Positions 1 to 64,000 of a stretch of 64,000 nt of DNA are shown here, one piece after another. The DNA lies in the NCBI RefSeq assembly GCF_024211275.1, contig NZ_JAMLDX010000006.1, positions 1 to 64,000 on the forward strand, in the 5' to 3' direction. The position numbers were made by a program, and so were the translations under genes. Under the pieces are notes generated by a model. The model was not told where the DNA came from. It saw only the letters and a list, made by a program, of their open reading frames with translations, and made no database searches. Position 1 is the first letter of the stretch; every line of letters starts with the position of its first letter. Source of the stretch: Sphingomonas tagetis. Lineage in GTDB: Bacteria; Pseudomonadota; Alphaproteobacteria; Sphingomonadales; Sphingomonadaceae.

Positions 1-2
1 GG

Positions 3-104
3 AAGCGCCTCGTGCGCGACTACGAAAAACGCCTCGACGTCTCCGAAGCCATGATCCACGTCGCCCTCGGCAGCCTCATGCTCCGCCGCATCGTTCATCC
101 GTAA
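3..104 (+). CDS. IS5-family transposase, C-terminal fragment (runs off left edge)
   Basis: The first 33 codons readable in the window, ending at TAA 102-104, give a C-terminus that starts [20 protein letters not shown] and ends LMLRRIVHP. This matches the end of DDE transposases of the IS5 family (IS427-like group), where a [11 protein letters not shown]...LLLRR block closes the protein. The rest of the gene lies left of the window. An inverted-repeat-like end follows the stop within a few bases, so the right end of an insertion sequence is here. Whether the element is intact cannot be judged. Seen: the conserved tail. Inferred: family placement. Confidence 0.82.
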
Positions 105-122
105 GCATTCTCAAACGGACTC
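105..122. repeat. Putative right terminal inverted repeat of the IS5-type element
   Basis: Directly after the transposase stop the sequence reads GCATTCTCAAACGGACTC. Its complement begins GAGTCCGTTTGAGAATG, which resembles termini of many IS427-group elements. TTA follows, a plausible part of a short target duplication. The left end is outside the window, so pairing cannot be tested. Confidence 0.6.
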
Positions 123-206
123 TTAGGCCGATTCTGGTGTGACCACATTGATGCTGGTTAATGGGCGGTAGGCACTTTGGGGCCAGTAGCCTTTGAAGCG
201 GCGGCC

Positions 207-285
207 GCCCGGCGGATGCTGTCCGATGCCGGGGCGACCTCGCTCCGCTAGTCCTAGGTCGTGAACAAACCCCTATGTCCAGCAG
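207..285 (-). pseudogene. Degenerate copy of part of the hypothetical gene at 1512-1829
   Basis: This stretch resembles 1757-1830. Two blocks are identical on the plus strand (CCGGCGGATGCTGTCCG and GCCGGGGCGACC), with weaker similarity to the end. Read on the minus strand the copy at 1757-1830 is open (a segment ending PAPDSIRRG), while this copy reads a similar PASDSIRRA preceded by in-frame stops. It looks like a decayed duplicate of a small gene within an IS-rich region. No function can be assigned. Confidence 0.45.
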
Positions 286-370
286 GCGATGGCTCACAGA
301 TCAGCGGTAAGTCGAAGATCAGCAGAACCCTCCCGTGGCCATCGCAAGCGTGCCTTGGTAAGTCTTGGAC

Positions 371-739
371 ATGCGACCGCCGCCTGAGTTCTATATCCCC
401 GGCGTGCCCGCTGATCGGCAAGAAGAGATTTACGGCCGCTTCGCTGCGACGGGAGGTGGGTCCGTTCCGCCCATCGAGGAGCGTATATATTCGATCACCT
501 TTGAGCTTGGCGGGGTCGGGTGGACTGCCACCGTTGGTTGCCAACTGTGTGGCACTCGACCGCGGGAGAAGAAGTTTTCTCGTAGGAACTGGATGGATGC
601 GCCGGTCTTCAGCGATACCGAGATCGCCGTGATCATTCCCAGTCACCCCTATCTGATTTTCCACTGGGGCGAGCGATCGCCGTGGCCCAATCCGTTTTTC
701 GCGAATGATGTGAAATCGGTAACGAAATTCAGCGCATGA
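371..739 (+). CDS. Hypothetical protein
   Basis: An ORF of 122 codons from ATG 371 (an in-frame TTG at 365 is a weaker alternative). The product begins MRPPPEFYIPGVPADRQEEI and contains a CQLCGTRPREKKF segment. It has no signal peptide or membrane span and I recognise no family. Amino-acid composition looks protein-like rather than shadow-like. Its TGA stop lies within a few bases of the next ORF, suggesting co-transcription with the small membrane protein at 760. It sits between an IS end and other small unknown genes, so it may be accessory cargo. Confidence 0.55.
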   Translation: MRPPPEFYIPGVPADRQEEIYGRFAATGGGSVPPIEERIYSITFELGGVGWTATVGCQLCGTRPREKKFSRRNWMDAPVFSDTEIAVIIPSHPYLIFHWGERSPWPNPFFANDVKSVTKFSA

Positions 740-759
740 TGTTTCGGGGAGGCAACGAT

Positions 760-993
760 ATGTGGTGGATTGTCTATGGGGCCGCAGGTGTGGCCCTCCT
801 GTCGAGCTTCAAGGGCGACAAAAGCGCCATTTGGGACGGTTCGACAATCGGCATGTCTATCGGCCTTGTCGTCGCTGCGCTCAACGGCTTCGAGTTGTCG
901 ATGGTCGCCAAATGTGCGGCAATAGGCGCGTTATATGGCCTGGCCTCACAGATGCGCGCAATGATTGAGGATCGTCACACACAGGGCGCGTGA
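760..993 (+). CDS. Small membrane protein, hypothetical
   Basis: A 77-residue product starting MWWIVYGAAGVALLSSFKGD. An upstream in-frame ATG exists at 736, but ATG 760 has a good GGGGAGG ribosome-binding site about 7 bases ahead, so I prefer 760. Three hydrophobic stretches (residues about 2-15, 28-42 and 51-63) suggest a small inner-membrane protein, with a charged tail MIEDRHTQGA. It follows the ORF at 371 by 20 bases and is probably co-transcribed with it. Function unknown. Confidence 0.6.
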   Translation: MWWIVYGAAGVALLSSFKGDKSAIWDGSTIGMSIGLVVAALNGFELSMVAKCAAIGALYGLASQMRAMIEDRHTQGA

Positions 994-1140
994 GGAACGG
1001 CGGACGCGGCTCAGATGCCGGTGCTTGAGAGTTGTGGACGGGCGAATAGACTCCCCCAAAAGCTCAATTTGAGTAACTCGATCAAGAATATGTATTCGAT
1101 AGAAGTTGTCTGAAGATTGCGCGCGCGGCATGGCGACGCA

Positions 1141-1503
1141 ATGCGCGGCTGCTTTGGCAACTCGGTGCGGCACAGCCGGGAGATGATCAAGTTGATCCGC
1201 GCCACGGCCGATCTAAGCGCATCCCAGATTGTTCAACATCACTTCATCGCCTCGGAAACGAGCGAGACGCGCAATCGCAACGGATCCAAATGGTGCTCGC
1301 AGTGCGCGATACTGGAGGCGAAGCTCGATCTCGGGCGCTATATAATTGATCAATCGGAATGCACGGCTACTGCCAAGGTACGAGAAGAAGCCGTCTTGTC
1401 GGACGAATGGGTGGAAGAGACCGCGAAGCTGATGTGCTCGCTGGCGGAGCTTTCCGGCACGGTCTACGCGGGTTGGGAGTGGTTGGGAGCTGTAACTGAA
1501 TAG
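1141..1503 (+). CDS. Hypothetical protein
   Basis: An open frame from ATG 1141 (TTG 1117 is an alternative). The product contains WCSQCAILEAKLDLGRYIID and ends YAGWEWLGAVTE. The C-x-x-C motif and the acidic, helical middle read like a genuine soluble protein, but I recognise no family, and there is no clear ribosome-binding site. A minus-strand frame also runs through this region, so confidence is modest. It is followed within 10 bases by the convergent hypothetical gene at 1512. Confidence 0.4.
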   Translation: MRGCFGNSVRHSREMIKLIRATADLSASQIVQHHFIASETSETRNRNGSKWCSQCAILEAKLDLGRYIIDQSECTATAKVREEAVLSDEWVEETAKLMCSLAELSGTVYAGWEWLGAVTE

Positions 1504-1511
1504 CGCGACAA

Positions 1512-1829
1512 TCAGCGGCTGCCGCAAGCGGAAATCGACCGGATTTCAAACAGGCCAGCTACTGGTTCGTTTGAGCGTGGACGTTGGAGCGGCGGGTCCA
1601 ATGTGAGATCAAATGCAGGCCAGAAATCTTGGATTTGCAGCGGTGCCCCGTTCTCGAACGAAACGGGTCTGGCGTCTCTTGATTCGACAGTTACATCGTC
1701 CGGAGTTGGACTCTCCGACAGGCTCCGCTTCGTCCAAAGCTGCAGTAAAACGTCGCCCCGGCGGATGCTGTCCGGAGCCGGGGCGACCGGCGTCGAGTAG
1801 GCCTCAGCTATGAACAAAGCACTACCCAT
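1512..1829 (-). CDS. Hypothetical protein, partly duplicated at 207-285
   Basis: A 105-residue frame starting MGSALFIAEAYSTPVAPAPD; an in-frame upstream start at 1898 would overlap the preceding minus-strand gene by 44 bases, so the internal ATG 1829 is preferred. No domain, signal peptide or membrane span is evident. Part of it recurs in degenerate form at 207-285, which suggests a real, once-duplicated sequence rather than chance. Function unknown; it may itself be decaying. Confidence 0.35.
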   Translation of the reverse strand: MGSALFIAEAYSTPVAPAPDSIRRGDVLLQLWTKRSLSESPTPDDVTVESRDARPVSFENGAPLQIQDFWPAFDLTLDPPLQRPRSNEPVAGLFEIRSISACGSR

Positions 1830-1854
1830 GCTGTCGCCCAGATTTTCAACCAGA

Positions 1855-2085
1855 CTAATTTCCGCGACTGGCGCCAGCCATGCTCGAATCGCCGCCAACC
1901 AAGGCAGCGTGCGCGGCCTTTACGACCAGAAGTCGCGCGTTCGAACCCTGAGCAAATGGCACCCGGCATAACTGAAGGTCGGCCTGGATGCGATCCGCGA
2001 CGCGATTGAGCTCGGTAACGCGGGGATGGCGGCCCTCGGCGATGCAAGCGATCAGCTCGGGCGCAAATGTCTTGGGCTGCGTCAT
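1855..2085 (-). CDS. Hypothetical small protein
   Basis: A 76-residue product beginning MTQPKTFAPELIACIAEGRH and continuing through VTELNRVADRI to VVKAAHAALVGG. ATG 2085 is preceded by a near-ideal AGGAGGA ribosome-binding site (2093-2099 on the opposite strand) at 7 bases, which makes this one of the better supported small genes here. The longer frame to 2172 has no such site. The product looks helical and soluble with no recognised family. It lies upstream of the 1512-1829 frame on the same strand. Confidence 0.6.
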   Translation of the reverse strand: MTQPKTFAPELIACIAEGRHPRVTELNRVADRIQADLQLCRVPFAQGSNARLLVVKAAHAALVGGDSSMAGASRGN

Positions 2086-2532
2086 CGCCGATCCTCCTCT
2101 TGCTTGCTTAGCTGGGATTGATGACCGATTTGGGAAAGGGGTGAACGCTGAAATGATCGCGTTGCCTTGCACTGCGGCGTTTGCCTGTCCGGCGCTGCAG
2201 CCTCATGATCTCCGGTATGGACCGACGCCGGCTCCGTTGCGGTCTCGGCGCTCAGCTCAGCAAAAGCGATGCCGGCGATGGTTGCTGAAACCTGCTGTTA
2301 GTTGATTTCACTCAAAGGCTGCGGCGCTTGCCTGTTGACCATTGCTTCATCGGCGCGACCGTTGCCGCGGGCATTGATCTGAATTAGCCCGGAAAAAGAC
2401 GTTCGACGGCGTTTGAGGCGACTCGCTTGTTGGAGGCATCGGGATTATGCCAAGTCTATTGGCGTCATGGCCTCGATCACGGCGCTGACGACAGCAAATG
2501 GAAAGCTGCCACGCACCAAGGGAGCTTTCAAC
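2086..2532. other. Gene-free stretch
   Basis: No convincing gene was found in these roughly 450 bases. A minus-strand frame over about 2160-2320 is open and alanine-rich but has no start codon or ribosome-binding site, so it could be a gene remnant. No clear hairpin terminator or promoter was recognised. Confidence 0.4.
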
Positions 2533-2703
2533 ATGCTTGCCGAGCAAGACCGCAGCTACCTCGAACGCCGCTACCATGACAGCCTGCTTCGAGCGGAGAC
2601 TGCGACCGATCCTGGCATCGCGAAAATTCACCGCGAGTTCGCTTTGCAGTACGAGCGGCGCTTGAATGACCAAGGGCCGTCGTTGCGCGTGGTTCAGGGA
2701 TAA
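2533..2703 (+). CDS. Small hypothetical protein (sphingomonad type)
   Basis: A 56-residue product starting MLAEQDRSYLERRYHDSLLR and containing a helical IHREFALQYERRL segment. This composition, with a short arginine-rich amphipathic helix after A..A.DP.IA.IHRE, resembles small uncharacterised proteins common in sphingomonad genomes. ATG 2533 has GGGAG about 10 bases upstream; a longer frame starting at 2413 lacks support. No membrane span or cofactor motif. Function unknown. Confidence 0.6.
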   Translation: MLAEQDRSYLERRYHDSLLRAETATDPGIAKIHREFALQYERRLNDQGPSLRVVQG

Positions 2704-2717
2704 ACCACGCGCCGACA

Positions 2718-3224
2718 TTACTGCCCGTCTGGTGGTGGCGCAGGCGGTGCAGGCGACGGCGAAACGCGCGGCACAGCTGCAGCCAGGTCAGCATCGGTCA
2801 ACGTCACGGGCTGATCGCAAACGGCTACCTTGTGGACCTTCCTTCCGTCCGCAAGTTCGATCACGACAGAAACAAGTCTGGTGCAGGAGGTGCTGTCGAC
2901 CGGTATCTGGGCCGAGCTGCGTGCCGCGAGTGGAGCATTGCCAGGCAACCGCAGGTTAATTCCCAATGTGCCCATACTTCGAACCAGCTGGCCAAATCCT
3001 TGGCGTGAAGACTTGGTGACGCGGATTGCGATACTGCTGATCACCTGGCCGCTTTGGTTCTCAATGCGGATGGACTTATCAGCCTGACAGGTTTCGCAGT
3101 CACCAGCTTTCACATTGGCGCGCTCACCCGGCTGCGGCCGGTTCGAAGGCTGCGCTTGACCAGCATCCTCTTGCGGCATGACGGGGGCGAAGAACGCCGC
3201 AATCAGCAACACGTGCATAGTCAT
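2718..3224 (-). CDS. Secreted/periplasmic hypothetical protein
   Basis: A 168-residue product with a short N-terminal signal (MTMHVLLIAAFFAPVMPQED), a C-E-T-C motif near residue 45, a central beta-rich region with two further cysteines, and a C-terminal tail rich in proline and alanine (SPAPPAPPPDGQ). The cysteines would suit disulfide formation in the periplasm. No family is recognised. The start is the first ATG of the frame and gives a sensible signal peptide. It is convergent with the small plus-strand gene ending at 2703. Confidence 0.62.
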   Translation of the reverse strand: MTMHVLLIAAFFAPVMPQEDAGQAQPSNRPQPGERANVKAGDCETCQADKSIRIENQSGQVISSIAIRVTKSSRQGFGQLVRSMGTLGINLRLPGNAPLAARSSAQIPVDSTSCTRLVSVVIELADGRKVHKVAVCDQPVTLTDADLAAAVPRVSPSPAPPAPPPDGQ

Positions 3225-3667
3225 TTTTTACCATCGCAACGGCGCCGAGTCGCTGCAAATTATCTACGCCTTATTCGTGACACTTGGCTCGCAGCTTGAG
3301 CGATCGAGACGCGGCCAGCCGTGGCGATGTCGCCTCATCCGGACAGTCTAGTGGCAGGTGTCGATGCCGCGTTCGAACAACAGGTCCTCGACGTTCCACA
3401 GCGACAGCGGTAACCGGCTACAGCGCAATCAAGGGGTCGCGCTGACCTAGGTAGCGCTAACGGGTCTGGCTCAATGCGCGGCCTGATGTCCGGGGTGGCG
3501 CCGTGCCATCACCGCCATAACGTCTCGTAAGGGGTCGTGTGCCGCCTGACCGTTATCAGGATCGCCGCATCACCGGCGTGACGGCTCAAGATGGGTTGGA
3601 AGCGGACTTCGTAAATAACGAAGCGCCGCCAGCCTCCCGACCGGCAGCGCTTAGTTAATCTGTCCAA
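3225..3667. other. Gene-free stretch containing a transposase remnant
   Basis: No intact gene is present in these roughly 440 bases. The only recognisable content is an IS6-type transposase remnant at 3339-3428 (separate entry). The remainder has short open frames in several phases without starts or ribosome-binding sites and reads as worn mobile-element DNA. Confidence 0.5.
3339..3428 (-). pseudogene. IS6-family transposase remnant
   Basis: Thirty codons on the minus strand translate to a segment containing RLPLSLWNVEDLLFERGIDT followed by CH, an in-frame TAG, then TVR. IS6/IS26-type transposases carry a conserved LSLRNVEDLL.ERGI...HETVR block, so the stop replaces the glutamate of HETVR. 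Similarity is lost on both sides. This is a dead fragment of an insertion sequence, consistent with the IS-rich left flank. Confidence 0.6.
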
Positions 3668-3886
3668 TCATGCAAAATTATGGCTCACCGTATTGATTGC
3701 CACTTTGCGGCGGCGGATAGCAAATCCGATCGAGCCGAATCCGCGCAACATCATGATCCAAGTCGCAGGCTCGGGCACAGCGGAAATCGCGGTATTGAAA
3801 GTTATGTTGTCCACCGCTTCGATCAGGTTAATCGGCGCGCCATTCGCATTTGCGTAAGAAAACTCGAAAAAGTGACGGAAGTTCAT
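3668..3886 (-). pseudogene. PEP-CTERM protein remnant (sorting tail only)
   Basis: A 72-residue frame whose C-terminal third reads VPEPATWIMMLRGFGSIGFA followed by IRRRKVA, the three-part PEP-CTERM signal: VPEP motif, hydrophobic segment, basic end. Full PEP-CTERM proteins are exported and have an N-terminal signal peptide and a longer domain; here only about 35 residues precede the motif and no signal peptide is visible. It is therefore probably a truncated remnant, though a short functional product cannot be excluded. The signal is processed by exosortases; exosortase A-associated genes occur elsewhere in this window (25-26 kb and 38-39 kb). Confidence 0.62.
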
Positions 3887-4055
3887 TTGCGCTGAACCGG
3901 CCGCCCGCAGGATGGGCGCGGCGTATCTGCACTGATAAAGCGCCGGATGAATATATATTACGCGTCGGATCGTGCGGAGCTACGCGCGCGCCTTTTATCA
4001 GCCACGCAGCCGCACTCCCTTGCCTACGACTACAACGGGGTCGTAACCCGCCCCT

Positions 4056-5441
4056 CTAATCCCCCGCGAAACCGAACGGCGATGCCCCCGCCTCGCGTTC
4101 GTTGACCAGCATTGCGCGGCCCGCGGGCGGGGCGCTGCGCTGGGGACAGTCGGCGCGGGTGCACGCCCGACAGCCCAGCCCCACGGGCACCGCCTCACCG
4201 CCGAAATCGAGCCCGCGGGCTGCGGCAAGGCCGGTCGCGGCGCTCGCCGCCAGCCCCAGCGTCACCACGAAACGCGCGCGCACCGCGCCGGCCCAGCCGC
4301 CCGGTGGCGCGACGCAGCGCGACGAGGTGAACCAGCGCGACCCGTCCTCCAGTTCGACCAGCTGGACGATCCGCTCGTCGGGCCGGGCAAAGGCGGCATA
4401 GGCATCGAGCAGCGGGCATGGCACCGTCGATTCGACGAGGGGAGAGCCGCTCGCCCCGGCAAAGCGCTTCGAGACTTGCCCGGCGCGGTCAATGCGCAGC
4501 ATGAAGAAGGGCAGCCCGCGCGCGCCGACGCGCTGCAGCGTCGTCAGCCGGTGCGCGACCTGTTCGGCGCTCGCCCCGAAGCGGCGGCGCAGCAGTTCGA
4601 GGTCATAGCCGGTCGCCTCGCACGCGCGCAGGAAACGGGCATAGGGCATCATCACCGCGGCGGCGAAATAGCCGGTGAGGTGGCGGCGATAGAGCCGCTC
4701 GGCCACGCGATCGGCGAAGCCCGCGCCGCGCACCAGCGCGTCGATCTCCGCGCGCGCTTCGCCCGCGAGCTGCCGCGCCAGCGCGAACACGCGACTCGGC
4801 GGGTCGAGCGCTTCGCTCAATTGCAGCTGCCTTGCATGCAGGTCGAGCCGCGTGCGGATGCCCGCCAGCACCTCGATCGGCAGCACGCGGATCGACAGCT
4901 GATGCTTGACGCGCAGCCGCTCGGCCATCGCCCCGAACACGTCGCTCGACGCGATGCGCAGCCCGTCGGCGAGCGCTTCGGCGGTCGCGTCGAGATCGGC
5001 GAAATGATTGCGCCAGCGCTCGACTTCGCGCCGCACCGCCGCGCCGGGATCTTCCCCCTCCCCCGGCGTTGCCGCGCCCGCGCCGCCGAGCCGGTCATAG
5101 GCGCGCGCAAACGCCTCTGCCCCGCCCGGCGCGCCCGCCAGCCATTCGGTCAGTTCGCTGCGGTCGATCTCGATATCGGCGAACAGCGGATCGGCGAGCC
5201 GCCGCCGCATCGCTTCCTCACCGCCGCCCGGCTCGCCGGCCGACAAAGAGCGCGGATCGAAATCGAAGGTCTCGGCCAGCGACAGCATCAGCGTCGCCGA
5301 CAAGGGCCGCTGGTTGCGTTCGACGAGGTTGAGATAGCTTGCCGAGACGCCCAAGCTCTCGGCCATCGCCGCCTGCGTCAGCGCCAGCCCGCGCCGCAAC
5401 CGCCGCACCGCATGCCCCGCGAACAGCTTGCGCTCCGCCAT
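4056..5441 (-). CDS. XRE-family regulator of the short-chain fatty acyl (ScfR/IrrE-like) type
   Basis: A 461-residue regulator. Residues about 5-60 form an XRE helix-turn-helix (GHAVRRLRRGLALTQAAMAE, then LGVSASYLNLVERNQRPLS). The middle resembles the IrrE/ImmA-like domain, and the C-terminus carries the DUF2083-type region with a cysteine cluster (LGCRACTRADCPQR). ScfR-family proteins sense short-chain acyl-CoA status and regulate carboxylate metabolism. I see no H-E-x-x-H metal motif in the middle domain. ATG 5441 has GTAGGAA just upstream; a GTG at 5477 is an alternative. It is divergent from the small ORF at 5635 and an acyl-CoA dehydrogenase at 5910, which fits a role in acyl-CoA metabolism (inference). 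Confidence 0.8.
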   Translation of the reverse strand: MAERKLFAGHAVRRLRRGLALTQAAMAESLGVSASYLNLVERNQRPLSATLMLSLAETFDFDPRSLSAGEPGGGEEAMRRRLADPLFADIEIDRSELTEWLAGAPGGAEAFARAYDRLGGAGAATPGEGEDPGAAVRREVERWRNHFADLDATAEALADGLRIASSDVFGAMAERLRVKHQLSIRVLPIEVLAGIRTRLDLHARQLQLSEALDPPSRVFALARQLAGEARAEIDALVRGAGFADRVAERLYRRHLTGYFAAAVMMPYARFLRACEATGYDLELLRRRFGASAEQVAHRLTTLQRVGARGLPFFMLRIDRAGQVSKRFAGASGSPLVESTVPCPLLDAYAAFARPDERIVQLVELEDGSRWFTSSRCVAPPGGWAGAVRARFVVTLGLAASAATGLAAARGLDFGGEAVPVGLGCRACTRADCPQRSAPPAGRAMLVNEREAGASPFGFAGD

Positions 5442-5502
5442 TTTCCTACACGCCCCGTTTCTGTCACCTTCGCCCAAGGATGAGCGAATGACGATGTCAA
5501 TT

Positions 5503-5619
5503 ATTTACAGAATATCCAATCTTTGTCACGCGGAAAGCACACCGCGACCGTCTTTGACCCCCGTAAAAACTGTCAACTTCGACAATCAGCGTTCATACAA
5601 AACCTAGTCTGATTTACAG
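5503..5619. promoter_or_regulatory. Divergent control region with repeated ATTTACAG
   Basis: The AT-rich interval between the regulator start (5441) and the small ORF (5635) contains two exact copies of ATTTACAG at 5503-5510 and 5612-5619, plus TGTCAA-type half-sites between them. This is a reasonable place for binding by the adjacent XRE-type regulator, controlling itself and the divergent genes. Assignment as an operator is inference. Confidence 0.35.
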
Positions 5620-5634
5620 TGAGGAGTTGCCCCG

Positions 5635-5793
5635 ATGACCGGTCCCGAACCCGCCCGCGCCCGCCCGATCTTCTCGACCGCCGATTTCGCCCTGCTCAAG
5701 GAAGCGGTCGCCGACTACACCCGCAAGATCGCAGACGACCCCCGCTCGGTCCAGTTCGCGAACCTCTACCACCGCCTCGGCCGGCTCGGCTGA
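5635..5793 (+). CDS. Small hypothetical protein next to the ScfR-type regulator
   Basis: A 52-residue product starting MTGPEPARARPIFSTADFAL and ending NLYHRLGRLG. A GAGGAG ribosome-binding site precedes ATG 5635 by about 9 bases, and a hairpin terminator follows the stop at 5817, so it looks like a real, independently transcribed small gene. It has no membrane span; the middle (LLKEAVADYTRKIADDPRSV) is helical and charged. It is divergent from the XRE-type regulator and shares its control region. Function unknown. Confidence 0.65.
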   Translation: MTGPEPARARPIFSTADFALLKEAVADYTRKIADDPRSVQFANLYHRLGRLG

Positions 5794-5816
5794 AGCACAG
5801 CTGCTAAGAAAGATTG

Positions 5817-5852
5817 ATGCCCGTCGGGGATTGCCCGGCGGGCATTTGCGTC
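5817..5852 (+). terminator. Hairpin terminator after the small ORF
   Basis: ATGCCCG pairs with CGGGCAT, with further pairing inside (CGGG with CCCG), at 5817-5845, followed by a modest T-rich stretch (TTGCGTCTGTTT). Probably ends the transcript of the small gene before the acyl-CoA dehydrogenase. Confidence 0.55.
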
Positions 5853-5909
5853 TGTTTCGGCGCACTGCTATTCGCTCGATTCGAATAAAGGGTATGGAGC
5901 GGATCGCCG

Positions 5910-7055
5910 GTGAGTCTTGATCCTGAGACGTTCGATGCATTGATCGGCACGGTCCGCCGCTTCGTCACGGAACGGCTCCGCCCGCTCGAAGCCGAGGTCG
6001 AAGCCGCCGACGCGATACCCGACCCCATCATCGCGGAGATGAAGGCGCTGGGCCTGTTCGGGCTGTCGATCTCCGAGGACTATGGCGGGCTTGGCCTGAC
6101 GATGCTGGAAGAGGCGAAGGTTGCGATCGAGATGGGCCGCACCACCCCCGCCTTCCGCTCGGCTTTCGGCACCAATGTCGGCATCGGCAGCCAGGGCCTC
6201 GTCATGGCCGGCACGCCCGAGCAGAAGGCGCAGTGGCTGCCGCGCATCGCCAGCGGCGAAATCATCACGAGCTTCGCCTTGACCGAACCCGATGTCGGCA
6301 GCGACAGCGGCGCGGTGAAGGCGCGCGCCGTTCGTGAGGGCGACACCTATCGGCTGTCGGGCACCAAGCGCTTCATCACCAATGCCGACAAGGCGTCGCT
6401 GTTCACCGTCATGGCACGGACGAGCGACGAACCCGGTGCCCGCGGCGTGTCCGCCTTTCTCGTGCCGCGCGACCTGCCCGGCATCTCGATCGGCGAGCCC
6501 GAGAAGAAGATGGGGCAGCGCGGCGCGAAGGTCGCCGACGTGATCTTCGACGACGTCCCCGTCCCCGCTGCCAACCGGCTCGCTGAAGAAGGCGAAGGCT
6601 TCCGGCTGGCGATGCGCGTGCTCGACCGCGGTCGGCTGCACATCAGCGCGGTCAGCGTCGGCGTTGCCGAGCGGCTGATCGCCGACAGTGTCGCCTATGC
6701 CGGCGAACGCCGCCAGTTCGGCAAGCCCATCGCCGAGCACCAGCTGATTCAGGCGATGATCGCCGACAGCAAGACCGAGGCGCTCGCCGCCCGCGCGCTC
6801 GTCCTCGAAACCGCTCAGGCCAAGGATGAAGGCAAGGACGTCGTACTCGAATCCGCCGCCGCCAAGCTGTTCGCGACCGAGATGGTTGGCCGAGTCGCCG
6901 ACCGCGCCGTGCAGATTTTCGGCGGCGCCGGTTACATCGCCGACTATGGCATCGAGCGGCTCTACCGCGACGTCCGCCTGTTCCGCATCTATGAAGGCAC
7001 CAGCCAGATCCAGCAGCTCATCATCGCCCGCGAAACGTTGAAACGCGGCGGCTGA
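5910..7055 (+). CDS. Acyl-CoA dehydrogenase
   Basis: A 381-residue flavoprotein of the acyl-CoA dehydrogenase family, oxidising acyl-CoA to the trans-2-enoyl-CoA with FAD and passing electrons to ETF. The N-terminal helical domain contains LGLFGLSISEDYGGLGL; the middle FAD/substrate region has FALTEPDVGSDSGAVKARAV and TKRFITNA; the C-terminal domain has RQFGKPIAEHQLIQ, IFGGAGYIADYGIERLYRDV and RIYEGTSQIQ. The glutamate of YEGTSQ (about residue 369) is the catalytic base position of medium/short-chain types. Start is GTG 5910. An SDR gene follows 14 bases downstream, probably in the same operon. Chain-length specificity cannot be read from sequence. Confidence 0.9.
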   Translation: MSLDPETFDALIGTVRRFVTERLRPLEAEVEAADAIPDPIIAEMKALGLFGLSISEDYGGLGLTMLEEAKVAIEMGRTTPAFRSAFGTNVGIGSQGLVMAGTPEQKAQWLPRIASGEIITSFALTEPDVGSDSGAVKARAVREGDTYRLSGTKRFITNADKASLFTVMARTSDEPGARGVSAFLVPRDLPGISIGEPEKKMGQRGAKVADVIFDDVPVPAANRLAEEGEGFRLAMRVLDRGRLHISAVSVGVAERLIADSVAYAGERRQFGKPIAEHQLIQAMIADSKTEALAARALVLETAQAKDEGKDVVLESAAAKLFATEMVGRVADRAVQIFGGAGYIADYGIERLYRDVRLFRIYEGTSQIQQLIIARETLKRGG

Positions 7056-7069
7056 TCAAGGGGAAAGAC

Positions 7070-7858
7070 ATGGACACCAGCAATTTCTTCCGTCTCGACG
7101 GCCGGATCGCACTCGTCACCGGCGGCAGCCGCGGCATCGGCAAGATGATCGCGGAAGGCTTCATCGCCCAGGGCGCGAAGGTCTATATTTCCTCGCGCAA
7201 GGCGGCGGCGTGCGAGGAGACCGCCGCCGAGCTCGGCCCCAACTGCATCCCGCTGCCGATGGATGTCGCCACGGTCGAGGGCTGCAAGGCGCTGGCGGCA
7301 GAGCTCGCCACGCGCGAGGACCGTCTCGACATCCTCGTCAACAATGCCGGCGCCGCCTGGGGCGTGCCGTTCGAGGAGTTTCCGGAAAGCGGCTGGGACA
7401 AGGTGATGGACCTCAACGTCAAGTCGCCCTTCTTCCTGACGCAGGCGCTGCACGGGCTGCTGAAAGCGCAGGCGAGTTTCGACGCGCCGTCCAAGGTGAT
7501 CAACATCACCTCGATCGACGGGCTGCGGCTCAATCCGTGGGAAACCTACAGCTACCACGCGTCGAAGGCGGCGCTGATCTATCTGACCAAGCGCATGGCG
7601 GCGCGGCTGATCCGGGATGGCATCATCGTCACCAGCCTCGCGCCCGGGGCGTTCGCCAGCGACATGAACAAGGCAGCCCGCGATCATGGCGACGAGGTGG
7701 CGAAGCGCATCCCGATGCGCCGCACCGGCACGCCCGAGGACATGGCCGGCGCCGCGATCTTCCTCGCCAGCCGGGCCAGTAACTATGTCGTTGGCGACAC
7801 GCTGGTGGTCGATGGCGGGCTGGTCAACGCGTCGCTGGGCACCAGCATCGACGCCTAG
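7070..7858 (+). CDS. Short-chain dehydrogenase/reductase (RhlG-like)
   Basis: A 262-residue classical SDR. The cofactor motif TGGSRGIG is at residues 17-24, NNAG at about 91-94, and the catalytic serine, tyrosine and lysine fit S148, Y162 and K166 (YSYHASKAAL). The product resembles NADPH-dependent 3-oxoacyl reductases such as RhlG. It is 14 bases downstream of an acyl-CoA dehydrogenase, so a role in handling a hydroxy- or oxoacyl-CoA from that enzyme is plausible (inference). Its TAG stop overlaps the stop of the convergent maeB gene within a shared CTAG. Confidence 0.88.
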   Translation: MDTSNFFRLDGRIALVTGGSRGIGKMIAEGFIAQGAKVYISSRKAAACEETAAELGPNCIPLPMDVATVEGCKALAAELATREDRLDILVNNAGAAWGVPFEEFPESGWDKVMDLNVKSPFFLTQALHGLLKAQASFDAPSKVINITSIDGLRLNPWETYSYHASKAALIYLTKRMAARLIRDGIIVTSLAPGAFASDMNKAARDHGDEVAKRIPMRRTGTPEDMAGAAIFLASRASNYVVGDTLVVDGGLVNASLGTSIDA

Positions 7859-10113
7859 CGCGCGATACCGCCAGCCGCCAGCACCGCCAGCGTCACCAGC
7901 TCGCTCGCCGTCGAGGTCATCGGCGCGACCTGAACCGGCTTTTCCATGCCCATCAGCATCGGCCCGATCATGCTGTCGCCACCCAGCTCGCGCAGCAGCT
8001 TGGCCGAGATATGGGCCGACTGGAGGCCGGGCATGATCAGGATGTTGGCCGGACCGGACAGCCGCGCGAAGGGGTAGTTGGCGAGCTGGCGCGGGTTGAG
8101 CGCGACGTCGGGCGCCATCTCGCCTTCATATTCGAAGCCGACCTGCCGCGCGTCGAGCACCTGCACGGCGTCGCGGATATTGTCGAGGAACGCGCCCTTG
8201 GGGTTACCGAAGGTCGAATAGCTGAGGAAGGCGACGCGCGGCTCATGGCCCATGCGCCGCGCGACTTGCGCGGTCTGCTCGGCGATGTCGGCGAGTTCCT
8301 CGGCGGTGGGACGCTCGTTTACGGTGGTGTCGGCGATGAACACCGTGTGGCTGCGGCCGACCATGATGTGCACGCCGAACGCCGTGCGACCCTCGGCCAC
8401 GTCGATCACGCGGCGGATCTCGCGCATGTTCTGCGCATAGGGGCGGGTGATGCCGGTGATCATCGCGTCGCCCTCGCCCAGCTGGAGCAGCAGCGAGCCG
8501 AAGATGTTGCGGTCCTGATTGACCATCCGCTCGGCGTCGCGGCGGAGATAGCCGCGCCGCTGGAGCCGCGAATAGAGGAAGTCGACCATCGCCGGGACGA
8601 GCGGCGAGTTGCGGCTGTTATGCACCTCGAAGCTCTCGGGATCGCTCACGCCGAGCGCGCGCAGCCGGTCGGGCACGTCGTCGCGGCCGACCAGCACCGG
8701 CGTGCCATAGCCGCCGTCGCGGAAGGCGATCGCGGCGCGCAGCACCACTTCTTCCTCGCCCTCGGCGAAGATCACGCGCTTGGGATGCGCGCGGGCGCCC
8801 TCATAAGCGAGCGTCAGCACCGAGGTGGTGGGGTTGAGCCGGCCCTTGAGCGTATGGCGATAGGCCGCCATGTCGAGGATCGGCTTGGTCGCGACGCCCG
8901 AATCCATCGCCGCCTTGGCGACCGCGGCGGGCACGACCTCCATCAATCGCGGATCGAACGGCGCCGGGATGATGTAATCGGCGCCAAAGCTGTGCACGCG
9001 GCCATAGGCCAGCGCCACTTCCTCGGGCACCTGCTCGCGCGCCAGCTCGGCGATGGCATGCGCCGCCGCGATCTTCATCTCCTCGTTGATCCCGGTCGCG
9101 CGCACGTCGAGCGCGCCGCGGAAGATGAACGGGAAACCGAGCACATTGTTGACCTGATTGGGATAGTCCGAGCGGCCGGTGGCGACGATCGCATCCGGAC
9201 GCACTTCCTTCGCCAGCTCGGGACGGATCTCGGGCTCGGGATTGGCCATCGCGAAGATGATCGGCGCGGGCGCCATGTCCTTGACCATCTCGGGCTTGAG
9301 CGCGCCGGCCGCCGACAGGCCGAGAAACACGTCGGCGCCGACCAGCGCTTCGGTCAGCGTGCGCCGGTCGGTGGCGACGGCGTGCGCCGACTGCCACTGG
9401 TTCACGCCCTCGCGGTCCTGCGTAATCACGCCCTTGCGGTCGCACATCAGCACATTGTTCTGACGGACGCCCATCGCCTTGATCAATTCGGTGCAGGCGA
9501 TCGCGGCCGCGCCCGCGCCGTTCACCACCACCTTGATCTCGTCCATCTTTCGGCCCGTCAGCAGGCAGGCATTGATCAGGCCCGCCGCGGTGATGATCGC
9601 GGTGCCGTGCTGGTCGTCATGAAAGACCGGGATGTTCATGCGCTCGCGCAACGTCTGCTCGATGATGAAGCATTCGGGCGCCTTGATATCCTCGAGGTTG
9701 ATGCCGCCGAAGCTCGGCTCCATCAGCTCGACGGCGTCGATGATGCGGTCGACATCTTCCGTCTTCAGCTCGATGTCGATCGAATCGACATCGGCGAAGC
9801 GCTTGAACAGCACCGCCTTGCCCTCCATCACCGGCTTGGAGGCGAGCGCGCCGAGATTGCCCATGCCGAGGATGGCGGTACCGTTGGAGATCACCGCGAC
9901 GAGATTGCCCTTGGCGGTATAGTCGTAGGCGGTCGCGGGATCGTCGGCGATCGCCTGCACCGGCACGGCGACGCCGGGCGAATAAGCCAGCGCCAGGTCG
10001 CGCTGCGTGGTCAGCGGTTTCGACGCGACGATCTCGATCTTGCCGGGCCGGCCCTCCGAATGAAACAGCAGCGCCTCGCGCTCGGAAAACTGGACATTGG
10101 CTTCTTCGGACAT
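7855..10113 (-). CDS. maeB: NADP-dependent malic enzyme with C-terminal phosphotransacetylase-like domain
   Basis: A 752-residue MaeB-type enzyme, converting malate to pyruvate and CO2 with NAD(P)+. The N-terminal malic domain shows DLALAYSPGVAVPVQAIADD, YDYTAKGNLVAVISNGTAIL and FHDDQHGTAI; the NAD-binding domain has VVNGAGAAAIACTELI. The C-terminal about 320 residues resemble phosphotransacetylase (VIFAEGEEEVVLRAA, RMVNQDRNIFGSLLLQLGEG), the usual fusion in proteobacterial MaeB, where this domain binds acetyl-CoA and regulates rather than catalyses. ATG 10113 is chosen because the frame upstream is not conserved-looking. It is divergent from mutS and overlaps the SDR stop by four bases. Confidence 0.93.
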   Translation of the reverse strand: MSEEANVQFSEREALLFHSEGRPGKIEIVASKPLTTQRDLALAYSPGVAVPVQAIADDPATAYDYTAKGNLVAVISNGTAILGMGNLGALASKPVMEGKAVLFKRFADVDSIDIELKTEDVDRIIDAVELMEPSFGGINLEDIKAPECFIIEQTLRERMNIPVFHDDQHGTAIITAAGLINACLLTGRKMDEIKVVVNGAGAAAIACTELIKAMGVRQNNVLMCDRKGVITQDREGVNQWQSAHAVATDRRTLTEALVGADVFLGLSAAGALKPEMVKDMAPAPIIFAMANPEPEIRPELAKEVRPDAIVATGRSDYPNQVNNVLGFPFIFRGALDVRATGINEEMKIAAAHAIAELAREQVPEEVALAYGRVHSFGADYIIPAPFDPRLMEVVPAAVAKAAMDSGVATKPILDMAAYRHTLKGRLNPTTSVLTLAYEGARAHPKRVIFAEGEEEVVLRAAIAFRDGGYGTPVLVGRDDVPDRLRALGVSDPESFEVHNSRNSPLVPAMVDFLYSRLQRRGYLRRDAERMVNQDRNIFGSLLLQLGEGDAMITGITRPYAQNMREIRRVIDVAEGRTAFGVHIMVGRSHTVFIADTTVNERPTAEELADIAEQTAQVARRMGHEPRVAFLSYSTFGNPKGAFLDNIRDAVQVLDARQVGFEYEGEMAPDVALNPRQLANYPFARLSGPANILIMPGLQSAHISAKLLRELGGDSMIGPMLMGMEKPVQVAPMTSTASELVTLAVLAAGGIAR

Positions 10114-10324
10114 GCGTCTCTCCCGGTTGGCCCCCTTTAGGGTCGGGGCGGGGCGGATTGCAACGTGAGAGCGCGGAAGGGCAGCTATCGATGCCGTTGC
10201 TGCTGCGCCGATCGGCGGGACCGGAATGTGCGGAAAAGCGCACAGTTCGACGATCCACACGAATCATGTCGGGCTTCCGACGGCGCCATTGTCCGTTTCC
10301 ACCGCCTCGGCTACCTCCGCGCCG

Positions 10325-12919
10325 ATGACTGCCGCCCCCACTCCGATGATGGCGCAATATCTCGCGCTCAAGGCGGAGGCGACCGACTGTCTGCTCTTCT
10401 ACCGGATGGGCGATTTCTTTGAACTGTTTTTCGACGATGCCAAGACGGCGAGCGCGGTGCTCGACATCGCGCTGACCGCGCGCGGCGAGCATGACGGCGA
10501 GCGCATCCCGATGTGCGGGGTGCCGGCGCATTCGGCTGAGGGCTATCTCGCCCGGCTGATCAAGGCGGGACACCGCGTCGCCATCGCCGACCAGATCGAG
10601 ACGCCCGAGGAGGCAAAGAAGCGCGGCGGGTCGAAGGCGCTGGTCGCGCGTGCGATCATCCGCGTCGTCACCGCGGGCACGCTGACCGAGGAGGCGTTGC
10701 TCGACAGCCGCACCGCCAACTGGTGCGCCGCGATCGGCGAAGCCGGTGGCGAGACGGCGATCGCCGCGGCGGATATTTCGACCGGGCGGTTCGAAATCCT
10801 GGAGTGCAGCGCGGAGGCCGTCGGCGCGGCGCTCGCCCGTCTCAATGCGGTCGAGGTGATCGCGGCCGAGGGCAGCGAGAGCCTCGACGCGACCAGCTCT
10901 CGCCCCAAGGCCGAGTTCGACAGCAGCGGCGGCGAGGCGCGGCTCAAGAAGTTGTTCGGCGTGGCGACGCTCGACGGGTTCGGCCAGTTCAACCGGGCCG
11001 CGCTGTCAGCCGCGGGCGGGCTTGCGGCATATCTCGAACACACCGCCAAGGGTTCACTCCCGTTCCTGCGTCCGCCGCGCATCACCCGCAGCGACGCGTG
11101 CATGGCGATCGACGCGGCGACACGCGAAAGCCTTGAGCTGACGCAGAACCAGTCAGGCGCGCGCAAGGGCAGCCTGCTCGACGCGATCGACCGCACCGTC
11201 ACCGGCGCAGGCGCGCGGCTGCTCGCTGCCGATATCGCCGCGCCGCTGATGGACCGCGCGCTTGTCGAAGCCCGGCTCGACCTCGTCCAGCGCTTCCATG
11301 ACGAACAGAATCTGCGCGACGACCTCCGCGCCAGCCTCCGCGCGCTGCCCGATATCGGCCGCGCGCTGGGGCGTCTCGCCGCGGGGCGCGGTTCGCCGCG
11401 CGATCTAGGCCAGCTGCGCGACGGACTCGACGGGGCGTGGCGGCTCGGCGAGAAACTGGCGAAGCTGCCCCAACCACCGCAACTGCTCGCCGCGGTCGCG
11501 CCGGATCTGCGCGGGCATGGCGCGTTGATCGACCTGCTCCAGCGCGCGCTCGTCCCCTCGCCGCCGATCGATGCAGCGCATGGCGGCTATATCGCCGAGG
11601 GCTATGACGCCGCGCTCGACGATTTGCGCGATGCCGGTGCCGGCGGACGCCGCGCCATTGCCGCGCTGGAGGCCGACTACAAGCAGCGCACGGGCATCGC
11701 CGGGCTCAAGATCAAGCATAATGGCGTGCTCGGCTATCATATCGAGGTCGCGGCGAAACATGCCGATGAGCTGATGCGCCCGGACAGCGGCTTCACCCAT
11801 CGCCAGACGCTGGCCGGCGTGGTCCGCTTCAACGCGCCCGAGCTGCACGAGATCGCGATCAAGGTGACACAAGCGGGCGCGCATGCGCTGACCGCCGAGG
11901 CCGCGCATCTCGAGGACTTGACTGCCGCCGCGCTTGATCGGCGCGAAGCGATTGCCGCGACCGCCGACGCGCTGGCAAGGCTCGATGTCGCCTCGGCGCT
12001 GGCCGAGCGCGCGGCGGAGGGCGGATGGACACGGCCCGTGCTGGTCGATCACGCCTGTTTCGAAGTCGAGGGCGGACGCCACCCCGTGGTCGAATCGGCG
12101 CTGGCACGCAGTGGCGAGCGTTTCGTCGCCAATGACTGTGCGCTGTCCGAATCCAATCGGCTGTGGCTGGTCACCGGCCCGAACATGGGCGGCAAGTCGA
12201 CCTTCCTGCGCCAGAATGCCCTGATCGCCGTACTCGCACAGGCAGGTGCCTATGTCCCGGCGGCGCGGGCGAAGCTCGGGCTGGTCGACCGGCTGTTCAG
12301 CCGCGTCGGCGCTTCGGACAATCTCGCGCGCGGACGTTCGACCTTCATGGTCGAGATGGTCGAGACCGCCGCGATCCTGGCGCAGGCGACGCCACGCAGC
12401 TTCGTGATCCTCGACGAGGTGGGGCGCGGCACCTCGACCTATGACGGGCTCGCCATCGCCTGGGCGGTGGTCGAGGCGATCCATGAGGACAATCGCTGCC
12501 GCTGCCTGTTCGCGACGCATTATCACGAACTGACGCGACTGGCCGAGCGGTGCGAGGCGCTGTCGCTGCACCATGTGCGGGCGCGCGAGTGGAAGGGCGA
12601 TCTGGTGCTGCTGCACGAGGTCGCGGAAGGACCTGCCGACCGCAGCTATGGCCTCGCCGTGGCGCGGCTCGCCGGGTTGCCGCCGGTGACTCTCGCGCGC
12701 GCCAAGGCGGTGCTGGCGAAGCTTGAGGCGGGACGCGAGAAGACCGGGGGGATCGCCGCGGGGCTCGACGACCTGCCGCTGTTCGCCGCGGCGATGGTGC
12801 AGGAAGAGGAAGCGGTCGATGCATTGCGCGCCGAGCTTGGCGCACTAGATATCGACGCGCTGAGCCCGCGTGATGCACTGGATACGCTCTACCGGCTCAA
12901 GACTTTGATGGACCTTTGA
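10325..12919 (+). CDS. mutS: DNA mismatch repair protein MutS
   Basis: A protein of about 864 residues. The mismatch-binding domain begins with MMAQYLALKAEATDCLLFYR and the MGDFFELFFDDA segment, containing the F-x-E motif that contacts mismatched DNA. The C-terminal ATPase has Walker A GPNMGGKST at about residues 618-626, FMVEMVETAAIL, DEVGRGTSTYDGLAIAWA and ATHYHELT. It recognises replication mismatches and recruits MutL. ATG 10325 is chosen over an upstream ATG at 10226 because the extra N-terminus is low-complexity; ATG 10346 is also possible. Its TGA stop overlaps the ATG of a small membrane protein, implying coupling. Confidence 0.95.
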   Translation: MTAAPTPMMAQYLALKAEATDCLLFYRMGDFFELFFDDAKTASAVLDIALTARGEHDGERIPMCGVPAHSAEGYLARLIKAGHRVAIADQIETPEEAKKRGGSKALVARAIIRVVTAGTLTEEALLDSRTANWCAAIGEAGGETAIAAADISTGRFEILECSAEAVGAALARLNAVEVIAAEGSESLDATSSRPKAEFDSSGGEARLKKLFGVATLDGFGQFNRAALSAAGGLAAYLEHTAKGSLPFLRPPRITRSDACMAIDAATRESLELTQNQSGARKGSLLDAIDRTVTGAGARLLAADIAAPLMDRALVEARLDLVQRFHDEQNLRDDLRASLRALPDIGRALGRLAAGRGSPRDLGQLRDGLDGAWRLGEKLAKLPQPPQLLAAVAPDLRGHGALIDLLQRALVPSPPIDAAHGGYIAEGYDAALDDLRDAGAGGRRAIAALEADYKQRTGIAGLKIKHNGVLGYHIEVAAKHADELMRPDSGFTHRQTLAGVVRFNAPELHEIAIKVTQAGAHALTAEAAHLEDLTAAALDRREAIAATADALARLDVASALAERAAEGGWTRPVLVDHACFEVEGGRHPVVESALARSGERFVANDCALSESNRLWLVTGPNMGGKSTFLRQNALIAVLAQAGAYVPAARAKLGLVDRLFSRVGASDNLARGRSTFMVEMVETAAILAQATPRSFVILDEVGRGTSTYDGLAIAWAVVEAIHEDNRCRCLFATHYHELTRLAERCEALSLHHVRAREWKGDLVLLHEVAEGPADRSYGLAVARLAGLPPVTLARAKAVLAKLEAGREKTGGIAAGLDDLPLFAAAMVQEEEAVDALRAELGALDIDALSPRDALDTLYRLKTLMDL

Positions 12920-13077
12920 TGCGCGAATCCGGCCTTTTCGGGATCATCCAGATCGTCTTCGTGACCGTGCGCGACGGTTATTCGACGGCGCGCGCGTGGC
13001 AGGTGATGGCGGCGTTCGCGCTGCTCGCCGCGATCCCGATCGCGCTGGTCGTCGGCATCGCGCTGCTGCTCAGCTAG
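12919..13077 (+). CDS. Small membrane protein coupled to mutS
   Basis: A 52-residue product, MRESGLFGIIQIVFVTVRDG, then an amphipathic stretch and a clear transmembrane segment (AFALLAAIPIALVVGIALLL) near the C-terminus. Its ATG overlaps the mutS TGA (TGATG), indicating translational coupling. The last 8 bases overlap the convergent FMN reductase gene. Too short for family recognition; seen as a real gene because of the start overlap, the coherent membrane segment and absence of better frames. Function unknown. Confidence 0.6.
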   Translation: MRESGLFGIIQIVFVTVRDGYSTARAWQVMAAFALLAAIPIALVVGIALLLS

Positions 13078-13645
13078 CGCGAGCCGCCTTCGCCGCCGCG
13101 ATCCACCACAGTAATTCGTCGGCGAAGCGCGGGAAGCCGCGCACCAGCGCCTGCCCGCCCTCGCCCTGTGGCTCATCCTTCTCGTCGAGCGTCTGGCCGA
13201 TCTGCGCGACGGTGATCGTCGCGGGCACCACCGCCATACCCATCCCGGTCAGCGTCGGGTGCCACATCGAGTTGCTGCGCGCGCCGGCGAGCCGGCCCGC
13301 CGAGTAACTGACGATGGCAGCCGGGCGGCGTGCCCATTCGGCGAGGAAATGGTCGGTCAGGTTCTTTAGGCCGGGCTGCATGCCCCAATTATATTCGCCG
13401 GCGACGAACAGGAATCCGTCGGCGCTGCGCAGCTTTTCGGCCAGCGTTTCCATCGCGGCCGGCGCTTCGCCCGGCGGATAGTCCATGTAGCGCCTGTCGA
13501 GCATCGGCAGCCCGACATCCCTGGCGTCGATCAGCTCGGCGTCCAGACCGCGCGCCGCCAGTTGCGCGACGATCCACCGGGCCAGCCGGATGCCGACGCG
13601 CGCTTCACGGTAGGAGCCGTAGAAAACGAGAATGCGGTCGGCCAT
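13070..13645 (-). CDS. NAD(P)H-dependent FMN reductase / flavodoxin-fold oxidoreductase
   Basis: A 191-residue flavodoxin-like protein. MADRILVFYGSYREARVGIRLA supplies the beta1-loop that binds FMN phosphate, and FLFVAGEYNWGMQPGLKNLTDHF matches the P.YN.S.P..LKN..D signature of NADPH-dependent FMN/quinone reductases, with YN-W-G-M variation. It probably reduces FMN, quinones or similar acceptors in the cytosol. GGGAG lies 7 bases before ATG 13645. The gene stands directly behind an intrinsic-terminator hairpin and a long structured leader on its own strand, which suggests regulation by transcription attenuation (inference). Confidence 0.82.
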   Translation of the reverse strand: MADRILVFYGSYREARVGIRLARWIVAQLAARGLDAELIDARDVGLPMLDRRYMDYPPGEAPAAMETLAEKLRSADGFLFVAGEYNWGMQPGLKNLTDHFLAEWARRPAAIVSYSAGRLAGARSNSMWHPTLTGMGMAVVPATITVAQIGQTLDEKDEPQGEGGQALVRGFPRFADELLWWIAAAKAARAS

Positions 13646-13656
13646 GCGCGTGCTCC

Positions 13657-13703
13657 CAAAATGAAAGAGGCCACCGGGGCCATCCCTGGCACCCGGTGAC
13701 CTC
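13657..13703 (-). terminator. Intrinsic terminator between leader and FMN reductase
   Basis: On the minus strand GAGGTCACCGGG pairs with CCCGGTGGCCTC (one mismatch or wobble) around a loop of about 13 bases, followed by CTTTCATTTT. The terminator's U-tract abuts the GGGAG ribosome-binding site of the gene starting at 13645. Confidence 0.72.
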
Positions 13704-13838
13704 CGACATGGTCAGCGGCCGGAAGCTCCAGCCCGGGAGACCATGCGGGCCGCTTGTCCGCTGCTGGCGCCGTTGATTGGGGGAGGATACCCCCCGTGCG
13801 CCGTGCCGGTGGAGGGCTTCCACCGGTTGCATCGGATC

Positions 13839-13895
13839 TTAGCGGCGCGTCTCCCGAACGAACTGAACCGACCCCACTGCTGAACCATGAGACAT
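13839..13895 (-). CDS. Putative leader peptide, 18 residues
   Basis: The ORF encodes MSHGSAVGSVQFVRETRR and stops at TAA 13839-13841. Its start is preceded by an unusually long match to the 16S anti-Shine-Dalgarno (AAAGGAGGTGATCC, 13897-13910), leaving one base before ATG. The peptide has no run of a single amino acid, so classic amino-acid attenuation is not obvious; translation itself may remodel the downstream hairpins. Too short to support by homology. Confidence 0.45.
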   Translation of the reverse strand: MSHGSAVGSVQFVRETRR

Positions 13896-14032
13896 CGGAT
13901 CACCTCCTTTCGCTTGTTAAAACGCTGTACCCGGCCTGGGCACGGATGAACTTTGAATCATCCTGACTCATAGAACAAGTCTTGTAATGCATCGCGAAAT
14001 CGGCGAATCTCAAAGTTCTGGCGCATGACAGC

Positions 14033-14524
14033 TCAGCGCCGGCAATCCTCAGCGACACGAAGCACCTCTGCCCAGGCAGGAATCACCAGCGGCGGCTGTG
14101 ATGCGCTCTCGACGATGAATCGCCCGCGGCTATAGCCCATCGCATCGATTAGCGGGTCGCTGGCGGGCAACGCCGCGCCCGACAGGCTGCGCGCGGTGCT
14201 GGTGGTGCGGATCGTCATCGGGCCTGAAGCCGTACCCCGGGCGAGGATCAGCCTGCTACCGCCGGCCTCGCACTGGATCGAGAAGACCGCCGCACCGCCC
14301 GATCCATAGACCGCCCCCGTCCCCTGCCCGTCGCGCCGATAGCTCCAATTGCCCGGCGTCACCGGCCAGTCGCGCCAGTCGCTGCTGGCGGCGGGGGGCG
14401 GCGGCGCGGGTGCCGGGGCAGGTGCGGGAACCGGTACCGGGCGCGCCGGCGCAGGCGGCGGGGCCGACGGCGCCACGCAACCGGCGAGGATGGCAAGCGA
14501 AGCACAGGCGAGAAGGTTACGCAT
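14033..14524 (-). CDS. Putative outer-membrane lipoprotein
   Basis: A 163-residue product with a lipoprotein signal: MRNLLACASLAILAGCVAPS, cysteine of the LAGC lipobox at residue 16. A proline/alanine-rich linker (APARPVPVPAPAPAPAPPPP) spans roughly residues 23-45, followed by a compact domain with WRDWPVTPGNWSYRRDGQG and CEAGGSRLILARG, ending in VAEDCRR. Two later cysteines could pair. No family name is recognised beyond a lipid-anchored sphingomonad hypothetical. It follows uvrB on the same strand with a 50-base gap. Confidence 0.72.
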   Translation of the reverse strand: MRNLLACASLAILAGCVAPSAPPPAPARPVPVPAPAPAPAPPPPAASSDWRDWPVTPGNWSYRRDGQGTGAVYGSGGAAVFSIQCEAGGSRLILARGTASGPMTIRTTSTARSLSGAALPASDPLIDAMGYSRGRFIVESASQPPLVIPAWAEVLRVAEDCRR

Positions 14525-14574
14525 GGACAACCTTATGGGGGAGCGAGTCCGGCGGCTCAACCGTTCGCCGCCAC

Positions 14575-16764
14575 TCAACGCTTTGCCCCACCCCATTTGC
14601 GCTGCACCTTGCCGTAACGCGTCTTGCGCGTGCCTGGCTTGCCCTCGTTGCTGCGGCCCATCACCGGCGCGCGGCGCAGTTCGTGCGGCAGGCCAAGCTC
14701 TTCCGCCTCGAGGCTGCGGATCTCGTCGCGCAGGCGGCCGGCTTCCTCGAATTCGAGGTTGGCGGCGGCATCGCGCATCTTCTTTTCGAGTTCCTCGATA
14801 TAGGCGCGCAGATTGTGGCCGACCATGTGCGCCGGGCCGTCCTCGATCTCGACCGTAACCTGATCCTTGCTCGCCACATGCGCGATGATGTCGCCGATGT
14901 TGCGCTTGATCGTGGTCGGGGTGATGCCGTGTTCGAGGTTGTAGGCCTCCTGCTTTTCGCGGCGTCGGCCGGTCTCGTTGAGTGCGCGCTCCATGCTGCC
15001 GGTGACGCGGTCGGCATAGAGGATCACGCGGCCCTCGACGTTGCGCGCGGCGCGTCCGATCGTCTGGATCAGCGAGGTCTCGGAACGCAGGAATCCCTCC
15101 TTGTCGGCGTCGAGGATCGCGACGAGTCCGCATTCGGGGATGTCGAGCCCTTCGCGCAGCAGGTTGATGCCGATGAGCACGTCATAGACGCCCAGGCGCA
15201 GGTCGCGGATCAGCTCGATCCGCTCGAGCGTCTCGACGTCGCTGTGCATGTAGCGGACCTTGATCCCGGCCTCGTGCATATATTCGGTCAAGTCTTCGGC
15301 CATGCGCTTGGTCAGCGTGGTGACGAGCGTGCGATAGCCCATCTCGGCGGTCTTGCGGCATTCGACGATCAGATCCTGCACCTGCTCCTCGACCGGCTTG
15401 ATCTCGACCGGCGGGTCGATCAGGCCGGTGGGGCGGATGACCTGTTCGCTGAACACGCCGCCGGTCTGCTCCATTTCCCAGCCGCCCGGCGTCGCCGAGA
15501 CGCTAACCGTCTGCGGCCGCATCGCGTCCCATTCGTTGAAGCGCAGCGGGCGGTTGTCGATGCAGCTCGGCAGGCGGAAGCCGTACTCGGCGAGCGTGAT
15601 CTTGCGGCGGTGATCGCCGCGCGCCATCGCACCGATCTGCGGCACGGTCTGGTGACTCTCGTCGACGAACAGCAAGGCGTTTTCGGGCAGATATTCGAAC
15701 AGGGTCGGCGGCGGCTCGCCGGGCAGGCGGCCGGTGAGGAAGCGGCTGTAATTCTCGATCCCCGCGCAGCTGCCGGTGGCGGCGATCATCTCGAGATCGA
15801 AATTGGTGCGCTGTTCGAGCCGCTGCGCCTCGAGCAATTTGCCTTCGATGTGCAGTTCCTTGAGCCGCTCGGCGAGCTCGTGCTTGATCGCCTCCATCGC
15901 CTGTTTGAGTGTCGGGCCAGGCGTGACGTGGTGCGAGTTGGCATAGACGCGGATCGTGTCGAGACTGGCGACCTTGGCGCCGGTCAGCGGATCGAACTCG
16001 GTGATCTCCTCGATATCGTCGCCGAAGAAGCTGATCCGCCAGGCGGTGTCGTCATAGTGCGACGGGAAGATTTCGAGACTGTCGCCGCGCACGCGGAAAT
16101 TGCCGCGGTTGAACGCCGCGTCGTTGCGCTTGTACTGGAGCGCGACAAGCTTGCGGATGATCTCGCGCTGGTCGGCGACCTGGCCCTTCTTCAAGTCGAA
16201 GATCATCGCCGAATAGGTCTCGACCGAACCGATGCCGTAGATGCACGAGACCGAGGCGACGATGATCACGTCGTCGCGTTCGAGCAGCGAGCGGGTGGCC
16301 GAATGGCGCATCCGGTCGATCGCCTCGTTCACCGAGCTTTCCTTCTCGATGTACGTGTCCGACCGCGGCACATAGGCCTCGGGCTGGTAATAGTCGTAAT
16401 AGCTGACGAAATATTCGACGGCGTTCTCGGGGAAGAACGACTTGAACTCGCCATAGAGCTGCGCGGCAAGGATCTTGTTGGGGGCGAGGATCAACGCCGG
16501 ACGCTGAAGCGCCTCGATCACCTTGGCCATGGTGAAGGTCTTGCCCGAGCCGGTGACGCCGAGCAGCACCTGATCGCGCTCGCCGGCCAACGCCGCCTCG
16601 GTCAGCTCGGCGATCGCGGTCGGCTGGTCGCCGGACGGGGTATATTCGCTGACCAGCTTGAACGCGCGGCCGCCCTCGGATTTCGGGGGGCGCTGCGGAC
16701 GGTGCGGGACGAAGCTCTGGCCGGTTTCGGGCTCGTCGAGATTGGTGCGGATCTGAATGACCAT
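14575..16764 (-). CDS. uvrB: Excinuclease ABC subunit B (UvrB)
   Basis: A 729-residue nucleotide excision repair helicase-like protein; UvrA loads it at lesions and UvrC then cuts. Walker A GVTGSGKT lies at about residues 69-76; the DNA-clamping beta-hairpin motif [15 protein letters not shown] is present; helicase motifs include [28 protein letters not shown] and QTIGRAARN. The C-terminal UVR motif ([20 protein letters not shown]) recruits UvrC and is followed by a basic tail ([16 protein letters not shown]). ATG 16764 gives MVIQIRTNL; the longer frame upstream crosses repeats in the promoter. I saw no alphaproteobacterial LexA box (GTTC-N7-GTTC) ahead of it. Confidence 0.96.
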
Positions 16765-16788
16765 GGCGGGGATATGGGGTCCGATCAG

Positions 16789-16845
16789 GTTGACACAATC
16801 AAGCGGTCTAACGCGCAAGTTGACGAAGTTGACACATTTGAGCGG
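16789..16845. repeat. Direct repeats upstream of uvrB
   Basis: Two related 18-base units begin GTTGACACA and end AGCGG (16789-16806 and 16828-16845), 39 bases apart, with a third partial GTTGACGA between them. They sit 25-80 bases upstream of the uvrB start. A regulatory role is possible but unproven. Confidence 0.4.
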
Positions 16846-16962
16846 GTGTCAGGCGTAAAGCGCCGCAATCGCGATGCGAAGCGCCGCTGACGTGACACCT
16901 GCGCGACACTCGCGCGCCGCGCCTGGACTCGCCCGTTCGAAAAGTCCCAAAGGTCACACCCT

Positions 16963-17625
16963 CTACGCGACCGGCCCGGACAGCCGCGGCGTCTGCGCGG
17001 GCGGATAAACCACACGCCGCTTGCCGGATTGCGCGCGCAGCGCGGCACGGCGGCGCTCGGGGTCTTCGACCGCGACATCAACCTCGTCGGGATAACGCAT
17101 CTTCACCTCGAACTTGCCGCCCTTGATGACGCATTCGAGGACCGACCAGCGCATGTTCTTTTTCGCCGACTCGAGATACCATGCATCGAACAGAAGATCG
17201 GGCAGATCGGTCTCCCCTTCCTCCCAATCGAAATAGCGCACGACCTTGCCATCGCGCCGGAACACGCTGGACTCGACCCAGCCCTGCGTGATCTCGACAT
17301 AGAGGAATGCACCTTCGGGATCTCCGGCGATGCGTGCGATTTCCGTCGCGATGCCGGACATCACCGGGCCGAGTGCAGCCAGCTTGTCCTTCGGCTTGCG
17401 CGCCGCTTTTCGCTTGGCGACATAGACGCGTTGCCAGCGCTCGTCAGACGAGGCGGTCGCGATGCCGAGCGACGGCGCAGCGGGCTTTTGGGGAGGGCTG
17501 GCGACGGCGGGGCCAGTGCCCAGAAAGATCAAGGCAATTGCTGCGACCGCCGGCTTCCAACCTATGTCATGTCTCCCCTCTACGGCCGCACGCGTCGCAC
17601 GAAAGCCGGAACAAATAAAGAACAA
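16963..17625 (-). CDS. Exported hypothetical protein, start uncertain
   Basis: The C-terminal about 190 residues look genuine: PVMSGIATEIARIAGDPEGA, FLYVEITQGWVESSVFRRDG, VVRYFDWEEGETDLPDLLFD and a basic end KRRVVYPPAQTPRLSGPVA. A hydrophobic stretch (WKPAVAAIALIFLGTGPAVA) looks like a signal peptide, but no ATG or GTG lies just upstream in frame; an ATG at a good GAGGGGAG site is out of frame and meets a stop at its third codon. I give a TTG at 17625 as a placeholder. The true start may be nonstandard or the 5' end may be damaged. The domain may resemble SMI1/immunity-like folds, but I cannot place it. Confidence 0.6.
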   Translation of the reverse strand: MFFICSGFRATRAAVEGRHDIGWKPAVAAIALIFLGTGPAVASPPQKPAAPSLGIATASSDERWQRVYVAKRKAARKPKDKLAALGPVMSGIATEIARIAGDPEGAFLYVEITQGWVESSVFRRDGKVVRYFDWEEGETDLPDLLFDAWYLESAKKNMRWSVLECVIKGGKFEVKMRYPDEVDVAVEDPERRRAALRAQSGKRRVVYPPAQTPRLSGPVA

Positions 17626-17688
17626 TTCATCTGTTGCATTCCACCTCCGGAACGGACAGCCATGCGACATACGAGAGGAGTCCGACCG

Positions 17689-18261
17689 ATGCGCCACGCC
17701 GTTCTCATCCCCCTGACCGCCCTTGCGCTTACCGCCTGCGGCGACAACGAGGTCTCGCTAACCAACGCCTCGCCCGAGGAGGTCGCGAAGAAGGTCGATG
17801 CGGCGGGGGGCACGCGGTTCAAGCCCGGCAAGTGGGAGATGACGATCCAGACCGTGTCGGTCGACATCCCCGGCCTCGACGGCGAGATGAAAAAGCAGAT
17901 GACCGAGATGATGCTGAAGAAGGTCCAGACCAGCACCAGCTGCATCACGAAGAAGCAGGCCGAGAGCCCGCCAGCCGAGGTCATCGCGCGCAGCCAGGGC
18001 CGCTGCAAATACGAGAATTTCCAGATGGACGGCGGCAAGATCGACGGCACGCTCGTCTGCCCCGCACAGGGCATGGGCGGGGCGATGAAGATGCGCGTCG
18101 CCGGCACGTTCGACGACGAGAGCTTCGCGATCGACAACGACATGGAAGCCACTTCGCCCAATGGCCCGGCGATGAAGATCAAGGCCAAGTCGAGCGGCAA
18201 GCGCATCGGCGATTGCACGGCGGAGGAAGAGAAGAAGGCCGACGCCGCGGTGAAGGCATGA
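17689..18261 (+). CDS. DUF3617-type putative lipoprotein
   Basis: A 190-residue product with lipoprotein signal MRHAVLIPLTALALTACGDN (cysteine at residue 17) and the DUF3617-like pattern of FKPGKWEMTIQTVSVDIPGL, a SCITKKQAE cysteine segment, a second cysteine (GRCKYENFQMDGGKID), then DGTLVC and FDDESFAIDNDMEA. Such proteins are widespread in sphingomonads, envelope-located and uncharacterised. GAGAGGAG stands about 8 bases before ATG 17689. It is divergent from the exported protein at 16963-17625. Confidence 0.8.
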   Translation: MRHAVLIPLTALALTACGDNEVSLTNASPEEVAKKVDAAGGTRFKPGKWEMTIQTVSVDIPGLDGEMKKQMTEMMLKKVQTSTSCITKKQAESPPAEVIARSQGRCKYENFQMDGGKIDGTLVCPAQGMGGAMKMRVAGTFDDESFAIDNDMEATSPNGPAMKIKAKSSGKRIGDCTAEEEKKADAAVKA

Positions 18262-18301
18262 TTTGATCCGCTAACGCATCCGGCGCAGCCGAACCAAGAA
18301 G

Positions 18302-18754
18302 TCAAACCGGCCGGTACGCCACCCGCCACATCGCGACGGCGATCCCGGCCGCCACCGCCGCGAGCAGCGCGCTGGTGGCGAGCGCGCTGAGCCAGCGGAA
18401 CAGGACGGTGTCGCTATCGCCCGGCAGGCCGAACAGCCCGAAACCCTGAGTCTGCCCGGCGACGAACAGGATCATCGCCAGCGCCGCGCCGAGCGCCCCG
18501 GCATGCCAGGCGCGGCGATAGCCGGCGATGTGCAGCGCCAGCCAGACCGGCGCGCCGACCGCGGCGATCGCAAGCGTGGTGAACAGCGCGCCCAATGCCG
18601 CTGCGGTCAGCCATTGCAGGGGATCGCGCTGCCCGCCGGCGATCACCAGCAGCAGCACGGCGAGGCTGCCCAGCCCTCCGCCCGTCGCCAGCGCCAAGCC
18701 GACGCGGTCGAGCGTGGTCTCGTAGCGGCACGGTGCGCGCGTCACTTCGTTCAC
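18302..18754 (-). CDS. Integral membrane protein, hypothetical
   Basis: A 150-residue product with a short cytoplasmic N-terminus and four hydrophobic segments (about residues 17-42, 47-75, 85-104 and 120-143), for example GLGSLAVLLLVIAGG and LSALATSALLAAVAAGIAVA. No motifs typical of transporters or enzymes are visible. It lies between the DUF3617-like gene (convergent) and ligA (divergent). Function unknown. Confidence 0.68.
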   Translation of the reverse strand: MNEVTRAPCRYETTLDRVGLALATGGGLGSLAVLLLVIAGGQRDPLQWLTAAALGALFTTLAIAAVGAPVWLALHIAGYRRAWHAGALGAALAMILFVAGQTQGFGLFGLPGDSDTVLFRWLSALATSALLAAVAAGIAVAMWRVAYRPV

Positions 18755-18845
18755 TTGTGCCCTCCCCGTCCCCGGATCGATAGCATCGCGGCGGGATGTG
18801 GCTCAAGCGCGCGTGGTGGTTGATGCCTCCGGCGCGGAACGGTAG

Positions 18846-20999
<2,154 letters not shown>

Positions 21000-21150
21000 T
21001 TGCAGGTGATGCCTTTTTGCAACGCAGCAAAAGAATCTTGAATGACTATGAGGCGGCGATTTCCTCCGTCACTTTCACGACATAAATGCCGCTAAAGGGG
21101 CCGCAGCACCGGCGTGGCGCCGGCCAAAATCATGCCCATGGGGGACACCA

Positions 21151-23700
21151 ATGCGTTCGAAACTGCTCACCAGTGTGGCCTTTGCCGCGGTCATGCTGCC
21201 GGCCTCGGCTTATGCCCAGTCGACCGGCTCGACGGATGTCGAAGAGATCGTCGTCACCGGTTCAGTCGGCCCCGCCGACACCAACGGCATCCAACTGCCT
21301 GAAACGCCGAAGGCGAAGGCTGTGATCACGCAGGAGCTGATCGAGCGCCGCACGCCCGGCCAGACCGTGTTCGACACGATCAACCTGATCCCCAGCGTCA
21401 GCTTCACGAATGCCGACGCCTATGGCGCTTCTGGCGGTAACATCCGTATCCGCGGCTTTGATGGCGCTCGCATCTCTGCGACGTTCGACGGCCTGCCGAC
21501 CAATGACTCAGGCAATTATGCGCTGTATCCGTCGCAGGTACTCGACGCCGAGCTGATCGAGCAGGTCAATGTCAACTTCGGCGCCACCGACGTCGACTCG
21601 CCGACCGCCAGCGCCGCCGGCGGCACCGTCAACTATCGTTCGCTGATGCCGAAGGACGAGTTGGGCGCTGCCGCCGCCTATTCGCACGGCACCAACGACA
21701 TGAACCGCGCGTTTGGCGTGATCCACACCGGCGAGGTCGGTCCGTGGGGGACGAAGGCGTGGGTTGCAGCGAGCACGCAGAGCTATGACCAGTTCCGTGG
21801 TCCGGGCAAGATCAAGCGCTGGCAGCTCAACGGCAAGATCTATCAGCCGCTCGGGGGCAACGATTTCATCTCGGTTGCGGGCCACTACAACCGCGCTCGC
21901 AACAGCTTCTACAACAATCCGTCGCTCGCCAATATCCGCACCATCGTCGGTACAAGCGTGATCCCGACCACCGGCACGGTGGCCAACCCGATCGTTGTCG
22001 ATCTTACCGATGCGCAGTGGGATGCTGTGTTCAACGATCAATCGACGGCGTTCCGCTCGGTGCCCAGCTGCGTGCTGCCTTCGGCCAATGTACCGGCGGG
22101 CAATGGCACGGTGCAGGACGACCGCACGAACGCGCTGTGCGGCAGCCTCGCCACCACCGCGATCAACCCTTCGAACACCGGTAACGCCCGCTTCAACTCG
22201 CGCTTCTCGCTGAGCGACAAGCTGACGCTGACCATCGACGGCGGCTATCAGTACACCAAGGCGACCGGCGGCGGCTCGACCGTTCTGTCCGAACGCAATG
22301 CCGGCGCGTTCGGTATCGCACCCTCGTCGCAGACCAGCGGCCTGATCAACTATCAGTACAATCGCGTCGGCGCGGGTATCGCGGCGGGCGCCGATCTCAA
22401 CGGCGACGGCGATGCGGTCGACTATGTCCGCCTCTACACGCCGTCCATCACGCGCACCGCGCGCCTGACGGCGATCGTCGGCCTGCGTTACGACATCAGC
22501 GACGAGCACCTCGTCCGTCTCGCCTACACGTGGGACCGCGCCCGTCACCGCCAGACCGGCGAGGCGAGCAACCTCCAAGGGACCGGTCAGCCCTTCAATC
22601 CGTTCGGCGCCGTGTATGGCGAGGACTATGAGGTCACCGACGCGGCAGGCAACGTGCTTATGAAGCGCAACCGCCTGTCCTATGCGATCCTGCATCAGAT
22701 TTCGGGCGAATATCGCGGCAAGTTCTTCGACGAGGCATTGAACGTGGCGATCGGCGTGCGCGCGCCGTTCTTCCGCCGTAACCTCAACAATTATTGTTAC
22801 ACTATCCCCAGCAACTCGAGCGAAGCATATTGCACGGGCGAGACCGCTGCGCAGGTCGCGGCGAATGCGACCACGGCGACTTATGGCGCGCCGTACCAGA
22901 ACCGCATCAAGTCCTATAAGGCAGTACTGCCGAATATCGGTCTCACCTATCACTTCGCGCCGAAGGTCAGCGCGTTCGCCAGCTATTCCAAGGGTTTCTC
23001 GGCACCGCGCACCGAGAATCTCTATGGCTTCGACGATGTGAAGATCAATCCGTCGATCGACGTGCTGCCGGAGAAGACCGACTCTTATGATCTCGGCCTG
23101 CGCTACACTTCGGGCATGATCCAGGCGCAGCTGGCGGGTTGGTACATCAAGTACAACAACCGCATCATCACCACGATCATCGAGCTGGAGGGCGGCGCCG
23201 GCAACATCAACGCCGACCGCAACGTCGGTGAGGTGCAGACCAAGGGCGTCGATTTCAGCCTCGGCGTCCAGCCGGTCCGCGGCGTGTCGCTCTATGGCTT
23301 CGTGTCGTACACCGACTCCGAGCTGAAGGAGAATGCGGGCGGTCTGCTCACCGCAGGCAAGTTCGTGGTCGAGACCCCGGAATGGCAGTTCGGTGGCCGC
23401 GCGCAGCTGTCGTTCGATCCCGTGTCGGTCGGCGTTCAGGCCAAGCACACCGGCGACCGTTTCGTGACCGATGTCAACGACATCGTGTCAAAGGGTTATA
23501 CGGTGGTCGATCTCGACGCCCGCCTGAGCCTGAGCTTTGCCGGCCTGAGGAAGACGTACCTGCAGGTGAACGTGAGCAACCTGTTGAACGAAAAGTATTT
23601 CGGCAACCTCACCACGGCCGGGTCGGTGACCTCGGGCACGCCCCGCTTCACCTTCGGCGCGCCGCGCACGGTCATCGGGTCGATCCGCTTCGAGTTCTGA
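21151..23700 (+). CDS. TonB-dependent outer-membrane receptor
   Basis: An 849-residue receptor with signal peptide MRSKLLTSVAFAAVMLPASA, an EEIVVTGS TonB-box-like segment near residue 33, a plug domain (NIRIRGFDGARISATFDGLP, VNVNFGATDVDSPTASAAGG) and a beta-barrel with many aromatic-ended strands. It ends in RFEF with the C-terminal phenylalanine required for outer-membrane assembly. These proteins import scarce ligands using TonB energy; the substrate cannot be read from sequence. GGGGACACC precedes ATG 21151. A strong terminator follows at 23726. No substrate-specific genes are adjacent, so it appears to be a single-gene unit. Confidence 0.92.
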   Translation: MRSKLLTSVAFAAVMLPASAYAQSTGSTDVEEIVVTGSVGPADTNGIQLPETPKAKAVITQELIERRTPGQTVFDTINLIPSVSFTNADAYGASGGNIRIRGFDGARISATFDGLPTNDSGNYALYPSQVLDAELIEQVNVNFGATDVDSPTASAAGGTVNYRSLMPKDELGAAAAYSHGTNDMNRAFGVIHTGEVGPWGTKAWVAASTQSYDQFRGPGKIKRWQLNGKIYQPLGGNDFISVAGHYNRARNSFYNNPSLANIRTIVGTSVIPTTGTVANPIVVDLTDAQWDAVFNDQSTAFRSVPSCVLPSANVPAGNGTVQDDRTNALCGSLATTAINPSNTGNARFNSRFSLSDKLTLTIDGGYQYTKATGGGSTVLSERNAGAFGIAPSSQTSGLINYQYNRVGAGIAAGADLNGDGDAVDYVRLYTPSITRTARLTAIVGLRYDISDEHLVRLAYTWDRARHRQTGEASNLQGTGQPFNPFGAVYGEDYEVTDAAGNVLMKRNRLSYAILHQISGEYRGKFFDEALNVAIGVRAPFFRRNLNNYCYTIPSNSSEAYCTGETAAQVAANATTATYGAPYQNRIKSYKAVLPNIGLTYHFAPKVSAFASYSKGFSAPRTENLYGFDDVKINPSIDVLPEKTDSYDLGLRYTSGMIQAQLAGWYIKYNNRIITTIIELEGGAGNINADRNVGEVQTKGVDFSLGVQPVRGVSLYGFVSYTDSELKENAGGLLTAGKFVVETPEWQFGGRAQLSFDPVSVGVQAKHTGDRFVTDVNDIVSKGYTVVDLDARLSLSFAGLRKTYLQVNVSNLLNEKYFGNLTTAGSVTSGTPRFTFGAPRTVIGSIRFEF

Positions 23701-23725
23701 TCGAACGCCGATCGGCGACAAACAG

Positions 23726-23760
23726 CCGCCGCTCCAGCGATGGAGCGGCGGTTTTCTTTT
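23726..23760 (+). terminator. Strong intrinsic terminator after the TonB receptor
   Basis: An 11-bp perfect stem (CCGCCGCTCCA with TGGAGCGGCGG) with a GCGA loop at 23726-23751 is followed by TTTTCTTTT. The opposite strand carries the decayed end of the S24 gene. Confidence 0.88.
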
Positions 23761-23770
23761 GTGCGCCGCA

Positions 23771-24162
23771 GATCAGCGCGCGGTGCAGCCAGACGACCCG
23801 GCCGGTCACATCGATCGCCGCGGCCGGGGCAAGCTGGACGGGAAAAGCCGGATCGTCGCTGACGATCTCGGGTCCCCGACCCGCCGCCGCCGCTCGACCG
23901 TCAACAGCCCGTCGCGGCGGAACACAAAGATGCCCGGGCGCGGTCCCAGCGATCGGCGCGCGCGATCGACCAGAATCTCGTCGCCGTCGAACAGGCCCGG
24001 CTCCATAGACGCGCCTTCGACGCGGATGGTGGAGGCCATGTCGGCACGCACCCCCAGCCGGCGCAACAGGCCGGGATCAAGCAGCATCTGGCTGCGCCAT
24101 TCCTGTTCCACCGCTCGGCCCGGTCCGGCCGATGCGCCGGCATCAACGCGCGCCACCGTCAC
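23771..24162 (-). pseudogene. S24 (LexA-like) peptidase gene, frameshifted
   Basis: From GTG 24162 the product reads MTVARVDAGASAGPGRAVEQ and then TIRVEGASMEPGLFDGDEIL, the S24/LexA serine motif with Ser at about residue 52. After GLLTVERRRR the frame runs into unrelated sequence. One frame over, the expected C-terminus appears: EIVSDDPAFPVQLAPAAAID, then VTGRVVWLHRALI ending at 23771. A one-base deletion within about 23875-23905 explains this. The usual catalytic lysine of LLVKR is a glutamate here (TVERR). No helix-turn-helix is present upstream. It is the last gene of a minus-strand run after the membrane protein and glycosyltransferase. Either a pseudogene or a sequencing error, but the Lys-to-Glu change argues for loss of peptidase function. 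Confidence 0.75.
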
Positions 24163-24237
24163 CAGTCCTTCAGCCGCCGCGCGTCGAACGGGCGATGCCG
24201 TGGAAATCGAGATCGAAGCGTTGACGGTGGAGGAGCG

Positions 24238-25179
24238 TTAGCCGCGAACCGCCATGCGGCGCAGCGATTCGAGTGCCGATTCGAGGCCCTGCGTTTCGGG
24301 CATCGGTTCGGAATCGGCGGGCAGGGCGCGCCGCGCGATGCCGCGTTCGAGCCGGTCGAGCAGCGAATGGACGGTTGCCACGGTCTCGGGGCCGGTGATC
24401 GGCGCGGTCGCGGGCTCGGCCGGCGGAGACACGGCCAGCGAGAGATCGAAGGTTTCGAACCGCTCGCCCTGGGCATAGACAGGCGCACGCGGCTGCGAAC
24501 GGAGCAGCGGGGCGACCGGCCGCGGTGCTTCGAGCGGCGCATCGGGCAGCGCGCCCGGATCGAACACCGCGAGCGGCAGGTCGAGATCGGCCGGCAGCGG
24601 CTGGACCGGCGGCGGCGGCGGTGCGTCGGCGCGAATCGGCAGGGCGATCGGCTCGGCTTCGGGCTGGAAATCGGATTCGATCGGCGACTCTGCGGTGGGT
24701 GCCGGGGCGCCCATCGCGATCACCGGTTCCGGGGGCAATTCGAGCACGTCGAGGTCGAACGGCTCGAGCTCGAGTTCGAGTTCATCGGCCTCGACCGCCG
24801 GCTCGAAGCCGAGATCGCGGCCCGCGCGCAGCGGTTCGCGCGGTGGCGCATCGGGATGCGCGTCGGCGCGGCGCACGACGGGACCGCGTTTTGCCAATTC
24901 GACGCGAAGCTGAGGCAGGCCGGTGAGCAAGGTGAGCCCTGCCCAGGCGAGCAATGCGACGCCGCCGCCGGCAAATGCCGCGAGGCAAATGCGCGCAGTC
25001 GTGCCCAGCGGCGGTTCCGCCGCGGGCATGAAGGCGGCAATCCCGCCGGTCAGCACCGCGCTCTCGAACAGCGCGCCCGGCACGAGCAGCGCGCCCAAGG
25101 CGGCGATCACACCCACTGCGCCGGCCACGGCCAGCACGAGATTGGGCGTCAAACGTTGAACGAGGCTGTACGCGACCAT
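24238..25179 (-). CDS. Membrane-anchored hypothetical protein with acidic proline-rich tail
   Basis: A 313-residue product. Two or three N-terminal membrane segments (LVLAVAGAVGVIAALGALLV near residues 13-35; CLAAFAGGGVALLAWAGLTL near 64-85) are followed by a long low-complexity, acidic, proline-rich region (ELELELEPFDLDVLELPPEP) and a C-terminal helical block (VATVHSLLDRLERGIARRAL; ALESLRRMAVRG). It overlaps the end of the upstream glycosyltransferase gene by 31 bases, so both are one transcript. The architecture suggests an envelope scaffold or regulator of polysaccharide export (inference only); no family recognised. Confidence 0.7.
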   Translation of the reverse strand: MVAYSLVQRLTPNLVLAVAGAVGVIAALGALLVPGALFESAVLTGGIAAFMPAAEPPLGTTARICLAAFAGGGVALLAWAGLTLLTGLPQLRVELAKRGPVVRRADAHPDAPPREPLRAGRDLGFEPAVEADELELELEPFDLDVLELPPEPVIAMGAPAPTAESPIESDFQPEAEPIALPIRADAPPPPPVQPLPADLDLPLAVFDPGALPDAPLEAPRPVAPLLRSQPRAPVYAQGERFETFDLSLAVSPPAEPATAPITGPETVATVHSLLDRLERGIARRALPADSEPMPETQGLESALESLRRMAVRG

Positions 25180-26390
25180 TTCTTGTTCCCCCCAAGCGCG
25201 TCGATCAGCGCGTGGTAAACAGGTTCATAGCGAGCAATGTTTGACGACCAGTTACGCTCGGTCTCGACGAATGCGCGGCCGCGTTCGCGCTGGGCGTCCC
25301 AGCCGGTGCGGTTCTCGAACACGTTGGCGACGGCGCGGGCGAGCGCGGCGGGATCGTCGGGCGCGAACAGCGTGCCGGTCTCGCCGTCGCGAATCAGCTC
25401 GCGATGGCCGCCGACATTGGAGGCCGCGACCAGCCGCCGCTGCGCCATCGCCTCGATCGGCTTCAATGGCGTAACGAGATCAGTCAGCCGCATGTGCTTA
25501 CGCGGATAGACCAGCAGGTCGATCACCGAATAATAGCGCTCGACCTGTTCGTGCGGCACGCGGCCGACGAAGTGGATCGCGTTGGCCGCCGAGGACGCCC
25601 AGGCCTGCGCGCGCAGGCGCTCCTCCATCGGCCCGCCGCCGACCATCACCAGCCGCGCTTTGGGATTGGTGGCGAGCAAAGCGGGCATCGCCGCGATCAG
25701 ATCGTCGAGGCCTTCATAATCGTAGAAGCTGCCTATAAAGCCGATGGTGTCGGCGCCATCGAGGCCGAGTTGCGCCGAAATCTCCGCGTCGCGCGGTGCG
25801 GGCTCGCCGAACAGATGCAGGTCGACGCCATTGGGCGAGACCATGATCTTGCCCGCATCGATGCCGCGCGCGATCAGGTCGCGCTTGAGCCCGTCGCAGA
25901 TCACCGCGACCGCGTCGGCGCGCCTGGCGGCGAAGGTCTCGAGCGCGCGGGTCAGGCGGTATTTCCACGAGCCTTCGCGGCCGGTGCCGTTGCCGACCGC
26001 GGCATCCTCCCAGAAGGCGCGGATCTCGTAGAGCAACGGGATGACGTGCTTCCGCGACGCATGCATCGCGGCGAGCGGGTCGATCACCGGCGAGTGCGCA
26101 TGGAGGATGTCGGGACGGAAGCGCTGAACGACCTGGTCGATTCGCCGGGCAAAGGCTGCGATCTCCGCCCCCTCCCCAACCAGCGGCGGCAGGCGGCGCA
26201 TCTGGCGCGTGCGGTGGAAGTCGATCCCGTCGAGCGTCTCGAACGGCGAATCGCCGGTGTGGTAACGCGGGCCGGTGACGCCGGCGACGGTCCAGCCGCG
26301 CTCGATCTGCGCCTTGAGGATCGCGCGCGTGCGAAAGGTATAGCCGCTGTGCAGCGGGAGCGAGTGATCAAGGACGTGCAGGATGCGCAT
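25149..26390 (-). CDS. Glycosyltransferase, exosortase A-associated type (GT4)
   Basis: A 413-residue GT4 glycosyltransferase. The N-terminus MRILHVLDHSLPLHSGYTFR followed by TRAILKAQIERGWTVAGVTG closely resembles the exosortase A-associated glycosyltransferase family; HAHSPVIDPLAAM and DAVAVICDGLKRDLI mark the acceptor domain and IGFIGSFYDYEGLDDLIAAM plus LTDLVTPLKPIEAMAQRRLV the nucleotide-sugar domain with its E-x7-E-like region. It probably adds a sugar to a lipid-linked exopolysaccharide intermediate at the inner membrane. The inserted phage-like element begins 30 bases upstream of its start codon, so its promoter region has been replaced. Confidence 0.85.
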   Translation of the reverse strand: MRILHVLDHSLPLHSGYTFRTRAILKAQIERGWTVAGVTGPRYHTGDSPFETLDGIDFHRTRQMRRLPPLVGEGAEIAAFARRIDQVVQRFRPDILHAHSPVIDPLAAMHASRKHVIPLLYEIRAFWEDAAVGNGTGREGSWKYRLTRALETFAARRADAVAVICDGLKRDLIARGIDAGKIMVSPNGVDLHLFGEPAPRDAEISAQLGLDGADTIGFIGSFYDYEGLDDLIAAMPALLATNPKARLVMVGGGPMEERLRAQAWASSAANAIHFVGRVPHEQVERYYSVIDLLVYPRKHMRLTDLVTPLKPIEAMAQRRLVAASNVGGHRELIRDGETGTLFAPDDPAALARAVANVFENRTGWDAQRERGRAFVETERNWSSNIARYEPVYHALIDALGGNKKWSRTASFNV

Positions 26391-26420
26391 GACGCGCTTT
26401 TACTGGCACGACAGCACTTA

Positions 26421-26433
26421 ACGGCCCGTCAAC
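26421..26433. other. Left attachment core (attL)
   Basis: ACGGCCCGTCAAC occurs here and again at 37875-37887 in the same orientation, with TT one base upstream and GG one base downstream in both. The integrase gene ends 55 bases inside. The core lies 30 bases upstream of the glycosyltransferase start. Confidence 0.72.
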
Positions 26434-26488
26434 TGGAACCCCACGTTTTCCGCGCCTTTCAGCACCGGTTTTCCAGAAGTTTTCCCGT

Positions 26489-27520
26489 TCACGCTTTGCC
26501 CCCCTCGAATTTGAGGATGGCTGACTGCGCCAATTTGCGGGTCGAGCGGCGCTTTGCGTAATGCTCGACCATCTGCAGCGACTGGCCCGTGACGGCCGCT
26601 GTTTCAGCCGCGCTGCACCCCAGCTCGAGCATTGCGTTCACCGCATTCTTGCGGAGGCCGTGGGGCACAACTTCATAGCCAAGCTTGCCGGCGAAGCGCT
26701 GCAGCCGCTCCCGCACCGTGTCCGGGCGCAGAGCGCGACTTCGATCATCGGCGATGATCGTCAGCGCCCTTCGCGGGTGCCGCGCTAGCTCGGCTGCAAG
26801 TTCGCGATGCAGCGGGATTTCCAACTCCTTCCTCGTCTTCTGCTGCTTGATCGACAACACGCCTTCACGCACGTCGCTCCAGCGGATCGCGCAGACGTCG
26901 CCGATCCGCTGCGCCGTGTAGTAGAGCAGCGCTACCGGGAGGCGGACGGAAGCATCATCGGCCGCTAGAGCGGCCTCCAACAGGGCTTCCGGCCACGGGG
27001 GATAATCCTCGGAGTCGAACAGGGGAATGCCCTTGCACGGGTCGATATCGAGATGCTGGCGATCGCGCGCCCATTTGTAGAGCGCACGCGTCGTGCGCAG
27101 CATCCCGTTCGCTGCACCAGGTGTGAGCGCCATCTTGTCACGCAGGGTCAGAATGTCGCGGCGCTCGACCATGTGCGCTGGCGCGGATCCGTTGACCGGA
27201 CTGCGCAGCTCGGCCGAGACGCGCGCGAGGTAAATCGAATAAGTCTGGCGGGTGGACGCTGCGAGCCCGCGATACTCGGCGCTGCGCTCGTATAGGTCGA
27301 TCAGGCGCTCAACCGTCAGTTGTGCGGCGACGTTGGCACGGCGGGTTCGCCCCGCCAACAGCGCTGCATATGCATCGCCAAAGCCCGCGTCGCCGATCGG
27401 CGGAAGCCGCTTGTAGATTGGCCTCCCATCCGCCTTCTTCGCGCCAGTGTCGAAATATACATAGCGATGCCCTTTCGCCTTCACGACTTTGACGAACGGG
27501 AGAGTCTTAGTTTTCCGCAT
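26489..27520 (-). CDS. Tyrosine recombinase / phage integrase
   Basis: A 343-residue integrase. A short N-terminal arm-binding region (VKAKGHRYVYFDTGAKKADG) precedes a SAM-like core-binding domain (residues about 68-155) and the catalytic domain. Visible catalytic positions are R205 (TAQRIGDVCAIRW), a lysine in the beta-hairpin (QQKTRKELEIPLH), H287-x-x-R290 (PHGLRKNAVN) and nucleophile Y321 (MVEHYAKRRS). The usual LGH histidine is Q in TGQS, a variation seen in some phage integrases. It ends 55 bases from attL and overlaps the excisionase-like gene by 14 bases. Confidence 0.93.
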   Translation of the reverse strand: MRKTKTLPFVKVVKAKGHRYVYFDTGAKKADGRPIYKRLPPIGDAGFGDAYAALLAGRTRRANVAAQLTVERLIDLYERSAEYRGLAASTRQTYSIYLARVSAELRSPVNGSAPAHMVERRDILTLRDKMALTPGAANGMLRTTRALYKWARDRQHLDIDPCKGIPLFDSEDYPPWPEALLEAALAADDASVRLPVALLYYTAQRIGDVCAIRWSDVREGVLSIKQQKTRKELEIPLHRELAAELARHPRRALTIIADDRSRALRPDTVRERLQRFAGKLGYEVVPHGLRKNAVNAMLELGCSAAETAAVTGQSLQMVEHYAKRRSTRKLAQSAILKFEGGKA

Positions 27521-27749
27521 ACAATTTGCTTCCCGCGCGCCAGTCGGGGACCGATCCGCCCGCGAGGCGCTCTAAGGCTTCATCGAGCGCGCGCCGATGC
27601 CATCGCTCGCCGCGCCCCAGCTGCACCGGCACCGGCAGGCGCCCGCTCGCCACTTCGCCCTCGAACTCCCCCGGCGTCATGTCGCAGTAGCGCGCGGCCG
27701 TGGCGCGCTGCATCATCCCCGGCCAGTCTGGTGCCGTGCTGCGCGACAT
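27507..27749 (-). CDS. Excisionase-like / AlpA-type small DNA-binding protein
   Basis: An 80-residue product: RATAARYCDMTPGEFEGEVA followed by SGRLPVPVQLGRGERWHRRA and LDEALERLAGG. The pattern of a short winged helix with a G-RLP-P...G...W....LD..L core is typical of phage excisionases and AlpA-like regulators that bind near att sites. It overlaps the integrase start by 14 bases and starts one base after the TGA of the upstream regulator, so these genes form one operon with integrase. Confidence 0.72.
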   Translation of the reverse strand: MSRSTAPDWPGMMQRATAARYCDMTPGEFEGEVASGRLPVPVQLGRGERWHRRALDEALERLAGGSVPDWRAGSKLYAEN

Positions 27750-27750
27750 G

Positions 27751-28182
27751 TCAGGCCGCCGCTTCTTCCGCGGCAGTCAAGCTGCTCTGGTAGGCGCTCC
27801 ACAGATCGCGCAGATTCACATGAGCACCGCCGATCGTTTCACCGGTCAGGCCGTTGGGCGATCCGAACCATTCCGCCCCTTCCGCTGTAAGACGGATACC
27901 GCATTGACCGGTAATCACGTTGCCGTCGGGTGCATCGCCGGAGATCACCCGAATGTCACCCCATGAGGCGTTGACGGCCTCACCAGCCATCACCGGCTCC
28001 ACGCCAAGGGAGCGGAGCTTAGCGAACGCGAGCATGCCCAACAGGTGCGCAGGCTGATAGCGATCTTGCGCAGTGACCCCCTCGATGCCGCGCTCAATAA
28101 ACGGAAGCTGCCCGCGCGAGCGCAGAGTGTTAAACGTGCCTCGCGATATATCCGCCGCGCCCAGCATATCCTGCAATTTCAT
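27751..28182 (-). CDS. Phage regulator, MerR-like helix-turn-helix
   Basis: A 143-residue product beginning MKLQDMLGAADISRGTFNTL and RSRGQLPFIERGIEGVTAQD, a winged-helix/MerR-type DNA-binding region over about residues 3-45. The C-terminal part (GEAVNASWGDIRVISGDAPD; LTGETIGGAHVNLRDLWSAY) has no known motif. ATG 28182 has GGAGG 6 bases upstream; the frame extends to 28389 but that part is low-complexity. It is followed by the excisionase-like gene, so it may control integration/excision or the element's early operon (inference). Confidence 0.65.
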   Translation of the reverse strand: MKLQDMLGAADISRGTFNTLRSRGQLPFIERGIEGVTAQDRYQPAHLLGMLAFAKLRSLGVEPVMAGEAVNASWGDIRVISGDAPDGNVITGQCGIRLTAEGAEWFGSPNGLTGETIGGAHVNLRDLWSAYQSSLTAAEEAAA

Positions 28183-28283
28183 CGGAACCTCCAAAATGTC
28201 TTCAAGCTCGGATATTTCACAAAGCAACAAGCGTTGCAAGAATGAATCGGCTTGAAGACATTTTGGTGCAGCGAAAGCGCGTA

Positions 28284-28991
28284 TTATCCTTCTGATTTGC
28301 CACCGCGCTCGCCCAGGACGAGCCAACCGTTGCTGGTCCGATTGCCGAGCGTCTTTACGATCCGATGGATGTGGCGATGGTTCCGCCACCTCCCAGCCAC
28401 GCGCATAAATCGCCGCCCAGCCTCTTCCAACTCACCCGCAACATTCGGCGAGGCTTTGGCCCAACGCCGCGTCATCCCGCCGATTTCCAGTCGACCTTGC
28501 GGATCGATCATCAACCGGAACCCAGCTTGGATGAAGGCGCGAGTCGCTGCTGTAGTTTCACGAGGATCAGCGGCGCGATTGTCACTAATGGCCCCCTCCC
28601 GCTCCAGATATGCCATCACTCCGGCACGCATGATGGAGTCGTCCATATGATCCATCAGAGCGCGGACACGGCGGCTACGCTCCCGATCTTGCGAGTCGGC
28701 GGGCACACTGGAGTAGAGCGCACGCCGACCATGAGCGTTCACTTCGACCATGGCGCTACACCCGATGTCGCGAACTTCCGCGAACCATTCAGCCGCATAC
28801 GTATCGGGGCGCATCAAAGCGACGCGATCCAGAGCGTCGAGCGCGTGCTCCAGCGTCCGTCCGCTGGAAAGGTCCGGAAGACCACTCGCATAGCGATCCT
28901 CGAACATCAGCTCGTGAGCACCCCGTTCGATCACAGGGATAGCAGCGATCTGCCGGAGGCGACGCGGGGCAATGGCGATATGCATGTTCAT
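28284..28991 (-). CDS. Phage element hypothetical protein
   Basis: A 235-residue product from ATG 28991 (AGGGAG about 8 bases upstream). It starts MNMHIAIAPRRLRQIAAIPV, continues with HELMFEDRYASGLPDLSSGR and MRPDTYAAEWFAEVRDIGCS, and ends GNRTSNGWLVLGERGGKSEG. An in-frame ATG at 29111 would add 40 acidic residues that also look protein-like (MIIEKIPREGDDPSELPLPD), so the start is uncertain. No domain recognised; soluble. It lies upstream of the MerR-like regulator on the same strand. Confidence 0.55.
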   Translation of the reverse strand: MNMHIAIAPRRLRQIAAIPVIERGAHELMFEDRYASGLPDLSSGRTLEHALDALDRVALMRPDTYAAEWFAEVRDIGCSAMVEVNAHGRRALYSSVPADSQDRERSRRVRALMDHMDDSIMRAGVMAYLEREGAISDNRAADPRETTAATRAFIQAGFRLMIDPQGRLEIGGMTRRWAKASPNVAGELEEAGRRFMRVAGRWRNHRHIHRIVKTLGNRTSNGWLVLGERGGKSEG

Positions 28992-29478
28992 GGTTGAGCT
29001 CCCTTGGATGTGAGGGGATGGGGCGACGCCGTCGCCATGCTCCCCAACATCGTCAGGCAACGGAAGTTCGCTCGGATCATCTCCCTCGCGCGGGATCTTC
29101 TCAATTATCATGACTCGTCTCTCTAGCTTGGCTTTCCACAGCCATGACCGCTGCGGGCGGTCGCCGGGGGTTGGAAACCTGCTAGAGACAGGTCGGCGGC
29201 TTTTAAGCTTGCGCTCTGGACATGACGCACCGCCCCCGGCTAAAGAGCCGAAGTCGGTCGCGCCGCCAAGCGCACCGCACGCGAGCCGCCAAGCTCGCAA
29301 TTCGACGGCTCCGCGCCAACGGGCCGCCGCTCTAGTCCGGGTTTCCACACCCACGGGCACAGTGACTGTTTTCAAATTCAAGCGCAAGCATCTCCACGCA
29401 AATGGGGATCGCTTCCGCGCGTCTGGACTCCTTTGCATTTTCCGCGCAGCCTGAGCGTTTCCGGACAGGGGACACGCA
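28992..29478. other. Divergent intergenic region in the phage element
   Basis: No gene is firmly placed in these 487 bases, apart from a possible N-terminal extension of the minus-strand gene to 29111. An inverted pair, GTCTCTCTAGC (29117-29127) and GCTAGAGAC (29181-29189), could be operator half-sites for a phage repressor. A plus-strand gene starts at 29479, so promoters for both directions probably lie here. Confidence 0.4.
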
Positions 29479-29961
29479 TTGGGCAGCTTCGACGATTTCA
29501 CAAACCAGCTTGGCGCAGACCACGAGGCCAAGCTTGCGGAGCACAGGGCGCAGAAGGCACGCGAGCGCAGCGAGCTCGAGCGGGTGTGGGATGCCGAAAT
29601 AGCAATGATAGAGGCAGACGCGACGCCGCTGATTGAGGAAGCACGCCGCGCGTGCCAGGCACGGGGTCTCCGCCCAGCCGTAAACAGAACCTGGGAGCCC
29701 CACCGCTTCACCAACCCATCAGTAGAATTTCAGTTGTTTGGGCCGAAAGAGCGACCGCACGATGCGAGTAGCTATGAGATTGAGGCGAACAAGGCGCTCG
29801 TCCGGGTCGAAGACGGGAAATTACGTGCTTCCGTGTCCAAGCGTGCGTTAAACAGCACGATTGGGGCGGATTACGTAGGCTACGGCATCGACGGCGTTCG
29901 AGAGGCGCTTAGGCTCGTCATCGCTTCGTATTTTGACGAGATTGATCCAAGCAGACAGTGA
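29479..29961 (+). CDS. Phage element hypothetical protein with coiled coil
   Basis: A 160-residue product starting at TTG 29479. The N-terminal half is a strongly charged helix (HEAKLAEHRAQKARERSELE) likely to form a coiled coil; the C-terminal half (FTNPSVEFQLFGPKERPHDA, LRASVSKRALNSTIGADYVG) is mixed. It is the only plus-strand gene of the element and faces the tape-measure gene convergently. I recognise no family. Opposite orientation suggests a lysogeny-expressed or cargo gene, but nothing more specific can be said. Confidence 0.6.
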   Translation: MGSFDDFTNQLGADHEAKLAEHRAQKARERSELERVWDAEIAMIEADATPLIEEARRACQARGLRPAVNRTWEPHRFTNPSVEFQLFGPKERPHDASSYEIEANKALVRVEDGKLRASVSKRALNSTIGADYVGYGIDGVREALRLVIASYFDEIDPSRQ

Positions 29962-29992
29962 CGAATATAGCGCTGGGCCGGTCGATGGCCGC

Positions 29993-32900
29993 TTAGGCGG
30001 CGAATAGCCGGTTTTCGTTCATGAAGCTGGCACCGCTACCGCCCATCGCCGCCCTGATCTGCGCGAGGATGCGGTTCGTCTCGGCATTTTGCTGCGTGAC
30101 GAGCTCCAACATATCGGCACTCGCCTGCTGCGCCGTCGCGCCGGCCTTCACCCACGGATCGCTTTCAACGCGGATCGGCTTGGCGTTGTCGATGTCGCTG
30201 ATCGCCTTACTGGTCAGGTTCTGCACCTTGCCCATCGCATCGAAGAAGGCCCCCGTCGACCCGAACAACTCGCGCTGCAGGTCGAGCCATGTCTGCGCGG
30301 CTTCGGTGAACTTGCCTTGGTCGACTCGCTCACCGCGCAAAATTGCTTCTTCGAACGGCTTGAACGCATCGGCGGCCATGCGCTCCTGATCACGCGTCGA
30401 GTAGGGCGACGCGCTCCCGTAGTTTAGTCCGGCGAGGAACGACTTGAAATCGGCTGATGCTTCGCGCGCGCTAGCCTTGGTCTGATCCAGCTCCAACTTA
30501 TAGAGCTTTTGCGCGTTCGCCATTTCCTCCGCGCTCGCGCCACCTTCCTTCATCGCGGCGATCGTCTTTTCCCAGCTCTTGTTGAACGTATCGACGGCAT
30601 AGCCGACCGGGTCGAGGATCGCCTGCAGTCGCTTCGGCACGTCCTCGATCAGCAAAGCCTTGGTGATTGCTGACGCGACGTCATCGCCGCCGGCCTTGAT
30701 GATGTTCTTTGAGGCTTGGCTGATGCCATCCAGCGCCGCGTTCGTGAACGCGTATTGGATGGCATACTGAATGGCTTCCTGCTCGCCGCCTTCGCCGAAA
30801 TCCTTGATCAGGCCAGCTTTACCAGCGGCGCTCTTAGCGTGCAGCGGATCGGAGGTATTGGTTAGCGCGACGCGCGCCTTGCCGTCCCACGTGCCGATCG
30901 TCACGCCGGGGATCCCGCTGATGGTGGCGCCGAGCTGCTCGGCTAGGCGATTGATGCCTTCTGCGACCGATCCCGCCCCGCCAGCGGCCGCCTTGATCTG
31001 GCTCGCCCCCTTGCCGACGCCTTCCCCGCCAGAAACGATACCCTTGTTGAGGTAGAGAGACGCGCTGCCCCATTTTGGCGAGGTGAACAGGCCCATCACC
31101 ATCGGCAGCACCGCCGCCGCGATTGCCGCATAGGGCAGCGCCGAACTGATTGCGCCACCGATCCCTCCAAGGCCGCCGAGCAGGCCGCCCGCCTTTGCTG
31201 CGCCGGCCCCGGCATGTGTGATGTCGACAAGTCCGCCCGCGCCATGCGCGTTTGCACTTTTCTTCCCTCCCAACGCGCTCAACAGCCCCCCAAGCAGCCC
31301 ACCGCCGCCCACGCCGCTCTGCGCGCCCATGTCCGATAGGATGTTGCCCATCGACGGCGTTTTGCCAGTGGTCAGCAGCGCGATCGTCCAGCGCGCGGTA
31401 AGCTCGCTGATCACGTCGAGCATCTCATCCTTGAAATTCTCGACGATGCTGCCCGTGCCGTTCTGGAATGCGTCGCGATACAGATCGGCCAGTGACATGA
31501 TCCGGTCGCGCTCCGACTCCGCGCGCTCGCGCATGGTCTTTTCATTATCGTTGGCGGCTTTTTCGGCGGCCTGCTTATCGGCCCTTCCACGATCGTTGCC
31601 TTTACCTTCGGACGTGGCGATGCGCGCCCTGGCGCGGGCGATTTCTATATCGAGCGTTTTCTGTTCCGCCGCAGTCTCTGCCAGCGCACGGGCGGTCTCC
31701 AGCTGGGCAAGCATCGAACGGTTTGCATCGTCAAGCGCCTGCCGCTGATCCTCGGTCAGATTGGTGAGATCGCCGGCCTCCTCCCGCAACTTAGCATAAA
31801 TGTCGGCTTGCGACCGCAGCACAATCGCCGCACTCAGCAGATCGGTATTGATCTCTTGCTGTTCTTTGCGCTGCGCTGGAGTCAGCTCCGCCATCCGATC
31901 CGCGTGCTCGCGCTCGATACGCGCAATGTCCATCTCGGCCGCCATCTGCTCGTCGAGCCCGCGAACCTTCATCCCCATGAAGCGCAAGCTCTCGACGTCG
32001 ACGTCGAGCTGCCGCTGCGATGCCATCATGATGCGGTCGCGCTGCTCGGCTTCTTTTTTGCGTAGATTGTCCAGTTCACGCGCAGCATCGGCGGCGGCCT
32101 TGTCCCCCGCGCCCTCGCGCGCGCTGGCGTGGCGGGGGTCGATCGGCCTTCCGCCCTTCCGGACTTCATAATGAAGGTGCGGTCCCGTGCTCGTGCCAGT
32201 GTTGCCCGTCAATGCCACACGTTCCCCTGCCCGGACTACTTGCCCCGGCTTTACCAGCGCCTTGGACAAGTGCCCGTAAGTGGCCTCGAGCTTATCGCCA
32301 TAGTCAATCACGACGACGTTGCCATACCCCCGCATCGTGCCTGTCCGCACCACGACGCCAGATGCACCAGCACGGACGATCGTGCCGACCGGGACGGCAT
32401 AGTCGATGCCAGCGTGATTTTCTGATGCGCCGTCTTTTGGCGGTTTGCGCCGGCCATACCCGGACGAAATGCGGTCACTGCCGAATGGAACGGAAATCCC
32501 GACCCTTTGCTCATGGGCGCTGCCGCCGTCGCGATCGAGGCGCTGCCGCTCTTGCTCCCGCTTGATGGCTTGCTGTTCCTGGCGCCCTATCTCAACCAAA
32601 CGCGCAGTGAGCTTCTCTTTTACTTTGATGGTCCGCTCGGCCTCGACGCGCAAGTCGGCATAGGTGTCACGGATACGCACAAGAGGATCGAGCGCATGCT
32701 GCGCGCTGCGGCGCGCCTGGTCGACAACAGTCCCTTCGATCTGACGTTCTGCGCCAGTGATGCTTTCCGCGATCTGATTGGCAATGCCCTGCAGCTTTTG
32801 GACACGGGCTTCGAGCCGATCCACTTCACTCTGCTTTCCTGCGATACCCAATGCGGCCATCTCGCCGGCCTGCGTGGGGCGCTGCGCGGCGCGCTCCTGA

Positions 32901-33937
32901 CGCTGTAATGCATCACGGGCGTCAGCCAACTGCTGCTTTGCTTGCAACAGATTGAGCGCAGTATCGTCGCGCGCGCCGGTAAGCGTGGCGATCTGCTGTT
33001 GCGCAGCTTGGCGGGCGAGTCGGATATTCTCTTCGAACGTCCGATTCTGCTGATCCAGTGCGGCAGTTTGCTTCTTGATCGTGTCGATGATCGCGGGAAT
33101 CGTTTTTGCGTAGGCGGCCTTCGCCGCCTCCATCTGGCGCGTCTTCTGCTCGTTGTCCGCGAGCTTTTTTCCCTCATCCTCGATCGCGTTACCAGATTCG
33201 ATCAGCTTGGGGATAAACATGCCGAGCAGCGTAACGCCGCCAAAGATAGCGGCCCCCCATGGCCCCGAAAGGATCGCAGCGGCCCGCCCTGCGATGCCAC
33301 CAGCCCCCTGCATGACGAACGCCAGCTGCGAAAGCTGTTGCGATGCCGCGACGGCGATGTTGCCGCCGCCCTGCACTTGGATGAAGAAGTCCTGAAATTG
33401 CTGCGATGCTTGCACCGATCGCTGACCAGATGCGCCGGTGGCAGCATTCAGTTGGCGGTTCTTTGCGATCACGGCATCGGTGGCGCTTGCCGTTTGATTG
33501 AGTTCGGCCTGCAGCATATCTGCGAAGTGCGCTTGATGCCCCATTGCCCGCGCATGCGCCTCGGCAGCGTCCGCCGCCGCGCGCGCGCCCATGATATAGG
33601 CGCTGTCTCGCTCCGCCAGAACGCCCTTTTGCTTGGCGACACGCTCCGCTGCCTGCGCAACCTCGCGCAACGCTACGGCCTCGGCTTCCGCCGCCTGCGC
33701 GGCCATCCGCGCGCCGGCAGCATCAATATTTAGCGATCCCGAAGCCGTTCGCGGGGCAGCTGCGGCGCGCTTCCCGATATCCTCGATCAGCTTGGATGTT
33801 GCGTTAAAATCGCGTCGGACATCCGCGTTGGCAGACGCTACCGAGCTACGGAGGCCAGACATTGCCTTGTCCAGACCGCTCGTGAACTGCTCACCGCGAA
33901 GGGTCAGCCGGGTTACGATGTCGTTCGTGCGGGACAT
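29993..33937 (-). CDS. Phage tail tape-measure protein with M23 peptidase domain
   Basis: A 1314-residue protein starting MSRTNDIVTRLTLRGEQFTS, typical of tape-measure proteins. A long helical N-terminal half and a hydrophobic region (GGIAGRAAAILSGPWGAAIF; LGMFIPKLI) are followed, at about residues 490-605, by an M23/LytM endopeptidase domain (RISSGYGRRKPP, ENHAGIDYAVPVGTIVRAGA, GYGNVVVIDYG, GPHLHYE). The H-x-H of HLH near residue 585 and the histidine of NHAGID would bind zinc. Such domains cut peptidoglycan during DNA injection. A glycine-rich region near residue 890 follows. GGAG lies 8 bases before ATG 33937. It normally requires tail genes, which are absent here. Confidence 0.88.
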   Translation of the reverse strand: MSRTNDIVTRLTLRGEQFTSGLDKAMSGLRSSVASANADVRRDFNATSKLIEDIGKRAAAAPRTASGSLNIDAAGARMAAQAAEAEAVALREVAQAAERVAKQKGVLAERDSAYIMGARAAADAAEAHARAMGHQAHFADMLQAELNQTASATDAVIAKNRQLNAATGASGQRSVQASQQFQDFFIQVQGGGNIAVAASQQLSQLAFVMQGAGGIAGRAAAILSGPWGAAIFGGVTLLGMFIPKLIESGNAIEDEGKKLADNEQKTRQMEAAKAAYAKTIPAIIDTIKKQTAALDQQNRTFEENIRLARQAAQQQIATLTGARDDTALNLLQAKQQLADARDALQRQERAAQRPTQAGEMAALGIAGKQSEVDRLEARVQKLQGIANQIAESITGAERQIEGTVVDQARRSAQHALDPLVRIRDTYADLRVEAERTIKVKEKLTARLVEIGRQEQQAIKREQERQRLDRDGGSAHEQRVGISVPFGSDRISSGYGRRKPPKDGASENHAGIDYAVPVGTIVRAGASGVVVRTGTMRGYGNVVVIDYGDKLEATYGHLSKALVKPGQVVRAGERVALTGNTGTSTGPHLHYEVRKGGRPIDPRHASAREGAGDKAAADAARELDNLRKKEAEQRDRIMMASQRQLDVDVESLRFMGMKVRGLDEQMAAEMDIARIEREHADRMAELTPAQRKEQQEINTDLLSAAIVLRSQADIYAKLREEAGDLTNLTEDQRQALDDANRSMLAQLETARALAETAAEQKTLDIEIARARARIATSEGKGNDRGRADKQAAEKAANDNEKTMRERAESERDRIMSLADLYRDAFQNGTGSIVENFKDEMLDVISELTARWTIALLTTGKTPSMGNILSDMGAQSGVGGGGLLGGLLSALGGKKSANAHGAGGLVDITHAGAGAAKAGGLLGGLGGIGGAISSALPYAAIAAAVLPMVMGLFTSPKWGSASLYLNKGIVSGGEGVGKGASQIKAAAGGAGSVAEGINRLAEQLGATISGIPGVTIGTWDGKARVALTNTSDPLHAKSAAGKAGLIKDFGEGGEQEAIQYAIQYAFTNAALDGISQASKNIIKAGGDDVASAITKALLIEDVPKRLQAILDPVGYAVDTFNKSWEKTIAAMKEGGASAEEMANAQKLYKLELDQTKASAREASADFKSFLAGLNYGSASPYSTRDQERMAADAFKPFEEAILRGERVDQGKFTEAAQTWLDLQRELFGSTGAFFDAMGKVQNLTSKAISDIDNAKPIRVESDPWVKAGATAQQASADMLELVTQQNAETNRILAQIRAAMGGSGASFMNENRLFAA

Positions 33938-34160
33938 AGCAGTCACTCCGAATGTTGCCGACGGCGGTCACACGGGGCCATGACCTAACCCCGGCGAGAC
34001 CGCCGCCAGCGCGCAGGTGCGGCGCGACTGAACCTGCGCTTTTCTACCTCATTGCGAGGCTTTGTTAGTCGCTGGCGACGGTGAAGTGCGGGGATGCCTG
34101 GCCCCTTGCGCCGCCGCCGCCAGCGCGCAGGCCACCGGAGGGAAGCCCGCGCTATCTCAC

Positions 34161-36140
34161 CTAGCTTGGTGCCGCACCGGGGTTCATATAGACACCGCGA
34201 TAGTCGATGATGCCCGCGCCGAAATCGATCCGCGCCTTCGTCTCGATCGCGTCCACCTCGAACCCGACGCGGGTGTCGATAAAAACGTTGTCGCCCTGCC
34301 CGCGCAGAGTGGCATATTCGATGACGGGGGCGACAGCCGGATCGGCAAACAGATACCAGCGGTAATCGTTGATCTCATGATCGACGACCAACTCCAGCTT
34401 GCCAGCAAAAGCGTTGACGTCCCCCGCCTTGGCTGCCGCGATCGTGGCGAGCAACTGTTCAGCGGCGGTTTCCGACTTCGGCCCCACCACCAGCGTTTTC
34501 GGTGTCAGGCCGAGCTTGGTGATACCATCACGATCCGTTTGCCGTCGCATCGCCTGGCGGGCCGCATCGAGGCCGGTGGCCGACAGAAAGCTTCCGGAGC
34601 TTGCAAGGTTGCCGCGGCTTGCATGAAAGAGGGGCACGCCATCGGCCAGCGCCGGCCAAGTCATAAGCACGGCCGACAGTGTGTCAGCACGCTTGCGACC
34701 CGCCTCGCGTGCAAACCAACCTCCAATGTCGGAGAACGCACCCAGATTGTCGTTGATGAGCAATTGCCGCGTAAGAGCGAGGATCTTCCCGAATGTCGCG
34801 ATGCGATAGCTCTCCGACCCCTCGATCAAGCGGCCGTAGGTATATTCGCCGTTCTCGGCGACGAGCTCGTACTGCACGGCCCCATCGACCCAAAGCGCCT
34901 TAATCTCGCGGAAGTCTGATACTTCGCGAGCGCGGGCGACGCTCAGGAGCGGGGAAGGCGCGGCTCTGTATTGCTCGGTAAGATACTGATTGAGCGCACC
35001 CGCCAGAATGATGGGGAAATCGCTCGTTGTCAGCGCCCCGCCGCGCTGGCTCATCATCTGCCAGATGCGAGAGGACGATTCGAAGCGGAGATTGCGACGC
35101 CCCTGCATTTCAAGCGTGGCTTTAGCCAGGTCGAGCATGCTCGCGCCCATGAACTCGCGAGCATCATCGTTCGGCGCCTTCCCGGCAATCCGCGCGTAGA
35201 GTGCGTTCTGCATCCGTGTCGCGACCGGATGCTGGCTACCGCCGCGCGCGTCGGAATAGCCGGACATCGACGTGATAGAGTTGTCCAGGTGTGGAGCGGA
35301 TCGCGAAGCTGCATAGCGCGCGGCCGATTCGGAGTTGCGGCTCCAATCGTTATTCGATCCCTGCCGACTGCGCGGGTGCCACCCTCCTTCCCCGGTCGAA
35401 AGCTCTTGATTGCGGCGACCGACGCGGTCGATCATCGCCTCAAGAAATTCGCTGCGGCTGTGCGGCTCGCTGGTGAATTGCTCGATCAGGTCGAGCGTAT
35501 CCGCATCGTCCAGATCGAGATTGCGGCACTTCTCCCGCACAAAACGGGCAGTGACCACCGCCGCGTCGTCGGCGGCGCTTGCATTCCGAATTTCCGGCAC
35601 ATTCCGTCCTTTCGATCTAATACCGGCACCGGGATCAGCTGGCACCGCAACAAGGGAAATTTCGACTGGCTCCCAGTCGACGGCGCGCATCTCGGCACGC
35701 TGGCCGGCACGTTCGATGCGCTCAAAAACGTAGACGTGGTAACCGACGGAGACCTTCCTCAGGTGTCCGTCCTTGATCTTGGCGACAACGTCACGAACGT
35801 CGTCGCTGGATGCGAGCTGGACCCGCGCATAGCCTGACCCGCCTTCCAGCCGGATCGAGTTCGGCACGACCGAACCGATCACTGCATTGATGTCTCGGTC
35901 ATTATGGCTGTTCAGGAACGGAGCGCGATCGTTCAGCCGGTCGAGCCTGACTGCGCCCGGCTCAACGCTAAGCGTTTCGTCATAGTATTCGCCATCACAC
36001 CAGTCGAAGCGAAGCACCGCCGCGCCGGTAGTCCAGCATATCTCAAAGCTGTTGTCCGCCGCGTTGAAGCTTGAAGGCGCAACTTGAGCCGTTCGAAACT
36101 GGCGGTGGTCCTGCGGGGGCGTGAAGCGTTTGCTCGACAT
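34161..36140 (-). CDS. Prohead protease / major capsid fusion protein
   Basis: A 659-residue fusion. Residues about 20-190 match an HK97-type (S78) prohead protease: LNSHNDRDINAVIGSVVPNS with His79, and HLRKVSVGYHVYVF with Ser131, as expected for its catalytic pair. A linker with a possible cleavage region follows (to about residue 300), then a capsid domain similar to Mu gpT-like major head proteins (FREIKALWVDGAVQYELVAE, SESYRIATFGKILALTRQLL, INDNLGAFSDIGGWFAREAG, KTLVVGPKSETAAEQLLATI, NDYRWYLFADPAVAPVIEYA). Such fusions are known; self-cleavage would release the capsid subunit. No portal or terminase gene accompanies it. Confidence 0.87.
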   Translation of the reverse strand: MSSKRFTPPQDHRQFRTAQVAPSSFNAADNSFEICWTTGAAVLRFDWCDGEYYDETLSVEPGAVRLDRLNDRAPFLNSHNDRDINAVIGSVVPNSIRLEGGSGYARVQLASSDDVRDVVAKIKDGHLRKVSVGYHVYVFERIERAGQRAEMRAVDWEPVEISLVAVPADPGAGIRSKGRNVPEIRNASAADDAAVVTARFVREKCRNLDLDDADTLDLIEQFTSEPHSRSEFLEAMIDRVGRRNQELSTGEGGWHPRSRQGSNNDWSRNSESAARYAASRSAPHLDNSITSMSGYSDARGGSQHPVATRMQNALYARIAGKAPNDDAREFMGASMLDLAKATLEMQGRRNLRFESSSRIWQMMSQRGGALTTSDFPIILAGALNQYLTEQYRAAPSPLLSVARAREVSDFREIKALWVDGAVQYELVAENGEYTYGRLIEGSESYRIATFGKILALTRQLLINDNLGAFSDIGGWFAREAGRKRADTLSAVLMTWPALADGVPLFHASRGNLASSGSFLSATGLDAARQAMRRQTDRDGITKLGLTPKTLVVGPKSETAAEQLLATIAAAKAGDVNAFAGKLELVVDHEINDYRWYLFADPAVAPVIEYATLRGQGDNVFIDTRVGFEVDAIETKARIDFGAGIIDYRGVYMNPGAAPS

Positions 36141-36208
36141 GCCTTATTGCTGGCACAGTCTATTTGCGCCGTCTCTGGACACGGACGGGCGCAAGTGGAC
36201 GTGTCAGG

Positions 36209-36409
36209 TCAGTGACGGGCAATCGGGTCAGATGGCACCTGCATTTCGGCCCCAATCTGGACAAGTTGCTCGAATGTATAGCGAACCCTGCCGCCAGGCG
36301 TGCGGCAGAACGGCACTTTGCCGCCCTGCCGCCAGCGCCTCAGGGTCCGAGCATGCACGCGCAGCTGCTGCGCTGCTTGCTCCTCACTCCAAACATCATC
36401 GTGATTCAT
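36209..36409 (-). CDS. Small helix-turn-helix DNA-binding protein
   Basis: A 66-residue product, MNHDDVWSEEQAAQQLRVHA then RTLRRWRQGGKVPFCRTPGG and RVRYTFEQLVQIG. This is a single MerR/excisionase-like winged helix (EQAAQQL.VHARTLRRW...G..P....GGRVRY) with nothing else, typical of small phage or plasmid regulators. It lies upstream of the capsid gene on the same strand and may control late-gene expression, but that is inference. Confidence 0.72.
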   Translation of the reverse strand: MNHDDVWSEEQAAQQLRVHARTLRRWRQGGKVPFCRTPGGRVRYTFEQLVQIGAEMQVPSDPIARH

Positions 36410-36538
36410 CGATCATCGCCCCATTGCGACCAAAACCGAAAGAACAAGAACAAGGGTGCAAAAAATGGCGGAAATTCGCGCGTTCTGCGCCTTCGGCTCC
36501 CGTATAGGGCAAATGCCCCGGAAGGACCCATCGGCCTC

Positions 36539-36796
36539 TCATTGCACGACCCGAAGGCCATCGCCGCCGCTCCATTCCCTTGCGGTGTCCGCCAGCAGGC
36601 CGTTGAGGATGGCGAGGCGTTCGCTGGCATCATACCCTTGCTCAATCACGGTCGTTAGCGCCGTGGCGAGCGCGCCAATGACCGCTGGCGTCTTGAACCC
36701 AGCGCCTTCCAATAGCTCGATCGCTGCCACCGCACCGCCTGCGGTCTGCGCTTGCAATTTGACGAAGTCGCGCTGTTCCTGGGTAAGTGTTGTCAT
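36539..36796 (-). CDS. Phage element small hypothetical protein
   Basis: An 85-residue product starting MTTLTQEQRDFVKLQAQTAG and ending WSGGDGLRVVQ. It is helical with a hydrophobic centre (TPAVIGALATALTTVIEQGY) too short and polar to be a confident membrane span. AGAGGAGG lies 4-11 bases before the ATG, giving good start support. No family recognised. It sits between two helix-turn-helix genes on the same strand. Confidence 0.6.
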   Translation of the reverse strand: MTTLTQEQRDFVKLQAQTAGGAVAAIELLEGAGFKTPAVIGALATALTTVIEQGYDASERLAILNGLLADTAREWSGGDGLRVVQ

Positions 36797-36822
36797 CTGA
36801 TGATCCTCCTCTAGGTTGAAGT

Positions 36823-37038
36823 TCAGGACGCGGCGTTCCCCGCGCCATAGCCATTAGCTGCTTGCATCAAGCGCCATTCGTCCAGCGCGCCGGTCGTGGC
36901 ACACGGGCAACCTCCGACGTTGATAGTGGGGATGCGTCGCTGGCGATGCAGGTGAGTGATATGCTTAGCGGTGACGCCGAGATACTCGGCGATCGCCTTT
37001 GCGCCGCGTAACAACACGGGTATTTCCGGTGGCGTCAT
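36823..37038 (-). CDS. Small helix-turn-helix protein
   Basis: A 71-residue product starting MTPPEIPVLLRGAKAIAEYL, with GVTAKHITHLHRQRRIPTIN as the recognition region and VGGCPCATTGALDEWRLMQA after it. The pattern (A.AIAEYLGVT..H...L...R.IP....G....A....LDEW) matches the DNA-binding winged helix common in small phage regulators. ATG 37038 is preferred over 37053 because GAGGAT lies 7 bases before it. The gene lies 21 bases downstream of the primase-like gene. Confidence 0.7.
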   Translation of the reverse strand: MTPPEIPVLLRGAKAIAEYLGVTAKHITHLHRQRRIPTINVGGCPCATTGALDEWRLMQAANGYGAGNAAS

Positions 37039-37059
37039 GCGGATGATCCTCATGCTGGA

Positions 37060-37617
37060 TTAGTTGGCGAGCGTGGCCGCAGTGTCGATCCGCTCCAGAT
37101 CGCGGCGAACCTGCAGCAGCAGCTCAAGCGCGCTATCGACGCGCTGGATGTGCTGACGAACTGCCATCCCCGCCTCGCCTTCCCGCCGCACTCGGCTGAT
37201 GTTTGACAGGTCAGCGCGGCCGTCAATGCAATCGGCAAAAGCGAGGTCCTGAAACCACCGCCCATTACTATGCACGCGCTCGTGGCCGATCGCCCGCATG
37301 CAGATTGCCAGAACCCGAGGGCTGATCACCGGCTCGCGCGCTTGCTCGGACCACGCGCAATAGGCCGCATGGACATCGGCGGACCTGGTGCGCGTGCCTG
37401 GCGCCCGTGACAGGACGTCCTCATAGAACCGGGCCACCGGCCCGATCATTGGCGGAAAGGCCGCGCCTTCCGGCCGGAAGCTACTTTGGAACACTTCGAA
37501 CTCCTTTCTTGAGTGCTGCGAGCATGTCGAAAGCTGCTGTTTTTGCTTACTTATTTTCGAATGATCAGAATGATCCGGAAGGGTGGAAGGATAATTAGGG
37601 GTAATCATCGGGCGCAC
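37060..37617 (-). CDS. Primase/D5-type C-terminal winged-helix-like protein
   Basis: A 185-residue product. After a low-complexity N-terminus, the segment VARFYEDVLSRAPGTRTRSA followed by DVHAAYCAWSEQAREPVISP and RVLAICMRAIGHERVHSNGR resembles the winged helix that ends phage and plasmid primase-helicases (F.E......G..V....LY.AY..WC...G..P.S...F...L...G....RS.GR). Here it stands alone, without a primase or helicase domain, so it is either a truncated replication gene or a small regulator derived from one. It is the first gene of the element at its right end. Confidence 0.55.
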   Translation of the reverse strand: MRPMITPNYPSTLPDHSDHSKISKQKQQLSTCSQHSRKEFEVFQSSFRPEGAAFPPMIGPVARFYEDVLSRAPGTRTRSADVHAAYCAWSEQAREPVISPRVLAICMRAIGHERVHSNGRWFQDLAFADCIDGRADLSNISRVRREGEAGMAVRQHIQRVDSALELLLQVRRDLERIDTAATLAN

Positions 37618-37874
37618 GCCTGCGCGCCCGCGCCCGCATACGTGAGGGGGTAGGCCGAAATGCTATTCCACCCCCTTCCAAGCCTAGGAAATCTGCGAGT
37701 TTCCGCCTTCCGATCGCCCTTCCGGATGGAACCCCCTCGCCTTCCGCCCCTTGCGGGGGTCCGGGGGGCGGATCGCAATGCGTTTTCCGGTGAGGCGCTA
37801 AGCCATTGACCCTGTTCAGTGTGGTTTTCCGGTCGAACTGGCGAGAAATCGCAGAAATCAGCCAAACGCAGTTT

Positions 37875-37887
37875 ACGGCCCGTCAAC
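37875..37887. other. Right attachment core (attR)
   Basis: The second copy of ACGGCCCGTCAAC, direct to attL at 26421-26433. Exosortase-associated genes resume 46 bases beyond. The sequence between the primase-like gene and this site (37618-37874) has no clear gene; CTTCC-rich short repeats occur at 37660-37770. Confidence 0.72.
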
Positions 37888-37933
37888 CGGGTATGGGTAT
37901 CAGGACCTCATCGCAGCAAAGGGGCCGACAGCG

Positions 37934-38083
37934 GTGATCGACAATCTGGTGCTCGGCCTGACCCATGGCCTGCTGCTGCTGACGGCATGGCGGCTGATCA
38001 ACCGGCCCGAGCTCGACGACGAGCGCGCGGTGCCCGCCGGCGACGACGAACCCAAGCCGAAATGGGGCCGCAAGCGTGCGTGA
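37934..38083 (+). CDS. Small membrane protein at start of the exosortase-associated operon
   Basis: A 49-residue product from GTG 37934: MIDNLVLGLTHGLLLLTAWR, one membrane segment, then a charged acidic-to-basic tail ending PKPKWGRKRA. Its stop overlaps the GTG start of the O-glycosylation ligase-like gene by 8 bases (GTGCGTGA), so the two are translationally coupled. A single-pass protein at this place is likely to assist the ligase, but its function is unknown. Confidence 0.6.
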   Translation: MIDNLVLGLTHGLLLLTAWRLINRPELDDERAVPAGDDEPKPKWGRKRA

Positions 38084-39434
38084 CCTCGCCTTTATCGGTT
38101 TTCTGGCGGCGATCTTCGCGCTCGGCTTTCGGCGGCCGTTCCTGTTCGTACTCGCCTATGTCTATATCGACGTCGTCTCGCCGCAGCGGATGAGCTATTT
38201 CCTGCTCAACGCCTTTCCGATCTCGGCGATGGCGGTGGGGTTCGCGGTGCTCAGCTGGGCGGCGATGGACGACAAGCGCGACGTGCGCGTGGCGCCGCGG
38301 CAGGGGCTGATGCTGGCGCTGCTGATCTGGTGCTGGATCACCACGATGCGCGCCGATTTCCCGATCGACGCGGCGTTCAAATGGGACTGGGTGTGGAAGG
38401 CGCTGGCGTTCGCGATCTTCCTGCCGCTGACCTTGCGAACGCGGCTGCGGATCGAGGCGCTGCTGCTGTTCATGCTGCTGGCGGTGGCGACGATCATCAT
38501 TTCGGGCGGGCTCAAGACGGCGCTCGGCGGCGGCGGCTATGGCCAGCTGAAGCTGATCGTCGACAATAATTCGGGGCTGTTCGAGGGCAGCATCATCTCG
38601 ACCGTCGCGATCTGCATCATCCCGCTGATCCTGTGGTTCGTGAAGTTCGGCACGATCTTTCCGCCCGACTGGCGCGTGAAGCTGTTCGGCGCGGGGCTGA
38701 TCTTCGCCTGCCTGCTGATGCCGGTGGGGACGCAGGCGCGCACGGGCCTCGTCTGCGCGGCGCTGCTCGCCTTGCTGATGCTGCGCGACGTCAAGCGGCG
38801 CATGGTTTATATCGCCTGCGCTGGCGTGGTCGGGCTGCTGGCGATCCCGTTCCTGCCGGCAAGCTTCACCGCGCGGATGGGGACGATCGGCAGCTATCAG
38901 GCCGACGCTTCCGCCTCGACTCGAATCGAGGTTTGGAAATGGACCTGGCAGTACGTCAAGGACCATCCGCTCGGCGGCGGGTTCGAGGCCTATCGCCAGA
39001 ACCAGATCAAGTACGACAAGATCGAGGTGGTCGGCGAGGGTACCAACCAGACGATCGTCCGCACGCCCGAAATCGACAAGGCGCGCGCCTATCACTCGGC
39101 TTATTTCGAGATGCTGGGCGAGCAGGGCTGGCCGGGCTTCATCCTGTGGGCGCTGATCCATGTCGCGGGCATCTTCCGCATGGAAGTGCTGCGCCGCCGC
39201 TACTGGAAGGCACTGCCCGAGCAGGCGTGGGTTTCGCCGCTGGCGACCGCGCTCCAGCATTCGCACATCATTTATCTGTTCGGCTCGACCTTTGTCGGGA
39301 TCGCGCTCAATCCGTTCTGCTACATGCTGGTCGGCGCGCAGATCGGGCTCGACACCTATCTCGGCCGCAAACGCGCCGAGGAAGGGTTGAAGCCGATGCG
39401 ACCCGCGCAGGGTCCAGCACCGGTGGCGGCGTAA
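38076..39434 (+). CDS. O-glycosylation/O-antigen ligase-like protein, exosortase A-associated
   Basis: A 452-residue polytopic membrane protein with about ten hydrophobic segments. The N-terminus MRDLAFIGFLAAIFALGFRR and PFLFVLAYVYIDVVSPQRMS closely resemble the exosortase A-associated putative O-glycosylation ligase family. The Wzy/WaaL-like region contains RMGTIGSYQADASASTRIEV and WKWTWQYVKDHPLGGGFEAY in the large periplasmic loop, with a histidine (HPLGGG) and an arginine where ligases place catalytic residues. It probably transfers or polymerises lipid-linked glycan in the periplasm. The start overlaps a small membrane ORF. Confidence 0.84.
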   Translation: MRDLAFIGFLAAIFALGFRRPFLFVLAYVYIDVVSPQRMSYFLLNAFPISAMAVGFAVLSWAAMDDKRDVRVAPRQGLMLALLIWCWITTMRADFPIDAAFKWDWVWKALAFAIFLPLTLRTRLRIEALLLFMLLAVATIIISGGLKTALGGGGYGQLKLIVDNNSGLFEGSIISTVAICIIPLILWFVKFGTIFPPDWRVKLFGAGLIFACLLMPVGTQARTGLVCAALLALLMLRDVKRRMVYIACAGVVGLLAIPFLPASFTARMGTIGSYQADASASTRIEVWKWTWQYVKDHPLGGGFEAYRQNQIKYDKIEVVGEGTNQTIVRTPEIDKARAYHSAYFEMLGEQGWPGFILWALIHVAGIFRMEVLRRRYWKALPEQAWVSPLATALQHSHIIYLFGSTFVGIALNPFCYMLVGAQIGLDTYLGRKRAEEGLKPMRPAQGPAPVAA

Positions 39435-39437
39435 CGC

Positions 39438-41180
39438 ATGGCCGGATTGTTCCTCGTCCGCAGCGACGACATGAGGTTCGCCTCCGCGGCGATGACGGCG
39501 GCGCGCGGGGCGTTCGCAGCGCAGGGCTTTCCCGAGCCGGTGCGGCACGAGCTGCCCGGCTGGACGCTGCTGTGGTTCTCGCACATTATCGGCGGGCCGG
39601 CCGGCTGGCTCGATCGGGGCGATGCACAGGCGGCGGTGGCAGGCACGCTGACGGTCGATGGCAGACTGGGGCGCGAGGCACTGGCGGCGCTGCTGACGAT
39701 GGACCCGCTCAAGCTCGACTGGACGCGGATCGGCGGACAGTTCGCGGCGCTGGTGCGGCGCGCGGGGCGAACCTTTCTGTTCGGTGACTATTTCTCGGCC
39801 TTCCAGCTGTTCGGCGATACCGGCGGGCGGGTCTTCTCGACCTCGTTGCTCGCTGCGACGGCGGCGCTGCCGAAGCTCAGCTTCGATCCGCAAGGGGTGT
39901 ACGAACTCGCCTTCAACGTCATGCCGATCGGCGACGATACCGTGTTCGCCGAGCTCAAGACGCTGTCGCCATTCGCGGTGGCCGAGCTGACCGAGAGCGG
40001 GGTCGTGCGGCACGCCGTCGCCAAGCCGCTGCCCGATGCGCCGAGCGGCCTGCCCTTTGCCGAGCGGATCGAGCGGGCGCATGCACGGCTGGCGGCGGCG
40101 GTCGGCGCGCATGCCGGCAGCTTCGACGGCGAGATTTGCTGCCCGCTCTCGGGCGGGCTCGATTCGCGGCTGGTGCTCGCGGCGTTGCGCGAGCAGGGGG
40201 TGCGGCCGCACGTCTATGTCTATGGCAATCCGGGCGACCCGGATGTCGACATCGCCATCGGCATCGGCGCTGCGCTCGGCTTCCCGGTCGAATGGTTCGA
40301 CAAGGACGAGGCGCAGGTGGCGCCCGACGCGTTCCCGGAGCTGGTGTCGCGCAATTTCCACCAGTTCGACGGGCTGCCGACGTTCGGCAACATCTTCGAC
40401 AATGGCAGCCACGCCGCAGGGCAGCTGCGGCGCCATGCCGGCGGGGCGATGGCGGTGTCGGGCGGGTGCGGCGAGATCTACCGCAACTTCTTCTACCTGC
40501 CCGACGGCCGCTTCACCGCCGCCGACATCGCCGCGACCTTCTTCGCCCGCTTCGATGCGAGCGATGCCACCGCCGAGTTCGATGCGCGGACCTTCATGGC
40601 CGGCGTCACCGCCAAGATCCGCGCGGCGATCGAGCCACCCGCCGCGACCGGCCCGCTCGGCCGGTCACGGGTCGAGCAAATCTATCCGCGCATCCGCTGC
40701 CGGGCGCTGTTCGGGCGCGAGATCAGCCTCGAGGCACGGTTCAGCCCCTATCTCATGCCGTTCCTCGACCATCAGGTAGTGGGGGAGGCGATGACCTTGC
40801 CGCTCGGGCTCAAAAATGCCGGGCGGTTCGAGGCGGTATTGCTCAACGCGATCGACCCCGAGCTCGCCCGCCAGCCCTCGGCTTATGGCCATGACTTTGC
40901 CGGGCCGCCCAATCTGCACCACCGTTTTGGCGAGTGGCAGAGCCGCATCCGCCCGGTGTGGCTGCGGCGGCGGACCTATGCCCTGCGCCGCCGCTTCGGC
41001 ACGATGGGCGACGAGCATGGCGGACTGCTGACGCCGGACTATATGAACCGCGTGATCGACCCGGACTTCCCGATCATGCGGCGCTTTTTCGCGGTCGACC
41101 GGATCGCGGACTATGGGCTGTGGCGGCGGATCGCGAACCTCGAATATCTCGCCGCCAGCCTCGGGTCGAAGCTCGCTTAG
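39438..41180 (+). CDS. Asparagine-synthase-like protein lacking the N-terminal cysteine
   Basis: A 580-residue protein related to class B asparagine synthetases. The C-terminal domain has the PP-loop [20 protein letters not shown] at about residues 235-253 and [15 protein letters not shown] further on. The N-terminal half has the Ntn-like fold ([40 protein letters not shown]), but the protein begins MAGLF, without the Cys2 nucleophile needed for glutamine hydrolysis. It may amidate or ligate using free ammonia or another amine. It lies 3 bases after the ligase gene, so a role in modifying exopolysaccharide or its linked peptides is plausible (inference). Its stop overlaps that of ruvB. Confidence 0.78.
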
Positions 41181-42199
41181 GCGTCGAACAGCCCCTCCTG
41201 CGCGCCGGCGGGCGGATTGAGGCCGAGATGCTTCCATCCCGCGGCGTTGAGGCAGCGGCCGCGCGCGGTGCGGGCGATCAGGCCGATCTGGATGAGGTAC
41301 GGCTCGATCACCTCCTCGATCGTGTCGCGCGGTTCGGAGAGGCCCGCGGCGAGCGTCTCCACCCCGACCGGGCCGCCGCGATAGATGTCGGCGATCATCA
41401 TCAGATAGCGCCGGTCCATCGCGTCGAGGCCGAGCGCATCGACCTCGAGCCGGGTCAGCGCCGCGTCGGCGGCCCTGGCGTGGACCGTGGTCTCGCCGAG
41501 TACATTGGCGAAGTCGCGCACGCGGCGCAGCAGGCGGCCGGCGATGCGCGGGGTACCGCGCGAGCGGCGGGCGATCTCCTCGGCGCCGTCAGGGGCGATG
41601 TGCAGGTCGAGCAGCGAGGCGGCGCGGGTGACGACGCGGGTCAGTTCCTCGACCGTGTAGAATTGCAGCCGCACGGGGATACCGAACCGATCGCGCAGCG
41701 GCGTGGTGAGCAGGCCCTGGCGGGTGGTGGCGCCGACCAAAGTGAAGCGCGGCAGGTCGATGCGGACGCTGCGCGCCGACGGCCCCTCGCCGATCATCAA
41801 ATCCAGCGCGCGGTCCTCCATCGCGGGGTAGAGCACTTCCTCGACCGCGGGGGCGAGGCGGTGGATCTCGTCGATGAAGAGGACGTCGCCATCCTCGAGA
41901 TTGGTGAGCAAGGCGGCGAGGTCGCCCGACTTGGCGATCACCGGGCCGGAGGTCGCGCGAAACCCCACCCCCATCTCGCGCGCGACGATCTGCGCGAGCG
42001 TGGTCTTGCCGAGCCCGGGCGGGCCGAAGAAGAGGACGTGATCGAGCGCATCGCCGCGCTGTCTGGCGGCGTCGATGAACACGCGCAGATTCTCGCGCGC
42101 GGCGCGCTGGCCGACGAACTCGTCGAGCGACTTGGGGCGCAGCGCGGCGTCGACGTCTTCCGGGCGGCGTGCGGCGGCGAGGATGCGGTCGTCGGTCAT
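41177..42199 (-). CDS. ruvB: Holliday junction helicase subunit RuvB
   Basis: A 340-residue AAA+ motor that drives branch migration with RuvA. It begins [20 protein letters not shown] and [11 protein letters not shown]; Walker A is [12 protein letters not shown], Walker [11 protein letters not shown], sensor 1 [10 protein letters not shown], and the C-terminal winged helix has [20 protein letters not shown]. It is the third gene of yebC-ruvC-ruvA-ruvB, with 109 bases separating it from ruvA. Its TAA stop overlaps the TAG of the convergent gene at 41178-41180. Confidence 0.96.
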
Positions 42200-42260
42200 G
42201 GGCGATGCTTTCGAGCGGTCCGCGTCAGTATCATGCCCTTCGCCTGCGGCTGGGTGGATT

Positions 42261-42275
42261 CTGAAACAAGTTCAG
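42261..42275. repeat. Intergenic palindrome CTGAAACAAGTTCAG
   Basis: A short palindromic unit in the ruvA-ruvB gap, of the CTGAAnnnnnTTCAG type that is common between genes in sphingomonad genomes. This copy is imperfect at the flanks. It may act in mRNA stability or be a relic of a repetitive element. Confidence 0.5.
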
Positions 42276-42308
42276 CATGACGGCAGGAAATGGGGCGGGC
42301 GGTGAGAT

Positions 42309-42905
42309 TCATTTCGCCGCCTTCCGCAGCGCCAGCCTCACCAGCGCGTCGAGCGTTGCCCCCGGACCCAGTTCGTCGTTCGCGGCGTTCACCGCCGCGC
42401 TCGCTTCGGCTGGCTTGAAGCCAAGGTTCATCAGCGCCGAGACCGCGTCGTTCGCCGCGCCGCTCGCGGGCACCGCCGCCGCGCCGCCGCCGCCGAGCGC
42501 GATGCCACCGGCCTTGTCCTTGAGTTCGTTGACGATGCGCTGCGCCAGTTTCGGGCCGACGCCGTTGGCGCGGGCGATCATCGCGGCGTCGGCGCGGGCG
42601 ACGGCGGTCTGCACCTCGGCGGGCGAGAGGATCGAGAGGATCGCCAGCGCGACCTTGGCCCCCACACCCTGCACGCCGGTCAGCAGCTTGAACCAGTCGC
42701 GTTCCTCGGCCGAGGCGAAGCCCATCAGGCGGATCGAATCCTCGCTCACCAGCATCTCGGTATGCACGGTGACGAACTCGCCCAGCGCGCCCAGCGCTGT
42801 CAGCGTCTTCGCCGACGCGCCGACCAGATAGCCGACGCCGTTCACGTCGATGACAGCATGGTCGATGCCGGTCGCGGCGAGGTGGCCGTTCAAATGCGCG
42901 ATCAT
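42309..42905 (-). CDS. ruvA: Holliday junction DNA-binding subunit RuvA
   Basis: A 198-residue protein. [20 protein letters not shown] and [11 protein letters not shown] form the OB-fold start; the helix-hairpin-helix region has [20 protein letters not shown] and [20 protein letters not shown]; a flexible alanine/glycine-rich linker ([16 protein letters not shown]) leads to the C-terminal RuvB-contact domain ([20 protein letters not shown]). It binds four-way junctions as a tetramer and activates RuvB. It lies 9 bases after ruvC. Confidence 0.95.
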
Positions 42906-42914
42906 GGAACGATA

Positions 42915-43400
42915 CTAGAACATCCGCCGCGCGCTTGCCAAGTGATGCGCGTGGCAGATCGCGACCGCGAGCGCATCGGCGGCATCGGGGCCGTCGATCT
43001 TTGCGCCGGGGAGCAGGCGGGTGACCATCGCATGGACCTGCGCCTTTTCGGCATTGCCGGTGCCGACCACCGATTTCTTGACCAGCCGCGCGGCATATTC
43101 GCCGACGTCCAGACCCGCCCGGGCGGCGGCACAGATCACCACGCCGCGCGCCTGGCCGAGCTTGAGCGTCGATTGCGGGTTGGCGTTGACGAACACCTCC
43201 TCAACCGCGGCGGCATCGGGCGCGTGGTCGGTGATCAGCGCGGCGAGCATCGCATCGAGATGCGCGAGCCGGCGCGGCAGCGGCGCGGCGCTGTCGGTCT
43301 TGAGCCGGCCGTTGGCGAGATGGCTCAGGCGATTGCCCTCGGCGCGGATCAGCCCCCAGCCGGTGGTGCCGAGACCCGGGTCGAGGCCGAGGATGATCAA
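42915..43400 (-). CDS. ruvC: Crossover junction endodeoxyribonuclease RuvC
   Basis: A 161-residue resolvase. [20 protein letters not shown] carries the first catalytic aspartate (D7), [20 protein letters not shown] the catalytic glutamate, and [20 protein letters not shown] the C-terminal aspartate pair. It cuts Holliday junctions symmetrically. It is upstream of ruvA on the same strand, separated from yebC by 100 bases that contain two palindromic repeats. Confidence 0.95.
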
Positions 43401-43438
43401 CGCGAACGCCGGCTCGAGGAGGACAGGCCCTCCCCCAA

Positions 43439-43493
43439 CCCCTCCCGCAAGCGGGAGGGGAGATATTGGAATCCCTCCCGCAAGCGGGAGGGG
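43439..43493. repeat. Two palindromic REP-like units between yebC and ruvC
   Basis: CCCTCCCGCAAGCGGGAGGG occurs twice as a perfect palindrome (43439-43460 and 43473-43493) with a 12-base spacer. Each can form a strong hairpin on either strand. They resemble bacterial REP elements rather than a terminator, since no U-tract follows in the transcription direction. Confidence 0.78.
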
Positions 43494-43500
43494 AACTGGC

Positions 43501-44244
43501 TCAACCCAGCTTCTCCATCACCGCGTCGGACACTTCGTAATTGCCCCATACGGTCTGGACATCGTCGTCGTCGTCCAGCGCGTCGATCAGCTTGAAAAGG
43601 GTCGCGGCGTCGTTTTCGTCGACCTCGACCATCGTCTGCGGGCGCCAGGCGAGCTTCGCGCCCTCGGCCTCGCCGAGCACGGCTTCCAATGCCTTGGCGA
43701 CTTCGTGCAGGTCGCCGTTCGAGGTCCAGATCTCGTGGCCGTCCTCGCTCGACGTCACATCCTCGGCACCAGCGTCGAGTGCGGCTTCGAACACCTTTTC
43801 GGCGTCGCCGGCGCTGGCGGGATAGGTGATCAGGCCCATCCGGTCGAAGGCATGGCTGACCGAGCCCGACGCGCCGAGATTGCCGCCATTCTTGGACACG
43901 GCGGTGCGCACGTTGGTGGCGGTGCGGTTGCGGTTGTCTGACAGCGCCTCGATGATCAGGCTGACCCCGCCGGGGCCGAAGCCCTCATAGCGGATTTCCT
44001 CGTAATTCTCGCCGTCGCCCTTGCTCGCCTTGTCGATCGCCCGCTGGATATTGTCCTTGGGCATCGACTGCGCCTTGGCGGCGTTGACCGCGGCGCGCAG
44101 GCGCGGGTTCATGTCGGGGTCGGGCAGCCCCATCTTGGCCGCGACGGTGATTTCGCGGCTGAGCTTCGAAAACATGCCCGAGCGCTTCTTATCCTGCGCG
44201 CCCTTGCGGTGCATGATGTTCTTGAATTTGGAATGGCCTGCCAT
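43501..44244 (-). CDS. yebC: YebC/PmpR family regulatory protein
   Basis: A 247-residue YebC-family protein: [20 protein letters not shown] at the start, then [20 protein letters not shown] and [20 protein letters not shown], and the acidic central domain ([35 protein letters not shown]). Members bind DNA as regulators or act in translation of difficult sequences; which applies is not decidable here. It lies at the head of the ruvCAB run, a common arrangement. Full length. Confidence 0.93.
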
Positions 44245-44308
44245 GGATTGTCTCGATCGAGTTGCGTGGCGGCGTCTCTAGGCCAGAGGCGCCGCCCGAC
44301 GCAACGGG

Positions 44309-44548
44309 TCAGGCCATCCCCAGCGCAGCGCGATAGGTTTCGAGCAGCGCGTCCTGCTCGTCGAGCTGGTGCTTCTCCATCTTCCGCAGGCGGATGATGG
44401 TGCGCATGATCTTGGCGTCGAACCCGGTCGCCTTGGCCTCGCCATAGACGTCCTTGATGTCGTCACTGATGCCCTTCTTTTCCTCTTCCAGCCGCTCGAT
44501 CCGCTCGATCAGAAGGCGCAGCTGCTCGGCCGAAATCGAGTCGCTCAT
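44309..44548 (-). CDS. gapR: GapR family (DUF2312) nucleoid-associated protein
   Basis: A 79-residue helical protein: [60 protein letters not shown]. This is the DUF2312 signature; GapR in Caulobacter binds overtwisted DNA ahead of replication and transcription and stimulates topoisomerases. ATG 44548 gives the canonical N-terminus; the upstream frame to 44707 is an extension without support. Divergent from the DoxX-like gene. Confidence 0.93.
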
Positions 44549-44676
44549 GTCTTGCTCCAGAATGGTGAATGGGCGCGTGTAGCGGCTGCGAACCGGGGCG
44601 CAAGAGTGGCGGCGCAACACGGCTGTGGATAGCGGCTGTGCGGCGGGATAGACTGGGCAAAACGAGGGAGGATGCG

Positions 44677-45108
44677 ATGCCGCGCGATTGGCTGTTGCTG
44701 GCGCCATTGGCGCGCGGGGGCGATGCGGCGCTGCTCGCGGCGCGGCTGGTGGTGGGCGCGTTCCTGATCTGGGGCGTGTGGGACAATCTCGTCAGCGCCG
44801 CACGGATGGCCGAGTTCACCGGCTTCCTCGCCGCGCATGGCTTTGCGATGCCGGCGGCGATGGCGCGGCTGTCGGTCTATGCGCAGTTTCTGGTGGGCGT
44901 GGCGCTGATCGCAGGGTTCGCAACGCGCTGGGCGGGGCTGGTGTGCGCGTTCAACTTCATCGTCGCGCTGTGGATGGTCGATGCGCCGCTCGGCATCCGT
45001 CCGGCCTTTCCGGCGACGGCATTGGTGCTGTTCGGGCTGATCTTCGCGACGATCGGCGCGGGGCGGCTGTCTATCGATTCGCTGCTGGCGAGAAGGCCAT
45101 CCGCATGA
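44677..45108 (+). CDS. DoxX family membrane protein
   Basis: A 143-residue protein with four hydrophobic segments: [54 protein letters not shown] and [20 protein letters not shown]. The R.V.G..F...G..K/N pattern and four-helix layout are those of DoxX-type proteins, which associate with respiratory or detoxifying membrane complexes. GAGGGAGG precedes ATG 44677 closely. A tRNA gene follows convergently 4 bases after its stop. Confidence 0.82.
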
Positions 45109-45112
45109 AGGA

Positions 45113-45189
<77 letters not shown>

Positions 45190-45234
45190 AGTTCCTTGCG
45201 AGAGCGCGGCACCTAGACTCGCCGCCCTACCCTG

Positions 45235-46485
45235 TCAACTGCCGGTTTCGCGATCCTGCAGCGGCCGGACGGGCGGCGGCGTGCCGCCTGCGACCAGCGT
45301 GCCGTGCTCGAACAGGAAGCCCGCGATATCGGGCTTGCCGGCGGCGTTGAGCACGGTCTGGATGATGATCAGCAGCGGCACCGCGAGCAGCGCGCCCGGC
45401 GTGCCCCACACCCAGCCCCAGAAGCTCAACGACACGAGGATCAGGATCGGGTTGATCGTCAGGCGGCGGCCGACGACGAGCGGCGTGATCAGATTCGCCT
45501 CGATCAGATGCATGCCCCCCATGATCGCCGCGGGCAGCAGGGCGGTCCAGATGTCCTGATAGGTCATCATGCCGCCGACCGCGAGCAGCACGGCGGCGAA
45601 GATCGGGCCGAGATAGGGGATGTAGTTGAGCAAGGCGACGATGCCGCCCCACATCAGCGGAGTCGGCATCTCGATCAGCCACAACGCGCCGGCGACCAGC
45701 AATCCCAGCGTCACGTTGATGATCGTGATCGTGCCGAGATAGGCCGAGGTGTCGTCGACCACGTCCTGGATCACCCGCGCGGTCGCCATCGCCCCGCCGA
45801 AGCTGGTGCGGCTGGTGATCGCTTTGCGCCGCAGCCGCGTCCAGCCCGAGAGGAAGAAGAAGATCACCAGCACCGCGAACAGCATCTCGATGATCGCGGT
45901 CGGCGCCGAGGTCGCGGCGAATTCGAGGATAGAGCGCGGCGGCGATTCGGCGGCGGTCTGCGACGGGCGGATCGGGCGCGACTGGGCAAGCTCCTGAATC
46001 GTGCGGTTCACGAACTTCTCGAAGTTCGAATAGAAGTCGATCAGCGGCTTCAAATTGTCCTGGATGTTGTCGATCCGCTCCGGGATGATGCTGAGCCAGC
46101 CCCAGGCCGGCACCACGATCGAGGCGAGCGCGGCGTTGGCCGCGACCAGGAACAGCAGCACGCACAGCAGGGAGGCGAGCGGCGCGGGCACGCGGTGCCG
46201 CTCGAGCCATTCGAGCACGGGCACCAGCGCGATCGCGATGACGATCGCGGCGGTCAGCGGCAGGAAGAAGGGCGAGCCTTCGCGCAGTGCGAAGGGCAAG
46301 GCGAGGACCAGGCCGATGCCGATCATCAGGGTGAGGCCGGCAAGCAGGCGGTCGCGACGATTCTCGGCCTCGCTGTCGTGCGGCACGGGCGTGACCATTG
46401 GCGCCGCACGCGGCGACGGGTGCGACACCGCGCCCTCCTGCCCGTCCTCCCTGTCGCCCAAATTGTCCACCTGCCCGCCTTTCAT
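45235..46485 (-). CDS. AI-2E family transporter (PerM-like permease)
   Basis: A 416-residue integral membrane protein. N-terminal helices (LTLMIGIGLVLALPFALREG, VIAIALVPVLEWLERHRVP, PLASLLCVLLFLVAANAALA) precede a large periplasmic region and a C-terminal helix set with ATARVIQDVVDDTSAYLGTI, LLNYIPYLGPIFAAVLLAVG and EANLITPLVVGRRLTINPIL, motifs of the AI-2E/PerM superfamily. Members export small molecules or sodium; the name does not prove autoinducer transport. Upstream neighbour glpK is divergent. Confidence 0.88.
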   Translation of the reverse strand: MKGGQVDNLGDREDGQEGAVSHPSPRAAPMVTPVPHDSEAENRRDRLLAGLTLMIGIGLVLALPFALREGSPFFLPLTAAIVIAIALVPVLEWLERHRVPAPLASLLCVLLFLVAANAALASIVVPAWGWLSIIPERIDNIQDNLKPLIDFYSNFEKFVNRTIQELAQSRPIRPSQTAAESPPRSILEFAATSAPTAIIEMLFAVLVIFFFLSGWTRLRRKAITSRTSFGGAMATARVIQDVVDDTSAYLGTITIINVTLGLLVAGALWLIEMPTPLMWGGIVALLNYIPYLGPIFAAVLLAVGGMMTYQDIWTALLPAAIMGGMHLIEANLITPLVVGRRLTINPILILVSLSFWGWVWGTPGALLAVPLLIIIQTVLNAAGKPDIAGFLFEHGTLVAGGTPPPVRPLQDRETGS

Positions 46486-46581
46486 CCGATTCTAGCGTGA
46501 TTTGCGCGACTTGTAAGCGAGCTTTTGCGGGGGCGCTCCACCAGCGTATCCGTGCCACCCGAAAAGGGGTAAGCTACCCAA

Positions 46582-48060
46582 ATGGGTGATGCTCTGCTGG
46601 TCATCGACGAAGGCACGACCTCGACCCGCGCGATGCTGTTCGCGCCCGGTGGCCGCTGCCTCGACTGGCAGGCGGAAGAACTGACCCAGCATTATCCGCA
46701 GGCCGGCTGGGTCGAGCATGATGCGACGGAGATCTGGACCAAATCCGCACGCTGCGCGCTGGCGATGGTCGATGCGGCCGGCGGGGCCGAGCGGATCGCG
46801 GCGATCGGGATCACCAACCAGCGCGAGACCATCGTCTTCTGGGACAAGACCACCGGCGCGCCGCTGGCGCCTGCGATCGTGTGGCAGGACCGGCGCAGCG
46901 CCGCGATCTGCCGCGAGCTCAAGGACCGCGGCGAGGAGCCGGGGGTGCAGGCACGCACCGGGCTGCTGCTCGATCCCTATTTCAGCGGAACCAAGATCGC
47001 CTGGGCGATGGCCAACTTTCCGCAGCTGCGCGAGGCGGGAAACCGGCTGGCGATCGGCACGGTCGAGAGCTGGCTGGTGTGGAAGCTCACCGCCAATCAG
47101 ACCGGCGGCGGGCTGCACATCACCGACGCCACCAATGCGTCGCGCACGCTGTTGATGGGACTGGGCAGCGGCGGCTGGAGCGACGGGCTGATCGACCTGT
47201 TCGATGCCCCGCGCGAGGCGCTGCCCGAGATCGTCGATTGTGCGGGACGGTTCGGCGAGACGACGTTGTTCGGCGGGCGCATCCCGGTGTGTGGTCTCGC
47301 CGGCGACCAGCAGGCGGCGACGATCGGCCAGGCTTGCCTGGCGAAGGGGGAGACCAAGGCGACCTTTGGCACTGGCGCATTCGTGCTGACCAATGCCGGC
47401 ACCTCGCCACCCTCGTCGAAGCATCGCCTGCTCTCGACCGTGCTGTGGCAGTTCGGTGGGCGCCGCAGCTATGCGATCGAGGGGTCGGTGTTCGTCGCGG
47501 GGAGCGTGGTCAAATGGCTGCGCGATTCGCTCGGGCTGATCGGCAGCGCGGACGAGACCGAGGCGCTGGCGCGGTCGGTCGCCGACAATGGCGGCGTCTA
47601 TTTCGTGCCGGCGCTGACCGGCCTCGGTGCGCCGTGGTGGGAACCGGAAGCGCGCGGCGCGATCAGCGGATTGAGCCTCGCCAGCACCCGCGCGCATGTC
47701 GTTCGCGCCGCGCTGGAGGCAATGGCGCACCAGAGCCACGACTTGAAGACCGCCTTCGCGGCCGACGGCGCCGACTGGTCGCGGCTGCGCATCGACGGCG
47801 GGATGGTCGCGAACGGCTGGATCGCACAGGATCTCGCCGACATGCTCGCGATCCCGGTCGAACGGCCGGCCTTCACCGAGACGACGGCGCTGGGTGCGGC
47901 GATGCTGGCGGGGGTCGGGTGCGGGATGTTCGCCGGGCTGGACGAGGGTGCGGCGGCGATGCGCGGCGAGGTGGAGGTCTTCGAGCCGCGGCTGGAGGCT
48001 GGCGTGCGGGATGCGCGGTTGGCGGGGTGGCAGGCGGCGGTGCGGGCGGTGATCGGCTAG
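46582..48060 (+). CDS. glpK: Glycerol kinase
   Basis: A 492-residue FGGY-family kinase phosphorylating glycerol to sn-glycerol 3-phosphate. It shows MGDALLVIDEGTTSTRAMLF, AAIGITNQRETIVFWDKTTG, PAIVWQDRRSAAICRELKDR, CGLAGDQQAATIGQACLAKG and TFGTGAFVLTNAG, then the C-terminal GLGAPWWEPEARGAISGL and DGGMVANGWIAQDLADML. Lipid-derived glycerol would feed this enzyme, which suits the acyl-CoA genes downstream. Its TAG stop is completed by the first base of a MITE-like insertion. Confidence 0.95.
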   Translation: MGDALLVIDEGTTSTRAMLFAPGGRCLDWQAEELTQHYPQAGWVEHDATEIWTKSARCALAMVDAAGGAERIAAIGITNQRETIVFWDKTTGAPLAPAIVWQDRRSAAICRELKDRGEEPGVQARTGLLLDPYFSGTKIAWAMANFPQLREAGNRLAIGTVESWLVWKLTANQTGGGLHITDATNASRTLLMGLGSGGWSDGLIDLFDAPREALPEIVDCAGRFGETTLFGGRIPVCGLAGDQQAATIGQACLAKGETKATFGTGAFVLTNAGTSPPSSKHRLLSTVLWQFGGRRSYAIEGSVFVAGSVVKWLRDSLGLIGSADETEALARSVADNGGVYFVPALTGLGAPWWEPEARGAISGLSLASTRAHVVRAALEAMAHQSHDLKTAFAADGADWSRLRIDGGMVANGWIAQDLADMLAIPVERPAFTETTALGAAMLAGVGCGMFAGLDEGAAAMRGEVEVFEPRLEAGVRDARLAGWQAAVRAVIG

Positions 48061-48325
48061 GGTCTGAACTCAATTGGCGCGACGGCCGGGATCGCTTGGA
48101 GACGGGCGCTGGCAAGGAAGCTCGCGCAGCACGGGCTGGTGGCCCGTGCAAGCGAGTTGACGCAGTCCAGCGTTCGTCTCCGGGCGACCGCATAGCGGCG
48201 GGCGGATTTTGGCGCAGGGCTGCGTTGCTCGTCGGTCACGATGCGCCGCATCGCTCCCTCCTCGCGCCTTGCCCTGCACCAAAATCCGCTCCGTCACGGC
48301 CATCGCGCCAATTGAGTTCAGACCC
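48060..48325. mobile_element. MITE-like element with 28-bp inverted repeats, TA target duplication
   Basis: The ends GGGTCTGAACTCAATTGGCG... (48060-48087) and their complement (48298-48325) agree at 27 of 28 positions. TA flanks both sides (48058-48059 and 48326-48327), the duplication expected of Tc1/mariner or IS630-type insertion. The interior has a second inverted pair (48202-48220 with 48271-48289, one mismatch) and a long nested hairpin (stems GGAGACG/CGTCTCC, CGCTGG/CCAGCG, GCACGGG/CCCGTGC). It encodes no transposase. The first base and the last base complete the stop codons of glpK and the acyl-CoA ligase. Confidence 0.85.
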
Positions 48326-50073
48326 TAAGCCGCCGCCTCATCCACGAACAGCCCGCGCAACTCGGTCTTCAAGATCTTCCCGTTCGCGTTTCTCGGCAGC
48401 GTCGCCGTCACGAAGCGGATCGCCACCGGGACCTTGAAGCCCGCCAGCCGCTCGCGCACCCAGGCTTGCAGTTCGGCCTCGCTCGCCGCCATCCCCGGCG
48501 CGAGGTGGACGACCGCGGCGGGTTCCTCGCCGAGTTGCTTGTGCGGGATGCCGATCAGCGCGGCGTCAGTCACCGCGGGGTGGGCGTAGAGCACGTCCTC
48601 GACCTCGGAAGAGTAGATGTTCTCGCCGCCGCGAATGATCATGTCCTTGGCGCGGTCGACGATGAACAGAAAACCTTCCTCGTCGAGGCGGGCGAGGTCG
48701 CCGGTGCGGACCCAGCCGTCGCGGAAACAGTCGGCGGTCGCTTCGGGCTTGTTCCAATAGCCCTTCACGATCATCGGGCCTTTCGCCCAGAGTTCGCCGA
48801 CCTCGCCGACGGGCAGCTCGGTGGCACCGTCCACGTCCATGATCTTGAGCTCGGCCACCGGCACCGGCGGGCCGGCGCTGGTCGGGCGGTTGAGATAATC
48901 CTCGCCCATATGCTGGGTGACGGTCGCCATCGTCTCGGTCATGCCCCAGCCGCTGCCGGGCAGCGCGCCGAATTCGGTGAAGATGCGCTTGACCAGCTCG
49001 GGCGCGGCGGGCGCGCCGCCATAGGAAATCGCCTCGAGGCTGGAGAGGTCATAGTTGGCGCGCTCGGGATGTTCGAGCAATTGCCAGGCGATGGTCGGCA
49101 CGCCGCCGGTGATGTTGACCCTCTCGCGCTCGATGATCGCCATCGCCGCCACCGGGTCCCATTTGCGCATGAAGATCGTGGTGTGGCCGGCCGCGACCGC
49201 ACCCATCAGGCTCGCGGAACAGGCGGTGACATGGAACAGCGGGATGACGAGCAGGCCGGTCTTGGGCGTGGGCTCGGGCGGCATCTCGCCGCGGCGCAGA
49301 TAGGGCCGCGCGCCGCAATAGCCGCTCGACAGGATGTTGGTGGCGAGGTTGCGGTGCGTGCCGAGCGCGCCTTTGGGATGGCCGGTGGTGCCGCTGGTGT
49401 AGAAGATCGTCGCATCGTCCTCGGGCGCGAGGTCCGGGTCGGCAGGGAACGCGATATCGGGCAGCGACGCCCAGTCGCCGGGCTTGCCGACAATGTCCTC
49501 CAGCCGGCCGGTGCCTTCGGGCAGTTCGCCCTGACAACGGCTGACGACGACGCGGTCGAGATCGGGGAGGTCGGCGAGCCGCGATTGCAGCCGGTCGTAA
49601 CGCTCGCCGTCGAGGAACAGCACACGCGTCCCCGAATCGCGCAGGGCGTAATCGAGCTCGCCGCCGGTCCACCAGGCGTTGAGCGGCACCAGGATCGCGC
49701 CGATGCTGACGGCGGCGAAAAAGATTACCGGCCATTCGGGCAGGTTGCGCATCGCCAGCGCGACGCGGTCGCCCTTGCGCACGCCCATCTCGCGCAGCGT
49801 CGCGGCGAGGTGCGCGGTCGCGCGGAAATTCGCCTCGAAGCTGACGCGTTCGTCCTCATGGATCGTGAAGATGCGGCCGCCATGCGCGCGCGACGCCTGG
49901 ATCAGCAGCGCGAGGTTGGCGGGCGCGTGTTTCCACACCCGCGTCGGCACGCCGCGGATGGTCAGCTCGTCCATCTCGAACTTCTGACCCGGCGCGGTGA
50001 GCAGCGCGCCGGCTTGCGCCAGCGACATCTTCGGCCAGGCCGGGTCGAGCGGGATGATCGGGTCGGCGGCCAA
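48325..50073 (-). CDS. AMP-binding acyl-CoA synthetase (FadD-like)
   Basis: A 582-residue adenylate-forming ligase that activates a carboxylic acid to its CoA thioester. It carries the ATP motif IFYTSGTTGHPKGALGTHRN, VIPLFHVTACSASLMGAVAA, GWGMTETMATVTQHMGEDYL, WVRTGDLARLDEEGFLFIVD, RAKDMIIRGGENIYSSEVED and the catalytic lysine in LPRNANGKILKTELR. Divergent from the serine hydrolase and the downstream beta-oxidation genes with a 140-base shared promoter region, suggesting it supplies their acyl-CoA substrate. Its TAG stop uses the last base of the MITE. Confidence 0.93.
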   Translation of the reverse strand: MAADPIIPLDPAWPKMSLAQAGALLTAPGQKFEMDELTIRGVPTRVWKHAPANLALLIQASRAHGGRIFTIHEDERVSFEANFRATAHLAATLREMGVRKGDRVALAMRNLPEWPVIFFAAVSIGAILVPLNAWWTGGELDYALRDSGTRVLFLDGERYDRLQSRLADLPDLDRVVVSRCQGELPEGTGRLEDIVGKPGDWASLPDIAFPADPDLAPEDDATIFYTSGTTGHPKGALGTHRNLATNILSSGYCGARPYLRRGEMPPEPTPKTGLLVIPLFHVTACSASLMGAVAAGHTTIFMRKWDPVAAMAIIERERVNITGGVPTIAWQLLEHPERANYDLSSLEAISYGGAPAAPELVKRIFTEFGALPGSGWGMTETMATVTQHMGEDYLNRPTSAGPPVPVAELKIMDVDGATELPVGEVGELWAKGPMIVKGYWNKPEATADCFRDGWVRTGDLARLDEEGFLFIVDRAKDMIIRGGENIYSSEVEDVLYAHPAVTDAALIGIPHKQLGEEPAAVVHLAPGMAASEAELQAWVRERLAGFKVPVAIRFVTATLPRNANGKILKTELRGLFVDEAAA

Positions 50074-50213
50074 GCGGGTCTCTCCGTATCACTTGTTGAA
50101 TATCGGGTTTGGCCTGTCCGCCGTGCCGAATTGCAGATCATTCTTGATTCATCTGCGCGGGAACGCAATAGGGAAGCGACTCTCCCGGGCAGCGCGTCCG
50201 AACATGGATTCGA

Positions 50214-51449
50214 ATGACAGGTATGGACTCGGCTCACTTCGCTCCGACGACCGGTCTCGGCTTCGATCCGCGCCGGCTGGCCGCGATCGATTCGTTCGTG
50301 AAAGCGCGCTATCTCGATAGCGGCAAGCTGCCCCATGCCCAATTGCTGATCGCGCGCGACGGCCACATCGCGCATTTCAGCCATCAGGGTCCGGCGCGCG
50401 AGGGTGGCGCGCCGATCGACGAGCGCTCGATCTTCCGCATCGCATCGATGACCAAGCCGGTCACCTCGATCGCGTTCATGCAGCTGGTCGAGGAAGGCCG
50501 CGTCGCGCTCGACACGCCGGTCCACCACATCCTGCCCGAGTTCGCGAAGGCCGGCGTCTATGCCGGGGGCGGCGCGGGCGTGCCGTTCATGCACAGACCG
50601 CTGGCCGAGCCGATGCGCATGATCGATCTGCTGCGGCACACTTCGGGCCTGACCTACAGCTTCCAGCAGCGTTCCAACATCGACGCCGCGCATCGCGAGG
50701 GGCGGATCGAGGCGTGGCACGGCAATCTCGATCTCGATGGGCTGGTTGCGGCGTTGGGCAAGCTGCCGCTCGAATTCGCGCCGGGCGAGGCGTGGAATTA
50801 TTCGGTGTCGACCGACATGCTCGGCGCGGTGGTCGAGCGCGTGACCGGCATGCCGCTCGACCGCGTATTCGAGGAGCGCGTGTTCGGCCCGCTCGGCATG
50901 GCCGACACCGGCTTCTGGGTGCCCGAGGACCAGATCGATCGCCTGACCGACTGCTACACCATGGCGCAGGGCAAGCGCGTGATGCACGACGAAGGCGCCA
51001 AGTCGGCCTGGAGCAAGCGCCCCACGCAATTGTCGGGGGGCGGCGGGCTGGTCTCGACCGCGCTCGACTATCATCGCTTCTGCACGATGCTGCTGAACGG
51101 CGGCACGCTGGACGGGCAGCGGATCATCGGGCGCAAGACGCTCGAACTGATGACGCAGAACCATCTGCCGGGCGGCGGCGATCTGGCATCGATGTCGCGC
51201 TCCCTGTTCAGCGAGACGACCAATGCCGGCACCGGCTTCGGGCTCGGCTTCGCGGTGACGATCGACCCGGCGAAGTCGCTGATCCCGGGCTCGAAGGGCG
51301 AATTTTACTGGGGCGGGATGTTCTCGACCGCCTTCTTCGTCGATCCGGTCGAGCGGGTGACGATGGTGTTCATGACCCAGCTCTCACCTTCGGGACTATA
51401 CCCGATCAGGCGCGAGCTCAAGACGATGATCTATTCGGCGCTGGCCTGA
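50214..51449 (+). CDS. Serine hydrolase, class C beta-lactamase/esterase family
   Basis: A 411-residue protein of the penicillin-recognising serine hydrolase superfamily. The S-x-x-K is S78-M-T-K81 ([15 protein letters not shown]), the tyrosine motif is [20 protein letters not shown], and [14 protein letters not shown] is characteristic of EstB-type esterases; the C-terminal region has [13 protein letters not shown]. More likely an esterase acting on a small ester or lactone than an antibiotic hydrolase. No signal peptide is evident, so cytosolic. The start at 50214 could also be ATG 50223. It is 28 bases upstream of the hydratase/dehydrogenase gene, likely the same operon. Confidence 0.88.
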
Positions 51450-51477
51450 CCCCGCGCCATTCAAACTGGAGGGTTTA

Positions 51478-53505
51478 ATGTCCGTCATCACCACCGAGAA
51501 GCAGGGCGATATCCTCGTCATCACCTCGAACAACCCGCCGGTGAACGCGCTCGGTGCGGCGGTGCGGCAGGGACTCGCGGCGGCGATCGAGGAGTTGAAT
51601 GGCGATGACAGCCTGAAGGCGGCGGTGATCCGCTGCGACGGGCGCACCTTCTTCGCGGGCGCCGACATCACCGAATTCGGCAAGCCGATGCAGGAGCCGA
51701 GCTTGCCGGTGCTGGTCGACCAGATCGAGGCGAGTGGCAAGCCGGTCGTCGCGGCGGTGCACGGCACCGCGCTCGGCGGCGGGTGCGAGGTCGCGCTGGC
51801 ATGCCATTACCGCATCGCCGTGCCCTCGGCCAAGTTCGGGCTGCCCGAGGTCAAGCTCGGCATCCTGCCCGGCGCGGGCGGCACGCAGCGGCTGCCGCGC
51901 GTGGCGGGGGTCAAGGCGGCGCTGGAGATGGCGACCAAGGGCGATCCGATTTCGGCCAAGGCCGCCCAGCCCGCGGGGCTGGTCGACCGGCTGGCGGGCG
52001 AGGACAGCCTGGCCGCCGACGCGATCGCCTATGCCACCGAGGTCGCCGGCGCACGCCCCCTGCCCCGCGCGAGCGAAAAGCCGGTGGTGGTCGAGGACGG
52101 CGTGTTCGACGCGTTCCGCAAGGAGAATGCCAAGAAATTCCGCGGCTTCGATGCACCGGCCGAGATCATCGACGTGATCGAGCAGACCGCTTCGCTGCCC
52201 TATGCCGAAGGGGCGCAGCGCGAGCGCGCGGGCTTCATGAAGCTGATCATGGGCACGCAGTCGGCGGCGATGCGCCACATCTTCTTTGCCGAGCGCAAGG
52301 CGGCGAAGATCGACGACGTGCCCGAGGACACGAAGCTGCGCCCGATCGCGCGGGTCGGCGTGATCGGCGCCGGCACGATGGGCGGCGGCATCAGCATGAA
52401 CTTCCTATCGGCGGGCATCCCCGTGACGATCGTCGAGATGCAGCAGGAAGCGCTCGACCGCGGCACCGGCACCATCCGCAAGAATTACGAAGCGACCGCC
52501 GCCAAGGGCCGCATGACCGCCGAACAGGTCGAAGGCGCGATGGGGTTGCTCAAGCCGACGCTGAACTTCGACGATCTCGCCGAATGCGACCTGATCATCG
52601 AGGCGGTCTATGAGAATATGGACGTCAAGAAGGAGATTTTCGGCAAGCTCGACAAGATCGCCAAGCCGGGCGCGATCCTGGCGTCGAACACCAGCTATCT
52701 GAACGTCGACGAGATCGCGGCGGCGACCTCGCGGCCGCAGGACGTGCTGGGCATGCACTTCTTCTCGCCCGCCAACATCATGAAGCTGCTCGAAATCGTG
52801 CGCGGCGCGAAGACCGCGCCCGACGTGCTGGCGACGGCGATGGACGTCGCCAAGAAGATCAAGAAAGTCGCCGTGGTCGCGGGCGTGTGCTTCGGCTTCA
52901 TCGGCAACCGCATGCTGATCCCGCGCCAGACCGAGGCGAACGCGCTGCTGATGGAAGGCGCGACGCCGCAGCAGGTCGACAAGGTCCATGTCGAGTTCGG
53001 CATGCCGATGGGCCCGTTCCAGATGGCTGACCTCGCCGGCGTCGATATCGGCTGGCACCGCGACCCGACGCGTATCGAGAATCTGCGCGACGCGCTCGCA
53101 GCCGAAGAGCGCTGGGGGCAGAAGAAGGGCGCGGGCTTCTATGACTATGACGAGAAGCGCAATCCGTCGCCCTCGCCGCGCGTCGCCGAGCTGATCGAGG
53201 AATGGCGCGGCAAGACCGGCACAGCGCAGCATGAGGTGACCGACCAGGAGATCGTCGAGCGCACGCTCTACACGATGGTCAACGAGGGCGCGAAGATCCT
53301 CGAGGAAGGCATGGCACAGCGTGCGTCGGACATCGATGTCGTGTGGATCTATGGCTATGGCTGGCCGGTCTATCGCGGCGGACCGATGTTCTGGGCGGAC
53401 ACCGTCGGGCTGAAGACCATCGTCGCGGGGCTGGAGAAGCACGGCTTCGATGTGTCGAAGCTGTTGCGCGAGAAAGCCGAGAGCGGCGGGCGCTTCAATG
53501 GCTGA
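51478..53505 (+). CDS. Bifunctional enoyl-CoA hydratase / 3-hydroxyacyl-CoA dehydrogenase
   Basis: A 675-residue multifunctional beta-oxidation protein. Residues about 1-190 are a crotonase domain ([50 protein letters not shown]), with the glutamate residues expected for hydration. From about residue 293 is the NAD-binding domain [20 protein letters not shown], then [36 protein letters not shown] and [20 protein letters not shown], and a C-terminal dehydrogenase domain ([20 protein letters not shown]). It hydrates enoyl-CoA and oxidises 3-hydroxyacyl-CoA to 3-ketoacyl-CoA. Its TGA overlaps the amidase start at 53498. Confidence 0.95.
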
Positions 53506-54856
53506 GCTTGCCGCCCCGGATGTGCTTCGGGCGACCGATGCATTGGCCGGGGCGGGCGCGCTCGACATCGCCGCGGCAATCGCGCGCGGCGAGACCAGCG
53601 CGCGTGAGCAATGCAGCCAGGCGATCGCGCGGATCGAGGCGCTCGACGGGCCGGTCAACGCGGTGGTGGTGCGCGACTTCGAGCGGGCGCTGGAAGCCGC
53701 TGATCGCGCCGATCAGGCGGTCGCGCGCGGCGAGCGCCGCCCGCTGCTCGGCGTGCCGATGACGGTCAAGGAGGCCTTCGACGTCGCCGGGCTGCCCACG
53801 AGCTGGGGGCTGGAAGAGGGCCGCGGCTGTATCGCGGACAGCGACGCGGTGGCGGTGCAGCGGCTAAAGGCGGCGGGCGCGGTGATCCTCGGCAAGACCA
53901 ATGTCGCGCCGGGGCTCGGCGACTGGCAGTCGGACAATGCCGTCTATGGGCGCACCGCCAATCCGTGGGATTTGAGCCGCACGCCCGGCGGGTCATCTGG
54001 CGGATCGGCGGCGGCGCTGGCGGCGAACATGGTGCCGCTCGAGATCGGCTCCGACATCGGCGGCTCGATCCGCGTGCCGTCGAGCTTTTGCGGGGTGTGG
54101 GGGCACAAGCCGAGCTACGGCATCGTCGATGTCTATGGGCACCGCTACCCGGGCAGCGACGGCGCGCCGCAGCCATTGGGCGTGGTCGGGCCGATGGCGC
54201 GCAACGCCGCCGACCTCGCCGCCGCGCTCGACGTGATCATAGACGCGCCGCTCGACCGGCCGGGACCGCTTGACCCCGGCAGCAAGCAGTTGCTGCTGCT
54301 CGACGCGCATCCTTGCGCGCCGCTCGACCCCGAAATCCGCGCGGCGCTCGATCGCGCCGAACGCGCCGCCCTGGCGCAGGGCATGGATGTCGTGCGGTCG
54401 AGCGAGTTGCTGCCCGATCTCCACGCCCAGCACCGCGCCTTTTGCAAGATGCTGGCGATCACCTTCGCGCGCGGTGCGCCCGCGCCCGATGGCCGCGCCG
54501 CGAGCCTCGCCGACTGGTTCGAGCTGCTCGACGCGCAGGCGCGCAACCGCCGCATGTGGAGCCGGCTGTTCGACTCTTTCGACGCGGTGCTCATGCCCGC
54601 CAATGTCGTCCCCGCCTTTCCGCACCGCGACGATCCCTATGATGCGCGCCGGATGACCGTGGCCGGGCAGGACGTGCCCTATGACACGCAGCTGGTGTGG
54701 GCCGGCGTCGCCACCTGGCCCGGCCTCCCCGCCACGACCTTCCCGGCTGCGACCACCGCCGACGGCCTGCCGATCGGCCTTCAGGTGATGACCGATTTCC
54801 GCGACGACCACCGCGCAATTCTCATCGCCGACCTGCTTCACGGAGCCTTGCCATGA
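53498..54856 (+). CDS. Amidase (amidase signature family)
   Basis: A 452-residue amidase-signature hydrolase. The catalytic triad is visible: K91 ([10 protein letters not shown]), cis-Ser in GGSSGGS (residues 164-170) and nucleophile S190 ([20 protein letters not shown]). It hydrolyses an amide of unknown acyl group, perhaps releasing a carboxylate for activation to CoA, given its place among acyl-CoA genes (inference). ATG 53498 overlaps the upstream TGA, and its own stop overlaps the ATG of the first dehydrogenase (ATGA), indicating an operon. Confidence 0.92.
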
Positions 54857-56040
54857 GCGATCTCGACAATTTCCGCGCCGAAACCCGCGCCTGGCTGGAG
54901 GCGAACGTGCCCCCATCGATGCGCGAGCCGGTGCGCGGCGATGCCGACGTCAATTGGGGCGGCCGCAGCGCCGATTACGGCAAGAATCCCGACCAGAAGC
55001 TGTACATGGACCGCATGGCGGCGCGCGGCTGGACGGTGCCGGACTGGCCGACGGCCTATGGCGGCGGCGGGCTGTCGCCGGAGCAGTCGAAGATCCTGCG
55101 CGAGGAGATGCAGCGCATCCGCGCGCGCAATCCGCTCTCCAGCTTCGGCATCTCGATGCTCGGCCCGGCGCTGCTCAAATATGGCAGTGAGGCCCAGAAG
55201 CTCGAGCATCTGCCCAGGATCGCGCGCGGCGAGATCCGCTGGTGCCAAGGCTATTCCGAACCCAATGCCGGCAGCGACCTCGCCAGCCTCGCCACCAGCG
55301 CCGAGGATGCGGGCGATCATTATGTCGTCAGCGGGCAGAAGGTATGGACCAGCTATGCCGACAAGGCCGACTGGATCTTCTGCCTCGTCCGCACGTCGAA
55401 GGAGAGCAAGCAGGGCGGGATCAGCTTCGTGCTGTTCGACATGGAAAGCCCGGGCGTTTCGACCAAACCGATCCTGCTGATCAGCGGCTATTCGCCATTC
55501 TGCGAGACCTTTTTCGACAATGTGAAGGTGCCCAAGGCCAATCGAATCCATGACGAGAACAAGGGCTGGGACGTCGCCAAATATCTGCTCGGCCACGAAC
55601 GCGAGATGATCAGCGCGATGGGTCTCGGCCTGTCGAGCGAGGGCACGCTGGTCGAGATCGCGGTCGAGCGCATGGGGCTGGACGCGAACGGCCGGCTCGC
55701 CGATCCATTGCTGCGCGGCCAGATCGCGCTGCACGAAGTGCGCGCGCGGGCGTTCAAGGCGATGTCGGAACGCTTTCTCGACGAGTTGAAGGCGGGCCGC
55801 GCGCATCCCGCCCAGCCCTCGATGATGAAATATTACGGGACCGAACTGAACAAGTCGCGGCACGAGCTGGAGATGGCGGCCGGAGGCTCCGACACGCTCG
55901 AATGGGAGAGCGAGCGCTCGGTGAACGGCGCCGCGCCGCGCGCCTGGCTGCGTACCAAGGCCAATTCTATCGAGGGCGGGACCAGCGAAGTGCAGCTCAA
56001 CATCATCGCCAAGCGCATCCTTGAGTTGCCGGGAGCCTGA
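54853..56040 (+). CDS. Acyl-CoA dehydrogenase, first of an adjacent pair
   Basis: A 395-residue protein with ACAD features: WTVPDWPTAYGGGGLSPEQS, YSEPNAGSDLASLATSAEDA, QKVWTSYADKADWIFCLVRT and KANSIEGGTSEVQLNIIAKR. The canonical MCAD-type base (E of YEGTS) is glycine by alignment (IEGGTSE), as in ACADs that place it elsewhere or work as pairs. Its stop is one base before the ATG of a second, different ACAD. In several bacteria such neighbours form an alpha2beta2 enzyme (established for steroid-degrading FadE pairs); that architecture is inferred here. The start overlaps the amidase stop. Confidence 0.9.
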   Translation: MSDLDNFRAETRAWLEANVPPSMREPVRGDADVNWGGRSADYGKNPDQKLYMDRMAARGWTVPDWPTAYGGGGLSPEQSKILREEMQRIRARNPLSSFGISMLGPALLKYGSEAQKLEHLPRIARGEIRWCQGYSEPNAGSDLASLATSAEDAGDHYVVSGQKVWTSYADKADWIFCLVRTSKESKQGGISFVLFDMESPGVSTKPILLISGYSPFCETFFDNVKVPKANRIHDENKGWDVAKYLLGHEREMISAMGLGLSSEGTLVEIAVERMGLDANGRLADPLLRGQIALHEVRARAFKAMSERFLDELKAGRAHPAQPSMMKYYGTELNKSRHELEMAAGGSDTLEWESERSVNGAAPRAWLRTKANSIEGGTSEVQLNIIAKRILELPGA

Positions 56041-56041
56041 C

Positions 56042-57175
56042 ATGCCTTTGTTCTTGAACGACGAGCAGACGATGCTCCGTGACACCGCGAAGGATTTTGT
56101 CGCCGGAACCGCGCCGGTCTCGCACATGCGGGCGCTGCGTGACGCCAGCGACGCCACCGGCTTTTCGCGCGACCTGTGGAAACAGTTCGCCGAGATGGGC
56201 TTCACCGGCATCCTGATCCCGGAGGCGGATGGCGGCCTCGGCCTCGGCCTCGGCCATGTCGAGGCGGGGGTGGTGCTCGAGGAGATCGGGCGCAACCTCT
56301 CACCCTCGCCCTTCCTGACCACCGCGGTCGCGGCGGTCGAGGCGCTCAAGGGCAGCGGCCAGCGCGAGCGCTGGTTCCCCGGCATCCTGTCGGGCGAGAC
56401 GGTTGCCGCGCTGGCGATCGATGAGAAGGCCAAGCACGGCAATGCGGTGGCGATGCGCGCCGAGCGGTCCGGCAATGGCTTCAGGCTCAGCGGCGCGAAG
56501 CAGTTCGTCACCCACGGTCATGTCGCCGACCTGCTGCTGGTTGCGGCGCGCACCGCTGGCGCGCCCGAGGACGTGTCGGGCGTCACGCTGTTCGCGGTGT
56601 CCAAGGATGCTGCGGGTCTGACCGCCGACCCACAGCGGCTCGCCGATTCAAGCTTGGCGTCGCGCGTGACTTTCGACGGCGTCGAGGTCGATGCCGATGC
56701 GGTGATCGGCGAGGTCGATGGCGGCCGCGCGGTGCTGGACAAGCTGCTGAACGCCGGGCGCACCGGCGCTGCGGCGGAACTGCTCGGCGTCGGCGGCGGC
56801 GCGATGGACATGACCGTTTCCTATCTCAAGGAACGCAAGCAGTTCGGCGTGCTGATCGGCAGCTTCCAGGCGCTCCAGCATCGCGCCGCGCATCTCTATG
56901 CCGAGCTGGAGGTCGCGCGTGCCGCGGTGCTCAAGGCGCAGCAATTGCTCGATACGGGCGACGACGGCGCGGACGAAGCGGTTTCGGTCGCCAAGGCGAT
57001 GGCGGGGCTTGCCTCTTCGCTCGCGGTGCAGGAAGGCGTGCAGATGCATGGCGGCATCGGCATGACCGACGAATATGACATCGGCTTCTACATGAAGCGC
57101 GAGCGCGTGCTGGCGGAGCTGTTCGGCGACGCCAATTTCCACGCCGACCATCTGGCGCGTGCGAGCGGCTATTGA
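56042..57175 (+). CDS. Acyl-CoA dehydrogenase, second of an adjacent pair
   Basis: A 377-residue ACAD: MPLFLNDEQTMLRDTAKDFV, FAEMGFTGILIPEADGGLGL, GAKQFVTHGHVADLLLVAAR, AELLGVGGGAMDMTVSYLKE, RKQFGVLIGSFQALQHRAAH and QMHGGIGMTDEYDIGFYMKR. The C-terminus lacks any EGT catalytic motif and ends soon after the flavin-contact region. Together with the preceding gene it may make one heteromeric dehydrogenase in which only one subunit type contributes the base (inference). TGA overlaps the thioesterase ATG. Confidence 0.9.
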   Translation: MPLFLNDEQTMLRDTAKDFVAGTAPVSHMRALRDASDATGFSRDLWKQFAEMGFTGILIPEADGGLGLGLGHVEAGVVLEEIGRNLSPSPFLTTAVAAVEALKGSGQRERWFPGILSGETVAALAIDEKAKHGNAVAMRAERSGNGFRLSGAKQFVTHGHVADLLLVAARTAGAPEDVSGVTLFAVSKDAAGLTADPQRLADSSLASRVTFDGVEVDADAVIGEVDGGRAVLDKLLNAGRTGAAAELLGVGGGAMDMTVSYLKERKQFGVLIGSFQALQHRAAHLYAELEVARAAVLKAQQLLDTGDDGADEAVSVAKAMAGLASSLAVQEGVQMHGGIGMTDEYDIGFYMKRERVLAELFGDANFHADHLARASGY

Positions 57176-58053
57176 TGCGCGGCGGCGACCAGAGCGACGC
57201 GGAGCTGATCGTCGAGCTGCTGACGCTGCTCGATGTCGAGGAACTCGACGCCGATCTCTATCGCGGCCACCGCCAGCCCGGCGGCGTCGGGCGCGTGTTC
57301 GGCGGGCAAGTGATCGCGCAGGGACTGCAGGCGGCGCAGCGTTCGGTCGAGGGCAAGATCGCGCATTCGCTCCACGCCTATTTCATGCGGCCGGGCAGCG
57401 AGGACCATCCGATCACCTACCGCGTGGTGCGCGACTTCGACGGTGGCAGCTTCGCGACGCGCCGCGTGATCGCGATGCAGCGCGGCACGCCGATCCTGAG
57501 CATGAGCGCCTCGTTCCAGCGCGAGGAAGGCGGCTTGCACCATCAGGATGTGATGCCCGAGGTGCCGCCGCCGGAAGACCTGCAGACCGAGCAGGCGCTG
57601 CGCCGCGAGGAGATCGAGCAGATTCCCGACCGGCTGCGCCAGCGTCTGCTGAGACGCCGCCCGATCGAACTGCGGCCGTGCAGGCCGCGCGACCGGCTGG
57701 CGCCGAGCGCCGAAGCGCCGGTCGCACATTGCTGGTTCCGCGCGATTGCGCCGCTGCCGGACGATCCCGCGCTGCACCGCGCGGTGCTGGCCTATGCGTC
57801 GGACATGGCGTTGCTGGGCACGTCGATGCTGCCGCACCCCGTCTCCTGGGCCACGCCGGGCATGCAGACTGCCAGCCTCGATCATGCCCTGTGGCTGCAC
57901 GAGCCGTTCCGCGCCGACGACTGGCTGCTCTATGCCACCGACAGTCCCTGGGCGGGCCATGCGCGCGGCTTCAACCGCGGCCGCATCTTCACGCGCGATG
58001 GTCGGCTGGTCGCCAGCACGGCGCAGGAAGGACTGATCCGGCGACGCGACTAA
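57175..58053 (+). CDS. tesB: Acyl-CoA thioesterase II (TesB)
   Basis: A 292-residue double-hotdog thioesterase. RGHRQPGGVGRVFGGQVIAQ and AHSLHAYFMRPGSEDHPITY form the first hotdog; WATPGMQTASLDHALWLHEP, ADDWLLYATDSPWAGHARGF and NRGRIFTRDGRLVASTAQEG the second, with the aspartate/threonine/glutamine positions of TesB (D of SLDHALW, S/T and Q in STAQEG). It hydrolyses acyl-CoA to free acid and CoA, a possible overflow valve for the pathway. ATG 57175 overlaps the preceding TGA; it closes the plus-strand operon. Confidence 0.92.
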   Translation: MRGGDQSDAELIVELLTLLDVEELDADLYRGHRQPGGVGRVFGGQVIAQGLQAAQRSVEGKIAHSLHAYFMRPGSEDHPITYRVVRDFDGGSFATRRVIAMQRGTPILSMSASFQREEGGLHHQDVMPEVPPPEDLQTEQALRREEIEQIPDRLRQRLLRRRPIELRPCRPRDRLAPSAEAPVAHCWFRAIAPLPDDPALHRAVLAYASDMALLGTSMLPHPVSWATPGMQTASLDHALWLHEPFRADDWLLYATDSPWAGHARGFNRGRIFTRDGRLVASTAQEGLIRRRD

Positions 58054-58070
58054 GTCACTGAAATCACCAT

Positions 58071-58095
58071 GGAACTATTCGCCCCGCCTGCGGTT
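58071..58095 (+). promoter_or_regulatory. Possible EcfG-type (general stress) promoter
   Basis: GGAAC at 58071-58075, then 17 bases, then GTT at 58093-58095 (written CGGTT). This is near the GGAAC-N16-18-(C)GTT consensus of alphaproteobacterial EcfG sigma factors. It lies 60 bases upstream of the DUF6894 gene. Confidence 0.4.
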
Positions 58096-58154
58096 CTAGC
58101 TGGACGGGGCGGCACCAGGCCGCGTCCGCCCAGGAGGGCCGTCGGGCAGCACAT

Positions 58155-58394
58155 ATGCCGCTATATTATTTCCATGCCCGCGACGCCGTCCCCTGCCCCG
58201 AGGACGTTAAATGCGAACTCGACAGCCTCGATGAAGCGCTCGCCGAGGCGAACCGGATCGCACGGCGCATGATTGCCCGCGCGACCGATCCGGCCGGTCT
58301 TGGGCGTGAAGCGCTCGACATCGAGAACGAGTCCCGCCGCATCGTGGCGCGGGTGATGTTCGCCGACGTGCTGCGCTCGACCGCGCTTCGCTAG
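58155..58394 (+). CDS. DUF6894 family small protein
   Basis: A 79-residue product beginning MPLYYFHARDAVPCPEDVKC, with the YYFH start and a helical middle (LDEALAEANRIARRMIARAT) typical of DUF6894, a small family abundant in alphaproteobacteria and of unknown function. It ends FADVLRSTALR. A possible EcfG promoter lies upstream, which would fit stress expression. It is convergent with the SDR gene, whose stop is at 58404. Confidence 0.8.
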   Translation: MPLYYFHARDAVPCPEDVKCELDSLDEALAEANRIARRMIARATDPAGLGREALDIENESRRIVARVMFADVLRSTALR

Positions 58395-58403
58395 ACCAGG
58401 CGT

Positions 58404-59219
58404 TCAAACGGCGGTCAGTCCGTATTCCTGCCGCGTGACTGGATGGCTCGACGACAGGCCGCCATCGACCGTCAGCGCCTGCCCGTTGACATAGCTGGCA
58501 TCGTCGGAGGCGAGGAACAGCGCCGCGCGGGCGAGTTCCTCGGGCTGTGCGCCGCGGCGCAGCGGGTTCAACCGGCCGACCTTGCCGATCTTTCCCGCCT
58601 CGCGTGCATAGTCGAACACGCCTTGGGTCATGCCGGTTTCGGTCAGCCCCGGGCAAAGCGCGTTGACGCGAACGTTGGAACCCGAAAGCTGCTGCGCGGC
58701 GACCGCGGCGAGGTTGATCACGCCGGCCTTCGACGCCGAATAGGCGGGACTGCCCGCGCCCGAGCGGATGCCGGCAACGCTGGCGGTGAGCACGATCGCG
58801 CCGCCCCTTCCCGTTTCCCTGGCGTGTTCGGCTATGCGCGGTGCGCCATGCTTGATCGCGAGGAACGGCCCGATCAGGTTGACGCGCAGCACCTCGGCCA
58901 TCAGCTCGGGCGTGGTGTCGAAGATGTTGGCCATGCCGCCCGAAATGCCGGCATTGGCGAAGACGATGTCGAGGCCGCCATATTCGGCGACGGCCAGATC
59001 GACCGCAGCGATCACGTCCGGCTCGCTGCCCGCGTCGATGCGGATCGCCTTGGCCGTGCCGCCCGCCTCCCCGATCAGCCGTGCCGTCTCCTCGGCGCCC
59101 TCGGTAAGATCGGCGGCGATCACGTGCCCGCCCTCCGCGGCGAACAGCAGCGCGGCGGCGCGGCCGATGCCGCTGCCTGCGCCGGTGACGATGATCGATT
59201 TGCCGGTGAAGCGCGTCAT
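58404..59219 (-). CDS. Short-chain dehydrogenase/reductase
   Basis: A 271-residue classical SDR with TGAGSGIG at residues 12-19, FANAGISGG at about 87-95, and catalytic S147, Y160 and K164 ([14 protein letters not shown]). The aspartate of IAADL after the second strand suggests NAD+ preference. It overlaps the phosphotransferase gene by 4 bases (ATGA) as the last gene of a minus-strand run of ACAD, alcohol dehydrogenase, phosphotransferase and SDR. Substrate probably a hydroxyacyl-CoA or alcohol derived from that pathway (inference). Confidence 0.9.
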
Positions 59220-60241
59220 GCCCCCGCCTCCTGTGCGAACCGCCACGCGTTCGCGGCGAGTTCCGGCACGCGCGCGGCATGCTCGGCCGCCTTGGCGTTG
59301 CTGGCATTGCCGTCGAGCATGCGCTTCTTGATGCCCTGGACGATGCTCATCAGCCGGAACTGGCCGAAGGCGAAATACCAGTTGAGGTCGGGGATGCCGT
59401 CGCGGCCCGTGACAGCGCAATAGCGCTCGACCATCTGTTCGACGGTCGGGATGCCGGACTCGGCGCCCGCCAGCCCCGCAATACCCGCCGTGCCGCTCGC
59501 CGGGGTGAACCAGTTCATCAGCAGATAGCTGAAATCCGCCATCGGATCGCCGAGCGTCGACAGCTCCCAGTCGAGCACCGCCTTCACCCGCGGCGTATCG
59601 GTGTCGAAGATCATGTTGTCGATGCGATAGTCGCCATGGACGATGCTCGTCCGCGTCTGCGGCGGCAAGGTGCGCGGGAGCCACTCGATCAGCTTCTCGG
59701 CTTCGGGCAGATCGTCGGTCTGGGCGAGGCGGTATTGTTTGGTCCATCGCCCGACCTGCCGCTCGAAATAGCTGCCGGGTTTGCCGTAATCGCTCAGCCC
59801 GGCGCCTTCGTAATCGGTCTGGTGCAGTTGAGCGAGGCGGTCGCAGATCTCGTGATAGATGGCGGTGCGCTGTGCCGGCGTCTTGTCGGGCAGCGCGCCG
59901 TCCCAATAGGTCACGCCCGCCACCAGCTCCATGACGTAGAAGGCCGAGCCGACGACCCCGTCATCCTCGCACAGCCCATAAGGCCGCGGCACGGGAAAGC
60001 CCGTGGGATGCAACCCCGCAATCAGCCGGTACTCGCGATCGACCGCATGCGCCGAGGGCAGCAGCGGCCCGAACGGCTTGCGGCGCAGCACATAGGCGCC
60101 GCTCGCCGCATCGATGCGGTAGGTCGGGTTGGACTGGCCACCGGGGAATTTGGCGTAAGTCAGCGGGCCTGCGAAGCCCGCGACATTCGCTTCCATCCAC
60201 GCGGTGAGCTTCGCGGTGTCGAGGTCGCTGACGATCTCCAT
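59216..60241 (-). CDS. APH-family phosphotransferase (ACAD10/LvaA-like)
   Basis: A 341-residue kinase-like protein with [40 protein letters not shown], the Brenner motif [15 protein letters not shown] and [20 protein letters not shown]. This is the family found as the N-terminal domain of ACAD10/ACAD11 and as LvaA, which phosphorylates 4-hydroxyacyl-CoA in levulinate catabolism. Its neighbour at 61338 is an acyl-CoA dehydrogenase of the ACAD10/11 kind, supporting a similar two-step removal of a hydroxyl (inference). Start and stop overlap the adjacent genes by a few bases. Confidence 0.85.
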
Positions 60242-61326
60242 CACGAAAACTCGATCACCGATCGCACGGCGTCGCCTTTGCGCAGATTGTCGAAGGCGTG
60301 GTTGACGTCCTCCAGCCTGATCCGCTCGGCGACCATCGTGTCGAGGTCGAGCACGCCGTCGAGATACATCTGCACCAGCCGCGGCATGTCGATCGGGAAT
60401 TGCATCGACCCCGCGAGCGAGCCCTGAAGCTTCTTGCCCGAGAGAAAGGTCGGGCCGGGGATGCTCACCGACTGGCCCGGCGCGATCATGCCGAGGATCG
60501 TCGCCGTGCCGCCGCGGCGCAGCACGTGCCACGCCATCTCGGCGCTGCTCGGCCGCCCGACCGCCTCGATCGCATAGTTGACGCCCCCATCGGTCAGCTT
60601 GAGCACTTGCTTGACGACATCGTCGGCCAGCGCGTCGAAATCATGCGTCGCACCAAGCTTGCGCGCGAGCAGCCGCTTCTCCGGCACCGGGTCGATCGCG
60701 ACGATCTTGCTCGCGCCGGCGATTTTCGCCGCGTTGATCGCCGCGAGGCCGATCCCGCCACAGCCGATCACCGCCACCGTCTCGCCCGGCGTAACCTTGC
60801 TGTCGCGAAAGATCGATCCCGCCCCGGTCATCACCGCGCAGCCGAGCAGAGCGGCGCGGTCGAGCGGCATGTCTTTGCTGATCGCGACACAGGCATTTTC
60901 GTGGATCAGCATCTGCTCGGCAAAGGCCGACAGGTTCAGGAACGGCGCGAGCGGCGTGCCGTCCGTCAGGCTGAGGCGGGGCGCGGCATCCCTGGGGCGC
61001 CGCGTCGAATTATCGAGGCACAGCGACGGCCGGCCCGACACGCAATATTCGCAACTGCCGCAGAACACGGTGAAGAAGCTGATGACATGGTCGCCGGGCT
61101 TGAGCCGCGTGACCTCGCTCCCCACCGCCTCGACCACGCCGGCCGCTTCATGCCCGGGCACGGTCGGCATGACGTGCGGATAGGCGCCGTCGACGAAGTG
61201 CAGGTCGGAGCGGCACACGCCGCACGCCGCGGTGCGGATCAGCACCTCGCGCGGGCCGGGCTTCGAGATCACGACATCGTGAATCTCGAGCGGCCGCTTC
61301 GCCTCGAACAGAACCGCTGCCTTCAC
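60241..61326 (-). CDS. Zinc-dependent alcohol dehydrogenase (MDR family)
   Basis: A 361-residue medium-chain dehydrogenase. Catalytic zinc residues appear in AACGVCRSDLH and VPGHEAAGVVEAVG; the structural zinc cysteines in FCGSCEYCVSGRPSLC; cofactor binding in VAVIGCGGIGLAAINAAKIA. It resembles the NAD-dependent class III/benzyl-alcohol type. In this operon it could oxidise an alcohol before CoA activation, or a 4-hydroxyacyl substrate. TGA overlaps the phosphotransferase ATG; 11 bases separate it from the ACAD gene upstream. Confidence 0.92.
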   Translation of the reverse strand: MKAAVLFEAKRPLEIHDVVISKPGPREVLIRTAACGVCRSDLHFVDGAYPHVMPTVPGHEAAGVVEAVGSEVTRLKPGDHVISFFTVFCGSCEYCVSGRPSLCLDNSTRRPRDAAPRLSLTDGTPLAPFLNLSAFAEQMLIHENACVAISKDMPLDRAALLGCAVMTGAGSIFRDSKVTPGETVAVIGCGGIGLAAINAAKIAGASKIVAIDPVPEKRLLARKLGATHDFDALADDVVKQVLKLTDGGVNYAIEAVGRPSSAEMAWHVLRRGGTATILGMIAPGQSVSIPGPTFLSGKKLQGSLAGSMQFPIDMPRLVQMYLDGVLDLDTMVAERIRLEDVNHAFDNLRKGDAVRSVIEFS

Positions 61327-61337
61327 CGCCCGCTCCC

Positions 61338-62621
61338 TTAACGCGCCGCCGCCAGATCGCCGCTCGACGGGCGGTCGGCCTTATAATCCCCGTACTTGCC
61401 GAACTCGGCCCGCGCGATCGCGCGGTTGTGCACCTCGTCCGGCCCGTCGGCAAAGCGCAGCGTGCGCAGGCCCGCCCAGGCGCTGGCGAGGAAGGTGTCG
61501 CCCGACACGCCCATCCCGCCATGCGCCTGGATCGCGTCGTCGACGATCTGCAGCGCCATGCGCGGCCCCATCGCCTTGATCATCGCGATCTCGTTCTGCG
61601 CGGACTTGTTGCCGGCCTTGTCCATCATGTCGGCGGCCTTGAGGCACAACAGCCGCATCATCTCGAGGTTGGAGCGCGCCTCGGCGACGCGCTGCTCCCA
61701 GATCGAATGGTCGGCGATGCGCTTGCCGAACGCGACGCGGCTGACCAGCCGCTTGCACATCGCTTCCAGCGCCGCCTCGGCGGTGCCTATCGTGCGCATG
61801 CAATGATGGATGCGCCCCGGCCCCAGCCGCCCCTGCGCGATCTCGAACCCGCGCCCTTCGCCCAGCAGCAGATTGTCTACCGGCACGCGGACATCTTCCA
61901 GCACCACCTCGCCATGGCCGTGCGGCGCGTGATCATACCCGTAAACCGAAAGCATCCGCTCGATCCGCACGCCGGGCGTGTCGAGCGGGACCAGGATCTG
62001 GCTCTGCTGCGAATGGCGCGCGGCGTCGGGGTTGGTCTTGCCCATCACGATCGCGACCTTGCAGCGCGGATCGCCGACGCCGGACGACCACCATTTGCGG
62101 CCGTTGATGACATAGTGATCGCCGTCACGGACCATCGAGGTCTGGATGTTGGTCGCGTCGGACGAGGCCACGTCGGGCTCGGTCATCAGGAACGCCGAGC
62201 GGATCTCGCCATCCATCAGCGGCTTGAGCCAGCGCGCCTTGTGTTCGCGCGTGCCGTAGCGGTGCAGCACTTCCATATTGCCGGTGTCGGGCGCCGAGCA
62301 GTTGAACACCTCGCTAGCCCAATGGCTGCGCCCCATCTCCTCGGCGCACAGCGCATATTCGAGGTTGGTGAGTTGCGTCCCCTCGAACGCGAAACTGTCG
62401 TCGACATGGGCCTGGCCCGAATGCGGCGGCATGAAGAAATTCCACAACCCCTGAGCGCGCGCGACCGGCTTGAGTTCCTCGATCACCGGAACGATCTTCC
62501 AGCGCTCGCCTTTTTCCACCTGCTCGTGATATTCGGACGTGCGCGGGACGACATGCCGGTCGATGAACGCCTTCACCCGGTCGCGGAAATAGGTCTCGCG
62601 TTCGGTCAGCGTGAAGTCCAT
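61338..62621 (-). CDS. Acyl-CoA dehydrogenase, ACAD10/11-like
   Basis: A 427-residue ACAD of the longer class: [120 protein letters not shown] and [21 protein letters not shown] in place of EGTSQ, and the GRIHHC motif, mark the ACAD10/11 and related bacterial groups. GGAGAGGG precedes ATG 62621. First gene of the minus-strand operon, divergent from the tandem TetR regulator. Confidence 0.92.
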
Positions 62622-62643
62622 GCGCCCTCTCCAGATTCGCCGT

Positions 62644-62755
62644 TTCGAATTGACTACGCCATACCCGATTTTCGGTAAAGTGGGCGGATCGGCATATTTC
62701 ACGGCCTGCCCGCCTCCCCAACAGACCTACCCGCTTTAGGACTGTTCCTTCGAAT
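62644..62755. promoter_or_regulatory. Divergent promoter region with TTCGAAT motifs
   Basis: The 155-base gap between the ACAD start and the TetR start contains TTCGAAT at 62644-62650 and again at 62749-62755. The same heptamer occurs at 5880-5886 before another acyl-CoA dehydrogenase and at 50209-50215 in the gap between the acyl-CoA ligase and the serine hydrolase. A shared acyl-CoA-responsive operator is possible; unproven. Confidence 0.35.
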
Positions 62756-62776
62756 CAAATTTGCTAAGCTGCCGGG

Positions 62777-64000
62777 ATGGAAGTCGACGAAGCGATCCCG
62801 GCCGAGGCACGGGGGGAGACGAAACGGTTCCGCGCCAAGCGCGACGCGATCCTCGCAGCGGCGGCGGACGTGATCAACGAACAGAGCGCGAAGGGCATGA
62901 CCTTCGCCGATGTGGCGCAGCGCGTCGGGCTCAACACCACCAGCGTCACCTATTATTTCAAGCGCAAGGAAGACCTCGCCGCCGCCGCGTTCGAGGTGAC
63001 CCTCGACCGGCTCGATGCGATGCTCGACGAGGCGCAGCGCGAGGGCACGCCAGAGGCGCGGGTCGCGCGCTATCTCGAGATCAACATGGCGCGGCTCGCC
63101 CGCATCCGGCGCGAGGAGGAAAAGGATTTCGCGATCCTCTCCGACCTGCGCGCGATGGAGGGCGAGGTGCGCCAGCGGCTGATGCTGCGCTGGCAGCAGG
63201 TGTTCCGCAAGGCGCGTTCGCTGTGGGGCAGCGACGGCAGCCGCGCGCAGACCGACCTGTGCGGCGCGCGCGCGCATGTGTTGCTGGAGAACACCTTCTG
63301 GCTGCCGGTGTGGCTGGCCCGCTACGAGCTCGACGAATATACGCGCGTCGGCGCTCGGCTGATGGACGTGTTCCGCAGCGGCATCGCCTCACCCGCCGAC
63401 CGCTGGGCGCCGCAGCTGCTCGATCTCCAGCATGACGAGTCCGAGCCGGGGCGCGAGGCGTTCCTGCTCGCCGCGACGCGGCTAATCAACGAGCTCGGCT
63501 ATCGCGGCGCCTCCGTGCAGAAGATCGCGAGCGAACTGAACGTCACCAAGGGCAGCTTCTACCACCATCTCGACGCCAAGGACGAGCTGGTGATCGAATG
63601 CTACAAGCGCAGCTTCGACATCATCGCCGACGCGCAGCGTTTGTCGGAGGACCTTTCCGGCAACCAGTGGCAGCGGCTGACGAGCGTGATCGCGACGCTG
63701 CTCGACTTCCAGTTCTCCGAAAAGGGGCCGTTGCTGCGCACCACCGCGCTGTCCGGGCTTCCGCCGCGCGTGCGCACGACGATGATCGACCGATCGAACC
63801 GCATCGCGCGGCGCTATGCCGGGATGCTCTCGGACGGGATCGCCGAAGGCTCGATCCGCGCGATCGACCCGCTGATCGCCAGCCAGACGATGATGGCGAT
63901 GCAGAATGCCGCGTTCGACATGCGCAAATGGGCCAGCACGATGCCACGGGAGCGCGCGATCGCGCTGTACGCGTCGACGATCGTGTTCGGGCTGTTCGAT
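62777..64000 (+). CDS. Tandem-domain TetR/AcrR family regulator (runs off right edge)
   Basis: At least 408 residues, still open at the window end. Two complete TetR N-terminal DNA-binding domains are visible: residues about 20-67 (FRAKRDAILAAAADVINEQS, MTFADVAQRVGLNTTSVTYY, FKRKEDL) and about 227-275 (EAFLLAATRLINELGYRGAS, VQKIASELNVTKGSFYHHLD, AKDELV). A ligand-type helical region follows each. Most TetR proteins have one such domain and about 200 residues and dimerise; this chain is roughly two fused regulators. It is divergent from the ACAD/ADH/phosphotransferase/SDR operon and presumably controls it with an acyl-CoA ligand (inference). Confidence 0.88.
   Translation, partial: MEVDEAIPAEARGETKRFRAKRDAILAAAADVINEQSAKGMTFADVAQRVGLNTTSVTYYFKRKEDLAAAAFEVTLDRLDAMLDEAQREGTPEARVARYLEINMARLARIRREEEKDFAILSDLRAMEGEVRQRLMLRWQQVFRKARSLWGSDGSRAQTDLCGARAHVLLENTFWLPVWLARYELDEYTRVGARLMDVFRSGIASPADRWAPQLLDLQHDESEPGREAFLLAATRLINELGYRGASVQKIASELNVTKGSFYHHLDAKDELVIECYKRSFDIIADAQRLSEDLSGNQWQRLTSVIATLLDFQFSEKGPLLRTTALSGLPPRVRTTMIDRSNRIARRYAGMLSDGIAEGSIRAIDPLIASQTMMAMQNAAFDMRKWASTMPRERAIALYASTIVFGLFD

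Follow-up and report, generated by a model that had tools for sequence, protein, structure and literature searches.

The RNA family CC2171 (Rfam RF01867) reportedly has its source in Landt 2008. SgrS/SgrT is a dual-function sRNA with a short ORF at its 5' end, and trpL is a leader-peptide attenuator. The anti-Shine-Dalgarno (anti-SD) sRNAs of Rhizobiales, which we take to be those named cuckoo, are a further group with which an RNA of this kind can be compared. Two of them, SmelA075 and SmelA099, carry anti-SD CCUCC loops according to the available part of the source (PMC3927594). SisA-D, considered as relatives of the RNA described here, were set aside as a different family on the portion of the source that was accessible.

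CC2171 is named among the families with improved structure in the available part of Rfam 15, and a table of predicted sRNAs in the accessible part of PMC5596092 places the Mesorhizobium huakuii RNA MH_s33 in RF01867. In Caulobacter, ribosome profiling is reported to have found intergenic ncRNA regions untranslated, CC2171 not being named in the available text (PMC4117421). CC2171 is also not described in the accessible portions of PMC4117421, PMC12559287, PMC5082802, PMC10117765, PMC3927594 and PMC2873474, and the literature searched held no functional study of it.

Anatomy of the RNA unit

The window, a 64,000 nt stretch of Sphingomonas tagetis contig NZ_JAMLDX010000006.1, was searched with Rfam as a whole, and only tRNA was found at the gathering cut-offs. 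Between 13560 and 14080, RF01867 was the sole family with an E-value below 1, with a match on the strand of the unit (28.5 bits, E 3.3e-4) that did not reach the cut-off of 75 bits. A known riboswitch was considered for the same region and rejected, the sul1 match (15.1 bits, E 3.2) being taken as chance. As no family was above its cut-off at the unit, the statement in the first-pass annotation that no known riboswitch consensus is visible stands. The unit is located on the minus strand from 13911 to 13658 (coordinates re-read by script), between a lipoprotein-like ORF (14530-14033) and an FMN reductase gene (13645-13070), both also on the minus strand. It includes, in order, an SD block, an ORF, three hairpins and a terminator with its tail, and the features are as follows:

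14033-14530, minus strand: upstream lipoprotein-like ORF without a Pfam match, often found next to the unit in Sphingomonadaceae
13897-13911, minus strand: extended Shine-Dalgarno block GAAAGGAGGTGATCC, a 15-base complement of the 16S rRNA 3' end
13895-13898, minus strand: CCGA, start-site strand of the candidate start-masking pairing, with its partner TCGG at 13871-13868
13881-13902, minus strand: alternative local start hairpin, predicted in the window MFE and read by index
13839-13895, minus strand: 18-codon ORF MSHGSAVGSVQFVRETRR plus TAA, read by script
13879-13889, minus strand: P1 5' arm CATGGTTCAGC (codons 3-6), complementary to 13716-13707 and not formed in the window MFE
13868-13871, minus strand: TCGG, candidate start-masking element in the ORF (codon 9 and the next base), from co-change of tetramer and partner between types
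13849-13855, minus strand: P2 5' arm GGGAGAC (codons 14-16), from RNAalifold of 30 same-genus elements
13806-13826, minus strand: variable hairpin A, CCGGTGGA-AGCCC-TCCACCGG, from the sequence and alignment A1, with many relatives lacking it
13779-13796, minus strand: hairpin B, CGGGGGG-TATC-CTCCCCC, covarying within the genus (alignment A1, columns 132-161)
13735-13741, minus strand: P2 3' arm GTCTCCC, from the same RNAalifold of 30 same-genus elements
13717-13733, minus strand: apical hairpin GGCTGGAGCTTCCGGCC, nearly invariant in 30 same-genus copies
13707-13716, minus strand: P1 3' arm GCTGACCATG, directly before the terminator, from its complementarity to the P1 5' arm
13658-13704, minus strand: intrinsic terminator, with a covarying stem (13704-13667) and the tail TTTCATTTT (13666-13658)
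13070-13645, minus strand: FMN reductase (PF03358, Pfam E 1.8e-30), a neighbour outside the conserved unit

All of the leader parts that the first-pass annotation had placed on one strand in transcription order were recovered on the minus strand at script-read coordinates. This includes the 18-codon leader ORF (13895-13839 plus TAA), the three hairpins (13826-13806, 13796-13779 and 13733-13717) and a terminator U-tract touching the reductase ribosome-binding site, the tail (13666-13658) being followed by GGGAG and then by the reductase ATG at 13645. The match to the anti-SD that it had given as 14 bases is real and is 15 bases long. The 296-nt stretch has a predicted folding energy of -152.9 kcal/mol, beating all 200 dinucleotide shuffles (mean -126.0 kcal/mol, z -4.8), and variation in P2 among the 30 same-genus elements in the RNAalifold analysis is mostly by G-U exchange. 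A simple scan of 12000-15500 flagged neither the terminator nor any sigma-70-like promoter.

Complementarity to the 16S rRNA tail

The GAAAGGAGGTGATCC block complements 15 bases of the 16S rRNA 3' end (...GGCTGGATCACCTCCTTTCTAAGGA), as established for two same-genus genomes, since the pattern for the 16S end was recovered in 2 of 21 relatives, the window's own genome not being among them. With up to one mismatch, the 15-mer occurs at two sites in the 4.68-Mb genome, one in the unit and one elsewhere (L208), where the surrounding DNA had no Rfam match. The predicted duplex of the block with the 16S tail is -28.0 kcal/mol compared with -8.7 for GGAGG alone. The exact 15-mer was also found in 19 of the best 25 class-wide RF01867 matches, which were drawn by the Rfam model and not by the authors' own SD pattern. 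On these calculated energies, the SD block could grip the 30S subunit very tightly.

Distribution of the unit

A set of 194 elements was obtained from loci L001-L207 by de-duplication on the first 140 nt and by requiring a fit to an SD-plus-RTG pattern. Loci L056-L085 were drawn with GAAAGGAGGTGATCCNRTGTCTCAT at up to two mismatches and L086-L207 with exact GAAAGGAGGTGATCCNRTGTCTCAT (at least 120 stretches, 80 of them named), so the letters of GAAAGGAGGTGATCCNRTGTCTCAT are conserved by construction in L056-L207. Elements with CATGG from the third codon (107 of 194) were designated S-type and the remaining 87 C-type.

When the 296 bases were used in blastn searches, matches were found in 35 of 37 same-genus genomes, the window's own included, and in none of 24 genomes from other families of the order. 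Of 118 genomes of the order, 30 contained GAAAGGAGGTGATCCNRTGTCTCAT with up to two mismatches, and every one of these belongs to the window's family. The 23-base pattern GGAGGTGATCCGATGTCTCATGG with up to three mismatches was present in 120 of 149 family genomes, 108 of these 120 having it without mismatch (hand count), and the same pattern read backwards as a control gave no match among the 149. The ORF, the strong SD, the hairpins and the terminator, which the earlier annotation had grouped as one unit, are conserved together across relatives, and the start of the ORF takes part in the fold.

An RF01867 search of the class gave matches at E<=0.01 in 45 of 190 genomes, seven of them above the cut-off. 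Among 14 controls, Caulobacter vibrioides matched above the cut-off and Deinobacterium chartae, which lies outside the class, below it; the weak class-wide matches are therefore uncertain. A model, R1, built from 55 C-type elements found 59 of 289 genomes at E<=0.001, 58 of the 59 with a single match, and the window copy scored 32.9 bits (E 2.3e-4) under this model. Two matches per genome were seen in the same-genus genome G010 (RF01867, R1 and pattern searches), which carries one C-type and one S-type copy, in G204, G098, G126, G219 and G234 with RF01867, and in G447, G467 and G561 with the GGAGGTGATCCGATGTCTCATGG pattern. Among the matches listed were Sphingomonas, Novosphingobium, Erythrobacter, Bosea, Methylobacterium, Microvirga, Kaistia, Brevundimonas, Azospirillum, Roseococcus and Roseomonas, with copies in records of Hyphomicrobiales, Caulobacterales and Rhodospirillales.

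The SD/start core was also seen in two viral contigs, L206 (3865-5320) and L207 (7906-9856), at up to ~0.2 kb from an integrase gene (phrog_1 and phrog_95 integrases). L207 matches the Brevundimonas copy L122 from the first base of GAAAGGAGG up to the contig end, with 97% identity across 99 nt, and the identity of L206 to copy L175 stops 30 nt past that base. As integrase-adjacent identity starts or ends around GAAAGGAGG, the RNA gene looks like a candidate phage attachment site. L206 is near-identical to L161 (Methylobacterium jeotgali), both having an ORF of 33 codons and weak P1 pairing (-8.1 kcal/mol in L206, with a script-picked terminator), as would be expected if an insertion had replaced the 3' part.

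The short ORF and its coding signal

The ORF is 18 codons long in 95 of the 107 S-type elements and 19-26 codons long in 82 of the 87 C-type elements, its openness being by construction as each frame was followed from its start codon until a stop was reached. Start codons are ATG in 121 elements and GTG in 73. Across 71 distinct ORFs of 18 codons, no variation is seen in codons 1-4 and 9 (codon 9 being TCG in 71 of 71) and codon 5 is nearly invariant. Close S-type pairs have 19 synonymous and 107 nonsynonymous differences in codons 6-18, where 28% synonymous would be expected, and 11 close C-type pairs have 23 synonymous and 41 nonsynonymous differences and one stop, with 29% synonymous expected. 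Judged by these substitution counts, codons 6-18 appear to be under no purifying selection on the peptide. As the frame is kept and the peptide is not clearly kept, selection may act on translation and not on its product.

Longer ORFs of 57-59 codons were seen in L126, L153 and L165 (Azospirillum), and by eye their peptides resemble a signal sequence with a Cys/Ser-rich tail after it.

Two comparatively supported pairings at the start site

P1 joins codons 3-6 of the ORF to the bases directly before the terminator, and its commonest letters are CATTGTC/GACAATG in C-type and CATGGTTCAGC/GCTGACCATG in S-type elements. The P1-arm test covered 193 of the 194 elements. The duplex energy of the arms averages -16.6 compared with -10.2 for shuffles, and in 148 of the 193 elements their pairing ranks in the top 5 of 100 shuffles, though the shuffle and permutation statistics, here and below, ignore relatedness. 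Alignment A2 includes 55 of the 87 C-type elements, and as the 32 omitted are near-duplicates, length outliers or diverged copies (the last including L044, L046, L047, L049-L053 and L055), its pairing figures lean towards the structure. In A2, 94.0% of P1 cells are paired, and 5 of 7 pairs have changed on both sides.

In the second pairing, GATCCNR, spanning the end of the SD and the beginning of the start codon, is joined to an element in the ORF, typically CTGGATC, which in C-type elements is most often ~34-41 nt after the start. In A2 it is 88.3% paired with changes on both sides at 4 of 7 pairs, and base N forms A-U in 36 elements, G-C in 6, U-A in 3, C-G in 1 and other combinations in 9. 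The whole structure in A2 is 92.7% paired compared with 83.2% for shuffles (0 of 500), all five whole-structure measures are above each of the 500 shuffles, and pairing falls to 29.6-52.6% when the partner strand is slid. The unit is conserved and, in C-type copies, its helices covary.

The tetramer test used the 154 distinct elements, of 194, that passed the filter. A complement of CCNR was found within codons 7-18 in 131 of the 154, compared with 69.8 after permutation (maximum 92). For C-type elements alone the count was 65 of 84 compared with 42.8 (maximum 56), and for S-type elements alone 66 of 70 compared with 66.5, with no covariation inside S-type. The support for CCGA/TCGG is thus a between-type comparison, since the pairing is near-invariant in S-type. 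The tetramer's own complement is present for CCAG (0.93 of 54), CCGA (0.96 of 71), CCGG (0.86 of 7) and CCCG (2 of 2). The rule fails for CCTG, with its own complement in 0.43 of 7 and that of CCAG in 0.57, for CCAA, with its own complement in 0.11 of 9 and that of CCGA in 0.67, and for CCTA (0 of 2). Among the 82 C-type elements whose duplex reaches -8.5 kcal/mol or better, base N is one of the best choices for the duplex in 42, compared with 26.2 after permutation, and 0 of 20000 permutations were as high. A longer SD/ORF duplex in S-type elements was rejected as no better than shuffles, being ranked 3 or better of 60 in 5 of 104.

As P1 and the start pairing cross, they would form a pseudoknot or be mutually exclusive. 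P1 is absent from the window MFE and from the consensus fold of 30 same-genus copies, and is a candidate helix in the window that rests on comparison with the C-type copies. In the window MFE, UGA-CC-AUG (13902-13893) pairs with CAU-GG-UCA (13889-13881), using the P1 5' arm, such that the AUG (13895-13893) lies opposite the CAU of codon 3 (13889-13887). In the consensus fold of the same-genus copies, the SD is paired with codons 9-13, and this fold supports P2, hairpin B, the apical hairpin and the terminator. As the MFE, the consensus fold and the comparative pairing differ, the start site could pair with any of three or more partners. In nested folding, the start codon of C-type elements is unpaired at 0.79 in the full RNA compared with 0.29 when truncated, and that of S-type elements at 0.58 compared with 0.45. 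Completing P1 thus raises the predicted openness of the start codon, and P1 could activate rather than mask.

Relation to the FMN reductase and other neighbours

Control of the FMN reductase, as proposed in the first-pass annotation, was not borne out by tblastn, which found a reductase downstream of 5 of the 194 distinct elements (L001, L123, L002, L021 and L012, at a distance of 21 to 637 nt). At least 700 nt of downstream DNA was available for 179 of the 194. The nearest downstream ORFs (n=179) form 123 groups at blastp E 1e-5, of which the largest has 15 members; 74 of the ORFs share the strand of the element and 105 are on the opposite strand, and the nearest upstream ORFs (n=184) form 102 groups, the largest of 51; these ORFs were called by a longest-ORF rule, which may choose the wrong strand in GC-rich DNA. 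The upstream lipoprotein was matched by tblastn at 92 of the 194 elements, and in the 40 matches listed all elements were S-type, with the lipoprotein gene on the same strand and mostly 90-220 nt upstream. A terminator was found by script in 193 of 194 elements. No element competing with the terminator stem was seen in the predicted folds (window MFE and genus consensus); P1, P2 and the start pairing are clear of 13704-13667, the terminator is kept, and the long-range helix stops 2 bases before its stem.

Of 86 C-type upstream regions, 81 were scorable, and in 63 of these the best sigma-70-like -10 box precedes the SD by 16-23 nt, compared with 8 of 82 for shuffled controls. In S-type elements, the best sites cluster weakly at 36-43 nt (39 of 99, compared with 18 of 103 shuffled) and the scores are near those of shuffled sequence (6.52 compared with 6.25). 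A sigma-70 promoter was therefore not established for S-type, none having been found in the window scan, and processing from an upstream transcript is possible for these copies. As the neighbours vary and the terminator is constant, the unit is taken to consist of a promoter (seen in C-type), SD, ORF, fold and terminator. It has no constant client gene and is independent of the downstream gene.

Downstream of the element in L038 and L039 (two related genomes), the stretch resembles what we take to be a 4.5S SRP RNA gene. In L073-L075, a Lys/Ser/Gly-rich ORF seems, by eye, to open shortly past the terminator.

Proposed role and alternative explanations

The unit is read here as a stand-alone, translation-gated putative regulatory RNA gene of the CC2171 kind with its own terminator, a reading judged to have an even chance of being correct. 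If transcribed as a unit in the window, the RNA would be ~250 nt long with an mRNA-like 5' end, the 15-base 16S complement preceding the short ORF. Two comparative pairings would cover the initiation site, one of the start bases with the element in codons 9-15 and one of codons 3-6 with the pre-terminator segment. P1 lies at positions +7 to +17, and the end of the SD and the start are taken up by the second pairing. To dock on the SD and move into the ORF, a 30S subunit would have to melt both, such that ribosome occupancy and the closed fold would be mutually exclusive. If the ORF is translated, selection would probably maintain entry of the ribosome and an open frame of constant length and not the peptide. 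Ribosome loading may then switch the RNA by exposing the 3' segment, made up of the P1 3' arm and the conserved pre-terminator block, and the exposed segment might act on target RNAs in trans. The seed of many sRNAs lies in the 3' arm before the terminator, and the trans-acting proposal draws on this. The absence of P1 from the window MFE and the genus consensus fold tempers this reading.

Several other explanations bear on the same features. That the RNA is a tiny mRNA with a peptide of 18-25 residues as its product would fit the ATG/GTG starts, the narrow range of ORF lengths, the recurrence of MSHGSA or VSHC(H) at the N-terminus and that of TW-I-AS in many C-type peptides. However, the codons for TW-I-AS are also those of the start-masking element, the invariant codons 1-4 and 9 largely fall within RNA pairings, codons 6-18 have a nonsynonymous excess in S-type (19:107), and the C-type pairs have no clear constraint (23:41 plus one stop), making a small-protein gene rather unlikely. 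Hok-like or AapA1-like mRNAs have a long-range helix and a masked SD, and a type I toxin mRNA with translation masked by 5'-3' pairing would share this layout; yet the peptide is neither conserved nor consistently hydrophobic (lists judged by eye) and the element is present in 120 of 149 family genomes, usually once, so that a toxin is scarcely credible.

The strong 16S complement could instead make the RNA a sink or sensor for free 30S subunits, the 15 bases titrating or reporting idle small subunits. The duplex energy and the recurrence of the exact 15-mer in the best RF01867 matches favour this, and a structured start site could keep the 30S in standby. Against it, there is usually one match per genome (58 of 59), with two in a few genomes at looser limits, and a sink would thus need very high expression; this explanation is unlikely. 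The role first proposed, a transcription attenuator of the downstream FMN reductase, draws on the terminator tail adjoining the reductase ribosome-binding site and on the reductase being no more than 52 nt from the terminator in L001, L012 and L021. As the gene follows so few elements, the others being mostly next to unlinked genes and 105 of 179 in opposite orientation, and as no antiterminator is seen in the predicted folds, it is very unlikely as an account of the unit. Attenuation of the reductase as a conserved role was rejected as unlikely because the downstream gene is not conserved, and a local secondary use of the unit for the reductase in this species is possible.

For the translation-gated regulatory RNA, a more specific form can be tentatively suggested, though it is doubtful. 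The RNA might sense small-subunit availability, the 16S complement capturing a 30S subunit, the pseudoknot keeping it on standby and its entry into a disposable ORF toggling the 3' segment in trans. If true, this would represent a general translation-status switch acting in trans in alphaproteobacteria. CC2171 is in Rfam as a Caulobacter sRNA and can now be linked to an RNA of 120 of 149 genomes of the window's family. With its short ORF, perfect 16S complement and covarying start pairings, an orphan entry becomes a testable candidate translation-gated RNA in much of the class.

Comparison with known systems

The unit shares with SgrS/SgrT a short ORF at the 5' end and a conserved segment just before an intrinsic terminator. 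It differs in that its peptide lacks purifying selection in codons 6-18, its SD is fully complementary to the 16S tail and, in C-type, its start site is under covarying pairings. Leader-peptide attenuators such as trpL, and rnTrpL in the available part of PMC10117765, also have a leader ORF, alternative pairings and a terminator, whereas the unit has no conserved downstream gene and no antiterminator seen in predicted folds. Like SmelA075 and SmelA099, it is a structured alphaproteobacterial sRNA candidate with SD/anti-SD pairing, but it bears the SD itself and a start codon where those have anti-SD loops.

The closest likeness is to CC2171, as the 5' block AACAA-CGAAAGGAGGUGAUCC-UGUCUCAU is common to both, with GAAAGGAGGUGAUCC and UGUCUCAU each present in the window copy, and a candidate long-range helix and a terminator are in the same place. 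Where CC2171 pairs UCAU-UGUC with the pre-terminator bases, the window has complementary arms with other letters, whose pairing covaries in C-type copies and is absent from the window MFE and the genus consensus fold. The window copy differs in P1, with CATGGTTCAGC/GCTGACCATG in place of CATTGTC/GACAATG, and in having extra hairpins and P2 in the middle. The unit is best read as a diverged Sphingomonadaceae branch of the CC2171 kind (RF01867), formally below the cut-off.
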